This document shows, one piece after another, positions 1-64,000 of a DNA stretch of 64,000 nucleotides. This DNA comes from Leptolyngbya subtilissima AS-A7 (lineage in GTDB: Bacteria; Cyanobacteriota; Cyanobacteriia; Phormidesmidales; Phormidesmidaceae). The stretch's first letter is position 1; each line of letters starts with the position of its first letter. The position numbers were made by a program, and so were the translations under genes. Location: contig NZ_JAMPKY010000005.1 in assembly GCF_039962255.1 (NCBI RefSeq), forward strand, positions 186,001-250,000, written 5' to 3'. A model generated the notes under the pieces. That model saw only the letters and a program-made list of their open reading frames with translations. It was not told the origin of the DNA and searched no databases.

Positions 1-115
1 CTACAGTCTAGATAGTTAACAGCATTATGGTCTAGGAATATAGCTAACGCTTTTATTTGCTAATGATAGACAACGCTGTTTTTACGAAAAATTTTGTCGC
101 AAGGAGTATCTTGAT

Positions 116-616
116 ATGAACAGCATGAATAGTGAACAAAAATGTGCATTAGCACTGGGAATCATCTTTACCTTTTTAGGAATTGCTGGTTTCATTCCCG
201 CTCTTATCAACCTGCCTGGCGGAGGAATGGGAGCTAGTGTACCGGTAGACACAAGCGCAATTCCAGTTAGCGGTGGGCCTACTTACATAGCTGCTTACCT
301 AAGAGGTTTTGGCTATTTGTTTGGGCTCTTCCCGACTAACCTACTTCACAACATGGTTCACTTAGCCATCGGTGGTTTTGGTCTGTTTTCGGCTACGGGT
401 AAGGAAGGGGCATTTAGATACAATCGATTCTTTGCTATTAGCTATTTGCTGCTTGCCGTTATGGGGTTGATTCCGCTCTCAAATACCCTCTTTGGTATCA
501 TGCCCATCTTTGGCAACAACGTTTGGTTCAACGCTGTAACAGGGGCGATCGCGGCTTACTTCGCCTTCGTCTGGCATCCTAGCCATCCCGAATCGACAGC
601 TCCTTCTACTCAATAG
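116..616 (+). CDS. DUF4383-type small integral membrane protein
   Basis: The 166-residue product is strongly hydrophobic, with about four membrane segments (near residues 10-30, 60-85, 100-125 and 135-155). The stretch around residues 60-100, with the pattern LFPTNLLHNMVHLAIG, is typical of the DUF4383 family, whose function is unknown. The start is supported by an AAGGAG ribosome site at 102-107, 8 bases before the ATG; a second ATG three codons later is also possible. The gene ends in a strong terminator hairpin and faces the symporter gene tail to tail. Its base composition is somewhat more AT-rich than the rest of the window. Confidence 0.75.
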   Translation: MNSMNSEQKCALALGIIFTFLGIAGFIPALINLPGGGMGASVPVDTSAIPVSGGPTYIAAYLRGFGYLFGLFPTNLLHNMVHLAIGGFGLFSATGKEGAFRYNRFFAISYLLLAVMGLIPLSNTLFGIMPIFGNNVWFNAVTGAIAAYFAFVWHPSHPESTAPSTQ

Positions 617-680
617 TCGTTTAATAGCTTTGCTATTGGCTGGCGCTATAAATTGACTCTATAGACGTCAGGTTTTGCCC

Positions 681-720
681 TAAGCGCACGGTTGATTTTT
701 GACCGTGCGCTTATTTAGTT
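681..720 (+). terminator. Terminator hairpin after the DUF4383 gene
   Basis: A perfect 12-bp inverted repeat (TAAGCGCACGGT at 681-692 and its complement at 702-713) encloses a 9-base loop and is followed by TTTAGTT. It lies 64 bases past the stop codon and fits an intrinsic terminator. Confidence 0.7.
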
Positions 721-840
721 CTCAGCTGTCGCTTACCGCAAGGCTTAGATTAATCCTGTTTACGAGCTGCGGGCTCAATGTCTCGGTCTTGAAGACGACT
801 GATAACGAAATCGATTTGGTAAACCCCGATCCATAATCAG

Positions 841-882
841 GAACCCCGTAGGGGCGTAGCATGCTACGCCCCTACGGGGTTC
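841..882. repeat. 42-bp perfect palindrome of the GTAGGGGC family
   Basis: Every base from 841 to 882 pairs with its mirror position around a central GCATGC. The core GTAGGGGC...GCCCCTAC is shared with palindromes at 37459, 52517 and 56135. It sits between two convergent genes, so it could act as a bidirectional terminator. Confidence 0.8.
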
Positions 883-902
883 ATTCGGAATTTGGTTGAG
901 AC

Positions 903-2435
903 CTATAGCAGTGGATCATTCGCCTGGCGCTGTGTATCGGTCAAACCATCAGCCGCAAGCGTATTGTTTTCCCCGTAAGCGCGGATGTCGCGGCTGAGAA
1001 TGCCGAAGTCGAAGACCTCCGTCTTACCGCTCTGGGCTTTAATCTGGATCCATATCAGGCAGACTAGCGTCGATACCACGACGGGGGCGGCAAAGCTAAC
1101 CAGCAGATCGCCTGCAAAGGGTAGACCGTTCCAGGGGCTGAAGTCGGGTCGGGGGAAGAATAGAGCACCCGTTGCGATCGCCACTACTGCACTCCAAAAC
1201 GCCATCGTTCCCGTCAACCGTCGCGAATATAGGCCAAACAGCACCGGAAATACTGCTCCGGCGCAAATCAAGTCGGCCAGCAAAAACAGGTACAGCACGT
1301 TGTATCCCTGAGAGGCAATCAGAATGGCGGGAATGCCGATTAGCACGGTTAGAATGCGCGAGGCCCGCAAAATGCCCGCCGTGGGCGTGGTCGGCATCAG
1401 CCGCACCAAATCGAGGGTAAAAACACTCGCGATGCCGTTCAGTAGTGCACTCAGGGTACTCATCACCAGGGCTAGCACCAGCAGCAAAATGCCCATGCCC
1501 ACCCAGGTAGGCAGCTCCAAGGCCTGAACCAGCGAGAAAAAGGCGCGATCGTCGTTGAAGCCAAAGTGCATAGCCAAGATGCCCAGCATCCCTGCGAGCA
1601 ACAGCATGGGCCAAATGACTAAAGACGACCCTAGAAAAGACCGCCGCACAACGGTGTTGGTTTTGCAGGCATAGACCCGTTGCCAGTTGCCCTGGTTAAA
1701 CATTTCGGCTGCAATCACGGCGATCACCAGGGTGGCGCCAAACTTAATGCCGGGGCCGTTAGCTAGGCTCAGCAGTTCTGGCGCAGACTGGGTCACGGGG
1801 GCGATCGCATTCCCCCATCCTCCTAGGGCAACTACCGCTACGCCAAAGCTGAGCAGCAGCAGCGGCACGATCACCACAAACTGCAGGGCATCGGTAAAGA
1901 TAGACGCCTCTAGCCCGCCGACAACGGTGTAGATGAAGACCCCGGTAATGACGAGCAGGGCAGTTAACCAGAGGGGCACCCCGGCCATCAGTTCGACCGC
2001 TTTGGCGATCGCCGTCAGCTCCGCCGCCAGGTAAATGAACATGTAAAACACCCCAATGCCCAGGGTCAGCAAGTACATGGCCTGGCCATAGCGGTGAAGC
2101 ACGTACTCATTCAGCGAGTGACCGTTGGGCATCAAAAACCGCATGCGGGTGCCCAGAAATGCCAGCATTGCCGCTGGGGTAGCCTGCCCAATGCAGTAGC
2201 CCACAATGCCCGCAATGCCGCTGGTGGCTCCCACCTCGGGTGGGCTAAATAAAATCCAAGCGCCTACGGCCGAGGCGACGATGGTCGCTAAGGCCATGCC
2301 GGTGCCCACCCGGTTACGGCTCACCACGTAATCTTCTAAGGTGATGGTGTGGCGGCTCGCTTGCAGCAAACCCAGCAGGGTAAAGCTAGCCACGGTTACT
2401 AAGATGACAGCGATCGCTGTGGCACCAATGGTCAT
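903..2435 (-). CDS. Sodium:solute symporter under TPP riboswitch control (candidate thiamine-precursor transporter)
   Basis: The 510-residue protein has roughly 13 hydrophobic segments and the character of the sodium:solute symporter (SSS) superfamily, for example the N-terminal block ending LEDYVVSRNRVG and the glycine-rich VGGLEASIFTDALQF segment. The ATG at 2435 is chosen because AGGT lies 8 bases upstream; a TTG seven codons earlier is the alternative. A thiamine pyrophosphate riboswitch lies about 200 bases upstream on the same strand. This suggests import of thiamine or its pyrimidine precursor, as proposed for the SSS-family ThiV proteins. The family is clear from sequence; the substrate is inferred from the riboswitch only. 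Confidence 0.85.
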   Translation of the reverse strand: MTIGATAIAVILVTVASFTLLGLLQASRHTITLEDYVVSRNRVGTGMALATIVASAVGAWILFSPPEVGATSGIAGIVGYCIGQATPAAMLAFLGTRMRFLMPNGHSLNEYVLHRYGQAMYLLTLGIGVFYMFIYLAAELTAIAKAVELMAGVPLWLTALLVITGVFIYTVVGGLEASIFTDALQFVVIVPLLLLSFGVAVVALGGWGNAIAPVTQSAPELLSLANGPGIKFGATLVIAVIAAEMFNQGNWQRVYACKTNTVVRRSFLGSSLVIWPMLLLAGMLGILAMHFGFNDDRAFFSLVQALELPTWVGMGILLLVLALVMSTLSALLNGIASVFTLDLVRLMPTTPTAGILRASRILTVLIGIPAILIASQGYNVLYLFLLADLICAGAVFPVLFGLYSRRLTGTMAFWSAVVAIATGALFFPRPDFSPWNGLPFAGDLLVSFAAPVVVSTLVCLIWIQIKAQSGKTEVFDFGILSRDIRAYGENNTLAADGLTDTQRQANDPLL

Positions 2436-2631
2436 AGAAACGCACCTCACAAACAACGGTGTGGCGCTAGAGGGCGTTCCTGGGCGGGTCGTTGGGTAAG
2501 TGAGGACGGGTGAAATCGAACGCTACAAAGCTACAGCTAGTGAGCATCAGTTTTATGCTGACACCTCAACTAATTGTTCTAGAACACTTTCTAGAACACC
2601 TATAGGCTCGTCGTTTCGGTCTGTGACCTCA

Positions 2632-2715
2632 AGCAACGCTTTCCTCCGCTGGTATCAACCAGGTCAGGTTCTGAGGGTATGATCTCAGTCCAATTGCTCG
2701 GACACCCCTAGCTTG
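2632..2715 (-). promoter_or_regulatory. TPP (thi-box) riboswitch
   Basis: Read on the minus strand, the region carries the conserved blocks of the THI element in order: AGGGGTGTCC, then ACTGAGATCATACCC, then GAACCTGACCTGG, then ATACCAGCGGAGG. These match the pyrimidine- and pyrophosphate-binding arms of the TPP aptamer. The aptamer precedes the sodium:solute symporter by about 200 bases. The leader in between holds two TTCTAGAA palindromes (2577-2584 and 2589-2596) and an AGCAT/ATGCT hairpin (2543-2559) that could belong to the expression platform. Confidence 0.93.
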
Positions 2716-2900
2716 ATAGCATCCTACCACTGGTGTTTGCAGCAAGCGCAAATGGGTTACAGTTCCGCAGCGCTTGCCCGCAGGAAAATTCCATTTTTGT
2801 CGCCAAATGCTGTTCAAAAACGGATTTACTGTCCCTTTGAGGGAGCTACAGAGCGCATCTCTGACCTCAAAAACCGGGGGATTTAACTCAGACTCTAGTC

Positions 2901-3872
2901 CTATATTTGTTTTAAGTGGTGCAGGCTAAAGAGCTGATTCTCATCCGTCCAAACCTGTACTGGCTTGAAACCCGCTTCCATCGCCAAAAGCTGAAACTCA
3001 TCCACCGTGTATTTATAGGAGTGCTCAGTACGCAGGGTTTCGCCCTGGCGAAAGGAAATCTCGGCATCGCCCAGGCGCACGGTTTGGTCGCAGAGGCTGG
3101 CGATCGCCATCTCAATCCGTCCCTGGGACTCGTTGTAGTGCGCCCGATACTCAAACTGGGACAGGTCAAAATCGGCCTCCAGTTCTCGGTTGATCCTCTC
3201 CAGCACATTTAGGGCGAAGGCTGCTGAAACCCCTTGGGCATCGTCGTAGGCGGGTTCGAGAATGGCGGCAGATTTCTTTAGATCTACGCCAACAATCAAG
3301 TCACCCAGCACCGCCACGGTTTTGAGGAAAGTGATCACCTCGGCAGGCTCCAGATTGCCAATGGAAGAACCGGGAAAAAAGCCGATGGTGGGGCGATTCT
3401 GTAGCTCAGGGATGGCGGCGATGGGCAGGGGTTGAGTGTAGTCAGCACAGACGGCGATCGCATCCAATCCACCAAAATCCTGCATCAGCGCCGCGCAGGC
3501 CTCCTGCAAGTGCTGCCGCGAAATGTCTACCCCCACATAGGTCGTCACCTGAGGGGCAGCGCCCAGCAAAATGCGAATCTTCTGGCTACTGCCGCTGCCC
3601 AGTTCAACCAAGACGCGGTGATCTAGAGCCGCCGCAATATCCTCCGCATGGGCACGCAAAATAGCCATCTCGGTGCGGGTGAGGTAATACTCCGGCAGCT
3701 GACAGATGGCATCAAACAGCTCAGACCCCCGCTTGTCGTAGAGAAACTTAGGAGAAAGCGTCTTTTGCGGCTGACTCAGACCCCGCAGCACTGCGCCGCG
3801 AAAATCTTCCACTGGCGGATGAAAGTCGTAGAGCTTGACGGGAGAGGGCTTGGTTTGGGAGGTGGGGGGCAT
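2901..3872 (-). CDS. egtD: L-histidine N-alpha-methyltransferase (ergothioneine synthesis)
   Basis: EgtD transfers three methyl groups from S-adenosylmethionine to histidine, giving hercynine, the first step of ergothioneine synthesis. The 323-residue length is typical. Visible family marks are the N-terminal LYDKRGSELFDAICQLPEYYLTR region, split here as LYDKRGSELFD and PEYYLTRTE (about residues 44-70), the SAM-binding motif ELGSGSSQK near residue 90, and the C-terminal EHSYKY...DEF region. It lies downstream of egtB on the same strand, 181 bases away, so the two probably form an operon. The spacer holds a tandem repeat. The ATG at 3872 begins a short variable tail before the conserved core. 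Confidence 0.93.
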   Translation of the reverse strand: MPPTSQTKPSPVKLYDFHPPVEDFRGAVLRGLSQPQKTLSPKFLYDKRGSELFDAICQLPEYYLTRTEMAILRAHAEDIAAALDHRVLVELGSGSSQKIRILLGAAPQVTTYVGVDISRQHLQEACAALMQDFGGLDAIAVCADYTQPLPIAAIPELQNRPTIGFFPGSSIGNLEPAEVITFLKTVAVLGDLIVGVDLKKSAAILEPAYDDAQGVSAAFALNVLERINRELEADFDLSQFEYRAHYNESQGRIEMAIASLCDQTVRLGDAEISFRQGETLRTEHSYKYTVDEFQLLAMEAGFKPVQVWTDENQLFSLHHLKQI

Positions 3873-3880
3873 GGGGAGTG

Positions 3881-4066
3881 GGTGAGTAGGGGAGTGGATG
3901 AGTGGGAGGGTGGATGGGTGGATGAGTGGGAGGGTGGATGGGTGGATGAGTGGGAGGGTGGATGGGTGGATGAGTGGGAGGGTGGATGCGATGCTGGCGT
4001 GAAACTTACCCGCCTACCCACCTACTCGCATACCCGCCTACCCATCCACCCATCTACCCATCCACT
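3881..4066. repeat. 24-bp tandem repeat array in the egtB-egtD spacer
   Basis: From 3901 a 24-base unit (AGTGGGAGGGTGGATGGGTGGATG, given here as AGTGGGAGGG plus TGGATGGGTGGATG) is repeated almost exactly three times (3901, 3925, 3949), with a partial fourth copy ending near 3988. From about 4009 to 4066 the same motif runs in the opposite orientation as ACCCATCCACCC units, so the two halves could fold together. The right part overlaps the last codons of egtB. Short relatives lie at 14784-14825, 18430-18452 and 27225-27257. Confidence 0.9.
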
Positions 4067-5373
4067 CCCTTCGCTAGCCGCAGGCCGCTAAACTGCCACC
4101 GGGCGCTGGGGGGAAAGAAATTGCGGTAGCTGGGGCGAATGTGGTCGGGCGGAGTCACGCAGGATCCACCGCGTAGCACCATTTGGTTGCACATAAACTT
4201 GCCGTTGTATTCTCCCACGGCGCCAGGGGCGGGGCGAAAGCCGGGGTAGGGCAGGTAGGCGCTCTGGGTCCATTCCCACACATCGCCGTAGAGCTGCTGA
4301 AGTTTCTGGGATTTCGATGCGGGTTGCGGGTGCAGATGGTCGGCGGCGAGGAGATTGCCTTGGATAGAAACTCCTGAGGCAGCGACTTCCCATTCGGCTT
4401 CGGTGGGGAGGCGATCGCCCCGCCACTGGGCAAAGGCATCGGCCTCAAAGTAGCTGAGGTGGCATACAGGTGCCGCTGGGTTCACGGGCTGCATGCCGCC
4501 CAGCGTAAACACCCACCACTCCCCGTCGCGCTGCTCCCAGTACAGAGGTGCTTGCCAGCCTTCGCTCTGCACCATGCCCCAGCCCTCAGCGAGCCAGTGG
4601 GCAGCGGTCTGGTAGCCTTTGTCAGCAATAAATTCTAGATATTCGCCGTTGGTGACGAGGCGGTTGGCCAGGGCAAAATCTTGGAGATAGACCCGATGGG
4701 CTGGGCTTTCGTTGTCAAAGGCAAACCCAGAAGATTGATGGCCAAGGTCATAGAGGCCGCCGCGAAAATCCACGAATGCCAGCGGTGTTAGGGGTTGAAC
4801 CTGTCCCAAGGCGACGTCTGAACGGTAGACCGGGCGCAGGGGATTGATTGCTAGGTTGTATTTGAGGTCGGTGAGGATGAGTTCTTGGTGTTGCTGCTCG
4901 TGGTGCAGCCCGAGGGTGGTCAGTTCTGCCACGGCGGGATGGTCGGCGCGATGGCCCTCTCGGGCCGGTCCTTGACCATCGCACAGTAGCCTTTCCATTG
5001 CTGCATCTACATGGGCGCGATATTCGTAGACCTCTTTTACTGTGGGGCGCGACAGCAGGCCGCGCTGAGGTCGAGGATGGCGATCGCCCACTGCCTCATA
5101 GTAGGAGTTAAACAAGTAGCCGTAGCCGGGGTGAAATTCTCGGTAGCCTGCGAGGTGGGGGCGCAGCAGAAAGGTCTCAAAAAACCAGCTAGTGTGGGCT
5201 AGATGCCACTTAGGAGGACTGACATCAGCCATGCTCTGTACGCCATAGTCTTCAATCTCAAGCGGTTCACAGAGGGTCTCGCTGAGGTGGCGCACAGCCC
5301 AATATTGAGCAACCAAATCAGTGGCGGTCAAGGAGACGTCTAGAGGTGGTGCAAGGGGTGAAGAAAGCGTCAT
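4054..5373 (-). CDS. egtB: Hercynine oxygenase, sulfoxide synthase of ergothioneine synthesis
   Basis: EgtB is a non-haem iron enzyme that uses oxygen to join hercynine to a thiol donor. The 439-residue protein has an N-terminal DinB-like domain with the iron ligands: a WHLAHTSWFFE block near residue 56 and the HX3HXE motif HEQQHQE at residues 158-164. It also has a C-terminal formylglycine-generating-enzyme-like domain (about 190-435, with RLPTEAEWE, GDVWEW, LRGGS and RPSYRN). The ATG at 5373 is preferred; a TTG ten codons upstream is possible. The final residues (VDG) are encoded by the flanking repeat, so the repeat has shaped the C-terminus. The sulfur donor cannot be told from sequence alone. 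Confidence 0.92.
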   Translation of the reverse strand: MTLSSPLAPPLDVSLTATDLVAQYWAVRHLSETLCEPLEIEDYGVQSMADVSPPKWHLAHTSWFFETFLLRPHLAGYREFHPGYGYLFNSYYEAVGDRHPRPQRGLLSRPTVKEVYEYRAHVDAAMERLLCDGQGPAREGHRADHPAVAELTTLGLHHEQQHQELILTDLKYNLAINPLRPVYRSDVALGQVQPLTPLAFVDFRGGLYDLGHQSSGFAFDNESPAHRVYLQDFALANRLVTNGEYLEFIADKGYQTAAHWLAEGWGMVQSEGWQAPLYWEQRDGEWWVFTLGGMQPVNPAAPVCHLSYFEADAFAQWRGDRLPTEAEWEVAASGVSIQGNLLAADHLHPQPASKSQKLQQLYGDVWEWTQSAYLPYPGFRPAPGAVGEYNGKFMCNQMVLRGGSCVTPPDHIRPSYRNFFPPSARWQFSGLRLAKGVDG

Positions 5374-5872
5374 TTTGGGGATTTTGGGGGATATTGCTGG
5401 CAATTGTGACAGATAGCACTCGCCACAAAATGATGACTACCTTAACGTGTCTGAAAACTTCCTGAGAGTATTTCGGCTCTAGCCTCATTCCAAACCATGC
5501 TCTACTGAACGGTTGGTTTCAGTAACCTGGGCTAGGATTCTCAGTTAGATGGAATACCCGTGGAAAGTCTTGCTTCAGCTTGAACCCTAGGGTTGACCCA
5601 AACATCTATCTATGGAGAAACATCCCATGGCCGTTTCAGGGCAAAACCTCTCCACGAGTGGTACGGTTCTGCCTACCCAACAACAAAACCTAGCCTGTTA
5701 ACTTAGTTACATGGGTTTCAGGAATGACTGAGCGACTCCATGTAGATAGTCAACAGTGACGTAAACAACAAAAAGTTAGGGTTCTAATCCCAATGGGGAA
5801 CAATAACCCTATCCAGCTCAATTCGATAAACCCAGGCCGCACGCACACTGCTAGCCAAGCGAGGTATCTCCT
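5374..5872. other. Intergenic region between egtB and the DUF760 gene
   Basis: This 499-base spacer separates two divergent genes and should hold both promoters, but no convincing -35/-10 pair was picked out. A 29-codon open frame (5612-5701, plus strand) begins ATG GAG AAA CAT and ends in Cys-stop, without a clear ribosome site. No RNA gene was recognised. Confidence 0.5.
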
Positions 5873-6223
5873 GTGAGCAATTCTTCCGGTAAAGCCCAAG
5901 ACCTTTTCAACGGCTTCAAAAACTCCTCTGAGCATCCCAACTCCCTCATGCAGTACGTCCATGGCATGAGCCCTGAGACGATTGCCCAGCTCTCTAATCC
6001 TGCCTCTACTGAAGTGCAGCAGATGATGGAACACAACATTATCGGCTTGCTCGGTGGGCTGCCGTCTCAGCACTTTGACGTAGAAATCACCACCAACCGC
6101 GAAAACCTGGGTCGTCTGCTGGCCTCTGCTATGATGAGCGGGTATTTTCTGCGGGGTGCCGAACAGCGCATGGCCTTCGAGGACTCGCTGATGTCGGCCG
6201 AATCTGTCCCTGAGATTGAGTGA
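5873..6223 (+). CDS. DUF760 family protein
   Basis: This 116-residue soluble protein matches the DUF760 family of cyanobacteria and chloroplasts. The diagnostic part is residues 45-105: MMEHNIIGLLGGLPSQHF, then a RENLGRLLASAMMSGYFLR helix pair and EQRMAFE. The start is a GTG with GAGGT about 8 bases upstream. Function is unknown. Its stop codon overlaps the GTG start of mutY by four bases, so the two genes are probably translationally coupled. Confidence 0.85.
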   Translation: MSNSSGKAQDLFNGFKNSSEHPNSLMQYVHGMSPETIAQLSNPASTEVQQMMEHNIIGLLGGLPSQHFDVEITTNRENLGRLLASAMMSGYFLRGAEQRMAFEDSLMSAESVPEIE

Positions 6224-7506
6224 GCCATAGTCAACCACCCGTCCCAGCGAATCAGCCAAGTTTCAATTCCTCCTTTGGCCATCGCCGTTCTACCGCGCGC
6301 GATACTGAGGGTTCTTACACAACGAGCAAAAGGAGGGTTCTAAACCAGTCCCCCCTTTCCCCTAATCCGGCCCTGGCGACTCTGCCCTGGCCGGATTTTC
6401 CTGTTGAGGCGTTGCGGGCAGAGCTGTTGGCTTGGTATGGCGACTGTGGCCGCACCCTGCCCTGGCGCAATATCGACAACCCCTACGCCATTTGGATCTC
6501 GGAGATCATGCTCCAGCAGACCCAGGTGAAGACGGTACTGCCCTACTACCAGCGGTGGCTAGAGCAGTTCCCCACTGTGGAGGCGCTGGCCGCTGCCGAT
6601 CAGCAAACGGTGCTCAAAGCCTGGGAGGGGTTGGGCTATTACGCCCGCGCCCGCAACCTACACCAGGCCGCCCAACGCATTGTGGCCGAGCACAATGGCG
6701 AAATTCCCAAGGATTTTGACACCATCACTACGCTGCCCGGCATTGGCAAAACCACGGCGGGGGGCATTCTCAGCTCAGCCTTTAACCTGCCCCACGCCAT
6801 TCTCGACGGCAATGTGAAGCGGGTGCTGGCCCGGCTGGTGGCGCTGCCGGTGCCCCCAGCCAGAGCGCTCAAGGATCTTTGGCAACTCTCAGAAGTTTTG
6901 CTAGATCCGACGAACCCCCGCGACTTTAACCAGGCGTTGATGGATCTGGGCGCAACCCTGTGTACGCGGCGCAATCCGCAGTGCGATCGCTGCCCCTGGC
7001 AGGCCCACTGCCAAGCCTATAATCGCAATATTCAATCGGAGCTGCCCATGTCAGAAACCAAAGGCCCCCTGCCCCATAAGCAAATCGGCGTCGCTGTGAT
7101 TTGGAATGGGCAAGACCAAATTCTGATCGATCGCCGCAAGCAAGAAGGGCTTCTGGGCGGGCTGTGGGAGTTCCCAGGCGGCAAAATCGAGCCCGGCGAG
7201 ACAATCGAGGACTGTATCGCGCGAGAAATTCAGGAAGAACTGGGGATTGAAATTGCGGTAGGCGATCGCCTCTGCACTGTCACTCATGCCTATTCGCACT
7301 TTAAAGTCACCCTCAACGTGCACCACTGCACCCATCTAAGCGGCGAGCCCCAACCGATCGAGTGCGACGAGGTGCGCTGGGTCACCCTAGACACCATTGA
7401 GGAATACCCCTTTCCCAAAGCCAACATCCACATCATTAATGCTCTACGGGCCTACGCGGCGGGGCAAACACCCTTGGATGTGGTCGAAACTGCGCCTTTA
7501 ACGTAA
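6220..7506 (+). CDS. mutY: A/G-specific adenine DNA glycosylase with C-terminal Nudix domain
   Basis: MutY removes adenine mispaired with 8-oxoguanine. In the 428-residue reading the catalytic glutamate is E95 (SEIMLQQTQV), the helix-hairpin-helix is LPGIGKTTAGG (172-182), the catalytic aspartate is D196 (LDGNVKRV), and the iron-sulfur cluster ligands are C248, C255, C258 and C264. A Nudix domain follows, with a complete Nudix box at about 321-343, a C-terminal arrangement that recognises the oxidised base. The first 60 or so residues form a low-complexity extension before the conserved core. The GTG start overlaps the upstream stop (GTGA). A shorter product from an internal start cannot be excluded. 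Confidence 0.92.
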   Translation: MSHSQPPVPANQPSFNSSFGHRRSTARDTEGSYTTSKRRVLNQSPLSPNPALATLPWPDFPVEALRAELLAWYGDCGRTLPWRNIDNPYAIWISEIMLQQTQVKTVLPYYQRWLEQFPTVEALAAADQQTVLKAWEGLGYYARARNLHQAAQRIVAEHNGEIPKDFDTITTLPGIGKTTAGGILSSAFNLPHAILDGNVKRVLARLVALPVPPARALKDLWQLSEVLLDPTNPRDFNQALMDLGATLCTRRNPQCDRCPWQAHCQAYNRNIQSELPMSETKGPLPHKQIGVAVIWNGQDQILIDRRKQEGLLGGLWEFPGGKIEPGETIEDCIAREIQEELGIEIAVGDRLCTVTHAYSHFKVTLNVHHCTHLSGEPQPIECDEVRWVTLDTIEEYPFPKANIHIINALRAYAAGQTPLDVVETAPLT

Positions 7507-7581
7507 ATAAACCGCCATAGTTTACAGACATCGCTCTTTTCCTCGGTTTTGATAGAAAAGATTGTGTGGAGCGCTGTGGCT

Positions 7582-9621
7582 ATGGGCACTGGGAATCAGG
7601 GATTGGGTTGGGGCAAGTGGGCGCAATGGTCGAGGATTTTTCCTCTGGGGCAAAGGCTCACCTTGGGTTTGATCGGCTCCACACTGACCGTGAGTACCAT
7701 GCCGCCCCTGGCTACCCACGCCGCCGAACCCGAAGCTTGGCAGCACCTGCCCAACAACACCGCCCTAGTGCTGCTGATCGACACGACCACCGACACCTGG
7801 GGGCAGCTCAGCCAGTACCAGCTCTTCAAGCTGTTGGACGAGGAACAGGGATTGACTCCAGCCCTACCGGGGTTGCCCTACCTGCCCTACGGAATTGACT
7901 TTGACAGCGAAGTGGCTCCGTGGATTGGCGACACGGCTGTGGTGGCTCTGCTGCCGGTACAGCCTGGGGAGACGACAACGATTGCCGATGCCTCGATCAT
8001 GGTGGCCCCGGTCGCTAACGCTGAGGCCTTTGCCGCCTTTCGCGATACCTTTTTTGAGCTGCAAGGTGAGGCCCCTGAGATTACCTCCGCTTTGGGCACC
8101 GAGATTTACTTTTGGCCCACCCCTGACTTCGACGACTGGTCTGAGCCAGTCATTCCTGAAACCTTTGCCCCTACTGAAACTGACCCCTGCGATTGGGAAT
8201 CTGACGACTGGGAGTCTGAGCCGGATCTAGAAGTTCTAGACGGTCCTAGCCCCGACATGGGGGAGACCGAGGTTGTGCCCCTCAAGTCCTACCCTGCGCC
8301 GACGCAAATTCTGCGCTTTAACGAAGCCGTGGGGCTACCTCTCACCGTCAAATCTTTCCACGAAGAGGAGGAGTTTGAGGTCGAGGTGCCGGTGCCCCTG
8401 CCGGAGTTTGGCCCCAGTGGGTTGGCTGTGGCCTTTCTGCCCGATGCCCTGATTACGGCAGAAAACCCCGCCGCCCTTGAGCAATATCTGCGTCTGCGCC
8501 AGAGCGAAGCCCAAAACTCCCTCGGCGATAGCCGAGAGTTTCAGCGCACCTTGGCCAATCGACAGCGCACCCAGGCGCTCTTTGCCGTCTACGGCAACGC
8601 CCTTGAGTTGCTGAACTATGACCTCTCGGCAACCACCCTACCCGCCGCCGAGCTGCCGCTGCCTTTCCCCACGCCCCCCACTAGCCTGGATGACGAGACG
8701 CTGCAAACCCTGCGATCGCTCAACTTTGGCGGCACCCTAGAGGCGCTGGTGTACCCCATGGCTACCGGCATGCAGTTTCGGGGCCGCTACTACTACGATG
8801 CGGTGCCGTTTACCTTTGGCCTCACCCCCACGGTGGCCAATGCCGACAGCCCCCTAGAGCTACTGCCCGCCTCGACCTTTGTAGTCATGAGCGGTCGCAA
8901 CATTGCGGGCTTTTGGCGCACTGTGGCCAGCATTTTGGATCAGGCTAGCGACTTTACCCGAGACGGGCTCGCCACGGTGCGCGCTGGGTTTACCCTCTTC
9001 ACCGGACTTGATCTGGACGACGATGTCTTCGGCTGGATGGATGGGGAATATGCGATCGCCGCCTTCCCCGCCGAGGGTGGCCCCTTGCAATATGTGGGGC
9101 TAGGGCTGCTGCTGCAAACGAGCGCTCGCCCCACCGCCGACCGCACTCTAGCAGCAGTGGATGACCTGCTGCCCAACGTTGGCTTGACCGTCAACCCCAG
9201 AACCGTCAACCAACGGCTCGCCACCAGCTGGGAGCTATTTTCTAGCTTGAGCGGTGACTACGTGCCCGACCTCAGCGTGGGTAGCCACGGCTGGGTCACC
9301 GACGATACTCTGGCGATCACCTCTGGCGCGGTGCCGATGGCGAGTGTTTTGGCCCCCTCGCCCCACGACCCCCTCGCTGACTTTTTCCTGTTTGACGAGG
9401 CAACAGCGACCTTTCCCACTCCCAACGACGGCTACTTTTATTTGAATGTGGGCGCGACCTTGGCCCTGGCCTACGAGGTATTTGGCTTCCATGACGACCC
9501 TAGTTTCAATGTCGCCAAACCCTATCTCGGCAGCCTGCGCAGCCTCAGCGCCACCACCGCCCTCACGGCCAACCACATGGAGCTTCAGGGCCAGCTCGGC
9601 CTCGCTCCCCGCAGAGATTAA
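7582..9621 (+). CDS. DUF3352 domain protein, probably exported
   Basis: This large protein (679 residues from the ATG at 7582) belongs to the cyanobacterial DUF3352 family of unknown function. A hydrophobic stretch (about residues 20-40, LTLGLIGSTLTV) followed by ATHAAE looks like a signal peptide. The rest is soluble, rich in acidic residues and proline, with an acidic insert near residues 200-230. GGAG lies about 10 bases before the ATG; TTG (7549) and GTG (7564) upstream in frame are alternatives. It is read in the same direction as mutY and the glycosyltransferase, with short gaps. A periplasmic or surface location is inferred. Confidence 0.75.
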   Translation: MGTGNQGLGWGKWAQWSRIFPLGQRLTLGLIGSTLTVSTMPPLATHAAEPEAWQHLPNNTALVLLIDTTTDTWGQLSQYQLFKLLDEEQGLTPALPGLPYLPYGIDFDSEVAPWIGDTAVVALLPVQPGETTTIADASIMVAPVANAEAFAAFRDTFFELQGEAPEITSALGTEIYFWPTPDFDDWSEPVIPETFAPTETDPCDWESDDWESEPDLEVLDGPSPDMGETEVVPLKSYPAPTQILRFNEAVGLPLTVKSFHEEEEFEVEVPVPLPEFGPSGLAVAFLPDALITAENPAALEQYLRLRQSEAQNSLGDSREFQRTLANRQRTQALFAVYGNALELLNYDLSATTLPAAELPLPFPTPPTSLDDETLQTLRSLNFGGTLEALVYPMATGMQFRGRYYYDAVPFTFGLTPTVANADSPLELLPASTFVVMSGRNIAGFWRTVASILDQASDFTRDGLATVRAGFTLFTGLDLDDDVFGWMDGEYAIAAFPAEGGPLQYVGLGLLLQTSARPTADRTLAAVDDLLPNVGLTVNPRTVNQRLATSWELFSSLSGDYVPDLSVGSHGWVTDDTLAITSGAVPMASVLAPSPHDPLADFFLFDEATATFPTPNDGYFYLNVGATLALAYEVFGFHDDPSFNVAKPYLGSLRSLSATTALTANHMELQGQLGLAPRRD

Positions 9622-9682
9622 GGGGTAAAGAGGGCCAAATCCCAAGCCTCGCTAGAATAGGTGCCATGCAAGGGTCACTACT

Positions 9683-10486
9683 ATGACGGAGCCAGTGCTT
9701 CAGGCTAGGCGCATTCTTAAAACTCGGGTGGATGCCACCAGCTACACCGATGCCTGCGATCGCATTCAGACCTGGGCCACCACCGGGCGATCATGCTACG
9801 TAGTCGCCGCCAACGTCCACGTCGTGATGACCGCCTATTGGGATGCTCAATACCAGCGCATTCTCGAGGATGCGGCCCTAGTCACTTCCGACGGCATGCC
9901 CCTAGTGATGGGGCTGCGGCTGCTGGGGGTGTCCGGCCAGAGCCGGGTGTATGGGCCGGATTTGATGCTGGCCTGGTGCGATCGCGCTGCCCACTTAGGT
10001 CTGCCCATCTACCTCTATGGCGGCACTGTCCCCATGCTGGAGAAGATGGCCACTTCCTTGCAGCAGCAATTTCCCGGCCTGTCCATTGTGGGCACCCATG
10101 CCCCACCCTTTCGCCCGCTCTCAGCCGAAGAAGCCGCTGCCGATGTGGCGCGCATCAACCAGTCGGGGGCGCGGGTGGTGTTTGTCGGCCTAGGCTGCCC
10201 CAAGCAAGAGCAGTGGATGCACCGCTACCAGGGCCAGGTCAACGCTGTGATGATCGGCGTTGGGGCTGCCTTTAGCTTCTTTAGTGGTGATGTCTCCCAG
10301 GCTCCCCGGTGGATGATGCGCCTGGGCCTGGAGTGGCTTTACCGCTTTGGCCAAGAACCCCGCCGCCTGTGGCAGCGCTATTTAGTGAACAACCCTATGT
10401 TTGTAATCTTGTTTGGGGCGCAGGTAGCTAAGTATAGGTTGTGGGGAGCGCGGGACAACGAAAAGGGTTCAGGATTTAAGGTTTAG
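9683..10486 (+). CDS. WecG/TagA/CpsF family glycosyltransferase
   Basis: Enzymes of this family transfer an N-acetylmannosamine-type or related sugar to a lipid-linked sugar during surface-polymer synthesis. The 267-residue protein shows the family signatures: ANVHVV (about 43-48), TSDGMPLV (about 71-78), YLYGG (about 111-115) and VGLGCPKQEQWM (about 168-180). It opens a polysaccharide block with the sugar transferase and two ligase-like proteins. The last codons and stop fall inside a dispersed repeat (10463-10540), so the tail EKGSGFKV is probably repeat-encoded. Confidence 0.88.
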   Translation: MTEPVLQARRILKTRVDATSYTDACDRIQTWATTGRSCYVVAANVHVVMTAYWDAQYQRILEDAALVTSDGMPLVMGLRLLGVSGQSRVYGPDLMLAWCDRAAHLGLPIYLYGGTVPMLEKMATSLQQQFPGLSIVGTHAPPFRPLSAEEAAADVARINQSGARVVFVGLGCPKQEQWMHRYQGQVNAVMIGVGAAFSFFSGDVSQAPRWMMRLGLEWLYRFGQEPRRLWQRYLVNNPMFVILFGAQVAKYRLWGARDNEKGSGFKV

Positions 10487-10540
10487 GGTTCACGGTTGGT
10501 CTATACCCTTAAACCCTGGACCTTGCGCCTTAAACCCATC
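10463..10540. repeat. Dispersed GGGTTCAAGG-type repeat, copy 1
   Basis: The stretch AAGGGTTCAGGATTTAAGG with TTTAGGGTTCA, followed by inverted partners CCCTTAAACCCT and CCTTAAACCC, matches the repeats at 37407, 41254 and 57772. Each copy lies at the 3' end of a gene; this one supplies the stop codon of the glycosyltransferase. Confidence 0.65.
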
Positions 10541-10594
10541 CTCCAATGATGGATTCTCAGCACAATTGCGGAATACTAGGGCAACCTCATCCCT

Positions 10595-12079
10595 ATGCGT
10601 CTGCCCCCTGCTATGGATTGTCATCGTGCCGTACCCGCCGTGATGCAACAGCGGCCCCGCTACCGTCAAGATCTTCGCGCCCCCCGCAGGCTCAGGCTTC
10701 AGCTGCGCGACGCCTTTACTGGGCCTGGGCGGCGGGGGCTGGTGCTTCTGGCTACGGATATTCTTTCCCTAGGGCTGTCGTGGCACATTGCGCGATCGCT
10801 CAATCAGTTTTTCTCCCCAATTCCGGCCCAGCTCGTATGGTGGACCTGGCTGGGGCTGCCCAGTCCGTTTTGGGTGCTGGTGGCCTGTGCTGTGGGGCTA
10901 TTTGCCTACGGCGGCCTCTACGACACTAATTCCCAGGGGCAAAAGCACCTGCGGGCAGGCAAGCTGCTCAGCCTGGTGTACCTGAGCGCGCTGGTGTTGA
11001 TGTACTTCTACGACCCCAAGCTGGATTTGCCGCGATCGCTCTTTTTCTCGGCTTGGCTCAGCGGGGTGGGGCTGGTGGTGGGGCTACGGCTAGTGGCAAC
11101 GCTGCTGCTGCGCCCCCTCACTCAGGCCAAGGTGCCCTCCTCAGTCTTTTTGATTGCCCCAGCCCCCCGGCTCAAGCGCCTGGCTGACGTGCTCTCTCAG
11201 CGGGCCAAGGTGCCGGTCATTGGGGCAGCCCTGGCTACTACTGCCAATTCTGCCACCACCTATCAGGCGATTTTGGCCTCCGGGGCCACCCTGGTGCTGG
11301 CCGAAAGCATTCCCTCCGCCGACCTAGCTTCTGAGCTGTACTGGAAGCTGCGGCGGGCGGGTATCGCCATGCAGCTGCTCCCCACCAGCCGCGACATGCT
11401 CTATCGCCGGGGCACCCCCGAAACTGTGGCTGGCCTTCCCACCCTACGCCTTGATGCCCCCCTGATGGGCGGCTGGGACTACCGCTTCAAGCGCTGGATG
11501 GATTACCTGGGGGCAGGCCTAGGCGTGATCGCCCTGGGGCCGGTGCTGCTGGGCATCGCTTTGGCCATTCGCCTCGACTCAACTGGACCGATATTCTTTC
11601 GTCAGGAGCGGGTGGGTCTGCACGGCAACATCTTCCAGGTGTGGAAGTTTCGCACCATGGTGGTCGATGCGCCTCGGCTTCAGGCCGAGCTAGAGCAGCA
11701 CAACGAGTCGGCGGATGGGGTGCTGTTCAAGGTCAAGCACGATCCGCGCATTACGCGGGTAGGTCGCTTGCTGCGTCGCACTAGTCTTGATGAGTTACCC
11801 CAGTTGTTTAACGTGCTCTGCGGCCAGATGAGCTTGGTGGGGCCGCGCCCGTTGCCGGTGCGCGATGTGGCCAAGTTCGACGGTTGGCACAACATTCGTC
11901 ATCAGGTGCTGCCGGGGGTGACGGGGCTATGGCAAATTTCGGGTCGTTCTGACATCGACACTTTTGACGATGTGGCCCGCCTTGACTTGCACTACATCGA
12001 CAACTGGTCGCTGAATTTGGATCTAGAAATTCTCACCGCCACCCTAGGAATTGTGCTCTGGGGCAAGGGGGCCTATTGA
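10595..12079 (+). CDS. Polyprenyl-phosphate sugar phosphotransferase (priming glycosyltransferase)
   Basis: This enzyme type loads the first sugar phosphate onto the lipid carrier at the inner membrane. The 494-residue protein has a basic N-terminus, about four membrane segments (residues 45-170), a central soluble domain, then a membrane helix near 305-325 and the bacterial sugar transferase domain (about 300-490). In that domain DSTGPIFFRQERVG, KFRTM, RRTSLDELPQLFNV and MSLVGPRP are conserved. The last bases overlap the TTG start of the next gene, pointing to translational coupling in an exopolysaccharide operon. Confidence 0.9.
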   Translation: MRLPPAMDCHRAVPAVMQQRPRYRQDLRAPRRLRLQLRDAFTGPGRRGLVLLATDILSLGLSWHIARSLNQFFSPIPAQLVWWTWLGLPSPFWVLVACAVGLFAYGGLYDTNSQGQKHLRAGKLLSLVYLSALVLMYFYDPKLDLPRSLFFSAWLSGVGLVVGLRLVATLLLRPLTQAKVPSSVFLIAPAPRLKRLADVLSQRAKVPVIGAALATTANSATTYQAILASGATLVLAESIPSADLASELYWKLRRAGIAMQLLPTSRDMLYRRGTPETVAGLPTLRLDAPLMGGWDYRFKRWMDYLGAGLGVIALGPVLLGIALAIRLDSTGPIFFRQERVGLHGNIFQVWKFRTMVVDAPRLQAELEQHNESADGVLFKVKHDPRITRVGRLLRRTSLDELPQLFNVLCGQMSLVGPRPLPVRDVAKFDGWHNIRHQVLPGVTGLWQISGRSDIDTFDDVARLDLHYIDNWSLNLDLEILTATLGIVLWGKGAY

Positions 12080-14682
12080 CCGCCGATTCTTCCCCACCAC
12101 TAGGGGCAACCGATGCTGGCGATGCAGAGGACTCAGGGATAAACCATCGTCGAAATTGGGCTAGCCAAAAGCCGGGACTATGGCTAGTTGGAGGACTGGT
12201 GTTACTTACCTTTAGCTGGCTGCCTCTGAGCTACTACCGCATGGTGGGCTGGGCCTGGATTTTGCTATGGCAGGCGGGCAGCATGGCGCTGTTGGTGGGG
12301 CTGTGGCGTCGGCTGCGCTGCCCAGAGCCTTTGAGAACTGATGCAGAGCGAGAATCTAGCTCAGAACCAGGACGGGCATTCTATGCCTTGGGCTACGGGC
12401 TAGATTGCGTGGCGCTGGGAATGGGCATTGTCCTGGCCTTGTCGGCCTTGGTGTCACCGTTTCCCCGAGTGGCGCTGTGGAATGTGAGCCTGGTAGTGAC
12501 CTACGTTGCGGTGCTGTACTTCTACCGCAACGTGGTCGATCGCAGCTGGCTGAGTCGCCTGCGGCTGTGGTGGGGTCTGGTCGTGGTGGCAGCGGGGGCC
12601 GCAGTGGTAAGCCTGGCCCTATGGCGGCCCGACAACGCCATGTGGGCGGCAGATAGCTTTCTAACGGCGCTGCGCAACCATCAGCCCCTCGGGCACCACA
12701 ATTTTGTGGGGGGCTATTTTGTACTGATGCTGCCTCTGGCAGTGGCGGCGGTGGTGGCCACAACGGGCTGGCTGCGAGGCATCTGGATAGCTTCCGCCGG
12801 ACTGATCTTGGTGGCATCATACGTCAGTGGGTCGCGGGGAGCAGCGCTAGGGTTGGTGGTATGGCTGCTAGTCACTTGGCTGAGCCGCTTTAGATACCTC
12901 AAACCCTCCCAACGCTGGCGCTGGGGTTTGGCTGGGTTGGGGGGAGCCGTGGCTCTAGGATTGGCTCTGGCCAGCAATCCTCGCATTCGTGCCTGGTTTA
13001 GCGCGGGCGGCATGACCGACGGCCCCACCCTCGATCGCTGGTTTATGCTGCGATTGGGCGGCAACATTCTGCGCGATCGCCCTCTGTTTGGCGTTGGCCC
13101 CGGTGTCATGAGTCGGGTGTCAAACCTCTACCGCCCGATTGAAACGGGGGCGGGCCTGGAGCACATTCAGCAGCTCCACAACACTCCGGTGCAGATCGCG
13201 GGAGAGCTAGGACTAGTCGGGTTAGGGATATTTCTAGCTGGAATTGTGCTGATTCTGCGATTGTGGATTCGGCTTTGGCGGCAGCCACTTGAAGCCACAG
13301 ATCGAGCGCTACTGGGGGGCATTGGCGGCAGCCTGCTGGCCTATGGAGTCTCTAGCCTGACCGATTACCAGCTGGAGAATATCCCCATTGCGGGCGCGCT
13401 GCTGGGGATCGTCGTGCTGCTGCTGCCGTTAGGCGATCGCTATCTACCCATGGCCACACCTTTGGGAGGGGATGCTAGACGGCGATCACGTCTGGCGGTT
13501 TCTCTATGGCTGGGGCTGCTGCTGACGATCTGGTTGCCCTTTACCCTTACCGTGGCCTACAGTGCTTTGGCCGACAGAGCATTCTACAACCAGCGGCTCA
13601 ACTTAGCCGACACGCGCTGGTACAAAGCCTATCGGCTGAGCCCATGGGATCCGAGCGCCTCGGCAGTGGCCACTGAAGCGCTGTGGGGTCTCGACCAGGT
13701 GTTAAGCAGCTCTGACGCTGAAGATAATGTGCGATCGCTGCTGCTCGACTACGCCCATCAGGCCCAACAAGCTGCCCCCAACGATGCCTGGTTTAACCAC
13801 AATCTAGCCGTTTTACACCAGACTACTGACCCGGCAACCGCTCTGCCCTACGCCGCCCGTGCCGTGCAGCTCATGCCGCGCCACCGCCACTACGGCTACT
13901 GGCTATTGGGCGATCTGCTGCTGAAGACGGGGAATGAAGCGGGTGCGATCGCCGCCTTCACCCTAGAAGCCCTGGTTAACCCCGCCGCGCTGATCTATCC
14001 CCAGTGGAAAGCCGCGCCATATCAGGCAGTTTATGCCTCTGTGGTGCAGGCTACCCTCGCCGAATACGATGCCCTACTTGCCGAAGTTGCTCCTGGCGAG
14101 GCAGGCTTTGCCACCCTTTACGAAACCCGCGCCCTACTCGCCTGGTGGAGCGAGCAACCCCTCGTAGAAGTCGATCCCAGCTTGCTGCGGCCGGTGGTCT
14201 CGGGGTTGCTGCTAGCCGACTCTGACCCCGATGCGGCTCTGAAGGCGATCGCGCCCCACCTGCGCCTAGGGCAGCCGCCCTCTGAGCTACGGCTGCTCGC
14301 CGCCTGGCTTGACCCCAATACCTATTCCGCTAGCTCCGCCCCGCTCCAAGGTGCCCCACCCGACCGAGACACCTTGCTCATCCAAGAAAGCCTTGGAATC
14401 GAACCTCTGCGCCTATGGCTTACCGCCGTCGTCACAAACCCAGAAGAGGGCTATCGAGGGTCGCTCACCTTTGCCTACCGCAACTACCAGGCCAAACAAA
14501 TTACCCTCATGCTGGCGCCGCAAAACCTCCAGCGCTATACCCTAGTAGCCAAGCTCAACCTCTTTCCTTCCTGGCCAAGGGAATTTCCACCCCTCGATCG
14601 CCGCATCGAAACTCTGTGCACCGAGGCCCTGGGGCTACCCCACCCCACCCACAACCACTTTCGCCTCTCAAATTTAGATTAG
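12076..14682 (+). CDS. O-antigen ligase/Wzy-like membrane protein with TPR tail, first of two
   Basis: The 868-residue product has about 11 hydrophobic segments over residues 30-500. A Wzy_C-type core follows the pattern seen in O-antigen ligases and polymerases: GHHNFVGGYFVLMLP near residue 208, then SGSRGAALG, and LHNTPVQIAGELG near residue 375. The C-terminal third (about 510-860) is soluble and helical, with TPR-like pairs such as WFNHNLAVLHQTTDPATALPYA. The TTG start overlaps the previous stop; no in-frame ATG occurs before the first helix. The next gene is a paralogue. The role is likely polymerising or ligating the glycan made by this block. Confidence 0.8.
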   Translation: MTADSSPPLGATDAGDAEDSGINHRRNWASQKPGLWLVGGLVLLTFSWLPLSYYRMVGWAWILLWQAGSMALLVGLWRRLRCPEPLRTDAERESSSEPGRAFYALGYGLDCVALGMGIVLALSALVSPFPRVALWNVSLVVTYVAVLYFYRNVVDRSWLSRLRLWWGLVVVAAGAAVVSLALWRPDNAMWAADSFLTALRNHQPLGHHNFVGGYFVLMLPLAVAAVVATTGWLRGIWIASAGLILVASYVSGSRGAALGLVVWLLVTWLSRFRYLKPSQRWRWGLAGLGGAVALGLALASNPRIRAWFSAGGMTDGPTLDRWFMLRLGGNILRDRPLFGVGPGVMSRVSNLYRPIETGAGLEHIQQLHNTPVQIAGELGLVGLGIFLAGIVLILRLWIRLWRQPLEATDRALLGGIGGSLLAYGVSSLTDYQLENIPIAGALLGIVVLLLPLGDRYLPMATPLGGDARRRSRLAVSLWLGLLLTIWLPFTLTVAYSALADRAFYNQRLNLADTRWYKAYRLSPWDPSASAVATEALWGLDQVLSSSDAEDNVRSLLLDYAHQAQQAAPNDAWFNHNLAVLHQTTDPATALPYAARAVQLMPRHRHYGYWLLGDLLLKTGNEAGAIAAFTLEALVNPAALIYPQWKAAPYQAVYASVVQATLAEYDALLAEVAPGEAGFATLYETRALLAWWSEQPLVEVDPSLLRPVVSGLLLADSDPDAALKAIAPHLRLGQPPSELRLLAAWLDPNTYSASSAPLQGAPPDRDTLLIQESLGIEPLRLWLTAVVTNPEEGYRGSLTFAYRNYQAKQITLMLAPQNLQRYTLVAKLNLFPSWPREFPPLDRRIETLCTEALGLPHPTHNHFRLSNLD

Positions 14683-14831
14683 TCTGACGAACAGCCCGCC
14701 ATTTCAGCCCCTCCCTCCTCTGCCCCTTTTTTTCTAAAAAGGCCGAGCGCAAAGCATTGACTTCGTAAATGGGCTAAGAACGCCACCTGCCCACCCCCAC
14801 CCATCTACCCCCTTACCCATCTACCCCAGCC

Positions 14832-17390
14832 ATGCCCGAGGATGCCCTACCCCAACCCGCTGCCCAAGACCCCAGCGACGGCACCCTACTGGCCCTGCTG
14901 ATAGGGGCATTCTTTACCATTTTCACCCTGCTACCGGGCAGTAGCACCCTGATAGTGTCGTGGCCCTGGGTATTTTTGTGGCAGGTAGGGCTGACTCTAC
15001 CGATGCTCTGGCTGCTGTGGCAACTGTGGCACCGGCCCCTTAGTCGGTTGGGGAACGGGTTTGACTGGGTGGCCCTGCTGGCCATAGCCGGGCTGGTAGT
15101 CTCGACGCTAGGGGCAGAATTTCCGGCCCAGGCGCGGTGGTATGGGTGGGCGGCGGTAGGGGCGATCACCGCGTTCTACGCCCTCGGCAGCTGGCTCCGC
15201 TATCCCCAACGTTTTCACATCCTGCTGCGCTTTCAGGGCTACCTAGCTCTGGCGTTCATTCTGCTCAGTCTGTTGCTGTGGACCACACAGATCTATCAGC
15301 CTGAGCTAGCTCGGTTGTCAACGCTTCAAGGCTACGGCGTTAACCAGACGTTTAACTTTGAGCTCACTAGCCTGCGCAACTGGCAGCCCATTGGCCATCA
15401 AAACTACGTAGCGGGCTATCTGGTGCTGGTGCTGCCTTTACTAGCAGGGTTGGCTTGGAGCGATCGCGGCTGGCGGCGATGGCTATGGCTGGTGGGTATG
15501 GTTCTCGGCTTGCTCAACCTCTACACCACCAGCTCGCGCGGCGGCTGGCTGGCGCTCATGGTGACCGGATTGATTGCGGTGGGTATTTCCCTACTCTACA
15601 ACCGTCTGCCTCGGCCCCTGGCGTTGGCTATCGGCGGCACCGCCTTGGGGTTAGGAGTCTTAGGCGTCATCGCCAATCCCCGGCTGCGGCAGGTGCTGAG
15701 CAGCCTGGCCCAGGGTAACTTTGTTGGAGGGGAACTGTCTTATCGAGTGGTGACTAACGCTACGGGGTGGCGCATGGGCCTGAGCCGTCCCTTTACTGGG
15801 GTGGGACCGGGCAGTGTGCCGCTGGTCTACCAAAAGTATCGTCCCCACTGGGCTGGGCGCGATGCTGAGCTACAGTTTCAGCTGCACAGTACCCCGGCGC
15901 AGTTGTGGGGCGAACTGGGCCTTTGGGGAATTGCCGTAGCACTGACGCTAGTGCTAGTGCTGGTGCTTCTAACGGTGCGATGGATGCGGCGTGGCGCTCA
16001 GGATACCCCCGCTGGGCTGCCCCCGGTGTTGGTGTGGAGTCCGCTGGCGGGGCTGTTTGCTTTTGGGCTGATGAGCTTGACCGACTATCAGCTGGATATT
16101 CCGGCGATCGCAGGCACTCTGGCCCTCTACCTGGCCGTGCTCGCTCGCACCTTTAACCCCGTTTCCACAACCGAGGACAGCGGTGCAACCCCGCGACGCC
16201 ATCGGCTTATTGCCGGGGTTGGCCTCGGCCTGACGCTGGCCATGACCCTCTGGCTCGTGCCTGCCTACCGTGCCTGGGGCGCTGCCAGCAGTGGCTTCTC
16301 GGCCCTCACTGCCGAACCTGTCGATATCGATCGCTTTGCCAACCAGCTAGAGCAGGCCCACAAGCTGGCTCCTTGGGAGCCCTACTATCCCTATCAGCTG
16401 GGCTACCACCTAGGCGAGTTTGCCCTGCAATCGGCCGCTAACCCGCCCCTGCGTCAGGTGCTGCTTGACGATGCGATCGCCTGGTTTAAGACCGGCAACC
16501 AGGCGGTGCCCTACCAGGAGTTTGGCCAATCGAACCTGGGCTGGCTTCAGGTTGAAAAGGGTCAGTTCGCTGAGGCTGAGTCCTCGTTTAGGGAGGCGAT
16601 CGCCCTAGTGCCGGCTAAAATGGGCGTGTTCTTTGGCCTGGGGTTCGCTTGCCTGCAAACTGGCAACCGCGACTGCGCCACAGAGGCCTTCGCCTTGGAG
16701 GCCATCCGCCATCCTGCCCTGATCACCAGCCCTCTGTGGCGAGTGGAAGGCTTTGCCGATGTCTACCCTGCTATGCTCGACCAGGTTGAACAGCGCTACG
16801 ACGAACTGATTCAGCAGGCCAAAGAACCCACCTTGAGCAGCTTTTTGCACCAGGCCCGGGGTAGTTTGCACTGGTGGCGCGGCGATGTGGCGGGGGCGAC
16901 CGAAGACTGGCAGACCAGCGGCAGCGACCTCCAGCAGGGCTTTCTCACCCTGGGGACAGAGCAGCCCGTGGATGTCAGCACCTGGCCCGAAACCCCAGCC
17001 AAGTACGCAATTCTTGCCTGGCAAACCCCCGATCAGCGCCAAGCGCTGCTAGAGAGAGCCTGGGTTACCCAGCTCGAAGATATTGATGACCTGGCTCAAG
17101 CCTTGCCAGAGCCCCAAATTATTACCCAGCTTGTGGCCAGCATGGAGACAGCTACAGACTTCACCGACTGGCTTCAGCGTACGGCACCCAGTTGGCAGCC
17201 CCGCAGCCAGCGCCTGGGCTTTGGGGTGCTTAGCCGCCACATTGATGGGCCTAACCCGTCGGACTTTCTGCCTCGGGTAGAAAACATTCCTGTGGTGCAA
17301 TTTTTCGAGCCGTTGTTCACCTCACCAGTGTTCTTGCCAGCGTTGGATAGAGCTTTGGAACCGTATCAGGCGAGGTTGCAAGGGCAATAG
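14832..17390 (+). CDS. O-antigen ligase/Wzy-like membrane protein with TPR tail, second of two
   Basis: The 852-residue product has the same architecture as its upstream neighbour: a multi-spanning N-terminal half with GHQNYVAGYLVLVLP, TTSSRGGWLAL and LHSTPAQLWGELG, then a soluble C-terminal part with clear tetratricopeptide repeats (for example YQEFGQSNLGWLQVEKGQF and GVFFGLGFACLQTGN near residues 560-620). The aligned motifs show a tandem duplication followed by divergence. The spacer before it carries a CCCATCTACCC repeat. It ends the polysaccharide block and is followed by a terminator hairpin shared with nrtD. Confidence 0.8.
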   Translation: MPEDALPQPAAQDPSDGTLLALLIGAFFTIFTLLPGSSTLIVSWPWVFLWQVGLTLPMLWLLWQLWHRPLSRLGNGFDWVALLAIAGLVVSTLGAEFPAQARWYGWAAVGAITAFYALGSWLRYPQRFHILLRFQGYLALAFILLSLLLWTTQIYQPELARLSTLQGYGVNQTFNFELTSLRNWQPIGHQNYVAGYLVLVLPLLAGLAWSDRGWRRWLWLVGMVLGLLNLYTTSSRGGWLALMVTGLIAVGISLLYNRLPRPLALAIGGTALGLGVLGVIANPRLRQVLSSLAQGNFVGGELSYRVVTNATGWRMGLSRPFTGVGPGSVPLVYQKYRPHWAGRDAELQFQLHSTPAQLWGELGLWGIAVALTLVLVLVLLTVRWMRRGAQDTPAGLPPVLVWSPLAGLFAFGLMSLTDYQLDIPAIAGTLALYLAVLARTFNPVSTTEDSGATPRRHRLIAGVGLGLTLAMTLWLVPAYRAWGAASSGFSALTAEPVDIDRFANQLEQAHKLAPWEPYYPYQLGYHLGEFALQSAANPPLRQVLLDDAIAWFKTGNQAVPYQEFGQSNLGWLQVEKGQFAEAESSFREAIALVPAKMGVFFGLGFACLQTGNRDCATEAFALEAIRHPALITSPLWRVEGFADVYPAMLDQVEQRYDELIQQAKEPTLSSFLHQARGSLHWWRGDVAGATEDWQTSGSDLQQGFLTLGTEQPVDVSTWPETPAKYAILAWQTPDQRQALLERAWVTQLEDIDDLAQALPEPQIITQLVASMETATDFTDWLQRTAPSWQPRSQRLGFGVLSRHIDGPNPSDFLPRVENIPVVQFFEPLFTSPVFLPALDRALEPYQARLQGQ

Positions 17391-17527
17391 CAGGTTTTGC
17401 TGGCGCGGCGCTAAATCTTGAGCGGGCAAATGCCGTTTGCCCCCTACGTTGGGTTTTGGCGTTAAACCCCGAATCTAGGCCCGCAACGCCCATTCAATTG
17501 ATCCGTAGAGGCGTTGGCGCAGCCAAT

Positions 17528-17563
17528 CCAAAGGCTTCAGGGCGAATGTCCTGAAGCCTTTGG
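17528..17563. terminator. Bidirectional hairpin between the polysaccharide block and nrtD
   Basis: Perfect 14-bp arms (CCAAAGGCTTCAGG at 17528-17541 and its complement at 17550-17563) enclose an 8-base loop. It lies between convergent genes. There is no long T tract on either side, so the terminator role is an inference. Confidence 0.6.
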
Positions 17564-17585
17564 TGGTAGCAAATGGGATTTGGCC

Positions 17586-18422
17586 CTAGGCGTCGGCGTG
17601 GGCGTGGCGGTTGTAGAGAAAGTCGAGGGCTTCGTTGCGCAGCTCGTAGAATTTGGGGTCTTCCATCATGCGGGCGCGATCGCGGGGGCGGGCAAAGGGC
17701 ACCAGCATAACTTCGCCAATTTTGGCGGCGGGGCCGTTGGTCATCATCACGACGCGATCGCTTAAAAACAGCGCTTCGTCGATGTCGTGAGTGATCATCA
17801 GTACGGTGATCTGGTGGTCTTGCCAGATTTTCAGCAACTCCTCTTGGAGCTCTTCTCGGGTAATCGGATCCAGTGCACCGAAGGGTTCGTCAAGAATTAG
17901 CACCTTGGGGCGCAGGGCGAGGGCGCGGGCAATGCAGACCCGCTGCTTCATGCCGCCAGAGAGGGCACTGGGCTTTTTGTTGGCCACGTCGGCCAGGCCC
18001 ACCATCTCCAGGTGCTCCATGACGATGTGCTTTTTCGCGGCTTCGGGCTTCTTGGGGAAGACCGAATTCACGCCCAGGTAAATGTTTTCGTAGGCGGTGA
18101 GCCAGGGCAGCAGGGAGTAGTTTTGAAACACCACCATGCGATCGGGGCCGGGAGCTTGAATCGGCAGGGTTTGCAGGCGCACTTCGCCGTTGGTGGGTTG
18201 GCGAAACCCGGCCACCATATCGAGCAGGGTCGATTTGCCGCAGCCGGAATGGCCAATGACGCAGACAAATTCCCCCTCGTTGATGGCGAGGTCGATGCCG
18301 TCGAGCACGACGAAGTCGCCGGTGGGGGTGGGGTAAACCTTGGAGAGGTTGTCGAAAATCAGGAACGGTTCCTGAGTCTGAAGGTGGGTGGTGGATTGGG
18401 TAGGAGTATTTAGCACTTGCAT
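17586..18422 (-). CDS. nrtD: Nitrate ABC transporter ATPase subunit
   Basis: NrtD is one of the two ATPases that drive the nitrate/nitrite importer NrtABCD at the inner membrane. The 278-residue protein has Walker [10 protein letters not shown] (about 57-65), the signature ALSGGMKQR, Walker B VLILDEP and the switch histidine in MITHDIDEA. It is the last gene of the nrt cluster, 87 bases after nrtC; the spacer holds two short repeats. The order A-B-C-D on one strand and the fused partner NrtC make the assignment firm. Confidence 0.93.
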   Translation of the reverse strand: MQVLNTPTQSTTHLQTQEPFLIFDNLSKVYPTPTGDFVVLDGIDLAINEGEFVCVIGHSGCGKSTLLDMVAGFRQPTNGEVRLQTLPIQAPGPDRMVVFQNYSLLPWLTAYENIYLGVNSVFPKKPEAAKKHIVMEHLEMVGLADVANKKPSALSGGMKQRVCIARALALRPKVLILDEPFGALDPITREELQEELLKIWQDHQITVLMITHDIDEALFLSDRVVMMTNGPAAKIGEVMLVPFARPRDRARMMEDPKFYELRNEALDFLYNRHAHADA

Positions 18423-18453
18423 GGTCGGGGGGTGTGGATGGGTGGGTGGTGGA

Positions 18454-18472
18454 GGCTGAGCACTGCTCAGCC
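18454..18472. repeat. Short palindrome in the nrtC-nrtD spacer
   Basis: GGCTGAGCA and its complement TGCTCAGCC flank a single C, and the right arm continues into CCTACGG. It resembles the GTAGGGGC family. A GGATGGGTGGG stretch lies just before it (18430-18452). Confidence 0.6.
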
Positions 18473-18509
18473 CCTACGGCGAGTTCGTTGCACAGGCAGG
18501 GGGAGAGAA

Positions 18510-20510
18510 TTAGCGGATAGTCACGGCATCCATTAGCACTTCTTCGATGCGTAGGTCGCGCTTGATGGCGAACTGATCCAGGTATTTCAGCGGCTCGTCA
18601 GGGTCAAAGACCGGGCCATCGAACAGATGAATGGGGTGGCGATCGCGCCCCGTATCCACCAGCCCCAGCTCGCGGGCAGCCTGGCCAAAGATGTCGGCCC
18701 GCTTCACCCGCTCGGCCACGGCTAGCCAGTTGCGGGGAAAGGGGGTAATGCCCCAGCGGGCCATCTGGGTCATCATCCACACCGCCTCAGAGACATCGGG
18801 GTAGTTGGCCTTGCCGGTAAAGAACTGAATGTAGTTGAGCACCTGCTCGGGCTGGCTGCCGTCGCCGCGATCGTAGGGGTCTAGGAAGCCCTGGCGAATG
18901 TGGGCTTCATCGGCCCCAACGTACTCGGGTTTGCAGAGCAGGTCGGCAATTTCTTCGCGGTTGCGGCGATCGTCGCAGTATTCGCAGGCTTCGAGCAGCG
19001 CTTTGACTAGGGCCACATGGGTTTTGGGATACTGTTCGGCCCAGGCTTCGGTGACGCCCAGCACTTTCTCCAGGTGGCCAGGCCAGATGTCGTTGTCGGT
19101 CGCCATTACCACGCCCAGCCCTTCGCTAACGGCGCGGGCATTCCAGGGTTCACCGACGCAATAGCCGTCGATGGAGCCCGACTTGAGGGTCGAGACCATC
19201 TGCGCCGGCGGAATCACCGTGACGCTGACATCGCGATCGGGGTCAATGCCGCCAGCGGCCAGCCAGTAGCGCAGCAGCAGGTTGTGCATTGAGGTGGGGT
19301 GTACCGCCGCCAGGGTGTGCACCTGGTCAGGGCGGCGATCGATCGCTGCTTTGAAGTCGGCAAGGCTGCGCACCCCGGCATCAAACAGCCGCTTGCTGAA
19401 GGTAATGGCATTGCCGTTGCGGCTGAGGGTGAGGGCGCTGACCATGGGTCGGGGGCGCTGGTTGCCGTAGCCCAGGGTCATGCCCAGGGGCATGCCAGCT
19501 ACCATCATGGCGGCGTCGAGGCGACCGGTGGCCACGCCGTCGGCGATCGCATTCCAGCTCGGCTCGCGGTTGAGCGTTACATTGCTCAGGCCGTGGGCCT
19601 CAAACAGGCCCTTTTCTTTGGCTACTACCAGAGGCGCGCAATCTACCAGGGGGATAAAGCCCAACTCCAGATTCACCTTCTCCAGGCCGTTGGCGGCCAC
19701 GGCCACCACGGGCTTGGCCTTGTGCAGCTTGGCCCGCTTCTGCTGGTTGAGGAAGTAGACAATCTCGTTGCGCAGGCTGTAGTAGTTGGGGTGCTTGACC
19801 ACCTCCATGCGCTCGCGGGGCCGGGGAAAGGGCACATCGACAATCTGGCCGACGTGGGCCTCGGGGCCGTTGGTCATTAGCACGATGCGATCGCTCAGCA
19901 GTAGCGCCTCATCCACATCGTGGGTGACCATGACGCAGGTAACTTCGTTCTCCTGGCAAATCTGCATCAGCTGCTCTTGCAGCCCGCCGCGGGTCAGCGC
20001 ATCCAAGGCCCCAAAAGGTTCATCCAGCAGCAGCAGCTTGGGGCGAATAGCTAGGGCGCGGGCGATCGCCACCCGCTGTTTCATGCCGCCGGAGATTTGG
20101 CCAGGGCGCTTGTGGGCTGCCTTTTGCAGACCAACCATCTCGATGTGGTGGTCGATCATGCGATCGCGCACCGCCTGGGGGTGCTTCTTCATCACCCGGT
20201 CTACCGCCAGGGCGATGTTTTCGCGCACCGTCAGCCAGGGCAGCAACGAGTAGTTTTGAAACACCACCATGCGATCGGGGCCAGGTTCTGTGACCTGCCG
20301 CCCCTCGAGCACAACGCCGCCCGCGCTGGGCTGGTCGAGGCCCGAGAGAATGTTGAGCAGGGTCGATTTGCCGCAGCCCGAGTGGCCAACTAGCGAGACA
20401 AATTCCCCCTTGTGAATTTGCAGGTCAATGTTTTTGAGGGCAATGTACTCGCCGCCGTGGGGCAGCTTAAAGACGCGATCGATGTGGTCAACTTCAACAA
20501 AGACAGCCAT
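18510..20510 (-). CDS. nrtC: Nitrate ABC transporter ATPase fused to a substrate-binding-like domain
   Basis: NrtC couples ATP hydrolysis to nitrate import and carries a C-terminal NrtA-like domain linked in other cyanobacteria to inhibition by ammonium. The ABC domain (residues 1 to about 255) has [24 protein letters not shown] and MVTHDVDEA. The C-terminal domain (about 275-660) resembles NrtA, with [21 protein letters not shown] and VGEPWNARA. The ATG at 20510 ([14 protein letters not shown]) gives 666 residues, the usual length; a longer reading back to 20630 runs through a repeat-containing spacer and is not credible. Confidence 0.93.
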
Positions 20511-20610
20511 GGTGCGCAGGGAGTGAAGGTGCAGCAGAATGCGAGAATTTTGGCTTGGCAATTTTGAACTTGGGAGGGTTCCGGCTCCCCTCTTCCAGGA
20601 GGAGAGGGCC

Positions 20611-20633
20611 GTAGGGTGGGCACTGCCCACTAC
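20611..20633. repeat. GTAGGGTGGGCA palindrome
   Basis: GTAGGGTGGGCA, a single C, then TGCCCAC and TAC form a short palindrome in the nrtB-nrtC spacer. Its centre (GCACTGC) matches the palindromes at 18454 and 37459. Confidence 0.6.
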
Positions 20634-20712
20634 AAACCCTTGGCAGAATCACAGGTTTGATGCGGCGTTTAATGAGCAGTGAACTATTGCCGCAATAGGA
20701 GGGGTTTTGGCT

Positions 20713-20748
20713 CCCCTCTCCTCGAGGGAGAGGGGTTGGGGGAGAGGC
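20713..20748. repeat. CCCCTCTCC hairpin repeat, nrtB-nrtC spacer
   Basis: Nine-base arms CCCCTCTCC and GGAGAGGGG (20713-20721, 20727-20735) enclose TCGAG and are followed by TTGGGGGAGAGG. The same element with its trailing motif recurs at 21682. It could form an mRNA hairpin inside the operon transcript. Confidence 0.7.
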
Positions 20749-20750
20749 CT

Positions 20751-21596
20751 CTACTGCTTTTCCTCTTCGGGCAGCACTAGGCCGCCAATAAACACAATCA
20801 GGCGATCGAGCAGCAGGCCGACAATGCCGACGTAGAGAATGGCGATGATAATGTCGCTGATGCGGGAGCTGTTCCAGGCATCCCAGATGAAGAAGCCGAT
20901 GCCCACGCCGCCAATCAGCATCTCAGCCGCCACGATCGCCAGCCAAGACAGACCAATGCCTATTCTGAGGCCCGTGAAAATGTATGGCACGGTAGCAGGA
21001 AACAGAATCTTAAAGAAGTACTGCGACTTAGACAGCTGGAGCACCCGCGCTACGTTGTTGTAGTCCTGGGGAATTTGGCGCACACCCTCGGTGGTGTTGA
21101 TGATGATGGGCCAGATTGCCGTGATGAAAATCACGAAAATAGCGGAAGGATTGGCCTGCTGAAACGCCGCCAGCGAAATTGGCAGCCAGGCTAGGGGCGG
21201 CACCGTCCGCAGGATTTGAAAGAGCGGGTCGAGGGCGCTATACATCAATGAGCTGGTGCCTACCAAAATGCCCAGAGCGATGCCCACAACCGCCGCCAGG
21301 GTAAAGCCCAAGGCTACCCGTTGCAGACTGGTCCACACCTGCCAAAACAGGCCTTTGTCGGTGCCACCGTAGTTGAAGAAGGGGTTGATGATCAGCTCCC
21401 AGGTGTCTTGCACCGTGCGCACTGGGGTGGGCAGGTTGGCGTCAGGCCCCATAGTGAGCACTTGCCAGATCACCAAGAAGATTAGAATCGCCACCACCGG
21501 CGGAATCAGTGCCTTGAGCGAGTCTAGAGACGAGTTGGCAAGCTTTTGCAGGTTAAAGCGCGATCGCGCCGGACGAATATCGAGAGGTGCCGTCAT
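20751..21596 (-). CDS. nrtB: Nitrate ABC transporter permease
   Basis: NrtB forms the membrane channel of the nitrate importer. The 281-residue protein has about six membrane segments and the binding-protein-dependent permease core (about 85-270). Its cytoplasmic coupling loop is around residues 175-205 (NNVARVLQLSKSQYFFKILFP), where it would dock with the NrtC/NrtD ATPases. GGAG lies about 12 bases before the ATG. It sits between nrtA and nrtC, separated from each by a spacer with a CCCCTCTCC hairpin. Confidence 0.94.
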   Translation of the reverse strand: MTAPLDIRPARSRFNLQKLANSSLDSLKALIPPVVAILIFLVIWQVLTMGPDANLPTPVRTVQDTWELIINPFFNYGGTDKGLFWQVWTSLQRVALGFTLAAVVGIALGILVGTSSLMYSALDPLFQILRTVPPLAWLPISLAAFQQANPSAIFVIFITAIWPIIINTTEGVRQIPQDYNNVARVLQLSKSQYFFKILFPATVPYIFTGLRIGIGLSWLAIVAAEMLIGGVGIGFFIWDAWNSSRISDIIIAILYVGIVGLLLDRLIVFIGGLVLPEEEKQ

Positions 21597-21681
21597 TGCA
21601 ATATATCTCCAGACTTATGGCAGAGAACCGAGCGAGCTAATTAAACAGGCAAAGCAGGTAAAGATGAAGGCCTTCTCCGGC

Positions 21682-21716
21682 CCCCTCTCCCACCGGGAGA
21701 GGGGTTGGGGGAGAGG
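21682..21716. repeat. CCCCTCTCCC hairpin repeat, nrtA-nrtB spacer
   Basis: Perfect ten-base arms CCCCTCTCCC and GGGAGAGGGG (21682-21691, 21695-21704) enclose ACC, followed by TTGGGGGAGAGG. It is the second copy of the element seen at 20713. Confidence 0.75.
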
Positions 21717-21743
21717 GAACGGCGGGCAGCGCCCTACAGAGAT

Positions 21744-23054
21744 CTACACCCGCTTGATCTTCAGGCTGTCGAGGTACGCCTGAGGATCTTCGGGGTCGAA
21801 GGTAATGCCGTCGAAGAAGGTCTCAACTCCGCGAGAGGTGCTCTTGGGAATCATGGCTTCTTGGCCCAGGGCGGTGGCCGCTTCGCGCCAGAGGTCTTCG
21901 CGGTTGACCGCATCGACCCAGGCCTTGGTGTCGGTATCGGCGGGCAGCTTACCCCAGCGAATATTCTCAGTTAAGAACCACAGATCGTGGCTCTTGAAGG
22001 GGTAGGAGGCATTGTCAGCCCAGTATTTCTGCATCAAGTCGGGCAAATCTTCGACCCGGTCTGTGCCAAAGTCGAACTTCCCTTGGGAGCGATCGATGAT
22101 GTCTTCAAAGGGCACGTTAAACCAGGCCCGTTCAGAGAGAATATTGCACATTTCCTCCTTGTTCTCAGGCTGATCACACCACATCGCGCCCTCTAGCACG
22201 CCCATCAGCAGCGCCTTAGCGGCCTTGGGATTAGCATCGACCCAGTCAGCCCGCATACCCAGAGCTTTCTCGGGGTGGTCTTTCCAGATTTCGCCCGTAG
22301 TCAGAGCGTTGTAGCCAATCTTTTGGTTCACCAATTGCAGGGGCCAGGGTTCGCCTACGCAGAAGGCATCCATATTGCCCACCTTGATGTTGGCCACCAT
22401 CTGAGGCGGCGGCACCACAATGGTCGAGATATCTTGGTCAGGGTCAATGCCGCCAGCGGCTAGCCAGTAGCGCATCCACATGTCGTGAGTGCCACCGGGG
22501 AAGGTCACCGCTGCCTTGAGTTCTTTGCCTTCGGCCTTGCGCTTGGCAAACACTTCTTTGAGCGGGCTGCTGTCTTTGGTGACCTTAAGATCGAGGTAGT
22601 CGTTCGAGAGCGAGATGCCCTGGCCGTTGGTGTTGAGGCGGGCCAAAATGTACATCGGCACCTTTTTGCCGTCGGTGACAATACCCTCAGAGATCAGGTA
22701 GGGCATGGGGGTGAGAATGTGCGCCCCGTCGATGCCGCCGCCGCCAGAGCCCAGCACCAGGTTGTCGCGGGTGGTGCCCCAAGAGGCCTGCTTCTCGACC
22801 GATACGTCGGTCATGCCGTACTTATCAAAGAAGCCTTTGACCTTGGCGATGATCAGCGGGGCAGAGTCGGTTAGCGCAATAAAGCCCAGCTTGGCGGTAG
22901 TCGTTTCTGGGGCCTCGGCCGAGTTGGTGGGCGCTGCGGCTGGGGTATCTGACGAAACTGAGTCAGATTCCTGACTGCAAGCGTGGAGCAGCACAGTACC
23001 GGCTGCTGCGGTGCCGGCGGTCATCAAAAATCTACGGCGATTTAGTCGAGTCAT
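21744..23054 (-). CDS. nrtA: Nitrate-binding lipoprotein of the NrtABCD transporter
   Basis: NrtA captures nitrate or nitrite in the periplasm for NrtBCD. From the ATG at 23054 the protein has 436 residues. It starts with an arginine-rich leader (NRRRFLM) and a lipobox ending at C26 (LLHAC), so it is probably exported, possibly by the Tat route, and lipid-anchored. The mature part shows [32 protein letters not shown] and FCVGEPWP, as in the family and in the C-terminal half of NrtC. GGAG lies about 12 bases upstream; a TTG nine codons earlier is a weaker start. It leads the operon behind an NtcA-type promoter. Confidence 0.94.
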   Translation of the reverse strand: MTRLNRRRFLMTAGTAAAGTVLLHACSQESDSVSSDTPAAAPTNSAEAPETTTAKLGFIALTDSAPLIIAKVKGFFDKYGMTDVSVEKQASWGTTRDNLVLGSGGGGIDGAHILTPMPYLISEGIVTDGKKVPMYILARLNTNGQGISLSNDYLDLKVTKDSSPLKEVFAKRKAEGKELKAAVTFPGGTHDMWMRYWLAAGGIDPDQDISTIVVPPPQMVANIKVGNMDAFCVGEPWPLQLVNQKIGYNALTTGEIWKDHPEKALGMRADWVDANPKAAKALLMGVLEGAMWCDQPENKEEMCNILSERAWFNVPFEDIIDRSQGKFDFGTDRVEDLPDLMQKYWADNASYPFKSHDLWFLTENIRWGKLPADTDTKAWVDAVNREDLWREAATALGQEAMIPKSTSRGVETFFDGITFDPEDPQAYLDSLKIKRV

Positions 23055-23465
23055 AGTTGCGCTCACTCCAACGTTAGGCAATGCAATGAATTGGAAAAAT
23101 GATCGGGTAGCGGCGTCTCACCGTTATAGTCGTCCCTAAGAAAACCTGAATCTCAACCCAAATTGCTGCTCACAGATGCCGGTGTTTAGCTCTCTATAGA
23201 ATCAGAAATTGCCTAAACAAACTGTGGCAATGTTGGCAGAACAAACAAAAAATAGGTGATTGATTAGTAGGCTTTGGGCTAGGATTCGTCCCCAGGGCAG
23301 CCAAGCTCCAGGTTGGCTGCTGCAAAAAGAAGAACTTCTCTGTCTGGTTAAACCGTTTCGGCAAAGCAATGTTTAGGATTTACAAAGCCGTAGCTCCACG
23401 ATTTTTGACTTATTAAAATACTGAGGGAAAAGCCGGCGTTTATGCGGTCTTACACTGCGGTATTT
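23055..23465 (-). other. Long 5' leader of the nrt operon
   Basis: If transcription starts just after the -10 box at 23472-23477, the nrtA leader is about 410 bases. It contains a perfect 8-bp hairpin (GCAGCCAA at 23297-23304 with TTGGCTGC at 23313-23320). No open frame or known riboswitch was recognised. A second promoter closer to nrtA cannot be excluded. Confidence 0.45.
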
Positions 23466-23471
23466 GAGATT

Positions 23472-23513
23472 AAATTATTCAAACTTTGCAACGTGTTTTG
23501 TATTTTTGGTTAC
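23472..23513 (-). promoter_or_regulatory. NtcA-activated promoter of nrtABCD
   Basis: The palindrome GTA-N8-TAC at 23500-23513 matches the NtcA consensus exactly. On the minus strand it is followed by exactly 22 bases and then TAATTT (23477-23472), which fits the TAN3T -10 box. This is the classical layout of an NtcA-activated promoter, switched on under nitrogen limitation. The same spacing on the plus strand does not give a TAN3T box, so the site points to nrtA. Confidence 0.85.
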
Positions 23514-23669
23514 GCTTTGTAGCAAGCCATCCTCTTATCGCATGAGCGACATGTAGGATTTGCATAATTCGCCGGGTAGGCCAGGTCTCAGCCCAGCGCT
23601 TACCATAACGACAGCCCAAGCTATGGGTTGAGGGTTATGTAGAGGGCTGCTCTAGGAGCGATCGCAACC

Positions 23670-24434
23670 ATGGTGTTGCCAACGAAGTGGCGAATATTGC
23701 TGACGGTGCTACCGCTGACGGGCCTGTACGGGCTGGCTAAGGTGGCCGTACACCGCTTGAACTGGGAACCGTGGGCCTTTGACCCCCTCACTGGGTCGCT
23801 ATTTGGGGCGGCAACTTTTGTGATTGCCTTTGTGCTCAACGGCACCTTAAGCGACTTTAAGGCCAGTGCCGATATGCCGGTGCAGGTGGCCAATGCCATC
23901 GAGGCCATTCAAGACAGCAATTTATTGGTGGCTAAGGCCAACGGAGAGTATGACCCTATCCCCCTAACTCAAAATCTGGTGGCTATTTTGCAGGCCACCC
24001 TCGACTGGCTAGAGCAAGAAAAACCCCAGGCTGCGATCGCTCCTGCCCTCGACCAGCTCAACGTCTCCCTGGTGGGGATGCTGCCCTACACCAGTGGCCC
24101 CATCATCAGCCGCACCCAGGCCGAACAGGCCAAAATTCGCCTGCTGCTCGCTTACATTGGCATCAATCGCGATACCGACTTTATCGGCCCGGCCTACGTG
24201 CTGCTAGAGCTATTTTTGGTGGGAGTCTTGTGCGCCCTGCTGCTAATTGGGGCTGCCAGCTTTAGCGAAACCCTAGTGGTGTCGTGCTTGCTGTTTACTG
24301 CCTTTACCTATTTGCTGCTGTTAATTCGCGATTTAGATAACCCATTTCAATACGATGGGCGATCGAGCGTTGATGCTGACCTGTCAATCCTGGCGGCCCT
24401 GCGCGATCGCCTCCAGCAAACCCTGGCACCGTAA
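23670..24434 (+). CDS. Membrane protein of unknown function, possibly bestrophin-like
   Basis: The 254-residue protein has two N-terminal hydrophobic segments (about 8-28 and 45-60), a soluble middle (65-170) and two C-terminal segments (about 172-192 and 198-215), then a short cytoplasmic tail. This two-plus-two arrangement around a helical middle, with DLDNPFQY near the end, resembles bestrophin-like/DUF4239 proteins, but the match is by eye. The ATG at 23670 follows TCTAGGAGCG, an adequate ribosome site. It is divergent from nrtA and ends in a hairpin. Confidence 0.65.
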   Translation: MVLPTKWRILLTVLPLTGLYGLAKVAVHRLNWEPWAFDPLTGSLFGAATFVIAFVLNGTLSDFKASADMPVQVANAIEAIQDSNLLVAKANGEYDPIPLTQNLVAILQATLDWLEQEKPQAAIAPALDQLNVSLVGMLPYTSGPIISRTQAEQAKIRLLLAYIGINRDTDFIGPAYVLLELFLVGVLCALLLIGAASFSETLVVSCLLFTAFTYLLLLIRDLDNPFQYDGRSSVDADLSILAALRDRLQQTLAP

Positions 24435-24452
24435 CGGCACCTTAAAAAGGAC

Positions 24453-24498
24453 CGGGTATCTGACAGGCCGCCAACGCTGGCACCAGCTCAGATACCCG
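24453..24498. terminator. Hairpin between convergent genes
   Basis: Perfect 11-bp arms CGGGTATCTGA (24453-24463) and TCAGATACCCG (24488-24498) enclose a 24-base loop just after the stop of the membrane protein and before the end of the facing gene. Confidence 0.55.
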
Positions 24499-24536
24499 AT
24501 CCCTCAGCCGAGACGCCTGAGTTGAGGAGTCTCGCC

Positions 24537-24974
24537 CTACAAAAATTTGTTGGCCATGCCGATCAGCCCGGCCATTTGACCCAGATCAACCTCGCCGGAG
24601 AGCACCTTTTGCAGCAGTCCGCCGCCCTGGCTGTTCGACCCTTTGACCAAAAATTGAGCGATCAGCGGGGTCAAGCTTCTGACCATGGCCGGATCGGCCC
24701 CGACCCGCTGGGCGATCGCGCTAATCTGCTCATTGGCCAGCAAGCGATCCACGGCACCGGTCGCGGCGACGGTTTTCAGCGTCCCCATCAACCCTCCCGG
24801 ATTGCCTCTGCCTTTATCTTGCAGCACACCCTGCAGGCTGCTGGCGATGCCGCCAATTTTGTTGTTGTCCACCGGAGCGTTGTTGAGGTTCCCCAGCAGC
24901 GTGCCGATCAGGCTACCGTTAGCTTCGGTATCGGAGGAGGCGATCGCCTGGTTGACTATACCCATTAAATCCAT
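24537..24974 (-). CDS. Small DUF937/YidB-like protein
   Basis: The 145-residue soluble, helix-rich protein has runs of Gly, Leu and Asn and a central stretch (LTPLIAQFLVKGSNSQGGGLLQKV, here about residues 101-125) that recalls the DUF937 family of unknown function. It has no signal peptide. It stands alone between convergent and same-strand neighbours. The family assignment is tentative. Confidence 0.6.
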   Translation of the reverse strand: MDLMGIVNQAIASSDTEANGSLIGTLLGNLNNAPVDNNKIGGIASSLQGVLQDKGRGNPGGLMGTLKTVAATGAVDRLLANEQISAIAQRVGADPAMVRSLTPLIAQFLVKGSNSQGGGLLQKVLSGEVDLGQMAGLIGMANKFL

Positions 24975-25057
24975 TGTTTCACCGTTTGAATTACGTTTTG
25001 CACAGGCTAAACTCTTTGCCCAGCAACGGCAAGGCGGTTTTGGCCTAGGACTGGCCC

Positions 25058-26047
25058 CTACCGGGCACTACCGGCGGTCAAGCTAAAGCGCTTGGCGCGA
25101 TCGCTCTTTTCCTCAAAGTCGATCACCGGCCCCAGAGGCACGATCTGGTGCGGGTTCACGCCAGGATGGCTCATGTAGTAATGGCGCTTAATGTGGTCCA
25201 TATTGCAGGTGTTTTTAAAGGCGGGCTGCTGGTACAGATCGCGCAGGTAGCCCCACAGGTTGGGGTAATCGACAATGCGGCGCAGGTTGCACTTGAAATG
25301 CACGTAGTAGACCGCATCGAAGCGATAGAGGGTGGTGAATAGGCAGATATCGGCCTCAGTGAGGCGATCGCCGCACAGGTAGCGCTGGCGATCGAGCACG
25401 CCTTCCCAATGGTCGAGGGCGTCGAACAGCTCGGTCACCGCCTCTTCGTAAGCCGACTGTTTGGTGGCAAATCCGGCCCGATAGACGCCATTGTTGATGG
25501 GCTGATAGATCGCATCGATGGCGCTATCGATTTTGTCTTGCAGATTGGCGGGGTAGAGGTCAACGTCGTTGGTGGCCACCCCATTCCACTCGGTGTCGAG
25601 CATGCGAATGATCTCGCGCGACTCGTTGTTGACAATGGTGTTGGTCTGCTTATCCCACAGAATAGGCACCGTCACGCGGCCAGAAATGTCAGGCTTGGCC
25701 TTGACATAAATCTCTCGCAAATACTGCGCCCCGTTCACCACGTCAGGAATTGCTCCGGGGTAGTCGCTAAAGGCCCAGCCTTCCTCACCCATATAAGGAT
25801 CCACTACCGATACTGAAATCGCATCGGTGAGCCCCTTCAGCTCGCGCATGATCAGCGTGCGGTGTGCCCAGGGGCAGGCTAGTGAGACGTAGAGGTGGTA
25901 GCGATCGGCCTCTGGTTTAAACTCGCTAGAGCCGTCTGCCTTCGTGAAATGGTGAAAGTCGGTTTCGGGTCGTACAAAGCGGCCTTTATCGTCTTCTTGA
26001 CTGCGCTCTTTCTGCCACTGACCGTTCACAAGCAGGCCCAATCCCAT
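25058..26047 (-). CDS. Glutathionyl-hydroquinone reductase (omega-like glutathione S-transferase)
   Basis: Enzymes of this family reduce glutathionylated hydroquinones with glutathione in the cytoplasm. The 329-residue protein has the family's thioredoxin-like domain with the catalytic cysteine in SLACPWAHRT (near residue 60) and the substrate segment VVDPYMGEEGWAF. The helical C-terminal domain has CGDRLTEADICLFTTLYRFD and YVHFKCNLRRI. The ATG at 26047 has AAGGA 7 bases upstream and gives a normal N-terminus; an upstream in-frame start at 26134 is less likely. Confidence 0.9.
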   Translation of the reverse strand: MGLGLLVNGQWQKERSQEDDKGRFVRPETDFHHFTKADGSSEFKPEADRYHLYVSLACPWAHRTLIMRELKGLTDAISVSVVDPYMGEEGWAFSDYPGAIPDVVNGAQYLREIYVKAKPDISGRVTVPILWDKQTNTIVNNESREIIRMLDTEWNGVATNDVDLYPANLQDKIDSAIDAIYQPINNGVYRAGFATKQSAYEEAVTELFDALDHWEGVLDRQRYLCGDRLTEADICLFTTLYRFDAVYYVHFKCNLRRIVDYPNLWGYLRDLYQQPAFKNTCNMDHIKRHYYMSHPGVNPHQIVPLGPVIDFEEKSDRAKRFSLTAGSAR

Positions 26048-26390
26048 AGAGTTTCCTTTATGTTTTTTCACATTGCTGGTTGCAGCATACTGCGCTTCAC
26101 CCGTGCCGTCCTCTGGCGTGAGAAAGAACTCCATCGCTGGGAAGCAGAAGTCTCAGGGTTAAACACATCTTTAAAGCCGCTTTCCCACACTGACCTCAGC
26201 TTCGACGTTCTTAAGCGGCATTCAAGGGCATTGGTTACTTTGAGAACCGCCTTCATCGAGCCAAAGAAGTCACTTAAAACGGGGTGGAGGAAATCCAACT
26301 CAGGCATCTCATGAGTCGCTTTCAGGGCGATCGCATAGCTTCGCCCCGATGTGAGACGCTATAAACCAGTGTTATCTGGACTCGCTCCCT
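26048..26390. other. Intergenic region upstream of menB
   Basis: This 343-base spacer separates the divergent reductase and menB genes. It contains one HIP1 octamer near 26327. No repeat, RNA gene or convincing promoter was recognised, although both promoters should lie here. Confidence 0.5.
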
Positions 26391-27224
26391 ATGCAGGTTG
26401 CCTGGCAAGACGTTAAGCCCTACGAAGACATCATTTACCAAAAGGCTGATGGCATCGCTAAGATCACCATCAATCGACCCCACAAGCGCAATGCCTTTCG
26501 CCCCAAAACCATTGTTGAGCTGTATGAGGCTTTCTCTAACGCCCGCGAAGACAGCCGCATTGGCGTGGTGCTGCTGACCGGGGCTGGCCCCCACACCGAC
26601 GGCAAATACGCCTTTTGCTCTGGCGGCGATCAGAGCGTGCGCGGCCACGGTGGCTATGTGGATGAGGGCGGTGTGCCCCGACTCAATGTGCTCGACTTGC
26701 AGCGGCTGATTCGCTCAATGCCCAAGGTGGTGATTGCGCTGGTGGCGGGCTATGCGATCGGCGGTGGCCACGTGCTGCACGTGGTGTGCGATCTCACCAT
26801 TGCTGCTGATAATGCTGTTTTTGGCCAAACTGGCCCTAAAGTAGGCAGTTTTGACGGCGGCTTTGGAGCTAGCTACCTATCTCGCATGGTGGGTCAAAAG
26901 AAAGCCCGCGAAATCTGGTACCTCTGTCGCCAATATAGCGCCCAGGAAGCTCTCGATATGGGCATGGTCAACTGCGTGGTGCCGGTGGATCAGCTCGAGG
27001 CCGAAGGCGTACAGTGGGCGCAGGAAATTCTGCAAAAAAGCCCGATCGCTATTCGCTGCCTCAAGGCTGCCTTTAACGCCGACTGCGATGGTCAGGCGGG
27101 GCTGCAAGAGCTGGCGGGCAACGCCACTCTGCTCTACTACATGACCGAAGAAGGCTCTGAGGGTAGGCAGGCATTTCTGGAAAAGCGAGAGCCCGATTTT
27201 CGCCAATATCCCTGGCTGCCCTAG
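26391..27224 (+). CDS. menB: 1,4-dihydroxy-2-naphthoyl-CoA synthase
   Basis: MenB closes the naphthoquinone ring of o-succinylbenzoyl-CoA on the way to phylloquinone, the photosystem I electron carrier in cyanobacteria. The 277-residue length is typical. Crotonase-fold motifs are present: [12 protein letters not shown] (about 29-40), [10 protein letters not shown] (about 76-85), [13 protein letters not shown] (oxyanion-hole glycine), [15 protein letters not shown] and the C-terminal [14 protein letters not shown]. No other men gene is in the window. A GGATGGGTG repeat follows the stop. Confidence 0.95.
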
Positions 27225-27257
27225 GGGAGTGGATGAGTAAGTGGGTGGATGGGTGAG
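27225..27257. repeat. Short GGATGGGTG-type repeat after menB
   Basis: GGAGTGGATGAGTAAGTGGG and GGATGGGTGAGG repeat the units of the 24-bp array at 3901, and fill most of the 38-base gap to the next gene. Confidence 0.65.
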
Positions 27258-27262
27258 GCCGA

Positions 27263-27997
27263 ATGTTGCTTAGAGCGATCGATCGGGATCTTTGGGTGGC
27301 CGAGCAGCCCTTACGATATTTTGGGCTGGGCATCGGTACTCGTATGACGGTGATTAGGCTGGTGGGCAATCAGCTGGTAGTTATTTCGCCCATTCAGGTG
27401 AGCGAGGAGTTGGTAGACGAACTGAATAAGCTGGGAACAGTCACGCATATCATTGCTCCTAACCTGTATCACTACCAATTTGTCACAGGGTTCAAAGCGA
27501 CGTACCCAGCGGCAACGGTTTGGGCGACGGCGGGGCTGAGCGCCAAAAAGCCAGAGCTAACCATCGACCAAGCTATATCCGACGGCTCGAACAGTCCATG
27601 GGAAGGCATTGAGCGTCTGTTCTTTGATGGGTTCAAAACCCTTAGCCCCAGTGGCCCAGATCCGCTTGAGGAATGGGTGTTCTTTCATGCTGCCAGCGGG
27701 ACGCTGATCTTGACGGATACGGCTTTTTGTTTTGACGAGAGTTCTCCGTGGCTGACGCAGCTAGTCACTAAACTTGGGGGCGGCTACAAAAACCTTAGTC
27801 CGTCGTTGTTAGAGCGAGTTGCAACTCGGGATAAGGAGAAAGTCAAAGCTTCGGCTGAGCAGGTTTTGCGCTGGGATTTTGAGCGGGTAATTGTGGCCCA
27901 CGGCAGCATTGTTGAGCAGGGGGGCAAGCAGCAATTCCAGCGGGGGTACGAGCAATTTCTGGGGTGTTCACTCCAGGGCAGCTCAACGTCTACCTAA
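27263..27997 (+). CDS. DUF4336 family protein
   Basis: The 244-residue soluble protein matches the DUF4336 family: an N-terminal DLWVAEQPLRY segment, RMTVIRL, a SPIQVSEELVDEL segment and IIAPNLYHYQFVTGF around residues 70-85. The end of the protein has a histidine-containing VIVAHG strand. The fold may be related to metallo-beta-lactamases, but the full HXHXDH motif is absent, so catalysis is uncertain. It is 38 bases after menB in the same direction and may be co-transcribed. Confidence 0.75.
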   Translation: MLLRAIDRDLWVAEQPLRYFGLGIGTRMTVIRLVGNQLVVISPIQVSEELVDELNKLGTVTHIIAPNLYHYQFVTGFKATYPAATVWATAGLSAKKPELTIDQAISDGSNSPWEGIERLFFDGFKTLSPSGPDPLEEWVFFHAASGTLILTDTAFCFDESSPWLTQLVTKLGGGYKNLSPSLLERVATRDKEKVKASAEQVLRWDFERVIVAHGSIVEQGGKQQFQRGYEQFLGCSLQGSSTST

Positions 27998-28086
27998 GGG
28001 GGTAGGCAAGCCCACTGGGGCAGATGACGATCGCACCCCTCGGTGATAGGCTGCGAAAAGCCCGTCGTCATTGACTTTTATTGCCC

Positions 28087-28977
28087 ATGAACCTTCTGCT
28101 TGAGCGCATTCAAACCAGCCTGCTCGATTTGGTGGGGCAGTTTATTCAGCTCTTGCCGGGGCTGGCGATCGCGCTGGTGCTACTGCTGCTGACAGGGTAT
28201 GCCGCCAAGGTGACCCAAAAGATGGTGGGCAAAATGGTCAAGCGCCTAGTGCCCAGCCGATCGCTGCAACTGCTGGCCGTGCAAGTCACTCGCATTGGCA
28301 CCTGGGCGGTGGGAATCATTATTGCGGCGGTGATTGCCTTTCCGGATCTGCGATTGGGCGACGTTATTGGGCTGCTGGGTTTGGGTTCGGTGGCGATCGG
28401 CTTTGCCTTTCAAGACATCTTTAAGAACTTTTTGGCGGGCATTTTGCTGCTGGTGGAAGAGCCCTTTCGCTTGGGCGATCAGGTGGTGATGGGCGACTAT
28501 GAGGGCACGGTAGAGTCGGTCAAGATTCGCTCGACCCAGCTACGCACCTACAACGGAGAGCTGGTAGAAATTCCCAATGCGATCGTGTTTACTAACCCGG
28601 TACGGGTGCTGACTGCCTTTCGCAGCCGCCGCACCGACCTCGATATTGGGGTTGACTACACAACTCCGCTGCCCCTGGCCAAGCAGACTTTTCTAGATAT
28701 CATTGCCCGTACCGATGGCGTGCTCAGCGCCCCAGAGCCCGAAGTCGATGTGGTGGGCTTTGGCGAAAGTTCCATTGACTTTAAGCTGCGCTACTGGACG
28801 ACGCCCCAGATTGCTGAAGTGCGCCGGGTTAAATCGCGGGTGGCGATCGCTCTCAAGGCTGGCTGCGACGAGGCCGGTATTGCCATTCCCTACCCAATTC
28901 GCACGGTACACCTGTTCGATCAGACTCAGTTCAACGAAAGCAAACCCTTGGAAAAGGGCGACTCCGTAGAACAGTAG
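28087..28977 (+). CDS. Small-conductance mechanosensitive channel (MscS family)
   Basis: The 296-residue protein is a standard-size MscS channel that opens when the membrane is stretched by osmotic downshock. It has three N-terminal membrane helices (about 20-45, 70-90, 95-120). The pore helix follows the family pattern GLLGLGSVAIGFAFQDIFKNF, split here as GLLGLGSVAIG and FAFQDIFKNF. The beta domain has PFRLGDQVVMGDYEGTVE and IPNAIVFTNPV. The ATG at 28087 is chosen over the TTG two codons upstream. Confidence 0.9.
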   Translation: MNLLLERIQTSLLDLVGQFIQLLPGLAIALVLLLLTGYAAKVTQKMVGKMVKRLVPSRSLQLLAVQVTRIGTWAVGIIIAAVIAFPDLRLGDVIGLLGLGSVAIGFAFQDIFKNFLAGILLLVEEPFRLGDQVVMGDYEGTVESVKIRSTQLRTYNGELVEIPNAIVFTNPVRVLTAFRSRRTDLDIGVDYTTPLPLAKQTFLDIIARTDGVLSAPEPEVDVVGFGESSIDFKLRYWTTPQIAEVRRVKSRVAIALKAGCDEAGIAIPYPIRTVHLFDQTQFNESKPLEKGDSVEQ

Positions 28978-29134
28978 CCGAGAACTAGGCTCCTCCAGCG
29001 GTTCGGCGCTCCTGCGTCCTCAGACAACGCCTACAAATCTAAGGCAAGGTTTGTCATTTCTTTAATGTGCCGGGACGGGCGACCGTTCTTAGCCCTTGTA
29101 GATAAGGGATAGATAAGAGAGCACACGCGGGAAG

Positions 29135-32100
29135 ATGACGCTAAAACCAATGCACAGCAAAACGCTGAGGCTGAGACTGAACTCGACTGAAAATAGCTTT
29201 GGTTTCGTGAAGCGGCAGCACTGGGCAGGAAGTTTGGCTGCTGTAGCCTGCCTGTTAGCTAGCCCGGCTTGGGCTGAGCCAGGGGTACCGCCGGCAGAGG
29301 CGCTGGCTGTGCAGCCTTGGGCAGGTATTAGCTTCGAGACCACCGGGGGAAGCCGGGACTTCGGCAGCCTGGAAGGATTTTTGCCCCTAGGGCAAGTGCC
29401 GGGACAGCAGATTTTGTTTTTGCAGGGCCGAGCGCGGCTGGATACCGCTGGCTTTTTGGGCAGCAATCTGATGCTGGGCTACCGCACCCTGGGCGGCGAT
29501 CGCACCAGTCTCACCGGAGGATACGTCGGGCTCGATACCCAGGCCCATGGGGGAGGAACGTTTTATCAGGCAGGGGCTGGCCTAGAACACATCAACAATG
29601 GGTGGGAGCTGCGGGGCAATGTCTATTGGCCGCTAGGCGATCGCAGCACCGCCACCAGCTTGCTCAGCACGCCCTTTTTTGAGGGCAATCAGCTACTGCT
29701 GCCCACGACTCGGCAAGTTGCTATGGCCGGTGGAGACGTGAGCGTGGGCGGGGCGATCGCCACCTTAGGATCCCTAGGCACGCTCAATGCCTATGGAGGA
29801 CTCTACTACTACAGCCCTCCTGACCAGCCGGGCTTTTTTGGAGGTCGGGCCTGGCTGGCCGCCAGCCCCACCTCGGGTCTAAATCTGCGGCTGGGCTTGC
29901 AGCACGACGACTATTTTGGGACCAATGTGCTGCTGCAAACGGGCTTTAGCTGGGGTGGAGCTGGTCCCCAAACGGCGGCGACAGGTCTGGCTCTAGGACA
30001 ACCAATACAACGCACCATGGGCATCACCTTGGGTGCCGAAGCCCGGGTTCAGGCGGCGATCGACCCTGATACCAACCAGGCCTATCGGTTTTACCATGTG
30101 CAGCCGGGCTCCAATGTCGCTGGCGATGGCACCGCCGCCGCTCCCTATGGCGCGATCGATCCGGCGTTAGGCGTAGCCAACAGCGGCGATCGCGTTTACG
30201 TTCAGCCAGGCAGTTTGGCCAGCGGTTTCACCATTCCCACCGGGGTGCAGGTGTTATCCACCGGCCCCATTCAGCCCCTGCGTACCCAGATCGGCACCTT
30301 GGCCCTGCCGGGATCGGGCAGCGGCCTGCTGCCCCACGTGCCCGGCACCGTGGTTATGGGTCACGACAGTCTGCTGTCGGGGTTTGCTGTGGCCCCAGAA
30401 CCTGGTCAAGACGGGATTCAGGCTCAGGGGGTCAGGTCAGTAACGATTTTAGACAACCAAGTTCTGTCGGCCCGCAACGGCATTTTGCTGAATGACGTCA
30501 GCGGCAACCTGATCGTTCGCCGCAACCAAATTCAGGATGCTAGCGAAAGCGGAATTTTGCTCAATATCTCAGGCCAGACGGTAGACACTGCTGACCTCAG
30601 CAACAACGACATTCATCGGGCGGCGGACGACGGTCTGTTGGTGAGAGCCGCTGACGGCAGCCAGATCAACAGTCTGCAACTCAGCCAAAATCGCATCGGC
30701 AGCACCGGCGAAAACGGCATTGCCGTGCTGTCTGACAACAGCCGCGTAGGAACTGTGGCGATCGCCCAAACCCAGATCACCGCCGCCGGAGAAAATGGCG
30801 TATTAGTTTTGGCCGGTGCCGGTGGCCAAATTGACAACCTAGCGCTCAGCCAGCTTGACCTCGGCACCACCGGCACCAATGGCCTGCTGCTACTAGCGGA
30901 GGACGGTGGCACCATCGCCGCTACCACTGTCGCCGACGTCACCCTGGAGCAAAGCCAAGCCAACGGGGTGCTGCTGCTGGCCGAAAACGGCGCTTACATG
31001 GGGCCCGTTGACCTGACCCAACTTCAGCTAGCGGCTACCGCCGAAAACGGAGTGGCCGTGCTGGCCTTTGAGGGCAGTCGCTTGGGGCCACTCATGCTCA
31101 GCCAGAGCAACCTGGGCCAGGTGGGTAGCAACGGGGTGCTGGTGCTGGCCGACACCAATAGCGCCCTGGCCGACACTACTCTAGACGCCGTCGCGATTCA
31201 GTCGGCTGGGGCCAACGGCCTGCTGGTTTTGGGCCAAAATGGCTCTAGCCTAGCGACGGTCACGGTCAATGACCTAGCGGTAAACCAGGCCGACAGCAAT
31301 GGCCTGGTTGTAATTGCCGACAGTGGTTCCCAAATTGCCGCCGCCACGCTGAGCGCCCCCCAAGTAGCCAGCGCTGGCGCAAACGGAGTGCTGGTGTTGG
31401 CCAATAATAGCGGCCAGATCGCCACCGTCACTCTCAATGGCGGCGACATTCAGCAGGCTAGTGAAAATGGAGTGTTGGTGCTAGCTAATAGTGGTGGCCA
31501 AATCCAATCCCTAGCGGTTACCAACACGGAGATAGGCAGCGAGGGTTCGGCCACTGCGATCGCAGCCAATGGCATTCTCATCCTGTCTGCTCAGGGCAGC
31601 CGCATCGGAACTGCTACCGTAAATGGCAACCAATTAACTGGGGTGGGCGCTGCCGGTATTGAGCTAATTGCCAGCGGTCAAAGTCAGGTGGGTACAGCTC
31701 GCATTAGCGGTAACCAGCTCAATGCGATCGACGGCGACGGCATTTTTGTGCTGACCGAGGGCCAAAGCCAAATCAGCCAGAACACTATTACCGGCAACCA
31801 GCTCCAAACCATTGACCAAGCCGGTATTCAGGTTTTGGCGCTCAACCAGGGGCAGATCTCGGCTACGCAAATTAGCGACAACACCCTCGAAACCATCGGC
31901 ACAGACGGCATCGTCGCCTTTGCTGCAACGGGGGGGCAGCTCGCCACCGTCACCGCTGATAGCAACCGAGTTAGCCAAGTTGCCCAAGATGGCCTGAGCC
32001 TCTTTGCCACGGATGGTGGCACCATCGACCGAGCTGCTCTCGTCAACAACCAAACCCAAACAGTTGGCAATAACGGCATCTTTGGCTTCGCCGATGGCAC

Positions 32101-32383
32101 CAGTCGTTTTTCCACGCTCACCGTGGTGGGCAACCAAATTCAGGAGTCGGGCAATCACGCCGTAGAACTCGGTAGCGAATCAGCTCAACCCCTCTGTGCC
32201 CAAATCACCAACAACCAGAGCATTGCTACTACCAATCTCGACGCCAACCTGTTCGTTGGGGCAAATAGTACGCTGCAAGTGGTCGATTTGGCCCAGCTCA
32301 ATCAGTTGAACAACGGCACCTTTACCCAGATCAACAACGCTGGGGCCACCACCGGTAGCCAGGGCAATCCTCCCTGCCCCTGA
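29135..32383 (+). CDS. Outer-membrane protein: inverse-autotransporter-like barrel with beta-helix passenger
   Basis: The 1082-residue protein begins with a long signal sequence cleaved near residue 47 (SPAWA). Residues about 55-330 are rich in Gly and aromatic residues and resemble the inverse autotransporter (intimin/invasin-type) beta domain, for example LMLGYRTLGGD and GWELRGNVYWPLGDR. From about 330 to 1040 comes a right-handed beta-helix of roughly twenty rungs, many with the motif NGVLVLA spaced about 30 residues apart and GGQI or GSQI turns between. The barrel-first order suggests the helix is displayed outside. Function is unknown; adhesion or polysaccharide binding is a guess. The coding DNA is internally repetitive. 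Confidence 0.8.
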   Translation: MTLKPMHSKTLRLRLNSTENSFGFVKRQHWAGSLAAVACLLASPAWAEPGVPPAEALAVQPWAGISFETTGGSRDFGSLEGFLPLGQVPGQQILFLQGRARLDTAGFLGSNLMLGYRTLGGDRTSLTGGYVGLDTQAHGGGTFYQAGAGLEHINNGWELRGNVYWPLGDRSTATSLLSTPFFEGNQLLLPTTRQVAMAGGDVSVGGAIATLGSLGTLNAYGGLYYYSPPDQPGFFGGRAWLAASPTSGLNLRLGLQHDDYFGTNVLLQTGFSWGGAGPQTAATGLALGQPIQRTMGITLGAEARVQAAIDPDTNQAYRFYHVQPGSNVAGDGTAAAPYGAIDPALGVANSGDRVYVQPGSLASGFTIPTGVQVLSTGPIQPLRTQIGTLALPGSGSGLLPHVPGTVVMGHDSLLSGFAVAPEPGQDGIQAQGVRSVTILDNQVLSARNGILLNDVSGNLIVRRNQIQDASESGILLNISGQTVDTADLSNNDIHRAADDGLLVRAADGSQINSLQLSQNRIGSTGENGIAVLSDNSRVGTVAIAQTQITAAGENGVLVLAGAGGQIDNLALSQLDLGTTGTNGLLLLAEDGGTIAATTVADVTLEQSQANGVLLLAENGAYMGPVDLTQLQLAATAENGVAVLAFEGSRLGPLMLSQSNLGQVGSNGVLVLADTNSALADTTLDAVAIQSAGANGLLVLGQNGSSLATVTVNDLAVNQADSNGLVVIADSGSQIAAATLSAPQVASAGANGVLVLANNSGQIATVTLNGGDIQQASENGVLVLANSGGQIQSLAVTNTEIGSEGSATAIAANGILILSAQGSRIGTATVNGNQLTGVGAAGIELIASGQSQVGTARISGNQLNAIDGDGIFVLTEGQSQISQNTITGNQLQTIDQAGIQVLALNQGQISATQISDNTLETIGTDGIVAFAATGGQLATVTADSNRVSQVAQDGLSLFATDGGTIDRAALVNNQTQTVGNNGIFGFADGTSRFSTLTVVGNQIQESGNHAVELGSESAQPLCAQITNNQSIATTNLDANLFVGANSTLQVVDLAQLNQLNNGTFTQINNAGATTGSQGNPPCP

Positions 32384-32420
32384 GGGAGCCGCAGCTAAGC
32401 CCCCATTCTGGGGGAAACAA

Positions 32421-32453
32421 CTCAAAGTCCTCCACTTCTGGGGGACTTTGGAG
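32421..32453. terminator. Hairpin after the beta-helix protein gene
   Basis: AAAGTCC (32424-32430) and GGACTTT (32443-32449) form a stem extended by CTC/GAG across one bulge. It lies between convergent genes and lacks a T tract, so confidence is moderate. Confidence 0.4.
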
Positions 32454-32509
32454 AGCGACGAGAGGACATCGCATTTACAGACTCATTGCTCAATTCAGCA
32501 ACGCCGGGC

Positions 32510-32941
32510 TTATGCCCCTTGGGTTGCACTGCGAATGCAGCGGCCAATGTTGGTGTCGATTTTGAGAATGTGGCTGGTCAGCCAGTCGGCCAGCTGCTGA
32601 TAAATTTCGATGGCGACCGCCTCGTTGGCGTCGCTGGCTTTGTAGCGATCGTGCAGTTGGCCAAAGTTCTCGATAAAGGTGGCGTGGGCCTGCTGGTTGA
32701 CTTCGGCAATGGGGCACTTGTGTTTGGCGGCGCAGGCTTCTTCATGCTCAAAGTGCCACTCAGCGTAGAACTTAAGAAAGGCGAAGAGCTTTTTAATGGC
32801 GGTGCTGCCTTTGTGGTGGGCGATCGCCAGTCCTAGATCGTTGACAGCGGCAATCAGCTCTTTGTGGTGGGCGTCAATCATCGGCACGCCGGTGCTGAGG
32901 GAGTCGTTCCAAGTGAAAGGCTGGAGGGCAATGTTTTCCAT
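32510..32941 (-). CDS. Hemerythrin-like oxygen-binding protein
   Basis: Hemerythrins bind oxygen or NO at a di-iron site in a four-helix bundle. The 143-residue protein shows the usual ligand pattern in IDAHHKEL (H26), EWHFEHEE (H63 and E67), AHATF (H86) and SHILKID (H124 and D129). The usual HXXXH pair before the third helix is broken: position 82 is Asn (NQQAH), so one common histidine ligand seems missing. Two cysteines (C70, C76) lie nearby. It is the last gene of the protoglobin-Roadblock-GTPase-DUF4388 cluster, 49 bases after a tiny membrane-protein gene. Confidence 0.9.
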   Translation of the reverse strand: MENIALQPFTWNDSLSTGVPMIDAHHKELIAAVNDLGLAIAHHKGSTAIKKLFAFLKFYAEWHFEHEEACAAKHKCPIAEVNQQAHATFIENFGQLHDRYKASDANEAVAIEIYQQLADWLTSHILKIDTNIGRCIRSATQGA

Positions 32942-32990
32942 GGCGGGTCAGGGGGTTAAGTAAGGTGAGGTAATTGGGGGTGACGGAGCG

Positions 32991-33191
32991 TTACTCGTTT
33001 ACTTCCTGGCGGCTCAGTTCTAAGAGGGGAAGCAGGGCGAGGAGCCAGAGGGCAAGGGCACTGTCGTAGGACAGGGTGTGATAGAGCCAAAGCCAGAGCA
33101 TGACGGCTAGGCCCGGGAGGCTGGTAAGCAGGTCGGCCAGCTTGAGCAGGCCGAGAAAGCCTTGGAGGAGTCGCAGGGCATCGTGGGTCAT
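32991..33191 (-). CDS. Tiny hydrophobic protein in the GTPase cluster
   Basis: A 66-residue frame starts 2 bases after the stop of the DUF4388 gene, so its translation is probably coupled. It is mostly hydrophobic, with two likely membrane helices (about 12-36 and 42-58) and a charged C-terminus (ELSRQEVNE). No family was recognised. Its position between the DUF4388 and hemerythrin genes suggests a membrane anchor for the complex, which is inference. Confidence 0.55.
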   Translation of the reverse strand: MTHDALRLLQGFLGLLKLADLLTSLPGLAVMLWLWLYHTLSYDSALALWLLALLPLLELSRQEVNE

Positions 33192-33193
33192 GG

Positions 33194-34069
33194 CTACACC
33201 TTGCCTTTGAGAAATCCGACGAGGTTTTGCAAAAAAGACTGGCTGACCGGGGCGGCACCCGCAGTATCGGCAGTGACGCTGGTGGCAAACCCTTGCTCTA
33301 GCGGGGTTGAGGCAGCGAGGTCGAAGGCGGCGGGGGGTGGGGCGGCTACCATCGGCATCTCTTCAGCCAGGCCAGTGACAATCAGACGAAAGGCAATCTG
33401 CTGGGCCTTAGCCACGGGTAGGTTAAGCTGCTGGGCAATATCCTTGATGGCCATGGTGCCGTTGGTAAACTCCCACACCTGCCATTCATTCGGGTTGAGG
33501 CGCAGGCTGGGCTTGCTCTCGACCACGCTGATTAAGGCTGAGGAGGGGTCGGGCAGTTTTTCGTCGAGGGCGTCCCAGTCTTTGAGCGCGCGCAGCCCAG
33601 ACAGGGTGACATCGGTAGCGGTGGCGATCAGGCCGGTCATTTCGGAGACGGGCAGCGGGGCTTTGGGGTCAAACTGAAACCAGCCGTCGGGAAGGGCAAA
33701 CAGGGCGCACACCTGACGCATTACCTGGGTGTAAAACAGCAGTTTGAGCTGTTCGGCAGTGAGCACGCCCTGGTTTTTGAGGCACAGGCCCAAGGGGGTG
33801 TGAATTTGGCAGGTTTGGGCCAGCCGGGAGACGGCGCGATCGCCCATCCAGCCCCGCTGGGCAATTAGCCGCATCAGGCCCTGCTGGTCGAGGCTGTTGC
33901 CAGCGGCAACAATTTGCCCCTGACTCAGCCAGATGTGGTGGTTGTGGCGAGCAACGGTGGTGGGGTCGCTTAGGGTGCAGATTGTTAACAGGCCGGTTTT
34001 ATTGCCCTGTTCTACTAGCTGAAACAGTTCGGGCAAAGAGAAATCGGCGAGGTATCCAGTGACAGTCAT
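33194..34069 (-). CDS. DUF4388 domain protein (PatA-like N-terminal domain)
   Basis: The 291-residue protein starts with a DUF4388 domain (about 1-180): GYLADFSLPELFQLVEQGNKTG is the hallmark, given here as GYLADFSLPELFQ and VEQGNKTGLL, followed by IWLSQGQIVAAG. Such domains occur in bacterial signalling proteins including cyanobacterial PatA-type regulators. Residues about 200-250 form a winged-helix-like segment (EWQVWEFTNGTMAIKDIAQQ). The C-terminal tail is Ala/Pro-rich. It lies between the GTPase gene and a tiny membrane-protein gene and is probably an effector or scaffold of the GTPase switch. Confidence 0.8.
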   Translation of the reverse strand: MTVTGYLADFSLPELFQLVEQGNKTGLLTICTLSDPTTVARHNHHIWLSQGQIVAAGNSLDQQGLMRLIAQRGWMGDRAVSRLAQTCQIHTPLGLCLKNQGVLTAEQLKLLFYTQVMRQVCALFALPDGWFQFDPKAPLPVSEMTGLIATATDVTLSGLRALKDWDALDEKLPDPSSALISVVESKPSLRLNPNEWQVWEFTNGTMAIKDIAQQLNLPVAKAQQIAFRLIVTGLAEEMPMVAAPPPAAFDLAASTPLEQGFATSVTADTAGAAPVSQSFLQNLVGFLKGKV

Positions 34070-34238
34070 GGGTGTTATCCCTTTCTGCGGGCGAGTGAGT
34101 GGGTTGGAAGTTGGAAGTGGGGAAGTAAAAGAGTGGGGTTGGGCCTGGGGAGTTGACGGTTTGTACCGCTAGCTTCAACGCCGCATCCGTAAATCCCGCA
34201 TGTTTAAATGAATTTCAATGGCGTTGCATTGGCAGGCT

Positions 34239-34787
34239 CTAGGTCGTAGGGGCTAAGCTGCCCGCCCAGGTAAACTGCACTAGGGAAATCACTGCCTGGG
34301 CCACCGATGCAGTTTCGTTGGCGTTGACGGCAACTATAGGCGGACGGCGAGCGGGGTCGGGGTAGCCAAGGGCCAGGGCAATGTTGGCGGCATCCCAGGC
34401 ACCGGAACAGTCGGTGTGGGTAAGGCCGATGATCATGGGCGCGGGCGATCGCTGCTTCATGAAGGTCATGATGCGGCGAGCTTCTCGAAACTCGTGGGGT
34501 CGATGGGCCGCTACTAGCAAAATGTAGGCGTGGGCCTTTTGAATCAGAATGTCCCACATAAAGTCGAAGCGCGACTGGCCGGGGGTGCCGTAGAGGTGCA
34601 GGGCCATGTCGGGGCCAAACTGGAGGCGACCAAAGTCGAAGGCAACGGTGGTGCGCTTTTTGATCAGCAGGGTGTCGTCGGTGGCGCGGCGATCGGTGTC
34701 TACCACCTCAATTTCGCTGACGGATCGAATGAAGGTGGACTTGCCGGCCCCCACAGGGCCGGTGACCACTAAACGCATGATTTCCAT
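34239..34787 (-). CDS. Small GTPase of the MglA/CvnD-like group
   Basis: The 182-residue protein has Walker A GPVGAGKST (10-18), a threonine-rich switch I (TTVAFDFG, about 46-53), a G3-like motif LYGTPGQSRF (65-74) and a G4-type motif THTD (123-126) where NKXD or TKXD is usual. These fit the prokaryotic Ras-like GTPases encoded beside Roadblock proteins. It would switch between GTP and GDP states, with the neighbouring Roadblock protein as likely regulator. The ATG at 34787 is taken; an ATG three codons in is also possible. Confidence 0.85.
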   Translation of the reverse strand: MEIMRLVVTGPVGAGKSTFIRSVSEIEVVDTDRRATDDTLLIKKRTTVAFDFGRLQFGPDMALHLYGTPGQSRFDFMWDILIQKAHAYILLVAAHRPHEFREARRIMTFMKQRSPAPMIIGLTHTDCSGAWDAANIALALGYPDPARRPPIVAVNANETASVAQAVISLVQFTWAGSLAPTT

Positions 34788-34884
34788 GGGTGGGCGGAGG
34801 CAATGAAGAATAAGGTGAAACGTCGTGGGGGCACACCACAAATACGAGCGTTCAGAGCAAGTCTGGGGACTAGCAATGGTGAAA

Positions 34885-34915
34885 GATCCCCCCTAAACCC
34901 CCTTTTTGAAGGGGG
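34885..34915. repeat. AGATCCCCCC...GGGGG intergenic hairpin
   Basis: CCCCCTT and AAGGGGG (34898-34904, 34909-34915) close a four-base loop after an AGATCCCCCCTAAA stretch. It lies in the spacer between the Roadblock and GTPase genes and could lower downstream expression. Confidence 0.6.
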
Positions 34916-34936
34916 CGTGCTCTCCGCCGTGGGGCG

Positions 34937-35308
34937 CTACATCAAAACGGCTTTCAGATCGGCTAGGGTGCGCTTGATTTCGAGCATCAGCAGGCCTTGC
35001 TTGGCCGCTTTGTCGGCCAGCACCAGGAACACGGCGTCTTCGCCGCAGCTGGTGAGAATGCCGTAGCCTTTGTCGCCCTCGACAAAAATGCGATCGATGC
35101 CGCCGCGGGCCAGCTCGCTGCCGATGCGATCGCCTAGGGACAGCATGGCGGCCGACATAGCTGAAACCCGTTCTTCATCCATGCCGCCAGGCAGGCTGGC
35201 CGCCAAAGGCAGACCGTCGGGAGTGACCACTGCTGCCCCTTGAATGTCGGTGGTAGAGGTGACAAAGCTCTGCAAAATGTTGGTGAGTTTTTCGGTGCTA
35301 ATAGCCAT
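34937..35308 (-). CDS. Roadblock/LC7 domain protein (MglB-like)
   Basis: The whole 123-residue protein is one Roadblock/LC7 domain: an N-terminal helix, the strand pair IQGAAVVTPDGLPLAASLPGG (given as IQGAAVVTPDG and LPLAASLPGG, about 23-43), a long helix (ERVSAMSAAMLSLGDRI) and the strands GYGILTS and VFLVLAD. Bacterial members dimerise and act on partner Ras-like GTPases, as MglB acts on MglA. The GTPase gene follows 149 bases downstream on the same strand, and the protoglobin gene precedes it by 78 bases. Confidence 0.92.
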   Translation of the reverse strand: MAISTEKLTNILQSFVTSTTDIQGAAVVTPDGLPLAASLPGGMDEERVSAMSAAMLSLGDRIGSELARGGIDRIFVEGDKGYGILTSCGEDAVFLVLADKAAKQGLLMLEIKRTLADLKAVLM

Positions 35309-35386
35309 GGTTAGTTCTCTCTTTGGTTAGGAAAAATGAAGTGAATTAAATTGAATTAAGCTGAAGAAAAAGCGTGTGGCTGAGCG

Positions 35387-35941
35387 CTACATTGCCCCAG
35401 CGCCGGTTGCAACAAGTCGTCTAAAGAGACCCTCAGACCAACCTGTTTCTTTCAGCACCGCTGCCGAAGAAACTTCGATATAGGCTTGCTCAATAAAGGC
35501 CAGATCTACCATGCAAATTTTGGCTAGGGCATCGCGCAGCTGCTCATCTTTGCCGTCTGCCAGGGCGCGCTTGCTGGCCTCATGCACAACCACGGCCATG
35601 GCAGGCACCACGTGCTGGGGGCCAATGCCAATGCGCACGTGAATTAAACCAATGCGCCAGCGCCGCTCGGCGTAGGCATCGCCCCAGTTATCCATGCCGG
35701 TGAACATTTCGTGGAACCAGGCCACAAAGGTTTCGCGCAGCCGATGAATTCTGCCCTCAGACTCATTGAGAATGGTGCTCATTTCGGCATCGCGACCTAA
35801 ATAATCATAGAAATAGTCGGCCATTTCGGGGGCAATTTCTAAACCCCAATCAGCTGTGGATTGAAGTACTTTACGGTCGTCGGCAGTGAGGCCAATGCGC
35901 GACACCATCTTAGACATAAACTCATTGGGCTCAAGGCTCAT
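35387..35941 (-). CDS. Protoglobin-domain haem sensor protein
   Basis: The 184-residue protein is a stand-alone protoglobin-type globin. The proximal histidine is H101 in GLIHVRIGIGP, and YFYDYLGRD, HRLRETFVAWFHEMF and AYAERRWRIG are typical flanking helices. Such globins bind oxygen, CO or NO and often control signalling partners, yet no output domain is attached here. The ATG at 35941 has AAGGA 8 bases upstream and is preferred over the one at 35977. It heads the Roadblock-GTPase-DUF4388-hemerythrin cluster and is the likely input. Confidence 0.88.
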   Translation of the reverse strand: MSLEPNEFMSKMVSRIGLTADDRKVLQSTADWGLEIAPEMADYFYDYLGRDAEMSTILNESEGRIHRLRETFVAWFHEMFTGMDNWGDAYAERRWRIGLIHVRIGIGPQHVVPAMAVVVHEASKRALADGKDEQLRDALAKICMVDLAFIEQAYIEVSSAAVLKETGWSEGLFRRLVATGAGAM

Positions 35942-36662
35942 TTGGCGAATCCTTAAAGTAGGACTTTGTTTCAACATCCTTGTTTTATCGCTTTAGCCCT
36001 AGGAATCAACATGGCGTGAATACCTAAGATTTTGAATCTTAGAGATTTTGTAGAGAGTTCAAAACATGACCGTTTGTTTGAACTTTAATCACAACTTTGG
36101 CGGGTATTTTTTGAGACGGGGAACACCCTTATTGCTTAAAGGCAGTGTCAGCAACCCATCCACATAAGTAAAGTGTTGTAACTGACTTAAACAACACTGA
36201 GACTGTTAATATCAGTAAAGTAATGCTAAAGCTAATGTTTAAGCGATTGCACTTTAGGAACCCCTAAATTGTTTATTTCAGGATCGTGCAACTGGATTTT
36301 GTACTTATAGATGTATTTATAGATAAAGATTGCTTTTTCTCAGAAAACTCTGATTTGAACTACGGGCTCTTCCTTGGTTAGCGATCTCTAAACCGGGACC
36401 ATTTGTCAACAGCATTAAGCTATATAAAGAAAAGGCTTGGTCTGCTCAACTGCAGACTGCGTAAGATTGCGGAAATTGGTGATACATTTCTTCAAACAGC
36501 ATGGCGTAGGCGGGCAGTTGAGTCCTGATCTGCTGTCAGAAGGCTATATAGTGAGATGCGATCGCAGCACCATAGCTCAGATGGGCAACCAGCTACCCTT
36601 CGCTAAAGGCCGCAGCGCTCGCTAGCCCAACCAATTTTCGGCACCTAAAGGCAGTTAGACCC
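35942..36662. other. AT-rich intergenic region upstream of the protoglobin cluster and deoC
   Basis: This 721-base region is clearly richer in A and T than its surroundings. It holds a perfect 8-bp hairpin (CTAAGATT at 36024-36031 with AATCTTAG at 36035-36042) and the inverted repeat described at 36056. A 62-codon frame (36437-36625) has no family resemblance and was not called. Promoters of both divergent units should lie here. Confidence 0.55.
36056..36084. promoter_or_regulatory. Inverted repeat AGTTCAAA-N13-TTTGAACT, candidate operator
   Basis: Eight-base arms (36056-36063 and 36077-36084) are perfect complements separated by 13 bases, about 115 bases upstream of the protoglobin start. 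This is a plausible site for a dimeric regulator; the regulator is unknown. Confidence 0.4.
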
Positions 36663-37373
36663 ATGGCCCGACGACCAACGGCAGATGACGGGGTAGATCT
36701 GGCGCCCTATATCGACCACTCTTTGCTTAGCCCTACGACTACGGCTGAGCAGGTGGCCCAATGGTGTGCTGAGGGCGATCGCTACGGGTTTGCCTCGGTT
36801 TGCATTGCCCCCTGCTATGTGCCCCAGGCCGTGGAGCTTCTGCACAATACTAAGGTGAAGGTCTGTACGGTAATTGGCTTTCCCACCGGGGCAACGACCT
36901 CAGGCACTAAGCTTTACGAGGCTCAGGAAGCGGCTGAGCGGGGAGCCGACGAGCTTGATGTTGTAATTAACTTGGGGTGGCTGAAAACGGGCAATACCGA
37001 TGCCATTCACCGAGAAATTGCCACTATTTGTGAAGAGACGGGTCTGCTGGTCAAAGCCATTCTCGAAACCGCCGTGCTTACCCCACCAGAAATCGCTCTC
37101 GCTGCCGAAGTTTGTATGGATGCTGGGGTTTCATTCTTAAAGACCAGTACCGGCTGGCAGGGGGGCGCTACCGTCGAAGTTGTGCGCCAGCTGTGGGAAC
37201 TGACCCAAGGCCAGGTGGGCATTAAAGCCTCTGGCGGCATTGGCACGGCCGCCCAAGCGGTGGCCCTGGTGCAGGTAGGGGCAACCCGCCTAGGCACCTC
37301 GCGCGGGGTCGATCTAATGCGGCAGCAGCAAGAGGAGCCAGCTGGTGAGGGGGATGGCGCTGATCGCCCTTAG
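36663..37373 (+). CDS. deoC: Deoxyribose-phosphate aldolase
   Basis: DeoC splits 2-deoxyribose 5-phosphate into glyceraldehyde 3-phosphate and acetaldehyde. The 236-residue TIM-barrel protein has the Schiff-base lysine K160 in FLKTSTGW, the second active-site lysine K188 in GIKASGGI and D99 in DELDVVIN, with [11 protein letters not shown] at residues 70-80. The tail ([13 protein letters not shown]) is a short polar extension. It stands alone, with no other nucleoside-catabolism gene near. Confidence 0.95.
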
Positions 37374-37406
37374 GCTACTACTTGACAAAGCTGATTGTGA
37401 CAGGAG

Positions 37407-37580
37407 CCGTTTAGGGTTCAGGGTTTAATACCAAATCCTATTTGGTTACACCCGGTTTGTAGGGGCATTGCACTGCAATGCCCCTACGAGATCTCTGTTT
37501 TGAACTGGGGCTTCCCAAGGCGATTTGGTATAAGGTATACGGCTTAAGGTTTGCCTTGCACCTTAAACCCTGCACCCCCC
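37407..37580. repeat. Dispersed GGGTTCAAGG-type repeat, copy 2, interrupted by a MITE-like element
   Basis: CCGTTTAGGGTTCAGGGTTTA before 37426, given as CCGTTTAGGG plus TTCAGGGTTTA, and AAGGTATACGGCTTAAGG with CACCTTAAACCCTGCACC after 37531 together match the other copies of this family. The two halves are separated by the 102-bp element at 37429-37530, so this copy was probably split by insertion. Confidence 0.55.
37429..37530. mobile_element. 102-bp MITE-like element with TAA target duplication
   Basis: The ends are 9-bp perfect inverted repeats, TACCAAATC (37429-37437) and GATTTGGTA (37522-37530). TAA stands directly outside both ends (37426-37428 and 37531-37533), as expected from a target-site duplication. 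The centre is a palindrome, GTAGGGGCATTGCA and its complement around one C (37459-37487). It has no coding capacity; mobilisation would need a transposase supplied from elsewhere. Confidence 0.6.
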
Positions 37581-37610
37581 TTAACTGGCGATCTCTAGCC
37601 TGGCAGTCTA

Positions 37611-37919
37611 CTATCCCAAGTTGAGCTTGAGGGCAATCAAGCCAATCAACGTGATTAGCCCAAGGGACTGGCGGAAGTAGTTTACCCCAGTGAACAGTTC
37701 TAGCCAGGCCCAAGTGAACCAGGTGCCAAAGGCCACCAGTTCAACGGTGGTTTGCAATGGGCCATCGGGAAGAACGGCTTGTAAAACAGTTGCCGTCACT
37801 GCCACTAGAATTGGTAAGTTTGGCGGTTGAGCGATAACCAGGTTGCCTTCGCCGTCGCGAAAGATGCGATCGAACAAGGATGGGTACTGCGCCCCAGAAG
37901 TCTCTAAATTGCGGTTCAT
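37611..37919 (-). CDS. Small conserved-looking membrane protein
   Basis: The 102-residue protein has a polar N-terminus (QYPSLFDRIFRDGEGNLVIAQPPNLP) followed by two or three hydrophobic segments (about 34-52, 58-75, 82-100) with a WFTWAWLELFTGVNYFR centre. No named family was recognised; the style fits small cyanobacterial inner- or thylakoid-membrane proteins. It is convergent with deoC and divergent from the PAP2 gene. Confidence 0.6.
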   Translation of the reverse strand: MNRNLETSGAQYPSLFDRIFRDGEGNLVIAQPPNLPILVAVTATVLQAVLPDGPLQTTVELVAFGTWFTWAWLELFTGVNYFRQSLGLITLIGLIALKLNLG

Positions 37920-38124
37920 GAGAGGTATATACCTAATTGGAAAACGGCTGAGGATTCATGGTAGTGCTGTTGCCCGCTGCCGGGGATGTACCAGATGTTA
38001 GATATAAAAATGTCAGATTATAGAGCAATAGACCGATTTCCTAAGGCTTAAGCACGACGTTGCTCAACGGTACGAGCTGACGGCTGCATGCAAGGTAGCG
38101 GTCTGGTGCCAAGGGGGAACGGCA

Positions 38125-38161
38125 TACAATACTAACCAACGCCTATCCACCCTCCTAGGAG
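38125..38161 (+). promoter_or_regulatory. Likely -10 box and ribosome site of the PAP2 gene
   Basis: TACAAT at 38125-38130 fits a -10 element, though no good -35 box is seen 17 bases upstream. CTAGGAG ending near 38161 is a good ribosome site, 7 to 8 bases before the ATG at 38169. Confidence 0.4.
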
Positions 38162-38168
38162 ATTATTA

Positions 38169-38837
38169 ATGGCAGAGGTTAGCCCCCGCCTTTACTGGTT
38201 GTTCCAGTCTCTCATTGCCTTTATCCCCTATCTGTTTCTAGGTCTTTTTTCAGGCGCATTTATTTTAACGGCGGGCGCTTTTCTAGCCCGGATTTTGTTT
38301 GTAGACTGGTTGCGACCGGTTGAAGAGCTTTGCCTGTTAACGCTCAAGGCGCAAGCTAACCCAATCCTCGATAGCGTTATGACGGCTGTAACCCGGCTAG
38401 CTCAGGGCGAGATTACCATCCCTGTGCTGATCGTGGTTGGTGGAATTTTGGTTTACCGCGACCGGGCGATCGCGGCCCTAGTTCTGGCCATTGGGTTGGG
38501 CGGGTCGTGGTTACTGAATGGGATTTTTAAATCTTTCTTCCGCCGGGAAAGGCCCGACCTGTGGTCTTCCTCTAAACGCCCGATGGACTACAGCTACCCC
38601 AGCGGCCACGCCATGAGCGCGATTTCGTTTTACGGTCTTTTGGCCGCTGCTCTAACCTCTCTCAACATTCCGCTAGAGATTACGGCTACGTTAGCTCTGA
38701 TTTTGACCCTGGGGGTGGGGTTTAGCCGGGTATATTTGGGTGTGCATTGGCCAACCGATGTGTTGAGCGGCTGGGTTGCTGGCGGTATCTGGCTCGGGGT
38801 TTGCCTGCTAGGGCTAGTGCGAATTGGCGGCCTTTGA
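38169..38837 (+). CDS. PAP2-family membrane phosphatase
   Basis: The 222-residue protein has about six membrane helices and all three PAP2 motifs: KSFFRRERP (about 118-126), YPSGHAMSA (about 141-149) and SRVYLGVHWPTDV (about 188-200). Such enzymes dephosphorylate lipid phosphates such as phosphatidic acid or undecaprenyl pyrophosphate at the membrane. The neighbouring gene on the other strand encodes a lipid-kinase-like protein, so the pair may act on the same lipid pool; that link is inferred from position only. Confidence 0.9.
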   Translation: MAEVSPRLYWLFQSLIAFIPYLFLGLFSGAFILTAGAFLARILFVDWLRPVEELCLLTLKAQANPILDSVMTAVTRLAQGEITIPVLIVVGGILVYRDRAIAALVLAIGLGGSWLLNGIFKSFFRRERPDLWSSSKRPMDYSYPSGHAMSAISFYGLLAAALTSLNIPLEITATLALILTLGVGFSRVYLGVHWPTDVLSGWVAGGIWLGVCLLGLVRIGGL

Positions 38838-38862
38838 GGGCGTAAGTCTTTCGGTGAAGTCC

Positions 38863-39888
38863 TTAAAAATCAAGGGCTTCAGAACTAGGAGTTTGAGGCT
38901 CAAAGTCTTGAGGCTCAGAGTCTTGAGGGTGCTGGATGAAATCAAAAATGCTATTTTTCTCAGCAGCACTGTTTTGTTCAGTGAATGTGACCGCTAGCTC
39001 AGGTGTGGGCACATAGATCCAGAGGGCTTTAGGAACAACCTCAACGACGACCGGCGTTGTGCCGATACATTCCCCATCGGCATGAACATCTAGCGCTGGG
39101 TACGCTCTCACTTCAATCGTAGAGGCCTGATGCATTTTGAGCCGTTCATGGGGTAGCTGTTTGCCCCGCATAGCCGCAAAAAACTGGCGGAAATGATCCC
39201 ACTTAGAGGGCTTGTTGATATAGATAAGGTCAAGCTTGCCGTCATTCATTTTGGCCTCGGGTGCTAGAGCAAACTCGACACCATAGCGAGGGCTGTTGCA
39301 GACATTGACTTGTAAGGTGCTCAGCCGCGCCCTTTTGCCATCAAAGCGCAAGGCCAAACGGTGTGGCTTAAACTGCAAGAAGGTTTTGAAGCCAGCAAAA
39401 AAGCTTTTAATAGCTGCCCAATAGTTGCTCTTAATGCCTTCCTTGACGTCATCTCCACAGGGAAAAAGTGAGGCTTCTAAGCCTATGCCCACTACTTCCA
39501 TAAAATAGTGGTTATTGGCTTTGCCTAGGTCAAATTGGCTGCGCTTTCCCTCTGTGAGAACTTGCACAGCCTGTGCCATATCCGTCGGAATATTTAGGCT
39601 GGCCGCAATATTATTGCGCGTGCCAAGGGGAATAATGCCCAATGTCGTTTGAGTATGCACCAATCCCCGAGCGACAGCTTCAATTGTGCCGTCGCCCCCG
39701 GCGACAACCACCAGCTTTGCTCCCGATTTTGCGGCTGCGGCCGCTAACCCTTGGCCATTTTCCTCGGCTGTTGTAGGGCAGATTTCGGCGTGGATGCCCT
39801 GGCTGTGTAAAGCGTTGGTAAGATCGGGCACTAGCTGAGAGTTTTCACTTGGCCCAGAGGTGGGGTTGACGATCAGTACGGTATTCAT
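38863..39888 (-). CDS. Diacylglycerol kinase-family lipid kinase
   Basis: The 341-residue protein has the kinase fold of the YegS/DagK group. The N-terminal strand is VLIVNPTSGP, the nucleotide loop is VVVAGGDGTIEAVARGL (about 66-82) and the second motif is IPLGTRNNIAASL (about 94-106). The C-terminal domain has ALDVHADGE. It would phosphorylate a lipid such as diacylglycerol or sphingoid bases. The C-terminus ends in a repetitive acidic tail (DSEPQDFEPQ). The ATG at 39888 is preferred to a GTG nine codons upstream. Confidence 0.85.
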   Translation of the reverse strand: MNTVLIVNPTSGPSENSQLVPDLTNALHSQGIHAEICPTTAEENGQGLAAAAAKSGAKLVVVAGGDGTIEAVARGLVHTQTTLGIIPLGTRNNIAASLNIPTDMAQAVQVLTEGKRSQFDLGKANNHYFMEVVGIGLEASLFPCGDDVKEGIKSNYWAAIKSFFAGFKTFLQFKPHRLALRFDGKRARLSTLQVNVCNSPRYGVEFALAPEAKMNDGKLDLIYINKPSKWDHFRQFFAAMRGKQLPHERLKMHQASTIEVRAYPALDVHADGECIGTTPVVVEVVPKALWIYVPTPELAVTFTEQNSAAEKNSIFDFIQHPQDSEPQDFEPQTPSSEALDF

Positions 39889-40288
39889 CTCTGGAGTCTC
39901 CCAATTAGATTTCACAGAGCTATACAGCGGTGTGGAGCGAGTGACATTGGCAAAGAGCTCAGGCTGCTGTCGTTTGCGATCGCCCTATCCTTTACTAGGC
40001 TAGGTTGAAATCCTCCCTATGAACATGAGAGTGACGGGTACCTTCAGCTTAAATAGCGCGTGCTCCACTGCATCCATCATGACAGGCGTGCCCAGGTGAC
40101 GTATTGGCAGCTGCACCAGTGGCGAGGAACATGGTACCGGGGTAGGTCTTTATTCACATAGCCAGTTTCGTCTTTCCGACCGTCGTGACGTGCAGCACGT
40201 AGACCATGGTGAGAGCGATCTGGTCTTGGGTTCGGATTTCAGGGTGGGTACCGCTCACCAGCAGTAGGTCAACGTTATGAACAGAGGC
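39889..40288. other. Intergenic region with a possible transposase remnant
   Basis: This 400-base spacer holds no complete gene. On the minus strand about 45 codons (40289 back to 40154) read VDLLLVSGTHPEIRTQDQIA and LTMVYVLHVTT. The pattern RTQDQIxLTMxY recalls the N-terminal part of IS5-type transposases, but the match is weak and no inverted repeats or catalytic residues are visible. Confidence 0.3.
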
Positions 40289-41185
40289 TTAAGCTCCAAA
40301 GGGGTTGGTGGGCAGGCCGGGCACAGGGGCTGCGATCGCAAACAAATCCCCCGAATAAAACCCCTGCTGAATCTCCTTTTGGCTCAGCCCTACGGAGGCG
40401 GTAGTGACGTAGAGGGTCTGTCGGTTAGGGCCGCCAAAGGTGGGGCAAGTGGGGCGCTGCACGGGCAGTTTCACCCGGCCCAAGGATTCTCCAGAGGGGC
40501 TAAAGCAGGCCACGCAGCTGCCATTCCAAAGCGCCGTCCAGATATTGCCGTCGTTGTCGATCGCTAGGCCGTCGGGTTCGATGAATTCATCTTCTTTGCC
40601 CAGGTCAATGGCAACGGTGCGATCGCTAATTTCCCCCGTTGCCCCATCGAATCTGTAGGCAAAAATTTTGCGCTGGGGTGAGTCAGTCAAATAAAAGGTA
40701 TGGCCGTCGGGGCTCCAGCCCAGCCCGTTGGAGATCGTCAGTTCGGTTTCCATGGTGCGCACTGAGCCATCGGGGTCGTAGCGGTAGAGGGCCGCATGGC
40801 CAGGATAGTCTGGGCTCATAGAGCCAATCCAAAAGCGGCCCTGGGGGTCGCACTTGCCGTCGTTAAAGCGGGTGCCCGGGGCATCAAACTCAAAGGTGTG
40901 GAGGGTTTCGACCTCACCCGAGGTGAGATCGAGCTGGGTGATGCGATCGCCCATGGCCACCAGCAGCCTCTCGCCTGCCATCAAGGCTATGGCGCTGCCC
41001 ATATCGCCCACATCCCAGTGGCAGTCGTCGCCGCTGCTGGGCTCAAACACATGGACGCGGTGGTTGAGAATATCGACCCAGTAGAGCACCTGCTTGTCGC
41101 CATCCCACAGAGGGCCTTCTCCCAGGCGAGCGCGGGCATGGAGCACGTTTTGGGCCGATAGCTTAGGCAGGGTCGCAGCGGTCAT
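40289..41185 (-). CDS. SMP-30/gluconolactonase family protein
   Basis: The 298-residue protein is a six-bladed beta-propeller of the SMP-30/gluconolactonase group, which open sugar lactones in a calcium-dependent way. Signatures are ARLGEGPLWD (the metal-ligand glutamate), FNDGKCDPQGRFWIGSM, ISNGLGWSPDG and EPDGLAIDNDGNIW. The ATG at 41185 puts the first conserved blade about 18 residues in; an ATG at 41236 would add 17 residues. The true substrate is not predictable from sequence. Confidence 0.88.
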   Translation of the reverse strand: MTAATLPKLSAQNVLHARARLGEGPLWDGDKQVLYWVDILNHRVHVFEPSSGDDCHWDVGDMGSAIALMAGERLLVAMGDRITQLDLTSGEVETLHTFEFDAPGTRFNDGKCDPQGRFWIGSMSPDYPGHAALYRYDPDGSVRTMETELTISNGLGWSPDGHTFYLTDSPQRKIFAYRFDGATGEISDRTVAIDLGKEDEFIEPDGLAIDNDGNIWTALWNGSCVACFSPSGESLGRVKLPVQRPTCPTFGGPNRQTLYVTTASVGLSQKEIQQGFYSGDLFAIAAPVPGLPTNPFGA

Positions 41186-41253
41186 GGGGGCACCGGGGTT
41201 ACTTACAGAAGCGTCGCACAGCGTGGCTGGGCACATCCCTATCTAAAGACAGA

Positions 41254-41311
41254 GGGTGTAGGGTTCAAGGTATAAGGCACTTCTTAAACCCTACACCTTA
41301 TACCCTGAAAC
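41254..41311. repeat. Dispersed GGGTTCAAGG-type repeat, copy 3
   Basis: GGTGTAGGGTTCAAGGTATA is followed by the inverted partners AAACCCTACACC and CCTTATACCC, giving a nearly palindromic 58-base element. It ends 3 bases before the stop of the TPR lipoprotein gene. Confidence 0.8.
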
Positions 41312-41313
41312 CC

Positions 41314-42069
41314 CTACAGCCCCGCCGCCTGACGAATTTCCTCGGTTGCTTCGATCTGCTCCTGGCTAAACCCGGCTTGTTCTAAGTGGTCTAGGTAGTC
41401 GCGGCTTGTGTAGCGACTGTCGATCGCTAATGCCTGACGGTAGTTGGCGATCGCCTCAGCATTGTTCTCGGCTGACCAGTGGGCCAACGCCAGCGCTACC
41501 CAGGGGTGGGGGTTGCCCGGCTCTAGCTCGGTGGCGGTTTGGGCTTCAGCTACGGCCTGCTCGACCTGTCCTAACCGCTGGTAGGCCAAGCTGAGGTTAT
41601 AGTGGGCGATTTCATTGCGGGGCTCAAGTTCGGCGGCGCGGGTGTGGGTCTCTACCGCCGCCTCTAGCTGCCCATCCACCAGATAGACAATGCCTAGGGC
41701 GTTGAGGGCGGGCACGTGCTCTGGGCTATAGCTCAGGGCGGTTTGTAGTGCCGAAACGGCGGGGGCCGCAAACCCGGCGAGGTGCTGAGTCCAGCCCAGC
41801 AAGACTTGGCCTTCGGGGTTGCGGGGGTCGAGGGCGGCGGCAATCTTGAGGGTGGCGATCGCCCGCTCCATATCTCCCTGCTGCCGAAAGGCTAGCCCCT
41901 CCTGGCGGTAGCGAGCCGCTGTCGCCACATCCACCAGGAAGGTCGGCAACGCCAGATTGTCCAGCGCCTCGGTCGAAAGTATAGCGGACTGCCACGGCAC
42001 CGCCGTCTCCCGCTGGCAGCCCGCCAGAACTAAAGCCGTGCAGAGTATCCAACCAGAGACTTTTCCCAT
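41314..42069 (-). CDS. TPR-repeat lipoprotein
   Basis: The 251-residue protein begins with a lipoprotein signal (WILCTALVLAGC, lipidated Cys18). Residues about 45-225 are a run of five tetratricopeptide repeats, such as ARYRQEGLAFRQQGDMERAI, PALNALGIVYLVDGQLEAAV and AHYNLSLAYQRLGQVEQAV. It probably scaffolds an envelope complex. The ATG at 42069 starts directly at the signal peptide, so the longer reading to 42291 is not used. Confidence 0.85.
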   Translation of the reverse strand: MGKVSGWILCTALVLAGCQRETAVPWQSAILSTEALDNLALPTFLVDVATAARYRQEGLAFRQQGDMERAIATLKIAAALDPRNPEGQVLLGWTQHLAGFAAPAVSALQTALSYSPEHVPALNALGIVYLVDGQLEAAVETHTRAAELEPRNEIAHYNLSLAYQRLGQVEQAVAEAQTATELEPGNPHPWVALALAHWSAENNAEAIANYRQALAIDSRYTSRDYLDHLEQAGFSQEQIEATEEIRQAAGL

Positions 42070-42515
42070 AGACCGTGTTTGCTGGATTTGTTGAGGGGCT
42101 TGGGTTAATACTCTATAGGCTCCTGCCCCAAACCGTTCTACTCCCCATCTGCTCACCACTACTCTGGTTCTTATTCGATGTATTCCATGCAGCACGCCAG
42201 CCCCGCATCCCTGCTGTAGCGTAGCCTTGGGTTGCCCATAATCCATCAGGGTGAAAGCCCAACAGCGGCTTCCTGGAACTGGCCCTAGCAATTGGCCTTT
42301 TCCCCAGAGAGTTCTCCCTGAACTTTTTGGGGTTACCGTTTCATGGCATACCAGTGCCGGCTCTGCGATCGCCTATAAATAACTCCCTCAAGCAGCCCCA
42401 GATGGTGGATGCAGCCCAGCCAGCCGTTAGCGCTTACCTTTTGCTCTAGAATTTGGTCACGGCGGTTACCCTCCCGACAGCTCGGCTCTTAGTTCATTTC
42501 CCTCAACGGCACCTT
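42070..42515. other. Divergent promoter region between the TPR lipoprotein and GH57 genes
   Basis: These 446 bases separate divergent genes. On the minus strand TATAGAGTATTAAC (near 42105-42118) could supply a -10 element for the lipoprotein. One HIP1-like site lies near 42366. No repeat or RNA gene was recognised. Confidence 0.4.
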
Positions 42516-44105
42516 ATGGCTACTGGATATCTCGCACTCGTACTCCATGCCCACCTGCCCTATGTGCGTCACCCCGAGAGTGACTACGTGCTGGAGGAAG
42601 AGTGGCTCTACGAGGCAATTATCGAGACCTACGTGCCTCTGCTCACCATGTTTGAGGGGCTAAAGCGCGACGGTATCGACTTCAAGCTCACCATGAGCAT
42701 GACGCCGCCCTTGATTTCCATGCTGCGCGATCCGCTGCTGCAAGAGCGCTTCGACGCCCACCTGGCCATGCTCGAAGAACTCACCGAGCTGGAGGTTGAG
42801 CGCCACGTCCACAACGGACACCTGCAATATTTAGCTGAAACCTACGCTAAAGAGTTCAACCACGTCCGCAACGTGTGGGAGAGCTACAGCGGCGACCTGG
42901 TCACCGCCTTTAAGCAGTACCAAGACAGCAACAACCTCGACATCATCACCTGCGGGGCCACCCATGGCTACCTGCCGCTGATGAAAATGTATCCCGAAGC
43001 GGTGTGGGCGCAAATTCAGGTTGCCGCTGAGCACTACGAAGACACCTTTGGTCAGCCTCCAAAGGGCATCTGGCTACCCGAGTGCGCTTACTACGAGGGT
43101 CTCGAGCGCATGGTCGCCGACGCTGGCCTGCGCTACTTCTTAACGGATGGCCACGGCATTCTCTACGCTCGACCCCGGCCCCGATTTGGCAGCTACTCCC
43201 CCATCTTCACCGAGAGCGGCGTCGCCGCCTTTGGCCGCGACCACGAGTCGTCGCAGCAGGTGTGGTCATCTCAAGTGGGCTACCCCGGCGCGCCCGAGTA
43301 CCGCGAGTTCTACCGCGACCTGGGCTGGGATGCCGAATACGAATACATCAAGCCCTACATCATGCCCAACGGTCAGCGCAAGAATGTGGGCATCAAATAT
43401 CACAAGATCACCGGCAAGGGCTTGGGCCTCTCCGACAAGCAGCTCTATGACCCCTACTGGGCCAAAGAAAAAGCCGCCGAGCACGCCGCTAATTTTATGT
43501 ACAACCGCGAGAAGCAGATTGGCCACCTCCACGGCCTGATGCAGCGCCCGCCAATTATTGTGTCGCCCTACGACGCCGAGCTGTTTGGTCACTGGTGGTA
43601 TGAAGGCCCCTGGTTCCTCGACTACCTGTTCCGCAAGAGCTGGTTTGACCAAAGCACCTACGAAATGACTCACCTGACCGACTATTTGCAAGGTCACCCC
43701 ACCCAGCAGGTGTGTCGCCCCTCCCAGTCGAGCTGGGGCTACAAGGGTTTCCACGAATACTGGCTGAACGAGACCAACTCCTGGATTTACCCCCATCTGC
43801 ACAAAGCTGCCGAGCGCATGATCGACCTGGCCAAGCGCGAACCTGCCGACGAGTTAGAGTGGCGCGCCCTCAACCAGGCGGCGCGGGAACTGCTGCTGGC
43901 GCAGTCGTCTGACTGGGCTTTCATTATGCGTACGGGGACGATGGTGCCTTATGCGGTGCGGCGGACCAGGTCGCACCTGATGCGTTTCCAAAAGCTGTGG
44001 GATGACATTCTGCGCGAAAAAATTGACTCCGGCTGGCTAGAAAAGATTGAGATAGTAGACAACATCTTCCCCAACATCAACTACCGCGTCTATCGCCCGC
44101 TGTAG
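42516..44105 (+). CDS. GH57 family 1,4-alpha-glucan branching enzyme (DUF1957 type)
   Basis: This 529-residue protein is a glycoside hydrolase family 57 enzyme of the branching-enzyme type. It begins with the family motif LVLHAHLPYVRHPE. The nucleophile is E189 in WLPECAYYEG and the acid/base is D353 in SPYDAELFGHWWYEGP, positions close to those of characterised archaeal branching enzymes. The C-terminal helical part has SSWGYKGFHEYWLN and SSDWAFIMRTGT. It probably acts in glycogen metabolism. The ATG at 42516 gives the standard N-terminus; upstream in-frame codons lack homology. Confidence 0.92.
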   Translation: MATGYLALVLHAHLPYVRHPESDYVLEEEWLYEAIIETYVPLLTMFEGLKRDGIDFKLTMSMTPPLISMLRDPLLQERFDAHLAMLEELTELEVERHVHNGHLQYLAETYAKEFNHVRNVWESYSGDLVTAFKQYQDSNNLDIITCGATHGYLPLMKMYPEAVWAQIQVAAEHYEDTFGQPPKGIWLPECAYYEGLERMVADAGLRYFLTDGHGILYARPRPRFGSYSPIFTESGVAAFGRDHESSQQVWSSQVGYPGAPEYREFYRDLGWDAEYEYIKPYIMPNGQRKNVGIKYHKITGKGLGLSDKQLYDPYWAKEKAAEHAANFMYNREKQIGHLHGLMQRPPIIVSPYDAELFGHWWYEGPWFLDYLFRKSWFDQSTYEMTHLTDYLQGHPTQQVCRPSQSSWGYKGFHEYWLNETNSWIYPHLHKAAERMIDLAKREPADELEWRALNQAARELLLAQSSDWAFIMRTGTMVPYAVRRTRSHLMRFQKLWDDILREKIDSGWLEKIEIVDNIFPNINYRVYRPL

Positions 44106-44127
44106 TGGGGCTGAGTATTGGTAGAAG

Positions 44128-44148
44128 GGCTGTCCTAAGCGGACAGCC
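44128..44148 (+). terminator. Hairpin after the GH57 gene
   Basis: GGCTGTCC and GGACAGCC close the loop TAAGC, 23 bases past the stop codon. There is no T tract. Confidence 0.5.
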
Positions 44149-44238
44149 GAGACGGCTATCCTACAAAACTAGGCACAATCCCTGCGATCGCAACTGGGTA
44201 CTCTAAACACGACAAAATTCTGTCGCTAGAGCATACCT

Positions 44239-45090
44239 ATGGTGTCTTGCATGGTCGTCATCCCTGGAAAAACGGTGCGGATTTCTGTTGGGGTCATGTT
44301 GCTGGGCCTGGTTGAAGTCTGTGGGGCAAGCGTTAGCCCAGTGCGGGCTCAAGCAGGGGCGATCGCACCACCACCGGCCTATTGGGATGCCGTTGAAGAC
44401 GCCAAAACGCCAGAACCCAACGAAGTCTTTAGAGATCTGACCGCCATTACGCGCCAAAACAACGCTCTGACCTGGAATGAGCAGGGCCAAGTTTTAGTCG
44501 CGACCTGGGCCGATTGGGTGGGCTATACCCAAAATGTGGGGCATCAACTGATTGTCACTCGCGATGTCTGGGTGACGGCCATCCCCGACCTGCAAAGCTT
44601 CTGCAAAGCCTATACGCCAACCGCCGAGGTTCCCTTAGCGGCGCGCCTTGGCCAGGTGCTCGGCTTACCACCTGAACCGGCTGCCCAGGCAGCTAATCGT
44701 CGAATGGTTGAGATCTGGGTCGATCCACAGTTTCTCTTTCGCCCTAGCCCCGACCCCGAAATTACTGACCACGAGGCTGAACTGCGCTTTCGCACTGCCA
44801 ATGAGTTTATCTCGGTGCCAATTAGCTATCAGCACTGGTTTTATGCTCAGTACGATCAGCGCTATCAATATCAGGGGCAGCCGATCGCAATCAATGGCGC
44901 AGAACCTCTTAGCGCCTTGCCCTACCCGTGGACTCAGTTGGGCTATACGTATGATTGGGGCGATCGCGCCGACTGGGCTATGCTTGACCCAAATCGCCCA
45001 GACAATGTGGGCCTAAGCGAGTTCGTGATTCGTCAGTGGTCGCCGATCGCAGTCCAAGCCGCGCAGCCAATTGACGATTACTGCCGCTAG
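44239..45090 (+). CDS. Exported protein of unknown function
   Basis: The 283-residue protein has a signal peptide (hydrophobic core about residues 15-32, likely cleavage after VRAQA). The mature part is rich in Trp, Tyr and Asp, without a recognised domain. Features include WNEQGQVLVATWADWVGY and a C-terminal GDRADWAML-DPNRPDN-LSEFVIRQW section ending in a cysteine (DDYCR). A decayed stretch at 47739-47846 resembles this C-terminal section, so the family once had a second copy here. A second Met four codons in could be the start. Confidence 0.7.
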   Translation: MVSCMVVIPGKTVRISVGVMLLGLVEVCGASVSPVRAQAGAIAPPPAYWDAVEDAKTPEPNEVFRDLTAITRQNNALTWNEQGQVLVATWADWVGYTQNVGHQLIVTRDVWVTAIPDLQSFCKAYTPTAEVPLAARLGQVLGLPPEPAAQAANRRMVEIWVDPQFLFRPSPDPEITDHEAELRFRTANEFISVPISYQHWFYAQYDQRYQYQGQPIAINGAEPLSALPYPWTQLGYTYDWGDRADWAMLDPNRPDNVGLSEFVIRQWSPIAVQAAQPIDDYCR

Positions 45091-45104
45091 GGGTACAAAA
45101 CTCG

Positions 45105-45142
45105 AGAATCCCAGCTTTTTCAAAGAATCGGGATTCTGTTTA
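45105..45142 (+). terminator. Terminator hairpin after the exported protein gene
   Basis: AGAATCCC (45105-45112) and GGGATTCT (45130-45137) form a stem with a 17-base loop, followed by GTTTATG, 15 bases past the stop. Confidence 0.5.
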
Positions 45143-45280
45143 TGCTGCGTTACCCAGTAGCCCCTTGACGCGAGTATGTAACCACTCTGGAGTGTTTGCA
45201 AATCTTCAAGGTCTGGCTTCTTTTCTGATTTAAGGGGGAACCCTTTGAAGAGAGAAAAGAATTATTGAAACTTTAGGCTC

Positions 45281-46669
45281 ATGTCATTCTTACTATTTTT
45301 TCTTTCGATTGGTCTTGCTACTGCCACTGGATTACTCTACAGCCAGCTACAGAAAAGTAAAGATGAGAACAAAATAGCTCAGCAGCGTGTTCAAGAGGCT
45401 AGTAAAAGGCTTCAAGCCGCTGATAAAAAATATAGTGGCCTAATTTCAAAGGAAGAAGAGATTAGAAAGCTAGAGTCGCAAACGACTGTACTTCGAGATC
45501 GAATAAAGGTACTTCAGCAACAAGCCGATATTCAAGAGCAAGAAATTAGCTGTAAAATTGAAGCCTTAACTGAGAAGCTTTCAGAGCTTGAAGAGAAAGA
45601 CTTTGTTGAGGATTTTGGCTTCTATGAATCAAAATATGATTTCAAAGAAGCTTTAGAATACAAGCAAAAACTGGACGAAATTCGCTCTAACCAGAAGAGG
45701 CTTATAAAAGATAGGCAAGCGGCAATATGTGATACAGAGTGGACTGTTTCTGGCAGTAAGAAAGAAGGCCGCAAGATGGTTGATAGCTTTTTGAAGCTAG
45801 TTCTTAGAGCATTCAACGGCGAATGTGATGCTGCCGTTGGCAAGGTCAAATATAACAATATACAGACTATGGAGAATCGTATTCGAAAAGCTTACGAGGC
45901 TTTGAATAAGCTCTCGCAAACAACACATTGCGAGATTACACCGAAATATCTGGATTTAAAGATTCAAGAATTACAGCTCACACACGAATATCAGGAAAAG
46001 CGATATCAGGAGCAAGAGGAGCAGCGACAGATCCGTGAACAGATGCGCGAGGAGGAAAAAGCTCAGAAAGAATTAGAAAAAGCAAGGTTGGATGCGGAAA
46101 AGGAAGAGCGTCAATATCAAGATGCTCTGGAGAAAGCCAAGAAAGAAGCAGAAAATGCTACTGGTAAGCTTCAGCAGAACCTCCTGTCTAAAATTGAGGA
46201 GTTAGAAAAGAGAGTTGCTGAGGCGGAAGCCAATAGAGAAAGAGCTGTTTCACAGGCTCAATTAACCAAGACAGGCCATGTCTACGTCATTTCAAACATT
46301 GGCTCATTTGGTGAGGATGTGTACAAAATCGGTATGACAAGACGGCTAAATCCAGAAGAACGCATTAGAGAGCTGAGCGCCGCATCCGTACCGTTCCCGT
46401 TTGACATTCATGCGATGATTTCGTGCAGCAATGCTCCAGAATTGGAAGGAAGGCTTCATAAGATGTTTGACGACAGACGCGTGAACAGCATCAATTCAAG
46501 AAAAGAGTTTTTCAGAGTATCCTTGGAAGAAATAACTAGAGCTGTGAGCCGTATCGATGAAGAGCTTAGCACTTGCACATCCGAAATAAAAATGACTAAA
46601 GTAGCTGAGGCATCTGAGTATCGAAAGTCTTTGGCTCAAACAAGGGCCAGACAAAGTGTTAGTAAGTGA
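45281..46669 (+). CDS. Membrane-anchored coiled-coil DUF4041 protein with T5orf172/GIY-YIG nuclease domain
   Basis: The 462-residue protein begins with a membrane helix (LLFFLSIGLATATGLLY, about 4-20), then a coiled coil (20-105). A DUF4041 region follows (about 110-220, with FYESKYDF, ICDTEWTVSGSKKEGRKM and ENRIRKAYEALNKL), then a second long charged coiled coil (225-325). The C-terminal GIY-YIG-type domain (about 328-415) has GHVYVISN, VYKIGMTRRLNPEERI and the candidate catalytic glutamate in ELEGRLHKMF. The gene is clearly more AT-rich than the window, a sign of transfer. Phage proteins and poorly known bacterial loci use this combination; a defence role is speculation. Confidence 0.82.
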   Translation: MSFLLFFLSIGLATATGLLYSQLQKSKDENKIAQQRVQEASKRLQAADKKYSGLISKEEEIRKLESQTTVLRDRIKVLQQQADIQEQEISCKIEALTEKLSELEEKDFVEDFGFYESKYDFKEALEYKQKLDEIRSNQKRLIKDRQAAICDTEWTVSGSKKEGRKMVDSFLKLVLRAFNGECDAAVGKVKYNNIQTMENRIRKAYEALNKLSQTTHCEITPKYLDLKIQELQLTHEYQEKRYQEQEEQRQIREQMREEEKAQKELEKARLDAEKEERQYQDALEKAKKEAENATGKLQQNLLSKIEELEKRVAEAEANRERAVSQAQLTKTGHVYVISNIGSFGEDVYKIGMTRRLNPEERIRELSAASVPFPFDIHAMISCSNAPELEGRLHKMFDDRRVNSINSRKEFFRVSLEEITRAVSRIDEELSTCTSEIKMTKVAEASEYRKSLAQTRARQSVSK

Positions 46670-46697
46670 TTAAGGTGAAATAAAATAAAACTCAACA

Positions 46698-46723
46698 TTG
46701 GGTTTCGCTAGCGTTCTACCCAA
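46698..46723. repeat. TTGGGTTTCGCTAGCG-type intergenic repeat, copy 1
   Basis: TTGGGT (46698-46703) and ACCCAA (46718-46723) flank TTCGCTAGCGTTCT and are followed by CTTACGGT. A related copy at 47712-47739 reads AGGTTCCGCTAACGC then CCAACCTATGGT. The two copies bracket the membrane-protein gene of the island. Confidence 0.6.
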
Positions 46724-46849
46724 CTTACGGTTCTGCTGAAACAGCTAGGCAGATATTAGATATCTGAAAGAGTACAATTTTGCTATTAGTCAGCAAGGTG
46801 TGTCACTACTTTGTGTGATACATCGAAGGCACATCTTGAGAACAAAGCC

Positions 46850-47653
46850 ATGGCTCTCAACGGTACATTAGGTCCAAAAGGTCAACGACCAACCTCGAGA
46901 CGGCAACTGGCAAAATATATCATCTTACGAAGCACTGTAATAGGGCTGATGTCAGGGGCCATACTGGGGTCTCTTTTTGGCTTTTTTCCACTTCCGCTTC
47001 TCTTGATCTTGACAGGAATAGTCGGTGCTGGCTTGGGATTGGGATTGGGGTTGATTAATGGGCTACTATTGAGTGCTACAACGTGCCTGTTTTTTTACCC
47101 ACTACGGTCAGTTGGGCTCTATCACCTCATAGCCAAAGTGATAGGTGCTTTGATAGCTGGGGGTGGGGCTGCTGTCTTTGGGCCTTGGTATTTTTCATCG
47201 CAAGCAATGACGCCTAATTCAGCTGTGACAATTGGCTTTGGCTCTGTAATAGCGTCTATTATTGCTGGTTGGGCTGGCGGGCTGGCGGGGCAAAACATTG
47301 CCCAGTGGTATGAACAAAAAAGTCTAGCTGCTCAGCATAAATCAGTAATTAGACAAACTTCGTCTGGTGCAAACTCTTTGCAGAAGCTGAAGCGATATTT
47401 GGGCGATATTTTATCGTCACAAAAGGCCGGCTGGATTAGTATTGCTATTTTCTCGTTATTTAGCTTTTTTCTGAGAAACAGGGTTCTGCGGTTTCTAGTC
47501 TGCGGCGATCTGGTTACAGATGCATATGCTTGTCTCCCATCTCCTCGCCTTTATACTTCGGTCATAGAAGGCTTTAAATTCGCTCTTCCTATTACCTTCC
47601 TAATCACGTTGATAGTGGTACTACTGCAACGACTATATACAAAGCGTATGTAG
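46850..47653 (+). CDS. Multi-spanning membrane protein of unknown function
   Basis: The 267-residue protein has about six hydrophobic segments (near 28-45, 48-75, 95-115, 125-155, 195-210 and 238-258), with glycine-rich helices such as GIVGAGLGLGLGLINGLL. No family was recognised. The ATG at 46850 is preferred to a TTG 13 codons upstream. It follows the DUF4041/GIY-YIG gene by 180 bases in the same direction, shares its lower GC content and is bracketed by two related repeats, so both were probably acquired together. Confidence 0.6.
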   Translation: MALNGTLGPKGQRPTSRRQLAKYIILRSTVIGLMSGAILGSLFGFFPLPLLLILTGIVGAGLGLGLGLINGLLLSATTCLFFYPLRSVGLYHLIAKVIGALIAGGGAAVFGPWYFSSQAMTPNSAVTIGFGSVIASIIAGWAGGLAGQNIAQWYEQKSLAAQHKSVIRQTSSGANSLQKLKRYLGDILSSQKAGWISIAIFSLFSFFLRNRVLRFLVCGDLVTDAYACLPSPRLYTSVIEGFKFALPITFLITLIVVLLQRLYTKRM

Positions 47654-47711
47654 TCGAATAACACTGGATTAGGCTAACGAGAATGCAACTTAGCATGAGA
47701 CTCGGCTTGGT

Positions 47712-47739
47712 TAGGTTCCGCTAACGCTTTGCCAACCTA
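47712..47739. repeat. TTGGGTTTCGCTAGCG-type intergenic repeat, copy 2
   Basis: TAGGTT (47712-47717) and AACCTA (47734-47739) flank a CCGCTAACGC core. It matches the copy at 46698 and closes the AT-richer island on its right side. Confidence 0.5.
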
Positions 47740-47846
47740 TGGTGTTGCTGTACTGCGATCGCGCCGCCTTTGACCTAAACCGCCTGGACGTAAGCGAGTT
47801 TGTGAGCCGCCAGACTGATCGTCCTCAAGGCAGCGCAGCGTGTTGA
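47739..47846 (+). pseudogene. Remnant resembling the C-terminus of the exported protein at 44239
   Basis: A 35-codon frame contains CDRAAFDLNRLDVSEFVSRQ. It lines up with the C-terminal section of the protein at 44239-45090 (DRA, then DPNRPD, then LSEFVIRQ), with small gaps. The rest of the gene is absent. It may be what is left of a duplicated gene after the two-gene island inserted or after deletion. The similarity is at protein level and short. Confidence 0.4.
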
Positions 47847-47945
47847 CAATTGCTGTCGCCAAAGGGTCAGGGCTCAAGGCACTAGGAAACTGACAACTTT
47901 AGTGATTAAGAACTATTCTCAAGAAGATGGCTTTTTCTCTCTGGC

Positions 47946-48950
47946 ATGGCTAAACAACCCTTCGCAAAATTTCCGACGGCCTGGTCGCGGCGTCAGTTTC
48001 TGGGCTGGGGGGCTGGGGGCGTTGGGGCCGTCGCGACAGCGGCAGTGGTGGGGTCAACCTGGGTGGGACGAACGCAGGCCGCGCGCATTCCCCCATTGCC
48101 CGAGGGTTACGGGCCGCCGACCGACAATAGCTTTGACCCTATGGCCCTGCTGCGAGACTTTGACTACGGCACTCTCAAGTCAGAAAACGGCCGCCCTGTG
48201 CGCGAGTTTGAGGTGACGGCTAACAGCTCACCCCTCCAGCTCAACAGTGCCATTACCTTCATGAGCTGGAACCTCAACGGCAGAGTTCCAGGCCCTACCA
48301 TGCGGGCCAAAGCCGGGGAACGGGTGCGGATTATCTTTCATAACCAAGACGGGCATTCCCACAGCATGCACTTTCACGGCATTCACCCCGCTGAGATGGA
48401 CGGCGTTCAGCCAATTCGCCATGGGCAGACGATGGTGTACGAGTTTGAGGCTGGCCCATTTGGCGTACATCCCTACCATTGCCACGTCGCCCCGGTAACG
48501 CGCCATATCAGCAAGGGGCTCTATGGCCTGTTTATTGTGGATCCACCCGAGGGCCGTCCACCTGCGGACGAGATGGTGCTGGTGATGGGTGGCTTTGACA
48601 TTGACAACGATGGGCACAACGAGCTGTATGCCTTTAACGGCATTCCCAACTACTACCGCGATCACCCAATTCCCATCTACCAAAACCAGCGGGTGCGGCT
48701 GTATCTGCTCAACATGGTCGAGTTTGACGTGGCGGTGACCTTCCACATCCATGCCAACTTGTTTCAAATTTTTCCGACGGGGCGCACCCTCACCTCAACC
48801 GGCGATTCTGACGTGATCACCATGGGCACCGCCGAGCGCCACATTCTGGAGTTTGCCTACCCCTATCCCGGTCAATATATGTTTCATCCCCATCAGGATG
48901 CGATCGCAGAGCACGGCTGCATGGGGCTGTTTGATGTCTTGCCGGCCTAG
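47946..48950 (+). CDS. Tat-exported two-domain multicopper oxidase
   Basis: The 334-residue protein starts with a twin-arginine signal (SRRQFLGWG, residues 14-22). It has two cupredoxin domains. Copper-binding motifs are HSMHFHGIH (139-147), HPYHCHVAPVTRH (175-187, with C179 for a type 1 site), FHIHANLF (267-273) and MFHPHQDAIAEHGCMG (312-326). The size and arrangement fit two-domain multicopper oxidases and the related copper nitrite reductases. Substrates may be metal ions or organics; the sequence does not decide. A lipoprotein gene follows 113 bases downstream and may work with it. Confidence 0.85.
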   Translation: MAKQPFAKFPTAWSRRQFLGWGAGGVGAVATAAVVGSTWVGRTQAARIPPLPEGYGPPTDNSFDPMALLRDFDYGTLKSENGRPVREFEVTANSSPLQLNSAITFMSWNLNGRVPGPTMRAKAGERVRIIFHNQDGHSHSMHFHGIHPAEMDGVQPIRHGQTMVYEFEAGPFGVHPYHCHVAPVTRHISKGLYGLFIVDPPEGRPPADEMVLVMGGFDIDNDGHNELYAFNGIPNYYRDHPIPIYQNQRVRLYLLNMVEFDVAVTFHIHANLFQIFPTGRTLTSTGDSDVITMGTAERHILEFAYPYPGQYMFHPHQDAIAEHGCMGLFDVLPA

Positions 48951-49063
48951 GTTTTAAGTCTTGCTCTTCGCCACCGCCTCGGATCTTATTGACATGCGAT
49001 CTCAGATAGCCCTAGGCTCATAGAGATAAGACTAAACGCAATTTATTCTCAATTGACACTGAT

Positions 49064-49882
49064 ATGGCAAAGCAACTCAAGCCTGTAGAGCTGTTCCTGG
49101 CGGTTGGTTTAGCGGCGACGTTAGGAGCCTGTGGCGGGCCAACATCTGAAGGTGGTGAAGCCAGTACCGAACCCTCTCCTACCGCAGATGCGGCCCATGG
49201 CGGCGGCGAGGGCGGCGAAGGTGGCGAGGGCGGCGAAGCTGGGGCCACTAGCAATCCTGATGCTGACTATATGACCAGCCTGGCGCTGATGAAAGGCCAC
49301 TTGATGGTGGCAGAAGAGCTGATCGCCGCCGGTAACTATGAGGAAGCTGAACCTCATATTGGCCATCCAGTTGAAGAACTCTACGGTGGGGTCGAGGCTC
49401 AGCTTGCCGAGCGCAATGTGCCGCCCTTTAAAGACCAGCTCAATGAGCTGCTTGATTTGACCAAGTCTGCCCCCGAGAGCGATCAGCTCAAAACCGAGTT
49501 CGACGAGTCGACTGCAGCGATTGATGGTGCGATCGAGGCCTTACCCGCTGACCAGCGCCAATCCCCTGACTTTGTGCTGGGAGTCATCACCCAGGTTCTC
49601 AAAACCGCTGCTGAAGAATATGAGGCTGCCGTGGTGGATGGCAAAATCGTGGAAGCAGTTGAGTATCAAGACTCGCGCGGATTCGTGGTCTATGCCGACC
49701 AGCTGTACCAAACCATTGCCCAGGAGATGGAAGAGACCCGCGCTGAGGACCACACTGCGATCACCAAAAGTTTGCAAGAGTTAAAGACAGTTTGGCCTAC
49801 GGTAACTCCTCCAGAAACACCGGTCAAAGAGCCCGCTGATGTTCACATCCTGGTCCTGCAGGTCGAACAGCGCGGTTCGTAA
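49064..49882 (+). CDS. Helical lipoprotein, possibly metal-linked
   Basis: The 272-residue protein has a lipoprotein signal (LAATLGAC, lipidated C23), then a Gly/Glu linker (about 45-60, GGGEGGEGGEGGE) and a helical domain. A conserved-looking block, MKGHLMVAEELIAAGNYEEA followed by EPHIGHPVEELYGG (about 78-110), carries histidines and glutamates that could bind metal. It lies downstream of the multicopper oxidase on the same strand, which suggests a shared envelope role such as metal oxidation and capture. No exact family is named; function is inferred. Confidence 0.65.
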   Translation: MAKQLKPVELFLAVGLAATLGACGGPTSEGGEASTEPSPTADAAHGGGEGGEGGEGGEAGATSNPDADYMTSLALMKGHLMVAEELIAAGNYEEAEPHIGHPVEELYGGVEAQLAERNVPPFKDQLNELLDLTKSAPESDQLKTEFDESTAAIDGAIEALPADQRQSPDFVLGVITQVLKTAAEEYEAAVVDGKIVEAVEYQDSRGFVVYADQLYQTIAQEMEETRAEDHTAITKSLQELKTVWPTVTPPETPVKEPADVHILVLQVEQRGS

Positions 49883-50059
49883 GCGGCAATCGCTGGGTCA
49901 CTGATAGCAATGCCGAGTGGCCTTTGATAGCGGTGGGGTTGTTTGGCTAAAACAGCCAGATTCATGGTGGATAGGTCGGGGTTAGCTACGTAGGGCGCAG
50001 CTACAGCGGGCGAAACGTGGCAGAATGCCTGCGATTGCCTTTGTTGCACCCCGACCCCC

Positions 50060-50677
50060 ATGGAAATTGACCCCGAACTGCTAGACCCCTCGACTCGCTA
50101 CAAGCTGCTGATCGGCAGTGTCGTGCCCCGACCGATCGCCTTTGTCTCCAGCCTGTCGCCTGAGGGCGTGGCCAACTTGGCCCCCTTCTCCTACTTCAAC
50201 GCGGCGGGCCACAAGCCTCTGGCGCTGATGTTTAGCATCAGCCTCAAGCCCGACGGCAGCGAAAAAGACACCCTGCGCAACGTGCGCCCTGCCAGCGAAG
50301 GCGGCACTGGCGAATACGTAATTAACCTGGCGGTTGAGTCCTACGCTCACCAGGTGGCAGAAAGTGCCGAGCCGTTGCCCTACGGCGAGTCAGAGTTTGA
50401 CTACGTAAGTCTCTCGCCAGCCCCCAGCCGAGTGATCAAACCGCCCCGCGTGGCCGAGTCGCCGGTGGCCTTTGAGTGCCGCACCCTGCAAATTGTGCCG
50501 GTGGGCGAGTTTCACATTGTGATTGGCCAGGTGGTGCACCTGTTTGTGCGCGACGACGTGCTGGGCGAGAATAACCGCATCGATGTCGATAAAGTAGGGG
50601 CGATCGGGCGCATGGCGGGCTACGAATATTGCCGTACGGGCGATCGCTTTGAGATTCCCAACGGCTTCCCTAAGTAG
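50060..50677 (+). CDS. Flavin reductase-like FMN-binding protein
   Basis: The 205-residue protein has the split-barrel flavin-binding fold of the flavin reductase-like family: RYKLLIGSVVPRPIAFVSSL, given as RYKLLIGSVVPRP and IAFVSSLSPEG (about 13-36), NLAPFSYFNAAGHKPLALMF, KDTLRNVRP and EYVINL. Such proteins bind FMN and reduce or shuttle electrons to small substrates. It precedes the deaminase gene by 50 bases in the same direction. Confidence 0.87.
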   Translation: MEIDPELLDPSTRYKLLIGSVVPRPIAFVSSLSPEGVANLAPFSYFNAAGHKPLALMFSISLKPDGSEKDTLRNVRPASEGGTGEYVINLAVESYAHQVAESAEPLPYGESEFDYVSLSPAPSRVIKPPRVAESPVAFECRTLQIVPVGEFHIVIGQVVHLFVRDDVLGENNRIDVDKVGAIGRMAGYEYCRTGDRFEIPNGFPK

Positions 50678-50727
50678 CCCCCGGTCTAGTGGCATGATTG
50701 GGTGAGCGATCAATCGGAGGGCGGCGG

Positions 50728-51201
50728 ATGAGCGATGTGAGTGAGCAGGATTTGAACCATGTGCGGCGAGCGATCGCCCTTTCCCATAGCGCCCGCGAGG
50801 CCGGCAACCGTCCCTTTGGTGCCGTGCTGGCTGATGCCTCAGGCCAGGTGCTAGCCGAAGCCGAAAACAACCAAATCACCGAGCGCGACTGCACTGGCCA
50901 CGCCGAAACCGTGCTGCTGCGGCAGATGGATAAAAGCCTCAGCCCAGACACCCTCAAAGACTGCACCCTCTACGCCAGCACTGAACCTTGCCCTATGTGC
51001 GCCGGGGCGATCTTTTGGAGCGGGGTGGGGCGGCTGGTGTATGCGCTGGGCAGCGATCGACTCTACAATTTTCAGGGCGAATCTCCCTTTCAGCTGACCT
51101 TGGGCAGCCGCGAGGTGCTCAAGCACGGCAAACGCCCGGTTGAAGTGGTTGGCCCCGTGCTCGAAGACGAGGCTCTGGAAGCCTTTGAGGGTTTTTTCTA
51201 A
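50728..51201 (+). CDS. Nucleoside/nucleobase deaminase (zinc cytidine-deaminase fold)
   Basis: The 157-residue protein carries the zinc-binding motifs HAETVLLRQ (catalytic glutamate) and PCPMCAGAIFWSG of the CMP/dCMP deaminase family. RPFGAVLAD near residue 30 is also typical (here NRPFGAVLAD). It could act on guanine, cytosine-type bases or related compounds; the tRNA deaminase TadA is less likely because of the C-terminal shape. The ATG at 50728 is fixed by GGAGG 7 bases upstream. Confidence 0.85.
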   Translation: MSDVSEQDLNHVRRAIALSHSAREAGNRPFGAVLADASGQVLAEAENNQITERDCTGHAETVLLRQMDKSLSPDTLKDCTLYASTEPCPMCAGAIFWSGVGRLVYALGSDRLYNFQGESPFQLTLGSREVLKHGKRPVEVVGPVLEDEALEAFEGFF

Positions 51202-51236
51202 AACTTATCCGCCGTTGATTTAGCCATCCTGGGGTT

Positions 51237-51947
51237 ATGGATCTATTCAAGTTTGCGCTGGGGCCCTACGAGTTTTTTGCCGCCATCCTTGGGGGTGTGC
51301 CCCTTGTGCTGGCGATCTTCTTGCTCTATAACCCGGCAACTAGCGTGCAGGATTTTGCTAGTTTGATTCCAACTAGTCTCTCCCTTCAGGTGTTAATTGC
51401 GCTGGCGTTCGCTAGCTATCTCTTGGGGGGCCTAGCGCAGGGCGTAACCTGGAAGTTTTTTTTGGCCCTATGTAACCTATCGAAGCGGGAATTTCATTAT
51501 TTCCCAGCTGAAATTCTTCTCAACAGAGGCGAGTGGCTGCAAGGGTTGGCCAAAGATACTGATCCCAAAACTCTCGATTTTGAGAACCGCTTAGTGCTGC
51601 TGCTGCACGATAAAGTTGGCATGCCAAAAACGATGAATCATCTCTATTCGAGGGTCTGCTCATATCTAAAAGAAAATAACAGGCCCTCTCTAATTACCGC
51701 AGATTTGTACCAGGCTACCCATATCATGTATCGCAACCTGTCGTTTGGGTTGCTGATCTTAGGCGGGGTGTTTTGGGCCAACATTTTCCGCGTCGGAGCA
51801 GCATCTTTTGAGCAGGTGGCGTTGTTCCTTGGGGCTTTAGTGTTGTCCTACATTGCATTTGTTCGCTCAGTCTCCTTTAAGCGGTGGCACGCTAGAGAGG
51901 TTTTGCTGGGGTTTTACTTTGCCGCCTGCGATAAGCGATCGCCTTAA
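51237..51947 (+). CDS. Membrane protein of unknown function
   Basis: The 236-residue protein has four likely membrane helices (about 12-32, 48-68, 165-185 and 190-210), two on each side of a soluble loop of roughly 90 residues containing FHYFPAEILLNRGEW and HDKVGMPKTMNHLYSRV. No family was recognised. It lies 35 bases after the deaminase gene in the same direction and faces the YiaAB gene. Confidence 0.65.
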   Translation: MDLFKFALGPYEFFAAILGGVPLVLAIFLLYNPATSVQDFASLIPTSLSLQVLIALAFASYLLGGLAQGVTWKFFLALCNLSKREFHYFPAEILLNRGEWLQGLAKDTDPKTLDFENRLVLLLHDKVGMPKTMNHLYSRVCSYLKENNRPSLITADLYQATHIMYRNLSFGLLILGGVFWANIFRVGAASFEQVALFLGALVLSYIAFVRSVSFKRWHAREVLLGFYFAACDKRSP

Positions 51948-51998
51948 GGCTGTCATCAATTCTCGCCACAATCCTGATCTCATCAGCGTTACCACGTC

Positions 51999-52056
51999 CG
52001 ACCCAAAAACAGGCTAGGGGCTGTAACCCTAATTCTTGGGTCGTCAGCGGTTACAG
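51999..52056. terminator. Interleaved inverted repeats between convergent genes
   Basis: CGACCCAA (51999-52006) pairs with TTGGGTCG (52036-52043), and CTGTAACC (52021-52028) pairs with GGTTACAG (52049-52056). The two stems overlap and exclude each other. They lie between convergent genes and may terminate both. Confidence 0.45.
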
Positions 52057-52059
52057 GCT

Positions 52060-52341
52060 CTAGCGCAGCGGGTGGTGTTCGGCCAACAGTTTCTCAACCT
52101 TGGCTTCGTCGATGCGGGCGGTAACCTGCCTGGCCTCGTGCAGGTCGCGCACTGTTTTAGAGAGGCTGGCGGTAGACCCCAGGGCAAACAAGGTGCCCAT
52201 GCCCATGTAGCCCTTCACCCAGGCATCTACCGGCAGGCAAAAGATACCCAGCGACAGGCTGCCCACCGACAGCAAAAAGGCGAGCCAGGTTTGCACAACC
52301 CAGGCTTGACTATGACTAGATGGCGGCTGCACAGAATTCAT
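52060..52341 (-). CDS. YiaAB two-helix domain protein
   Basis: The 93-residue protein has one hydrophobic pair (about 17-37 and 45-62) with the YiaAB pattern: GIFCLPVDAWVKGYMGMGTLF, given as GIFCLPVDAWVKG and YMGMGTLFALGS, then LSKTVRDLHEARQ. The tail RIDEAKVEKLLAEH is charged. The family is found across bacteria and has no established function. It stands alone, convergent with the preceding gene. Confidence 0.85.
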   Translation of the reverse strand: MNSVQPPSSHSQAWVVQTWLAFLLSVGSLSLGIFCLPVDAWVKGYMGMGTLFALGSTASLSKTVRDLHEARQVTARIDEAKVEKLLAEHHPLR

Positions 52342-52652
52342 CGGCTGACTCCTTAACGGTGTGAATGACTACGTCAACCCTAGGCGAGCCTTCCGCTGCG
52401 TCATCCAAAGTGGAGACACTTTCTCAAATGCTCTAGGGTGCAGTGTTACGGAGAAACGTTTGTAACTATTGCAACAGCTGATTTAGTTAGGACACTTCGA
52501 CAAGCGGAATCCTCTGGTAGGGGCATTGCAGTGCAATGCCCCTACGTCGAACCTATCTTTACCTCAACGGATATTTGCAATGATTCTTCCCTTGACGACC
52601 TCAGTAGGTGTATCTACAATGTAATTACTTCGCGTCTGGGCACACACCGTCT
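52342..52652. other. Spacer between the YiaAB gene and mazE
   Basis: This 311-base region holds one 29-bp palindrome (52517-52545) and the start region of mazEF. TTTGTAACTATTGCAAC near 52459 is AT-rich. No convincing promoter or RNA gene was recognised. Confidence 0.4.
52517..52545. repeat. GTAGGGGCATTGCA palindrome upstream of mazEF
   Basis: GTAGGGGCATTGCA (52517-52530), one G, then its exact complement (52532-52545). It is nearly identical to the core of the MITE-like element at 37459-37487. It lies about 110 bases before mazE. Confidence 0.85.
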
Positions 52653-52913
52653 ATGGGCACCGCCATTAGAACTCGCATTGTCAAGATTGGCAATTCCCAG
52701 GGCATTCGCATTCCCAAACTGCTGCTAGAGCAGAGCGGGCTGAATGCAGACGTAGAAGTAGAGGTAGAGGGCGATCACCTAGTCATTCGCACCGCCCCTC
52801 GCCAGCGAGCCGGATGGGATGCCGCCTTTGCCACCATGGCAGACAGTCGCGATGGCCACCTGCTCGACGACCTCAACCCCACCGACTGGGACGACGCTGA
52901 ATGGGAATGGTAG
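52653..52913 (+). CDS. mazE: MazE-type antitoxin
   Basis: The 86-residue protein has an N-terminal SpoVT/AbrB-type DNA-binding fold: TRIVKIGNSQGIRIPKLLL, then VEVEVEGDHLVIR. Its acidic C-terminus (LLDDLNPTDWDDAEWEW) would wrap the toxin. As in other mazEF modules it probably represses its own operon. The ATG at 52653 is chosen; the toxin gene overlaps its end. Confidence 0.88.
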   Translation: MGTAIRTRIVKIGNSQGIRIPKLLLEQSGLNADVEVEVEGDHLVIRTAPRQRAGWDAAFATMADSRDGHLLDDLNPTDWDDAEWEW

Positions 52914-53230
52914 TTAACCGCTTCGACGTTTTTCTCGTCAACCTCGACCCCACTGTTGGTAACGAAATTAAAAAAACACGACCCTGCGTGGTGATCTCGC
53001 CAGACGAGATGAATCGCTACATTACCACTGCGATCGTGGCTCCAATGACAACCAAGGGCAGGCTTTATCCCACCCGCATTGCCTGCCGTTTTGAGGGCAA
53101 AAACGGCCAAATTGTTTTAGACCAAATTCGCACCGTCGACAAGGCCCGGTTGGTCAAGCGCCTCGGGCAAATCAGCGTCGGGGAACAGAGAATGCTGCTT
53201 GAAACCCTGGCCGAAATGTTTGCTGAATAG
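52907..53230 (+). CDS. mazF: MazF-type toxin, mRNA endoribonuclease
   Basis: The 107-residue protein is a PemK/MazF endoribonuclease, which cuts mRNA when the antitoxin is lost. Typical features are VNRFDVFLVNLDPTVGNEIK with KTRPCVVISPDEMN, IVAPMTT, and GQIVLDQIRTVDKARL. The ATG at 52907 overlaps the end of mazE, so the two are coupled; an ATG at 52901 is also in frame. Length and core motifs look intact. Confidence 0.9.
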   Translation: MVVNRFDVFLVNLDPTVGNEIKKTRPCVVISPDEMNRYITTAIVAPMTTKGRLYPTRIACRFEGKNGQIVLDQIRTVDKARLVKRLGQISVGEQRMLLETLAEMFAE

Positions 53231-53321
53231 CTTGAGATCGAGCCCACATAAGCCTAGTTGAGGCCATACCATCGGGTTAGACAAGGGCGATATTTGCCCG
53301 GCACTAGATGAGGACCGAGGA

Positions 53322-54119
53322 ATGCGCTCCATCACCATTGCCAGTGCTACCGGCAGTATTGAGGTGCTGGTGGCTGACGCCGCTACCGAAACTCCAGCTC
53401 TGCCAGCGGTGTTTGTTCACGGCATGGCCTGCGCCGCCGATCTGTGGCAACCACAGCTAGAGCAGACGGTTCAGCAGAGAACAGCGCTCGCAATTTCTCT
53501 ACCAGGTCATGGTGCGTCTGCCCCTCCATCCGACAACGACTATTCCCCTGCCGCTTGTGCAAATGCTTTGTTCGCAGTGATGGATGCGTTGCAGCTAGAA
53601 AGCATCGTCCTGATTGGCCACAGCTACGGTAGCTGCGTTGCCCTTGCTGCTGCCGCCGCTCAACCTCGCCGCATCGCCAAGCTCATCTTGGTGGATCCGC
53701 CGATTGACTGTACCCAGTGTCCGCCGGAGGTCTACGAGGCACAGATGGCCCCGATGCAGCAAGCCATGGTCGGGGAAGACTGGCGATCGGTGCTTGAGCA
53801 ATCCTTTCGCAACGCTCTGACCGGTGGCACCTCTGAAACCCAAGCCAACATCCTGGCCCGCCTGAATCGCACTGCAAAGGCAGCCCTGATCGGTGCCGGA
53901 GGTGAGCTATTCACCTTTGAGGCTACAGCCGCCCTCGACAAGTATCTGGCTTCGCCCGGTGCTCAGGCCCATGCCGTTCTGGCTCCATCCAATGCGATGC
54001 CCCTTAGCCTACACGTGTTGCGGCCAGCGCTACCGACGACAGCCATACCCAACACCAGCCACTGGCTCATGCTCGATGCCCCAGAGGCCTTTGCCCAAGC
54101 CCTAGAAGCGGTTTTGTAG
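53322..54119 (+). CDS. Alpha/beta-hydrolase
   Basis: The 265-residue protein shows the alpha/beta-hydrolase fold with FVHGMA (oxyanion strand, about 31-36), the nucleophile elbow GHSYGS (serine near residue 100), an aspartate in LILVDPP and a C-terminal histidine in NTSHWLMLD. Substrate is unknown. GAGG lies 8 bases before the ATG. The next gene begins directly after its stop. Confidence 0.85.
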   Translation: MRSITIASATGSIEVLVADAATETPALPAVFVHGMACAADLWQPQLEQTVQQRTALAISLPGHGASAPPSDNDYSPAACANALFAVMDALQLESIVLIGHSYGSCVALAAAAAQPRRIAKLILVDPPIDCTQCPPEVYEAQMAPMQQAMVGEDWRSVLEQSFRNALTGGTSETQANILARLNRTAKAALIGAGGELFTFEATAALDKYLASPGAQAHAVLAPSNAMPLSLHVLRPALPTTAIPNTSHWLMLDAPEAFAQALEAVL

Positions 54120-54383
54120 ATGGAACTTCAGATCATTTATACCGAGACCGAGATGCTGATATCTAAAAAGCAGTATGGATCTTGGCAAGAGATTCAGGCA
54201 GAATTTTCAGACTACAAAACTTCGCTGGGGCCTTGGCCAGTCGATGCGGTGATTGACTATCTGCAAACGGATTATCCGGGCTTGGATCCTAGCCCTGCTG
54301 TGCAAGTGGCTGAACTACTGAACGCAACAATCTGTTGCCAAGAACTCACCTTTCGTGAGGGCAGAACGTTGAGCGATCGCTAG
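54120..54383 (+). CDS. Small protein of unknown function
   Basis: The 87-residue soluble protein starts with the base directly after the hydrolase stop codon, so the two genes are probably co-translated. It is rich in acidic and aromatic residues (YGSWQEIQAEFSDYK, DYLQTDYPGLD). No family was recognised. Confidence 0.5.
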   Translation: MELQIIYTETEMLISKKQYGSWQEIQAEFSDYKTSLGPWPVDAVIDYLQTDYPGLDPSPAVQVAELLNATICCQELTFREGRTLSDR

Positions 54384-54576
54384 ACTGGGCTTAACCATTA
54401 GAGAGCCTAATAGTCTGTAGAGCTTTTCTTTAGCGGTCAGGTAAAGAATTCTCTCAGAGTTCCCCGGCTCACCCCTATGTTGGCGACAATCAAGACCGTT
54501 GGGTCTACCAGGGCTGCGCGGCTCAGGGTGTTTCGGCAAACTCACGCTGACCACCGCCACCAAGGAGACTCACCCG

Positions 54577-56115
54577 ATGAAACTGGCCTACTGGATGTAT
54601 GCCGGCCCGGCGCACATTGGCACCCTGCGCATTGCGAGCTCGTTTAAGAACGTGCACGCAATCATGCACGCGCCGCTGGGGGATGACTATTTTAATGTGA
54701 TGCGATCGATGCTAGAGCGGGAGCGTGACTTCACCCCCGTCACCGCCAGCATTGTCGATCGCAATGTCCTCGCGCGCGGCTCCCAAGAAAAGGTGGTCGA
54801 TAACATCGTCCGCAAAGACAAAGAAGAGCAGCCCGATTTAATCGTGCTCACCCCCACCTGCACTTCCAGCATTCTGCAAGAGGATCTGGCTAACTTCGTG
54901 CAGCGCGCCAGCCTAGACTCCCAGGGCGATGTGCTGCTAGCGGATGTGAACCATTACCGCGTCAACGAGTTGCAAGCCGCCGATCGCACCCTTCAGCAGA
55001 TCGTGCAGTTTTACCTAGCCAAAGCCCGCAAGCAGGGCACCCTTCCCGAAGGCAAAACCGAAAAGCCTTCGGTGAATATCATTGGCATGACCACCCTGGG
55101 CTTCCACAACAACCACGACTGCCGCGAACTGCGCACCCTGATGGCTCAGCTCGGCATTGAGGTAAACCTGGTGATGCCCGAGGGCGCACTGGTGACCCAA
55201 ATTAAAGACATGGGCCGGGCCTGGTTCAACCTGGTGCCCTACCGCGAAGTGGGGCCACTGACGGCAGAGTATCTCAAAGAAGAGCTAGGGATGCCCTACG
55301 TCGACATTACCCCCATGGGCATTGTCGAAACCGCCCGCTGCATTCGCGCCATTCAAACGGTGCTGAACGAGCAGGGGGCTGATGTTAACTACGATGCTTT
55401 CATCGACGAGCAGACCCGGTTTGTTTCCCAGGCAGCCTGGTTCTCGCGATCGATTGACTGTCAGAATCTGACCGGCAAAAAGGCCGTGGTGTTTGGCGAC
55501 AGCACCCACGCCGCCGCCATGGTCAAAATCCTGGCCCGCGAGATGGGCATCCACGTGGTGCTGGCGGGCACTTATTGCAAGTACGACGCCGAGTGGTTTG
55601 CCGCTGGGGTGGGTGAGTACTGCGACGAGATTTTGGTCAGCGAAGACAACGGCGAAATTGGCGATCGCATTGCCCAGCTCGAACCTGCCGCCATCTTCGG
55701 CACCCAGATGGAGCGCCACGTGGGCAAGCGGCTCGACATCCCCTGCGGTGTGATTGCTGCCCCCATTCACATTCAAAACTTCCCGGTGGGCTATCGCCCA
55801 TTCATGGGCTATGAAGGGGCCAACCAGATTGTTGACCTGGTCTACAACTCCTTCACCCTGGGCATGGAAGACCACCTGCTAGAGTTCTTTGGCGGTCACG
55901 ACACCAAAGAGATTCTTACCAAAACCATGAGCGCCGATGCTGCTGTTGAGGCGGGCCTGGGCTGGAGCGCCGATGGCCTGGCCGAGCTGCAAAAGATCCC
56001 CGGCTTTGTGCGTGGCAAGGTGAAGCGCAACACCGAGAAGTTCGCCCGCGAGCAGGGCGTCGGCAGCATCACCGCCGAGGTGCTGTACGCCGCGAAGGAA
56101 GCAGTGGGCGCGTAA
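54577..56115 (+). CDS. chlB: Light-independent protochlorophyllide reductase subunit B
   Basis: ChlB and ChlN form the catalytic part of the dark-operative protochlorophyllide reductase, a nitrogenase-like enzyme for chlorophyll synthesis in the dark. The 512-residue protein begins [19 protein letters not shown]-type (here [15 protein letters not shown]) and has [34 protein letters not shown] and a C-terminal domain ending in the usual helices. AAGGAG lies 10 bases before the ATG at 54577. chlL and chlN are not in the window. A terminator hairpin follows at 56247. Confidence 0.96.
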
Positions 56116-56134
56116 CCGCAAGTGCATCCCGTCT

Positions 56135-56206
56135 CTGTAGGGGCAAACGGTTGTTTGCTCAGCGGGTTTCTTGCCCGATCAGGGTGAACACCGTTCGCCC
56201 CTACAG
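56135..56206. repeat. GTAGGGGC-family inverted repeat after chlB
   Basis: CTGTAGGGGC (56135-56144) and GCCCCTACAG (56197-56206) are perfect complements 52 bases apart. Inside, CAAACGGTT and AACACCGTT partly pair too. It resembles the ends of the other GTAGGGGC palindromes. Confidence 0.7.
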
Positions 56207-56246
56207 GCCCACCTGGTTGAGGCAGGGCTCAACTTCAAACAATAGC

Positions 56247-56284
56247 CCCCAGACTTTTCCCGTTGGAAGAGTCTGGGGGTTAAT
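56247..56284. terminator. Bidirectional terminator between chlB and the facing lipoprotein gene
   Basis: A 15-bp stem (56247-56261 with 56266-56280, one G-T wobble) closes the loop CGTT and is followed by TTAATT. It lies between convergent genes and can serve both. Confidence 0.75.
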
Positions 56285-56313
56285 TGATTCAAACGCTTTT
56301 GCAGCTTGAAAGA

Positions 56314-56850
56314 CTAGCTGCCCTGACAGCCAACCCAGGTGCCCTGGTCTTCGTAGATAAAGGGAGTGCCGGTTTCGCAGAGTACAGAAACAGCGCTCTG
56401 GGGGCCAGGAATAGTCACCATAGAAACCGTGCCGCCGACGGGGCTGGGCACATCAGATAGCTCAGGCTCGGTCAGTGCCGACTCGGGGCCGACGGCATCA
56501 TCGGGGTTAGGTACTTCGCAGCCCACCCAATCCATGCCCATGTCGCTGTAGGCAAAGGGCACAAAGCCCTCTTGGTCGCAGGCCACCATCACGCCAGTCT
56601 CGGGGCCGGGCAGCCGAAGCTGTTTCACCGTACCGCCCTCTGGGCTCTCGACATCACCGAAAAATACATCAATCGTGGCTCCAGGCTCTTCGGGCGTGGG
56701 CTGCTCGGTAGAGGGAGCCTCTTCATAGGGATCCATGACTTCTACGGGTGTGGTGCAGCCTACGGCACCCACAAGGCAAAGTGCTGCTGCACCCAGGCGA
56801 CCCCAGACAGAGGCCGACAATTTAGTACCAAGTAGACGAGAAAAAGCCAT
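56314..56850 (-). CDS. Lipoprotein with two internal repeats
   Basis: The 178-residue protein has a lipoprotein signal (LGAAALCLVGAVGC, lipidated Cys near residue 32) and an acidic Pro/Glu linker. It then has two similar units of about 45 residues, each with a GGTV...PGP...(V/L)xC...WVGC pattern: VESPEGGTVKQLRLPGPETG with CDQEG and WVGCE, and VPSPVGGTVSMVTIPGPQSA with CETG and WVGCQ. The cysteines probably form a disulfide in each. No family was recognised. The ATG at 56850 is preferred over 56886. Confidence 0.6.
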   Translation of the reverse strand: MAFSRLLGTKLSASVWGRLGAAALCLVGAVGCTTPVEVMDPYEEAPSTEQPTPEEPGATIDVFFGDVESPEGGTVKQLRLPGPETGVMVACDQEGFVPFAYSDMGMDWVGCEVPNPDDAVGPESALTEPELSDVPSPVGGTVSMVTIPGPQSAVSVLCETGTPFIYEDQGTWVGCQGS

Positions 56851-57145
56851 AGCAAAACTACCTATCGAGAGAGTACTTTTGAGCATTGAGCATTATAAAC
56901 ACTCTTACGATGGATTTTTTAAGTCACTAAAGGTACATTTTTGGCCCAGTTAGGGCTTTTTTGCTCAAAAATCTCTGCTGGCTATGCCGTTTTGTTACCC
57001 GCTTGGCCGCTCGCCCGCAGGCTGGATGGTGCAAAGGCAGGGTTATCTCTGCGATCGCGCGATCGCAAAGATTCATCATCGGCGGCAGTGCCCCAAAACT
57101 GGGGCGATATGATGGCAATACCGCATTTTGTATAGCGTTTAACTG

Positions 57146-57763
57146 ATGACCCAGGCTGCCCCTGTCCCCCCAAACCTTTCAGGTGGAAGCAACACAGCTA
57201 AATGGGTGGCGCTGGGCTGCGGTGGCTGCCTCGGCGTGACGGTGTTAGCTGGGCTAACCTTAGCGTTTTTCATCAACCGCACTATGCGGTTTACCGTTGG
57301 CCCCGACCAAGGCTCAGTCGATAGCCAAGAGCTGTTTACCTACACCATTCCCGGCGAGACTCAAACTATTTTGAACATGGGCATGTTTGGTATGCAGATG
57401 ATTCAGGTGGCAAACACCGACTCGCCGCCCTCGATACTGCTAACTATGGGCCAGCTACCCAGCTACCTCAAAGGCAACGACGCTCAACAAAGCTTTGTCG
57501 AGGAGTTTCAAAACAGCATTACTACTGAGGGCAATTATCAACTCACTGAGCAACGGGTTGAAGAGCGCACCCTCTGCGACCAACCCGTATCGGTCGTGAT
57601 TCAGACAGGCAGCTTTGAAGACGGAACCACAACCTACAATGCCGCCAGCCTGTTGACCTTAGTCGAGCACAACAACGATGCTCGTTTTGTGTGGGTGCTG
57701 GCCCACGGCGATGCACCCCAGACCACCGCCGACCAGGTGTTTGCTACCCTCGACTGCCGTTGA
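57146..57763 (+). CDS. Single-span membrane protein of unknown function
   Basis: The 205-residue protein has a short cytoplasmic N-terminus with a Cys/Gly pair (ALGCGGCLG), one membrane helix (about 22-44, LGVTVLAGLTLAFFI) and a soluble outer domain of about 160 residues with strands such as ELFTYTIPGETQTILNMGM. The domain ends in a cysteine (TLDCR) that could pair with the one in RTLCDQPV. No family was recognised. A repeat follows the stop. Confidence 0.6.
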   Translation: MTQAAPVPPNLSGGSNTAKWVALGCGGCLGVTVLAGLTLAFFINRTMRFTVGPDQGSVDSQELFTYTIPGETQTILNMGMFGMQMIQVANTDSPPSILLTMGQLPSYLKGNDAQQSFVEEFQNSITTEGNYQLTEQRVEERTLCDQPVSVVIQTGSFEDGTTTYNAASLLTLVEHNNDARFVWVLAHGDAPQTTADQVFATLDCR

Positions 57764-57771
57764 AAGGCTGA

Positions 57772-57846
57772 TTCAAGGTAAAAGGTATAGGGTTCAAGGG
57801 CTTGGCCTAAGACCCTGTACTCTATACCTCCAATCCCTAAACCCTC
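57772..57846. repeat. Dispersed GGGTTCAAGG-type repeat, copy 4
   Basis: TTCAAGGTAAAAGGTATAGG and GGGTTCAAGGGC are followed by partners CTCTATACC and CCCTAAACCCT. The element lies between convergent genes and touches the stop of the GT2-GtrA gene. Confidence 0.65.
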
Positions 57847-59090
57847 TACTTCACCTGCGTCACCCGCCAGCTCAGCTTGAGGTTGAGCCAGAAATTCCAG
57901 AAGGTGACGATCGCGATCGCCACCAAATTCGCCAGGTAGGGCCAGCGCTGACCAAACACCAGGTTATAGATCACGTTGAGCACCAGCACGTTAAGCACCA
58001 GCCCTGCTAGACATACCAGGTTGAACTTAAAAAACCGCTTTAGCCGAGCCGACCAACCCCGTTGCAGCATGCTGACATCGGCAAAGGTCCAGGCGTCGTT
58101 CCAAATAAAGTTGTTGATAATTGCTACTTCAGCCGCCCCAATTTTGCTGCGGGTCAGGGGTAGTCCTAGGGTGCTGTGCAACAGGTAGAGAATCACCATA
58201 TCTACCACTACGCCGCTGAGCCCCACCACGCCAAAGCGCACAAATCGCTGCATGGGGAAGCGCTGGTGCAGCTGCGACAGCCGCCCCCCTAGTCGCAGCC
58301 GCAGCAGGTGGTGAATGTAGTCAATGTACTGCCGCCAAGTGACCTTGCTGGCCCCCTCCTGCCGCTCTTGAAAGACGTAGCCCACCTCGGCAATGGTGTC
58401 GATGGTGCCACGCCCCAGCACCTCTAGCAAAATTTTATAGCCCTTGGGGTTGAGCAGGGGACCGGCGATCGCCTTCCGCTGCACCATAAAATAGCCGCTC
58501 ATGGGGTCGCTCACCCGACCCACCACTCGAGGCAGCAGTAGCAGGCCCACCGTTTGCGCCCCTCGTGACAGCACTCGCCGCGCCAGGCTCCACTCGCTGA
58601 CACCGCCGCCCTCTACGTGGCGACTGCCCACCGCTAAATCAGCCCCTTGCTGAATGGCTTTCAACAGTCCAAGCAGCACCTCTGGGGGATGCTGTAAATC
58701 GGCGTCAATAACCCCTAAAATGCGCCCTCGGGCGCTCTGCCAGCCGCGAATCACCGCTGAAGACAGGCCTCGCTCATCCTGCCGTCGCAGCACCCGCACC
58801 TGGGGATAGGTAGCCTGCAATTCTAGAGCTGTATTCCAGGTGAGGTCAGGGCTGTTGTCGTCAACCACAATTAGCTCGTAGTCCTGGGGAATCGCGCTGT
58901 CGAGTAGTGCGACCAGGCGTTCCACTAGGGGGCCAATGTTCTGGCCTTCGTTGTAGGTGGGTATGGCCAAGGACAAGGTTAGGGCTTGTAGCGCAACCCC
59001 ATCATTCCCAGCTAGAGCTGGCAACGGCTCAATTTGCAATGGGCCGCTGGGGCAAGGCTCGAGCTTTTGCAATTGGGATGGGGGAATCAT
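57846..59090 (-). CDS. GT2 glycosyltransferase fused to a GtrA-like membrane domain
   Basis: The 414-residue protein has a dolichyl-phosphate-mannose-synthase-type GT2 domain (about 38-260): SLAIPTYNEGQNI, VVDDNSPD and the metal-binding DADLQHPP. A GtrA domain (about 280-405) with four membrane helices follows: RFVRFGVVGLSGVVVDM and NNFIWNDAWTF. Such fusions make and flip polyprenyl-phosphate sugars for surface glycans. The ATG at 59090 is preferred to a TTG seven codons upstream. It is separate from the polysaccharide block at 9.7-17.4 kb. Confidence 0.9.
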   Translation of the reverse strand: MIPPSQLQKLEPCPSGPLQIEPLPALAGNDGVALQALTLSLAIPTYNEGQNIGPLVERLVALLDSAIPQDYELIVVDDNSPDLTWNTALELQATYPQVRVLRRQDERGLSSAVIRGWQSARGRILGVIDADLQHPPEVLLGLLKAIQQGADLAVGSRHVEGGGVSEWSLARRVLSRGAQTVGLLLLPRVVGRVSDPMSGYFMVQRKAIAGPLLNPKGYKILLEVLGRGTIDTIAEVGYVFQERQEGASKVTWRQYIDYIHHLLRLRLGGRLSQLHQRFPMQRFVRFGVVGLSGVVVDMVILYLLHSTLGLPLTRSKIGAAEVAIINNFIWNDAWTFADVSMLQRGWSARLKRFFKFNLVCLAGLVLNVLVLNVIYNLVFGQRWPYLANLVAIAIVTFWNFWLNLKLSWRVTQVK

Positions 59091-59500
59091 GGCACCGGCG
59101 CAATACACCAAGCATTCCGGTAGCCCGAGCCCTAGAGCGCACTAAGAACCTAGCGCTAATGCCTGAACCTAGCCGAAATTTTACATAGGCACCCATCCTA
59201 CAGCAGTCGCTCCCCCAACGTAAATGACTGGAGTGTCTCGGTAAAAACCGTGCTATGGGTTTCTCTCGATTCCAAGTCCTGTGTTAGGAACGGATTTGAA
59301 ACTGTAAGTCTTAAGTTGTTCAAGCAAGTCCTATCTGCCGCCAAAACTCAGCCCATAAGATGTGCCTGGGGGTAGAGAGTCGCCAGCATTAAGTCTCATA
59401 TTATACAGTTCATCTGTTATTAGTTGTCAGCGACTCTATTCCGTCGCTTCCTTACAGAATCGGATTTTCCCTATCTATTACTAAGGACTTCAAGAACTTT
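59091..59500. other. Divergent spacer upstream of the low-temperature-type protein
   Basis: These 410 bases lie between divergent genes. AGAGTCGC (59376-59383) and GCGACTCT (59430-59437) are perfect complements separated by 46 bases, which include AT-rich TCATATTATACAGTT. This could be a promoter flanked by regulator half-sites. Confidence 0.4.
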
Positions 59501-59842
59501 ATGCAAAGTCTCATAATGCTCTCAAAAAAATTTATTAGCCGCCGCTTACGCGCGATCGCCCTAGTTTGCCTAGTTGGGCTAATGAGCTGGCTCACATTGG
59601 CTACCCAGCCTGCTTTCGCCGCTAACAACAAGGCAACTGCAACCCCACCGGTCGATCAAACCATGACCGAAGAACCCCGTGACCAAGCCTATGAAGAGGC
59701 TGTAGAGGTCATTGATGATCCCAACGGCGTGCAAAAAGCTTATGAGAAAAATCTAAAGCAGTACAAGCAGGAAAACCCTGATCAAAAGAGCCTAGTTGAA
59801 GGTGCCAAAGACCTAGTCGAAAAAGCCACAGGCGACAAATAG
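59501..59842 (+). CDS. Exported low-temperature-induced-type small protein
   Basis: The 113-residue protein has a signal peptide (hydrophobic core about 20-35, cleavage after ATQPAFA). The mature part is small, acidic and helical: VDQTMTEEPRDQAYEEAVEVI, given as VDQTMTEEPRDQ and AYEEAVEVIDDPNG, then KAYEKNLKQYKQENP. This fits cyanobacterial proteins described as low-temperature-induced; the family name rests on resemblance by eye. A very strong terminator follows. Confidence 0.65.
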   Translation: MQSLIMLSKKFISRRLRAIALVCLVGLMSWLTLATQPAFAANNKATATPPVDQTMTEEPRDQAYEEAVEVIDDPNGVQKAYEKNLKQYKQENPDQKSLVEGAKDLVEKATGDK

Positions 59843-59917
59843 AGCGAGAGATTTTCAGCCTAGGCCAATACTTTTGCTAAAGTTTTTAGCTGGGGCGAAC
59901 TCCTAGATACGCTATTT

Positions 59918-59978
59918 AAGTTGCTCGGATGCGAGGTTCAAATATTTGAACCTTGCATCTGAGCAACTTTGTTTTGTC
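59918..59978 (+). terminator. Exceptionally long terminator hairpin
   Basis: Bases 59918-59943 and 59944-59969 are mirror complements over 26 positions. The only two non-Watson-Crick pairs are G-U in plus-strand RNA, so the stem is continuous. A TTTGTTTTGT tail follows (59968-59977). It ends the small exported protein gene. Confidence 0.85.
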
Positions 59979-60088
59979 CAGAGTTCAGATTTACTCTCCA
60001 TTCAAGCTCGGCAAGCTTGTAGCGGTTGCTAAAGCAGTAGTGTAGCTGTAGAGTTTTAGCGGCTCAAACTGGACTTGAGCATCTGATG

Positions 60089-60664
60089 TTAGGGCTGCTC
60101 TATTTCGGTCACCACCCCAGCCTCTATGGGGCGATTGGTAGTTTGAATCGAGCAGTTGGCGGGGGAGCTTTGGCTTTGGAGCACCCGAGTCGTTTGCTCA
60201 CCGCGAATGTTGACGTAAGTTGTGGCCCCAGAGCCAGTTTCCAACCGGGCGGGAACATCGAGCCAGGTGAGGTTGTCGAGGCGATCGTGCACCCGCAGCT
60301 TGAGTTCGCCGTTTTGGCGGTACACGCGGGCCGTCGTGCGGTTAGTGCCATTGCAGACCATGACGGTGGTTACCGGAGAGTCGACCCCCGGCCCTGGCTG
60401 ATTCAAAACGATGACGTAGGGGGCGTAAACCCAACCCTCAATCGGGCCGGTAACAACATAGAGCCAGTCTCCCTGGGTTTGAATGATCTTGGCCTGAGCA
60501 CCCCTGGGTATGGTGCCGCGAACGCCGTGGTTAAGGCCGGGACCAGAGCGCACGTTAAGACTGTCGATGTTGACCTCGGCGACTTGGGCAAAGGCCGCAG
60601 ACATGGATAGGCCAACGGCAGCAGCGGTAGAGAGCAGGGCAACAGCCAGGGTTTTAAGTTTCAT
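60089..60664 (-). CDS. Secreted SH3-domain protein
   Basis: The 191-residue protein has a signal peptide (cleavage after SMSAAFA). Residues about 30-85 are a bacterial SH3 domain (SLNVRSGPGLNHGVRGTIPRG, given as SLNVRSGPG and LNHGVRGTIPRG, then GDWLYVV and GWVYAPYV). Such domains bind cell-wall or surface polymers. The C-terminal half (about 95-185) is not recognised; it has cysteines in MVCNGTN and ANCSI that may pair. The ATG at 60664 begins directly at the signal peptide. Confidence 0.8.
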   Translation of the reverse strand: MKLKTLAVALLSTAAAVGLSMSAAFAQVAEVNIDSLNVRSGPGLNHGVRGTIPRGAQAKIIQTQGDWLYVVTGPIEGWVYAPYVIVLNQPGPGVDSPVTTVMVCNGTNRTTARVYRQNGELKLRVHDRLDNLTWLDVPARLETGSGATTYVNIRGEQTTRVLQSQSSPANCSIQTTNRPIEAGVVTEIEQP

Positions 60665-60816
60665 AGTTGGTAGAGTCTCACTGAGAAAAAGGGTGCCGCA
60701 GCCCTTAGACAACGGCCCTGATGAAGCGATGGTGAATAAATCGCCCGCACCAATCTAAGTGATGAATCTAAGGAACCAATAAAGCTGTAATTACGTATAC
60801 CGGAGGGCCGCCCCAA

Positions 60817-61683
60817 CTACCCCTTGACCCCACTTCCTGTTTCTGTGGGCACAATGTAGCGCTGTAGCAGCACAAACACCACTATGGCGGGCAGCACCGA
60901 CAAAATCGACCCCGCCGCAATCAGCCGCCAGTCGAGGGAAAAACTACCCGCCAGACGAGCGACACCTAGAGGTAGGGTGTAACGCTCGGGGCGATCGAGC
61001 AAAATCAGGGGCCAGAGAAACTCGCTCCAGGTACCAATGAACACAAAGATCCCCAGCGTTACTAAGGCAGGGCGAGTGGCGGGCAGCATCACATTCCACC
61101 AGATGCCGAGGTCAGAGCAGCCATCCATGCGGGCGGCTTCTTCTAGCTCTTTAGGAACGCCCTGAAACGCTTGGCGCATGAGAAAAATGCCAAAGGCCGA
61201 GGCTAAGTAGGGCAGCACTAGCCCCAAGTAGGTGTTCCGCAGCCCTAAATTAACCGCCAAAATATACAGCGGTATCATCACCACCTGAAACGGAATCATG
61301 ATGGTGGCCACAATCAGTGCCAGCAAGGTATCGCGGCCCAAAAACGATAGCCGCGCCAAAGGATAGGCCGCTAGCGAGCACAGTAGCAGGTTTGCCGCTA
61401 CCGTCAGAACCGCCACCACGGTGCTGTTGAGAAAATATTGGCCAAAGGGGTTTGACTGCCATACCTGTCGGTAGTTAGCCAAGGTCGGCTGCTGGGGCAG
61501 GATCTGGGGTGGGTTTGCTAGCAGATTCTCCGCTGATCCTTTGAAGGATGTGCTGAGCAGCCACAGCAGCGGGAAGACCATGATCACGGCGATCGCCAAC
61601 AGCAACACATAAATACCCAGGTTGCGCCAGTGGGGCCACCGGGTAAGGGATTGAACTATGGGTTGCTGCTTACGATTGGGCAT
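60817..61683 (-). CDS. Sugar ABC transporter permease (MalG type)
   Basis: The 288-residue protein has six membrane helices and the carbohydrate-permease coupling loop EEAARMDGCSDLGIWWNVMLP, here EEAARMDGCSDLG followed by IWWNVMLPATRPAL (about 190-215). FKGSAENLL near residue 50 is also typical. It would pair with a MalF-type permease, a binding protein and an ATPase, none of which lies in the window, so the transporter genes are scattered. The ATG at 61683 has AGGT 7 bases upstream. Confidence 0.9.
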   Translation of the reverse strand: MPNRKQQPIVQSLTRWPHWRNLGIYVLLLAIAVIMVFPLLWLLSTSFKGSAENLLANPPQILPQQPTLANYRQVWQSNPFGQYFLNSTVVAVLTVAANLLLCSLAAYPLARLSFLGRDTLLALIVATIMIPFQVVMIPLYILAVNLGLRNTYLGLVLPYLASAFGIFLMRQAFQGVPKELEEAARMDGCSDLGIWWNVMLPATRPALVTLGIFVFIGTWSEFLWPLILLDRPERYTLPLGVARLAGSFSLDWRLIAAGSILSVLPAIVVFVLLQRYIVPTETGSGVKG

Positions 61684-61782
61684 GGGTAGACCTGCCTGAA
61701 GCATTGGGAGACTAGAGCCAAAGAATTCTAAAGAACCTTTGAGACGGGGAGCGAGAAACGTTTGAGATGGGGCCTCTTCTAA

Positions 61783-62658
61783 CTACCCCAAAAGCAGCTC
61801 TTGCAGCAGCCAGAATCCGGCGAAGGATTCGCTGTCGCGGCTGTCTTGGATGCCAATGAAGTGTACCTGGTTGGCCTTGGCTTTGGCGGCTTCAAAGGCT
61901 TGGGCTTCGGCCAGCAGCTTAGGGCCAGGCAGACCTGCCAAAACCCAGCTATCGGAGGCTCCGGTTTCGAGGATGATTTGGGGAGTTTTGCTGGATTCTA
62001 TGCGCCAGTAGGCTAACTCTAGGCCCGACATCCAAGCGGCGAGGGCGGTGGCGCGGGGGGAGAAAATCAGCAGCCCGGGGATCGGGGTATTGGGGGCTAG
62101 ATTCGCCATGTCTAGGGGAAAGGATTCCCCAAAGCCAATCTCCCAATCGGGTAGATCGGCAAAGGCGGCGGCTTCAAGGGTGACAAAGGTCCACTGCTGC
62201 CCCAGCAGGGCATCGGGCAGCGCCTGGGGGCTAGGAGGTGGCGCTGCTACGGAGGGGGAAGGAGCGCTGGTGTAGCCGTCCATCTGGGGGTACACGGTTT
62301 GGTTGCGATCGCTCAACCACCGCTGCAAGGCCACGGTACGACGGCTGGGCCGAGCCGGAATGCCTGCGTCTTCACAAGCTCGCAGAATCATGTTCTGCAT
62401 TTGGTAGCGAAAGTACCGAATGCGGCTAGGGGGAACGATGCCCTGACTGGTGGCCTCAGCGATCGCCTCCTCAATCGCTCCCTTCAGCACAATAGAGTTG
62501 ACGTCACTGCTGGGCAGAAACTTGCTGTAGCGAAACAGCTGAGCGGCCTTCGCTCCGGTGCCAACTAACCCTTCGCAGAGCAGCACTTCCCAGAGTTTTT
62601 TGCCATTTTCATCCAGCACGGGCCGGGAGTAAAAGTCGAGTTCCCACACGGTGCCCAT
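61783..62658 (-). CDS. Tab2/Atab2-family RNA-binding protein (DUF1092)
   Basis: The 291-residue protein matches the Tab2 family, whose plant and algal members are needed for translation of photosystem I (psaB) mRNA. The hallmark blocks are WELDFYSRPVLDENGKKLWE (residues 5-24, the diagnostic start), RYFRYQMQNMI, RRTVALQRWL, WVLAGLPGPKLLAEA and the C-terminal FIGIQDSRDSESFAGFWLLQ. The gene follows the S1-domain gene by 5 bases on the same strand, a likely operon of RNA-binding proteins. Confidence 0.92.
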   Translation of the reverse strand: MGTVWELDFYSRPVLDENGKKLWEVLLCEGLVGTGAKAAQLFRYSKFLPSSDVNSIVLKGAIEEAIAEATSQGIVPPSRIRYFRYQMQNMILRACEDAGIPARPSRRTVALQRWLSDRNQTVYPQMDGYTSAPSPSVAAPPPSPQALPDALLGQQWTFVTLEAAAFADLPDWEIGFGESFPLDMANLAPNTPIPGLLIFSPRATALAAWMSGLELAYWRIESSKTPQIILETGASDSWVLAGLPGPKLLAEAQAFEAAKAKANQVHFIGIQDSRDSESFAGFWLLQELLLG

Positions 62659-62663
62659 AGCGC

Positions 62664-63542
62664 CTAGGCCTCGCTGTCGTTCAGCATACGGCTGACGTCG
62701 GCCAAACGGTTCTCAGCGTCTTCAAACACGGCTTCAGCTTCTTTAATGATCTCGCCAGGATATTTTTCTAACACCTTGGTCGAGAGGGAAATGCGGTTGC
62801 GCTCGGGGTCGAGGCCCACCACTACCGCTTTGATTGACTGGCCCACCTGTAGCACCGAGGGCAGCGACTCGACATAGTTTTTGCTGATCTGCTTGATGTG
62901 CAGCAAGCCGCTAATGCCGTCAAACTCCACAAAAGCGCCAAAGGGCTTGAGGCTGGCGACGGTGCCCTCGACGAGCTGACCCAGCGCTAGGGTGCTCATC
63001 ACCTGGCTGCGGGCGGCGGTGCGGGCCGACATTACTAGCTTGTTGGCGGCGGGGTTGACCTCTAAGAAGCCCACTGTGAGGCGCTGGCCCACTGCATCTT
63101 CTAGATTTTCGTAGGTGCGGCCTATGTGCGATCGCGGCACAAATCCTCGCAGGCCTTCAACATCGACGGTCACACCGCCCTTGTTGAAGCCGGTGACTTT
63201 GACATCCATGACGGCGCCCTCTTCGGCCTGCTGGGCTAGCTTATTCCACAGCTGCTTGAGCTGGAGCTTGCGGATGGATAGCAGCACCTGACCGTCGGCA
63301 TCCTGGTCGCGAATCACTTGAAATGAGTATTCGCCCCCCGGTTCGAGCACGCCCTCAAAGGAGGTGATGGCGCGCACCGCTGCTTCACGAATGGGCAAAA
63401 AGGCCGCTGACTTGCCGCCAATATCCACTGTGGCCCCATCGGGAGCAAAGGAGATGACGGTGCCCCGCACGGTGCTGCCCACCTGAAAGTCGTAGTCGTG
63501 GGCCTCAAGGGCTTTGGCAAAATCTTCGGCGGAGAAAGTCAA
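62664..63542 (-). CDS. S1 RNA-binding protein, small ribosomal S1-like (Rps1B type)
   Basis: The 292-residue protein has three S1 RNA-binding domains (about 20-92, 105-178 and 190-262): GSTVRGTVISFAPDGATVDI, given as GSTVRGTVISFA and PDGATVDIGGK, GAVMDVKVTGFNKGGVTVDV and GQLVEGTVASLKPFGAFVEF. It ends in an acidic tail. The size fits the shorter cyanobacterial S1 homologue. The start is a TTG with GGAG about 11 bases upstream; no better start was seen. It is 5 bases before the Tab2 gene and divergent from the uracil-DNA glycosylase. Confidence 0.9.
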   Translation of the reverse strand: MTFSAEDFAKALEAHDYDFQVGSTVRGTVISFAPDGATVDIGGKSAAFLPIREAAVRAITSFEGVLEPGGEYSFQVIRDQDADGQVLLSIRKLQLKQLWNKLAQQAEEGAVMDVKVTGFNKGGVTVDVEGLRGFVPRSHIGRTYENLEDAVGQRLTVGFLEVNPAANKLVMSARTAARSQVMSTLALGQLVEGTVASLKPFGAFVEFDGISGLLHIKQISKNYVESLPSVLQVGQSIKAVVVGLDPERNRISLSTKVLEKYPGEIIKEAEAVFEDAENRLADVSRMLNDSEA

Positions 63543-63595
63543 GGGTGAGGCTCCTGGACAACAAACATAATTTAACTAGCTTTCTACTATACAAC

Positions 63596-63636
63596 GCCTT
63601 GCCTGGGGCACTGCTGAGCAATGGCCCCGGCAAGGC
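63596..63636. repeat. GCCTTGCCTGGGGC inverted repeat in the divergent spacer
   Basis: GCCTTGCCTGGGGC (63596-63609) and GCCCCGGCAAGGC (63624-63636) pair with one bulge around a 14-base loop. A TACAAT box (63651-63656) and a minus-strand TATAGT box (63591-63586) lie on either side, so it sits between two possible promoters. Confidence 0.5.
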
Positions 63637-63691
63637 AGGCCGAGACCCTTTACAATAAATGCCAAGCGGATGATGTTGCCCCCAAGAATCG

Positions 63692-64000
63692 ATGGCCGAC
63701 GAGCAATTTAGCTTATTTAACGCTGGCATTGGCGCTACCGAAGGCGCGATCGCAGACCCCAGCACCGTAGATTTTGATGCCATTCCCACTGATGGCACGG
63801 TGCCCATTCCCACAGGCATCTACCCCGACCTGGAGACTCTAGGCACCCACTGTCGGGGCTGTGTACGCTGCGACCTGTCAGAAACGCGCACTAATGTGGT
63901 GGTCAGTCGGGGTAGCCCCACCGCCCCGGTGCTGATTATTGGTGAAGGCCCGGGTCAGCAGGAGGACGAGCAGGGGATACCTTTTGTGGGTAAGTCGGGC
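63692..64000 (+). CDS. Family 4 uracil-DNA glycosylase, partial at window end
   Basis: The first 103 codons read openly to the last base, so the gene continues beyond the window. After an N-terminal extension, the iron-sulfur ligands begin in THCRGCVRCDL, and the catalytic motif is GEGPGQQEDEQGIPFVG. These identify a type 4 uracil-DNA glycosylase, which removes uracil from DNA. The ATG at 63692 is supported by the reading frame; a TACAAT box lies about 36 bases upstream. Confidence 0.88.
   Translation, partial: MADEQFSLFNAGIGATEGAIADPSTVDFDAIPTDGTVPIPTGIYPDLETLGTHCRGCVRCDLSETRTNVVVSRGSPTAPVLIIGEGPGQQEDEQGIPFVGKSG

What the first reader, a model, noticed from the sequence alone, without database searches (positions are those of the whole stretch)
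45281..47846. AT-richer two-gene island with a membrane-anchored GIY-YIG nuclease
The DUF4041 plus T5orf172/GIY-YIG protein with an N-terminal membrane helix and coiled coils, and the following membrane protein, have lower GC than their surroundings. Two related repeats bracket the second gene. A decayed piece of the upstream exported-protein gene marks the right edge. A tethered nuclease next to a membrane partner is a reasonable candidate for phage or plasmid defence.
Basis: partly seen in the sequence, partly recalled or inferred. Interest (0 to 1): 0.6.

Follow-up and report, generated by a model that had tools for sequence, protein, structure and literature searches.

The report
Single-gene phage-entry nuclease insertion (SNIPE)
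A cyanobacterium carries, slipped between two ordinary genes, one gene for a membrane-tied DNA-cutting protein of the known anti-virus family SNIPE; the membrane gene next to it is an older resident and not its partner, but elsewhere in the same genome a cousin that has lost its cutting site sits beside a caspase-like gene, which hints at a second, undescribed use of this protein.

Summary
ORF1 (45281-46669) is a full-length SNIPE / PD-lambda-1 homologue: N-terminal membrane helix, DUF4041, GIY-YIG nuclease with the catalytic glutamate in place (E389 = E414 of SNIPE). Anti-phage defence by cutting DNA at the membrane is the best explanation, by homology to a system described in 2026. In two close relatives the same locus runs exported protein - ORF2 - multicopper oxidase with no ORF1; ORF1 and ORF2 co-occur only in the window's own genome among 57 searched; ORF2 relatives occur in 0 of 194 SNIPE neighbourhoods. 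The island is one gene, about 1.66 kb. The decayed gene piece is older. The spot is variable in the genus and holds other defence-like genes. More surprising is a by-product: a cyanobacterial branch of the family, with a member in this genome, has lost the catalytic glutamate and sits tail-to-tail with a gene carrying an FGE-sulfatase domain, mostly fused to a caspase, EAD8 or CHAT domain. On fresh genomes 14 of 15 loci lacking the glutamate had it (13 within 400 bp).

The parts
44239..45090 (+). exported protein of unknown family (P0003); native left neighbour of the insertion
   Evidence: no Pfam/PADLOC/NCBIfam hit; a match in 17 of 57 genomes at E <= 0.001
45100..46763 (+). inserted stretch (1664 bp) that stands in place of about 129 bp of the G010 locus
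   Evidence: blastn to G010 stops at 45099 and resumes at 46764; in G017 it stops at 45099 and resumes at 46765; in G019, which has another insert, it resumes already at 46698
45281..46669 (+). ORF1: SNIPE / PD-lambda-1 homologue, 462 aa
   Evidence: PADLOC PD-Lambda-1 9.4e-165, PHROG 1847 2e-148, Pfam DUF4041 and MUG113/T5orf172; AlphaFold2 pLDDT 81.8, pTM 0.43; dN/dS 0.054 against the 87% identical G023 copy
45281..45340 (+). N-terminal membrane helix (about residues 1-20)
   Evidence: hydropathy 1.97 over residues 1-19; helix 2-50 in the model
45794..45961 (+). DUF4041 (residues 172-227)
   Evidence: Pfam PF13250 9.2e-27
46274..46555 (+). GIY-YIG nuclease domain (residues 332-425); Y335, Y348, R354/R355, E389, N405 present
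   Evidence: Pfam PF10544/PF13455; alignment with the PhiR26_1 PD-lambda-1 protein and 22 relatives
46698..46724 (+). dispersed repeat near the right end of the insertion
   Evidence: 1 exact and 3 inexact copies (2-3 mismatches) in the genome, reversed-pattern control 0; a similar stretch follows the G023 SNIPE gene (35 bases, 85.7%, E 4e-4)
46850..47653 (+). ORF2: membrane protein of unknown family; native to the locus, not part of the SNIPE unit (ATG at 46850; longer TTG frame from 46811)
   Evidence: adjacent to P0003 without ORF1 in G010, G017 and (order reversed) G011
47755..47866 (+). decayed copy of the 3' end of P0003; older than the insertion
   Evidence: score 125.5 against shuffle maximum 89.5; same piece in G010 and G017
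47946..48950 (+). multicopper oxidase, native right neighbour
   Evidence: Pfam PF07731/PF07732; same place in G010 and G017

Best explanation
ORF1 is a one-gene anti-phage system of the SNIPE (PD-lambda-1) family, gained by this strain as a roughly 1.66-kb insertion between an exported-protein gene and ORF2. Shown here: the domain order, the intact catalytic residues, the purifying selection, the empty site in relatives and the lack of a conserved partner. Inferred from the E. coli protein: the N-terminal helix holds it in the inner membrane, DUF4041 grips DNA and the phage tape-measure protein as the genome enters, and the GIY-YIG domain cuts the incoming DNA; tethering keeps it off the chromosome. 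ORF2 is an unrelated resident membrane protein.
For: PADLOC PD-Lambda-1 match over residues 21-459. SNIPE's catalytic E414 aligns with E389; Y335, Y348, R354, R355, N405 kept. The reference used, the PV340555 protein annotated PD-lambda-1, has at its own numbering E414 and the seven other residues named in the paper that I checked. Empty site in G010 and G017. dN/dS 0.054. Tree: sister to the copy of Shackletoniella antarctica (G023), inside a clade that also holds other genera, while the close relatives G010, G017, G019 have no match. Neighbours differ from one SNIPE copy to the next, except that G002 and G014 share one place. The same region holds other defence-like genes in the genus. SNIPE mechanism: PMC13190303 (abstract, one whole section and passages).
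Against: No activity was tested. N-terminal regions vary in the family, so the cyanobacterial target protein is unknown. Foldseek against the PDB gave no match at E <= 0.001; the GIY-YIG enzyme Slx1 came at ranks 2-4 with E 0.18-0.29. Synonymous divergence of ORF1 from the G023 copy (1.27) exceeds that of one host gene, GH57 (0.54), which suits transfer but could also reflect gene-specific rates. No integrase gene was seen and no clear target duplication or long terminal inverted repeat, so loss in three relatives is not strictly excluded.
Confidence: 0.88

Rival explanations
1. ORF1 and ORF2 form a two-gene defence unit in which ORF2 is the membrane partner of the nuclease.
For: They are adjacent, on one strand, both GC-poor, with a repeat on either side of ORF2.
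Against: ORF2 is in place without ORF1 in G010 and G017; co-occurrence 1 of 57 genomes, chance level; 0 of 194 SNIPE neighbourhoods hold an ORF2 relative at E <= 0.001; ORF1 carries its own hydrophobic helix.
Confidence: 0.05
2. ORF1 is a homing endonuclease or other selfish mobile nuclease rather than a host defence gene.
For: GIY-YIG domains occur in homing enzymes (weak PHROG 18411 hit, 9e-4); ORF1 is an insertion; phages and plasmids carry the family (41 of 50,697 phage records, 186 of 72,556 plasmid records).
Against: The full-length match is to PD-lambda-1, not to homing enzymes; it interrupts no gene; it has a hydrophobic N-terminal helix; neighbours differ among most copies.
Confidence: 0.05
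3. The insertion is ancestral and was lost in G010, G017 and G019.
For: No clear integration scar; G023 of the same genus has an 87% identical copy.
Against: G010 and G017 share a homologous short spacer there and G019 has an unrelated 1.65-kb insert; G023's copy is on another contig than its P0003 and GH57 genes; ORF1 GC 41.5% against 56.5%.
Confidence: 0.1

Closest known systems
SNIPE (PD-lambda-1), E. coli; PMC13190303; the DUF4041 protein of the screen in PMC9519451
   Same: membrane helix, DUF4041, coiled coil, GIY-YIG with the catalytic glutamate; no conserved partner gene
   Different: about 52% identical over the best 74% of the protein to the Escherichia phage PhiR26_1 copy; cyanobacterial host; target membrane protein unknown; chromosomal insertion
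Nuclease-dead SNIPE relatives beside FGE-sulfatase genes (this report; one in the same genome at G000:C10:222136-223248)
   Same: same domain order; a hydrophobic N-terminal helix in 13 of the 14 FGE-linked proteins measured
   Different: catalytic glutamate, R354 and the glycine of YIG lost in the 10 dead ones of that set; FGE gene convergent in 10 of 10 there and in 14 of 15 fresh glutamate-less loci, one exception
EAD8/trypsin and caspase conflict systems with FGE domains (PMC7159879, PMC10907252; passages read)
   Same: the FGE, EAD8, trypsin, caspase and Pepco/Trypco parts next to the dead paralogues
   Different: neither paper's text holds GIY-YIG (0 occurrences in each), nor PMC7159879 DUF4041 (not looked for in the other); no second copy of the FGE 3' end was found in this genome, so no sign of a diversity-generating element here

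Membership tests
SNIPE / PD-lambda-1 | GIY-YIG nuclease with catalytic glutamate (E414) | tested here: met
   E389 aligns with E414; other active-site residues kept
SNIPE / PD-lambda-1 | DUF4041 domain | tested here: met
   PF13250 9.2e-27
SNIPE / PD-lambda-1 | N-terminal membrane anchor | tested here: met
   hydropathy and model helix; topology not measured. The paper reports one or two predicted helices in 66% of homologues
SNIPE / PD-lambda-1 | works as a single gene | tested here: inconclusive
   no conserved partner: ORF2 relatives in 0 of 194 neighbourhoods, neighbours differ; sufficiency needs an experiment
SNIPE / PD-lambda-1 | protects against phage, cuts DNA during injection, binds tape-measure protein | not testable with these tools
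   needs plaque and injection assays
Two-gene defence unit ORF1+ORF2 | genes kept together in relatives | tested here: not met
   co-occurrence 1 of 57; ORF2 without ORF1 in the same locus
Homing endonuclease | sits inside a target gene or intron and spreads by cutting the empty allele | tested here: not met
   intergenic insertion, flanking genes intact; cutting of the empty allele not tested
SNIPE membership of the glutamate-less paralogues (G000:C10 and kin) | catalytic glutamate | tested here: not met
   L or V in 10 of 14 FGE-linked loci; L in 14 and A in 1 of 17 fresh loci

The most novel reading that the evidence does not exclude
SNIPE has a second life in cyanobacteria. A branch of the family keeps the membrane helix, DUF4041 and a GIY-YIG-like domain but has lost the catalytic residues, and is coupled tail-to-tail with an FGE-domain protein whose head is an exchangeable killer or adaptor (caspase, EAD8 plus a trypsin-like protease, CHAT). 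In this reading the dead SNIPE is the membrane-bound detector of phage DNA entry and passes the alarm, through the FGE protein, to a protease that stops or kills the cell; the window's genome holds both forms, an active cutter and a detector. Two sister genomes show a recent swap: G472 and G433 share 96.4% identical DNA from inside the FGE gene through the dead SNIPE, while the heads differ (caspase with a Pepco-like gene against EAD8 with an EAD8-trypsin-like gene). Association, gene order, catalytic loss and head swap are shown; the signalling is inferred.
Probability: 0.5. Interest if true: 0.78.

Novelty: new member of a known kind. Interest (0 to 1): 0.48.

Why it matters
For the window itself: a single-gene gain of SNIPE in a cyanobacterium, in a region where relatives carry other defence-like genes, extends a newly described defence to another host group. 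The by-product matters more. If nuclease-dead SNIPE proteins act as entry detectors for caspases and trypsins, then sensing of genome injection is separable from cutting, and the paper's finding that the scaffold probably binds tape-measure proteins would suggest what these peptidase systems sense. It also warns that the PADLOC PD-Lambda-1 models call two dead proteins that I scanned as hits (1e-98 and 4e-78), so automatic counts of SNIPE in cyanobacteria may mix cutters and non-cutters.

Tried and rejected
Two-gene unit: rejected. Right-hand gene piece as island edge: rejected, it is in G010 and G017 too. Solved-structure search with ORF1: nothing meaningful (best E 0.07). NCBIfam: only weak hits (best E 0.024). 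Fold search with the whole model: no significant hit, Slx1 at ranks 2-4. Sigma-70 promoter and terminator scans of 45050-46900: no more sites than in shuffles. Repeat finder on 45090-48000: short two-copy families, many within ORF1, and it did not list the bracket repeat, which was scored separately. Diversity-generating element at the paralogue: the FGE 3' end has no second copy in this genome, and a crude motif look for a reverse transcriptase within about 4.5 kb of 14 loci flagged one gene (L080 5158-6783), not followed.

Rows left out of counts: L128, L288 and L289 were dropped as shorter than 250 aa before the count; G074, G506, G589, the two G664 pieces and the weak matches G004 and G039 were left out of the 9-of-9 against 4-of-21 comparison; four of 21 fetched loci were records already seen. 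Result against the reading: G823 (L335) lacks the glutamate and has no FGE match.
Full report
THE OBSERVATION. The coordinates and the basic description hold. ORF1 (45281-46669, 462 aa) has DUF4041 at residues 172-227 and a T5orf172/MUG113 GIY-YIG domain at 332-425. ORF2 (ATG at 46850, or an in-frame TTG at 46811, to 47653) has no family hit in Pfam, PADLOC, PHROGs or NCBIfam and five hydropathy peaks. GC is 41.5% and 45.6% against 56.5% for the window. The two repeats are related beyond chance, and the piece at 47755-47866 is a decayed 3' end of the exported-protein gene.

WHAT ORF1 IS. The PADLOC models for PD-Lambda-1 match ORF1 over residues 21-459 at 9.4e-165, and PHROG 1847 matches at 2e-148. 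A DUF4041 protein of this kind was found in a functional screen in E. coli (PMC9519451, passages read), and SNIPE (PD-lambda-1) was shown in 2026 to be an inner-membrane nuclease that cuts phage DNA as it is injected, with E414 and DUF4041 essential and the membrane helix keeping it off host DNA (PMC13190303; abstract, the homologue section in full and passages). I took the protein annotated PD-lambda-1 in Escherichia phage PhiR26_1 (PV340555) as the reference: at its own numbering it has E414 and the seven other residues that I checked against the paper. E414 aligns with E389 of ORF1, and Y335, Y348, R354, R355 and N405 are also kept. That the latter are GIY-YIG active-site residues is recalled; only E414 is taken from the paper. 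ORF1 is under purifying selection (dN/dS 0.054 against the G023 copy). An AlphaFold2 model from 32 sequences shows a long N-terminal helix, a DUF4041 region, long helices and a mixed alpha-beta nuclease domain (pLDDT 81.8, pTM 0.43).

ONE GENE, NOT TWO. In G010 the order is GH57 - P0003 - ORF2 - multicopper oxidase - lipoprotein-like - flavin reductase - deaminase-like, with 226 bp between the P0003 and ORF2 matches and no ORF1; G017 is the same with 225 bp (the labels GH57, lipoprotein and deaminase are recalled from the sequence, the others are Pfam hits). The window's DNA leaves G010 at 45099 and rejoins at 46764. ORF1 matched 10 of 57 genomes at E <= 0.001, seven of them with a full-length copy at 64% identity or more, the window's own included; ORF2 matched 9 of 57, eight of them strongly; both occur only in the window's genome, which is the chance level (Fisher p = 1). 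ORF2 relatives occur in 0 of 194 SNIPE neighbourhoods. ORF2 is also GC-poor in G010, G017, G019 and G011 (45-49%), so low GC does not tie it to ORF1. The decayed P0003 piece is in G010 and G017 as well, and in G011 a whole P0003 follows ORF2: an older rearrangement.

WHERE IT LANDED. The surroundings of P0003 vary across the genus: an unclassified 303-aa gene between P0003 and ORF2 in G019; GmrSD-like plus HEPN genes in G009; a PDDEXK_4 nuclease in G004 and, by likeness, G020; Uma2 and nucleotidyltransferase genes and others that look like toxin-antitoxin pairs (recalled) in several. Of ten such proteins scanned, PADLOC hits include NsnA (9e-53), PDC-S26 (6e-75), PDC-S17 and PDC-S09, while four of the ten had neither a Pfam nor a PADLOC hit. 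I read the region as a place where defence-like genes come and go. The repeat at 46698-46724 lies near the right end of the insertion; a similar stretch follows the G023 SNIPE gene and the G019 insert, so it may help cassettes to swap. With four copies found in the genome by a pattern that misses the diverged copy after ORF2, this is a guess.

DISTRIBUTION. At E <= 1e-30, 13 of 386 genomes sampled across the phylum have a relative of ORF1. Of phage records 41 of 50,697, and of plasmid records 186 of 72,556, hold one, among them two Synechococcus phages. Neighbours differ among most active copies; G002 and G014 share one place.

THE UNEXPECTED PART. The window's genome has a second relative, 35% identical, at G000:C10:222136-223248. 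It has leucine at the E414 column. It lies tail-to-tail with a gene for a caspase domain fused to an FGE-sulfatase domain, preceded by a Pepco gene. I therefore examined 194 neighbourhoods of the family plus ORF1. After dropping three short rows, 192 were scored. An FGE gene lies convergent within 400 bp in 15 rows, which are 14 loci (L085 and L107 are one). In those 14 the glutamate is lost in 10 and kept in 4. In the 175 rows without FGE it is kept in 174; the other, L290, is a truncated frame, and a fuller reading of that gene (G074) shows glutamate. Two Myxococcota rows have FGE genes farther off and keep it. These 192 rows include duplicates between sources, and 160 of the neighbourhoods came from searches whose patterns favour active-site motifs, so 174 of 175 is not an unbiased rate. 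Taking only cyanobacterial genome-search loci that I could read, 9 of 9 without and 4 of 21 with the glutamate have the convergent FGE gene (p = 5e-5; the rows left out are listed under tried and rejected, and the loci are not independent).

A TEST ON FRESH GENOMES. I wrote the prediction down (every glutamate-less copy has a convergent FGE gene within 400 bp) and searched 217 genomes of the family of G124. Fourteen have leucine at the column: 13 have the FGE match convergent 28-99 bp away and the fourteenth (L327) 1753 bp away with a transposase-like gene between. One (L335, G823) has alanine and no FGE match. So the strict prediction held in 13 of 15 and failed in two, one of them explained by an insertion. 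One locus has glutamate and no FGE (L334). One is split by a frame break, keeps the glutamate in its second frame, and has the FGE gene next to it (L333). Also against a tidy story, several of these genes are decaying: stops or splits in L321, L322, L326, L328 and L332, a transposase-like insertion at the start of L327, and weak FGE matches in L318 and L324.

WHAT THE MODULE LOOKS LIKE. In the first 14 loci the stop-to-stop gap is 14-145 bp, and Pfam finds FGE in all 14 convergent genes (four, ten). Their head is a caspase in six, EAD8 in five (four of these below Pfam's cut-off), CHAT in one and unrecognised in two. Caspase His and Cys motifs are present in all six (motifs recalled). FGE matches number 3 to 21 per genome in 13 genomes, three in the window's own, so adjacency by chance should be rare (inference; no null model was run). 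The dead rows form one clade (98/92); all 14 FGE-linked rows fall on one side of a branch with support 96/72, which suggests that the link came first and the catalytic loss later (rooting is by midpoint only, and three branches are long). Dead copies are under constraint (dN/dS 0.14-0.20 in three pairs). G472 and G433 share 96.4% identical DNA from inside the FGE gene through the dead SNIPE and beyond, with dead proteins 98.7% identical, but the heads differ: caspase in one, EAD8 in the other. The genes before them look like Pepco and EAD8-trypsin respectively, by likeness to the scanned ones of L079 and L080. The tail and the SNIPE-like gene stay together while the effector changes.

NOVELTY. 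ORF1 is a new member of a known kind. For the FGE-linked, nuclease-dead branch I found nothing in print: DUF4041 with caspase gave 0 papers, no paper held three or more of FGE-sulfatase, GIY-YIG, DUF4041, Pepco, trypco and caspase, SNIPE as a whole word with cyanobacteria and phage gave 0 from 2023 on, and a looser search gave 16 papers, of which I saw ten as a listing, none on this by title. The passages of the SNIPE paper that I saw do not mention caspase (0 occurrences) or paralogues (0), and the closest papers on FGE/EAD8 systems hold no GIY-YIG. The library holds open-licence papers only, and I did not read supplements.

Noticed in passing
G000:C10:222136-223248 (L077 8128-9342, -) with L077 5554-7982: Second SNIPE-family gene of the same genome, catalytic glutamate replaced by leucine, tail-to-tail (145 bp) with a caspase-FGE gene preceded by a Pepco gene; a convergent FGE gene recurs in 13 further loci of the first set (4 of them with the glutamate kept) and in 14 of 15 glutamate-less fresh loci.
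   Followed up: yes
L277 671-4094 and L278 2311-6199 (G472, G433): Sister genomes with nearly identical dead SNIPE and FGE tail but different effector heads: caspase with a Pepco-like gene against EAD8 with an EAD8-trypsin-like gene.
   Followed up: yes
window 44106-47945 and loci L043-L054, L056: The stretch around the exported-protein gene carries different defence-like or toxin-antitoxin-like genes in most of the relatives examined.
   Followed up: partly
L335 4783-6195 (G823): A distant family member with alanine at the glutamate column and no FGE match nearby: a separate degenerate lineage, exception to the rule above.
   Followed up: partly
L075 2806-4335 (phage ES18); L076 3359-5026 (Synechococcus phage Ssp-JY37): SNIPE relatives inside phage genomes, glutamate kept; in ES18 one gene separates it from the tape-measure gene, the kind of product that SNIPE is thought to recognise.
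   Followed up: no
PADLOC models PDLC03976 and PDLC03977: They score two nuclease-dead paralogues as PD-Lambda-1 at 1e-98 and 4e-78, so automatic counts may include non-cutters.
   Followed up: partly
window 4069-4776, - (G000:C5:190069-190776): One of three FGE-sulfatase domain matches of this genome lies at the start of the window, 40 kb from ORF1.
   Followed up: no
window 46698-46724 and about 47691-47762: Low-copy dispersed repeat; one copy lies at the right end of the SNIPE insertion and similar ones follow the G023 SNIPE gene and the G019 insert.
   Followed up: partly
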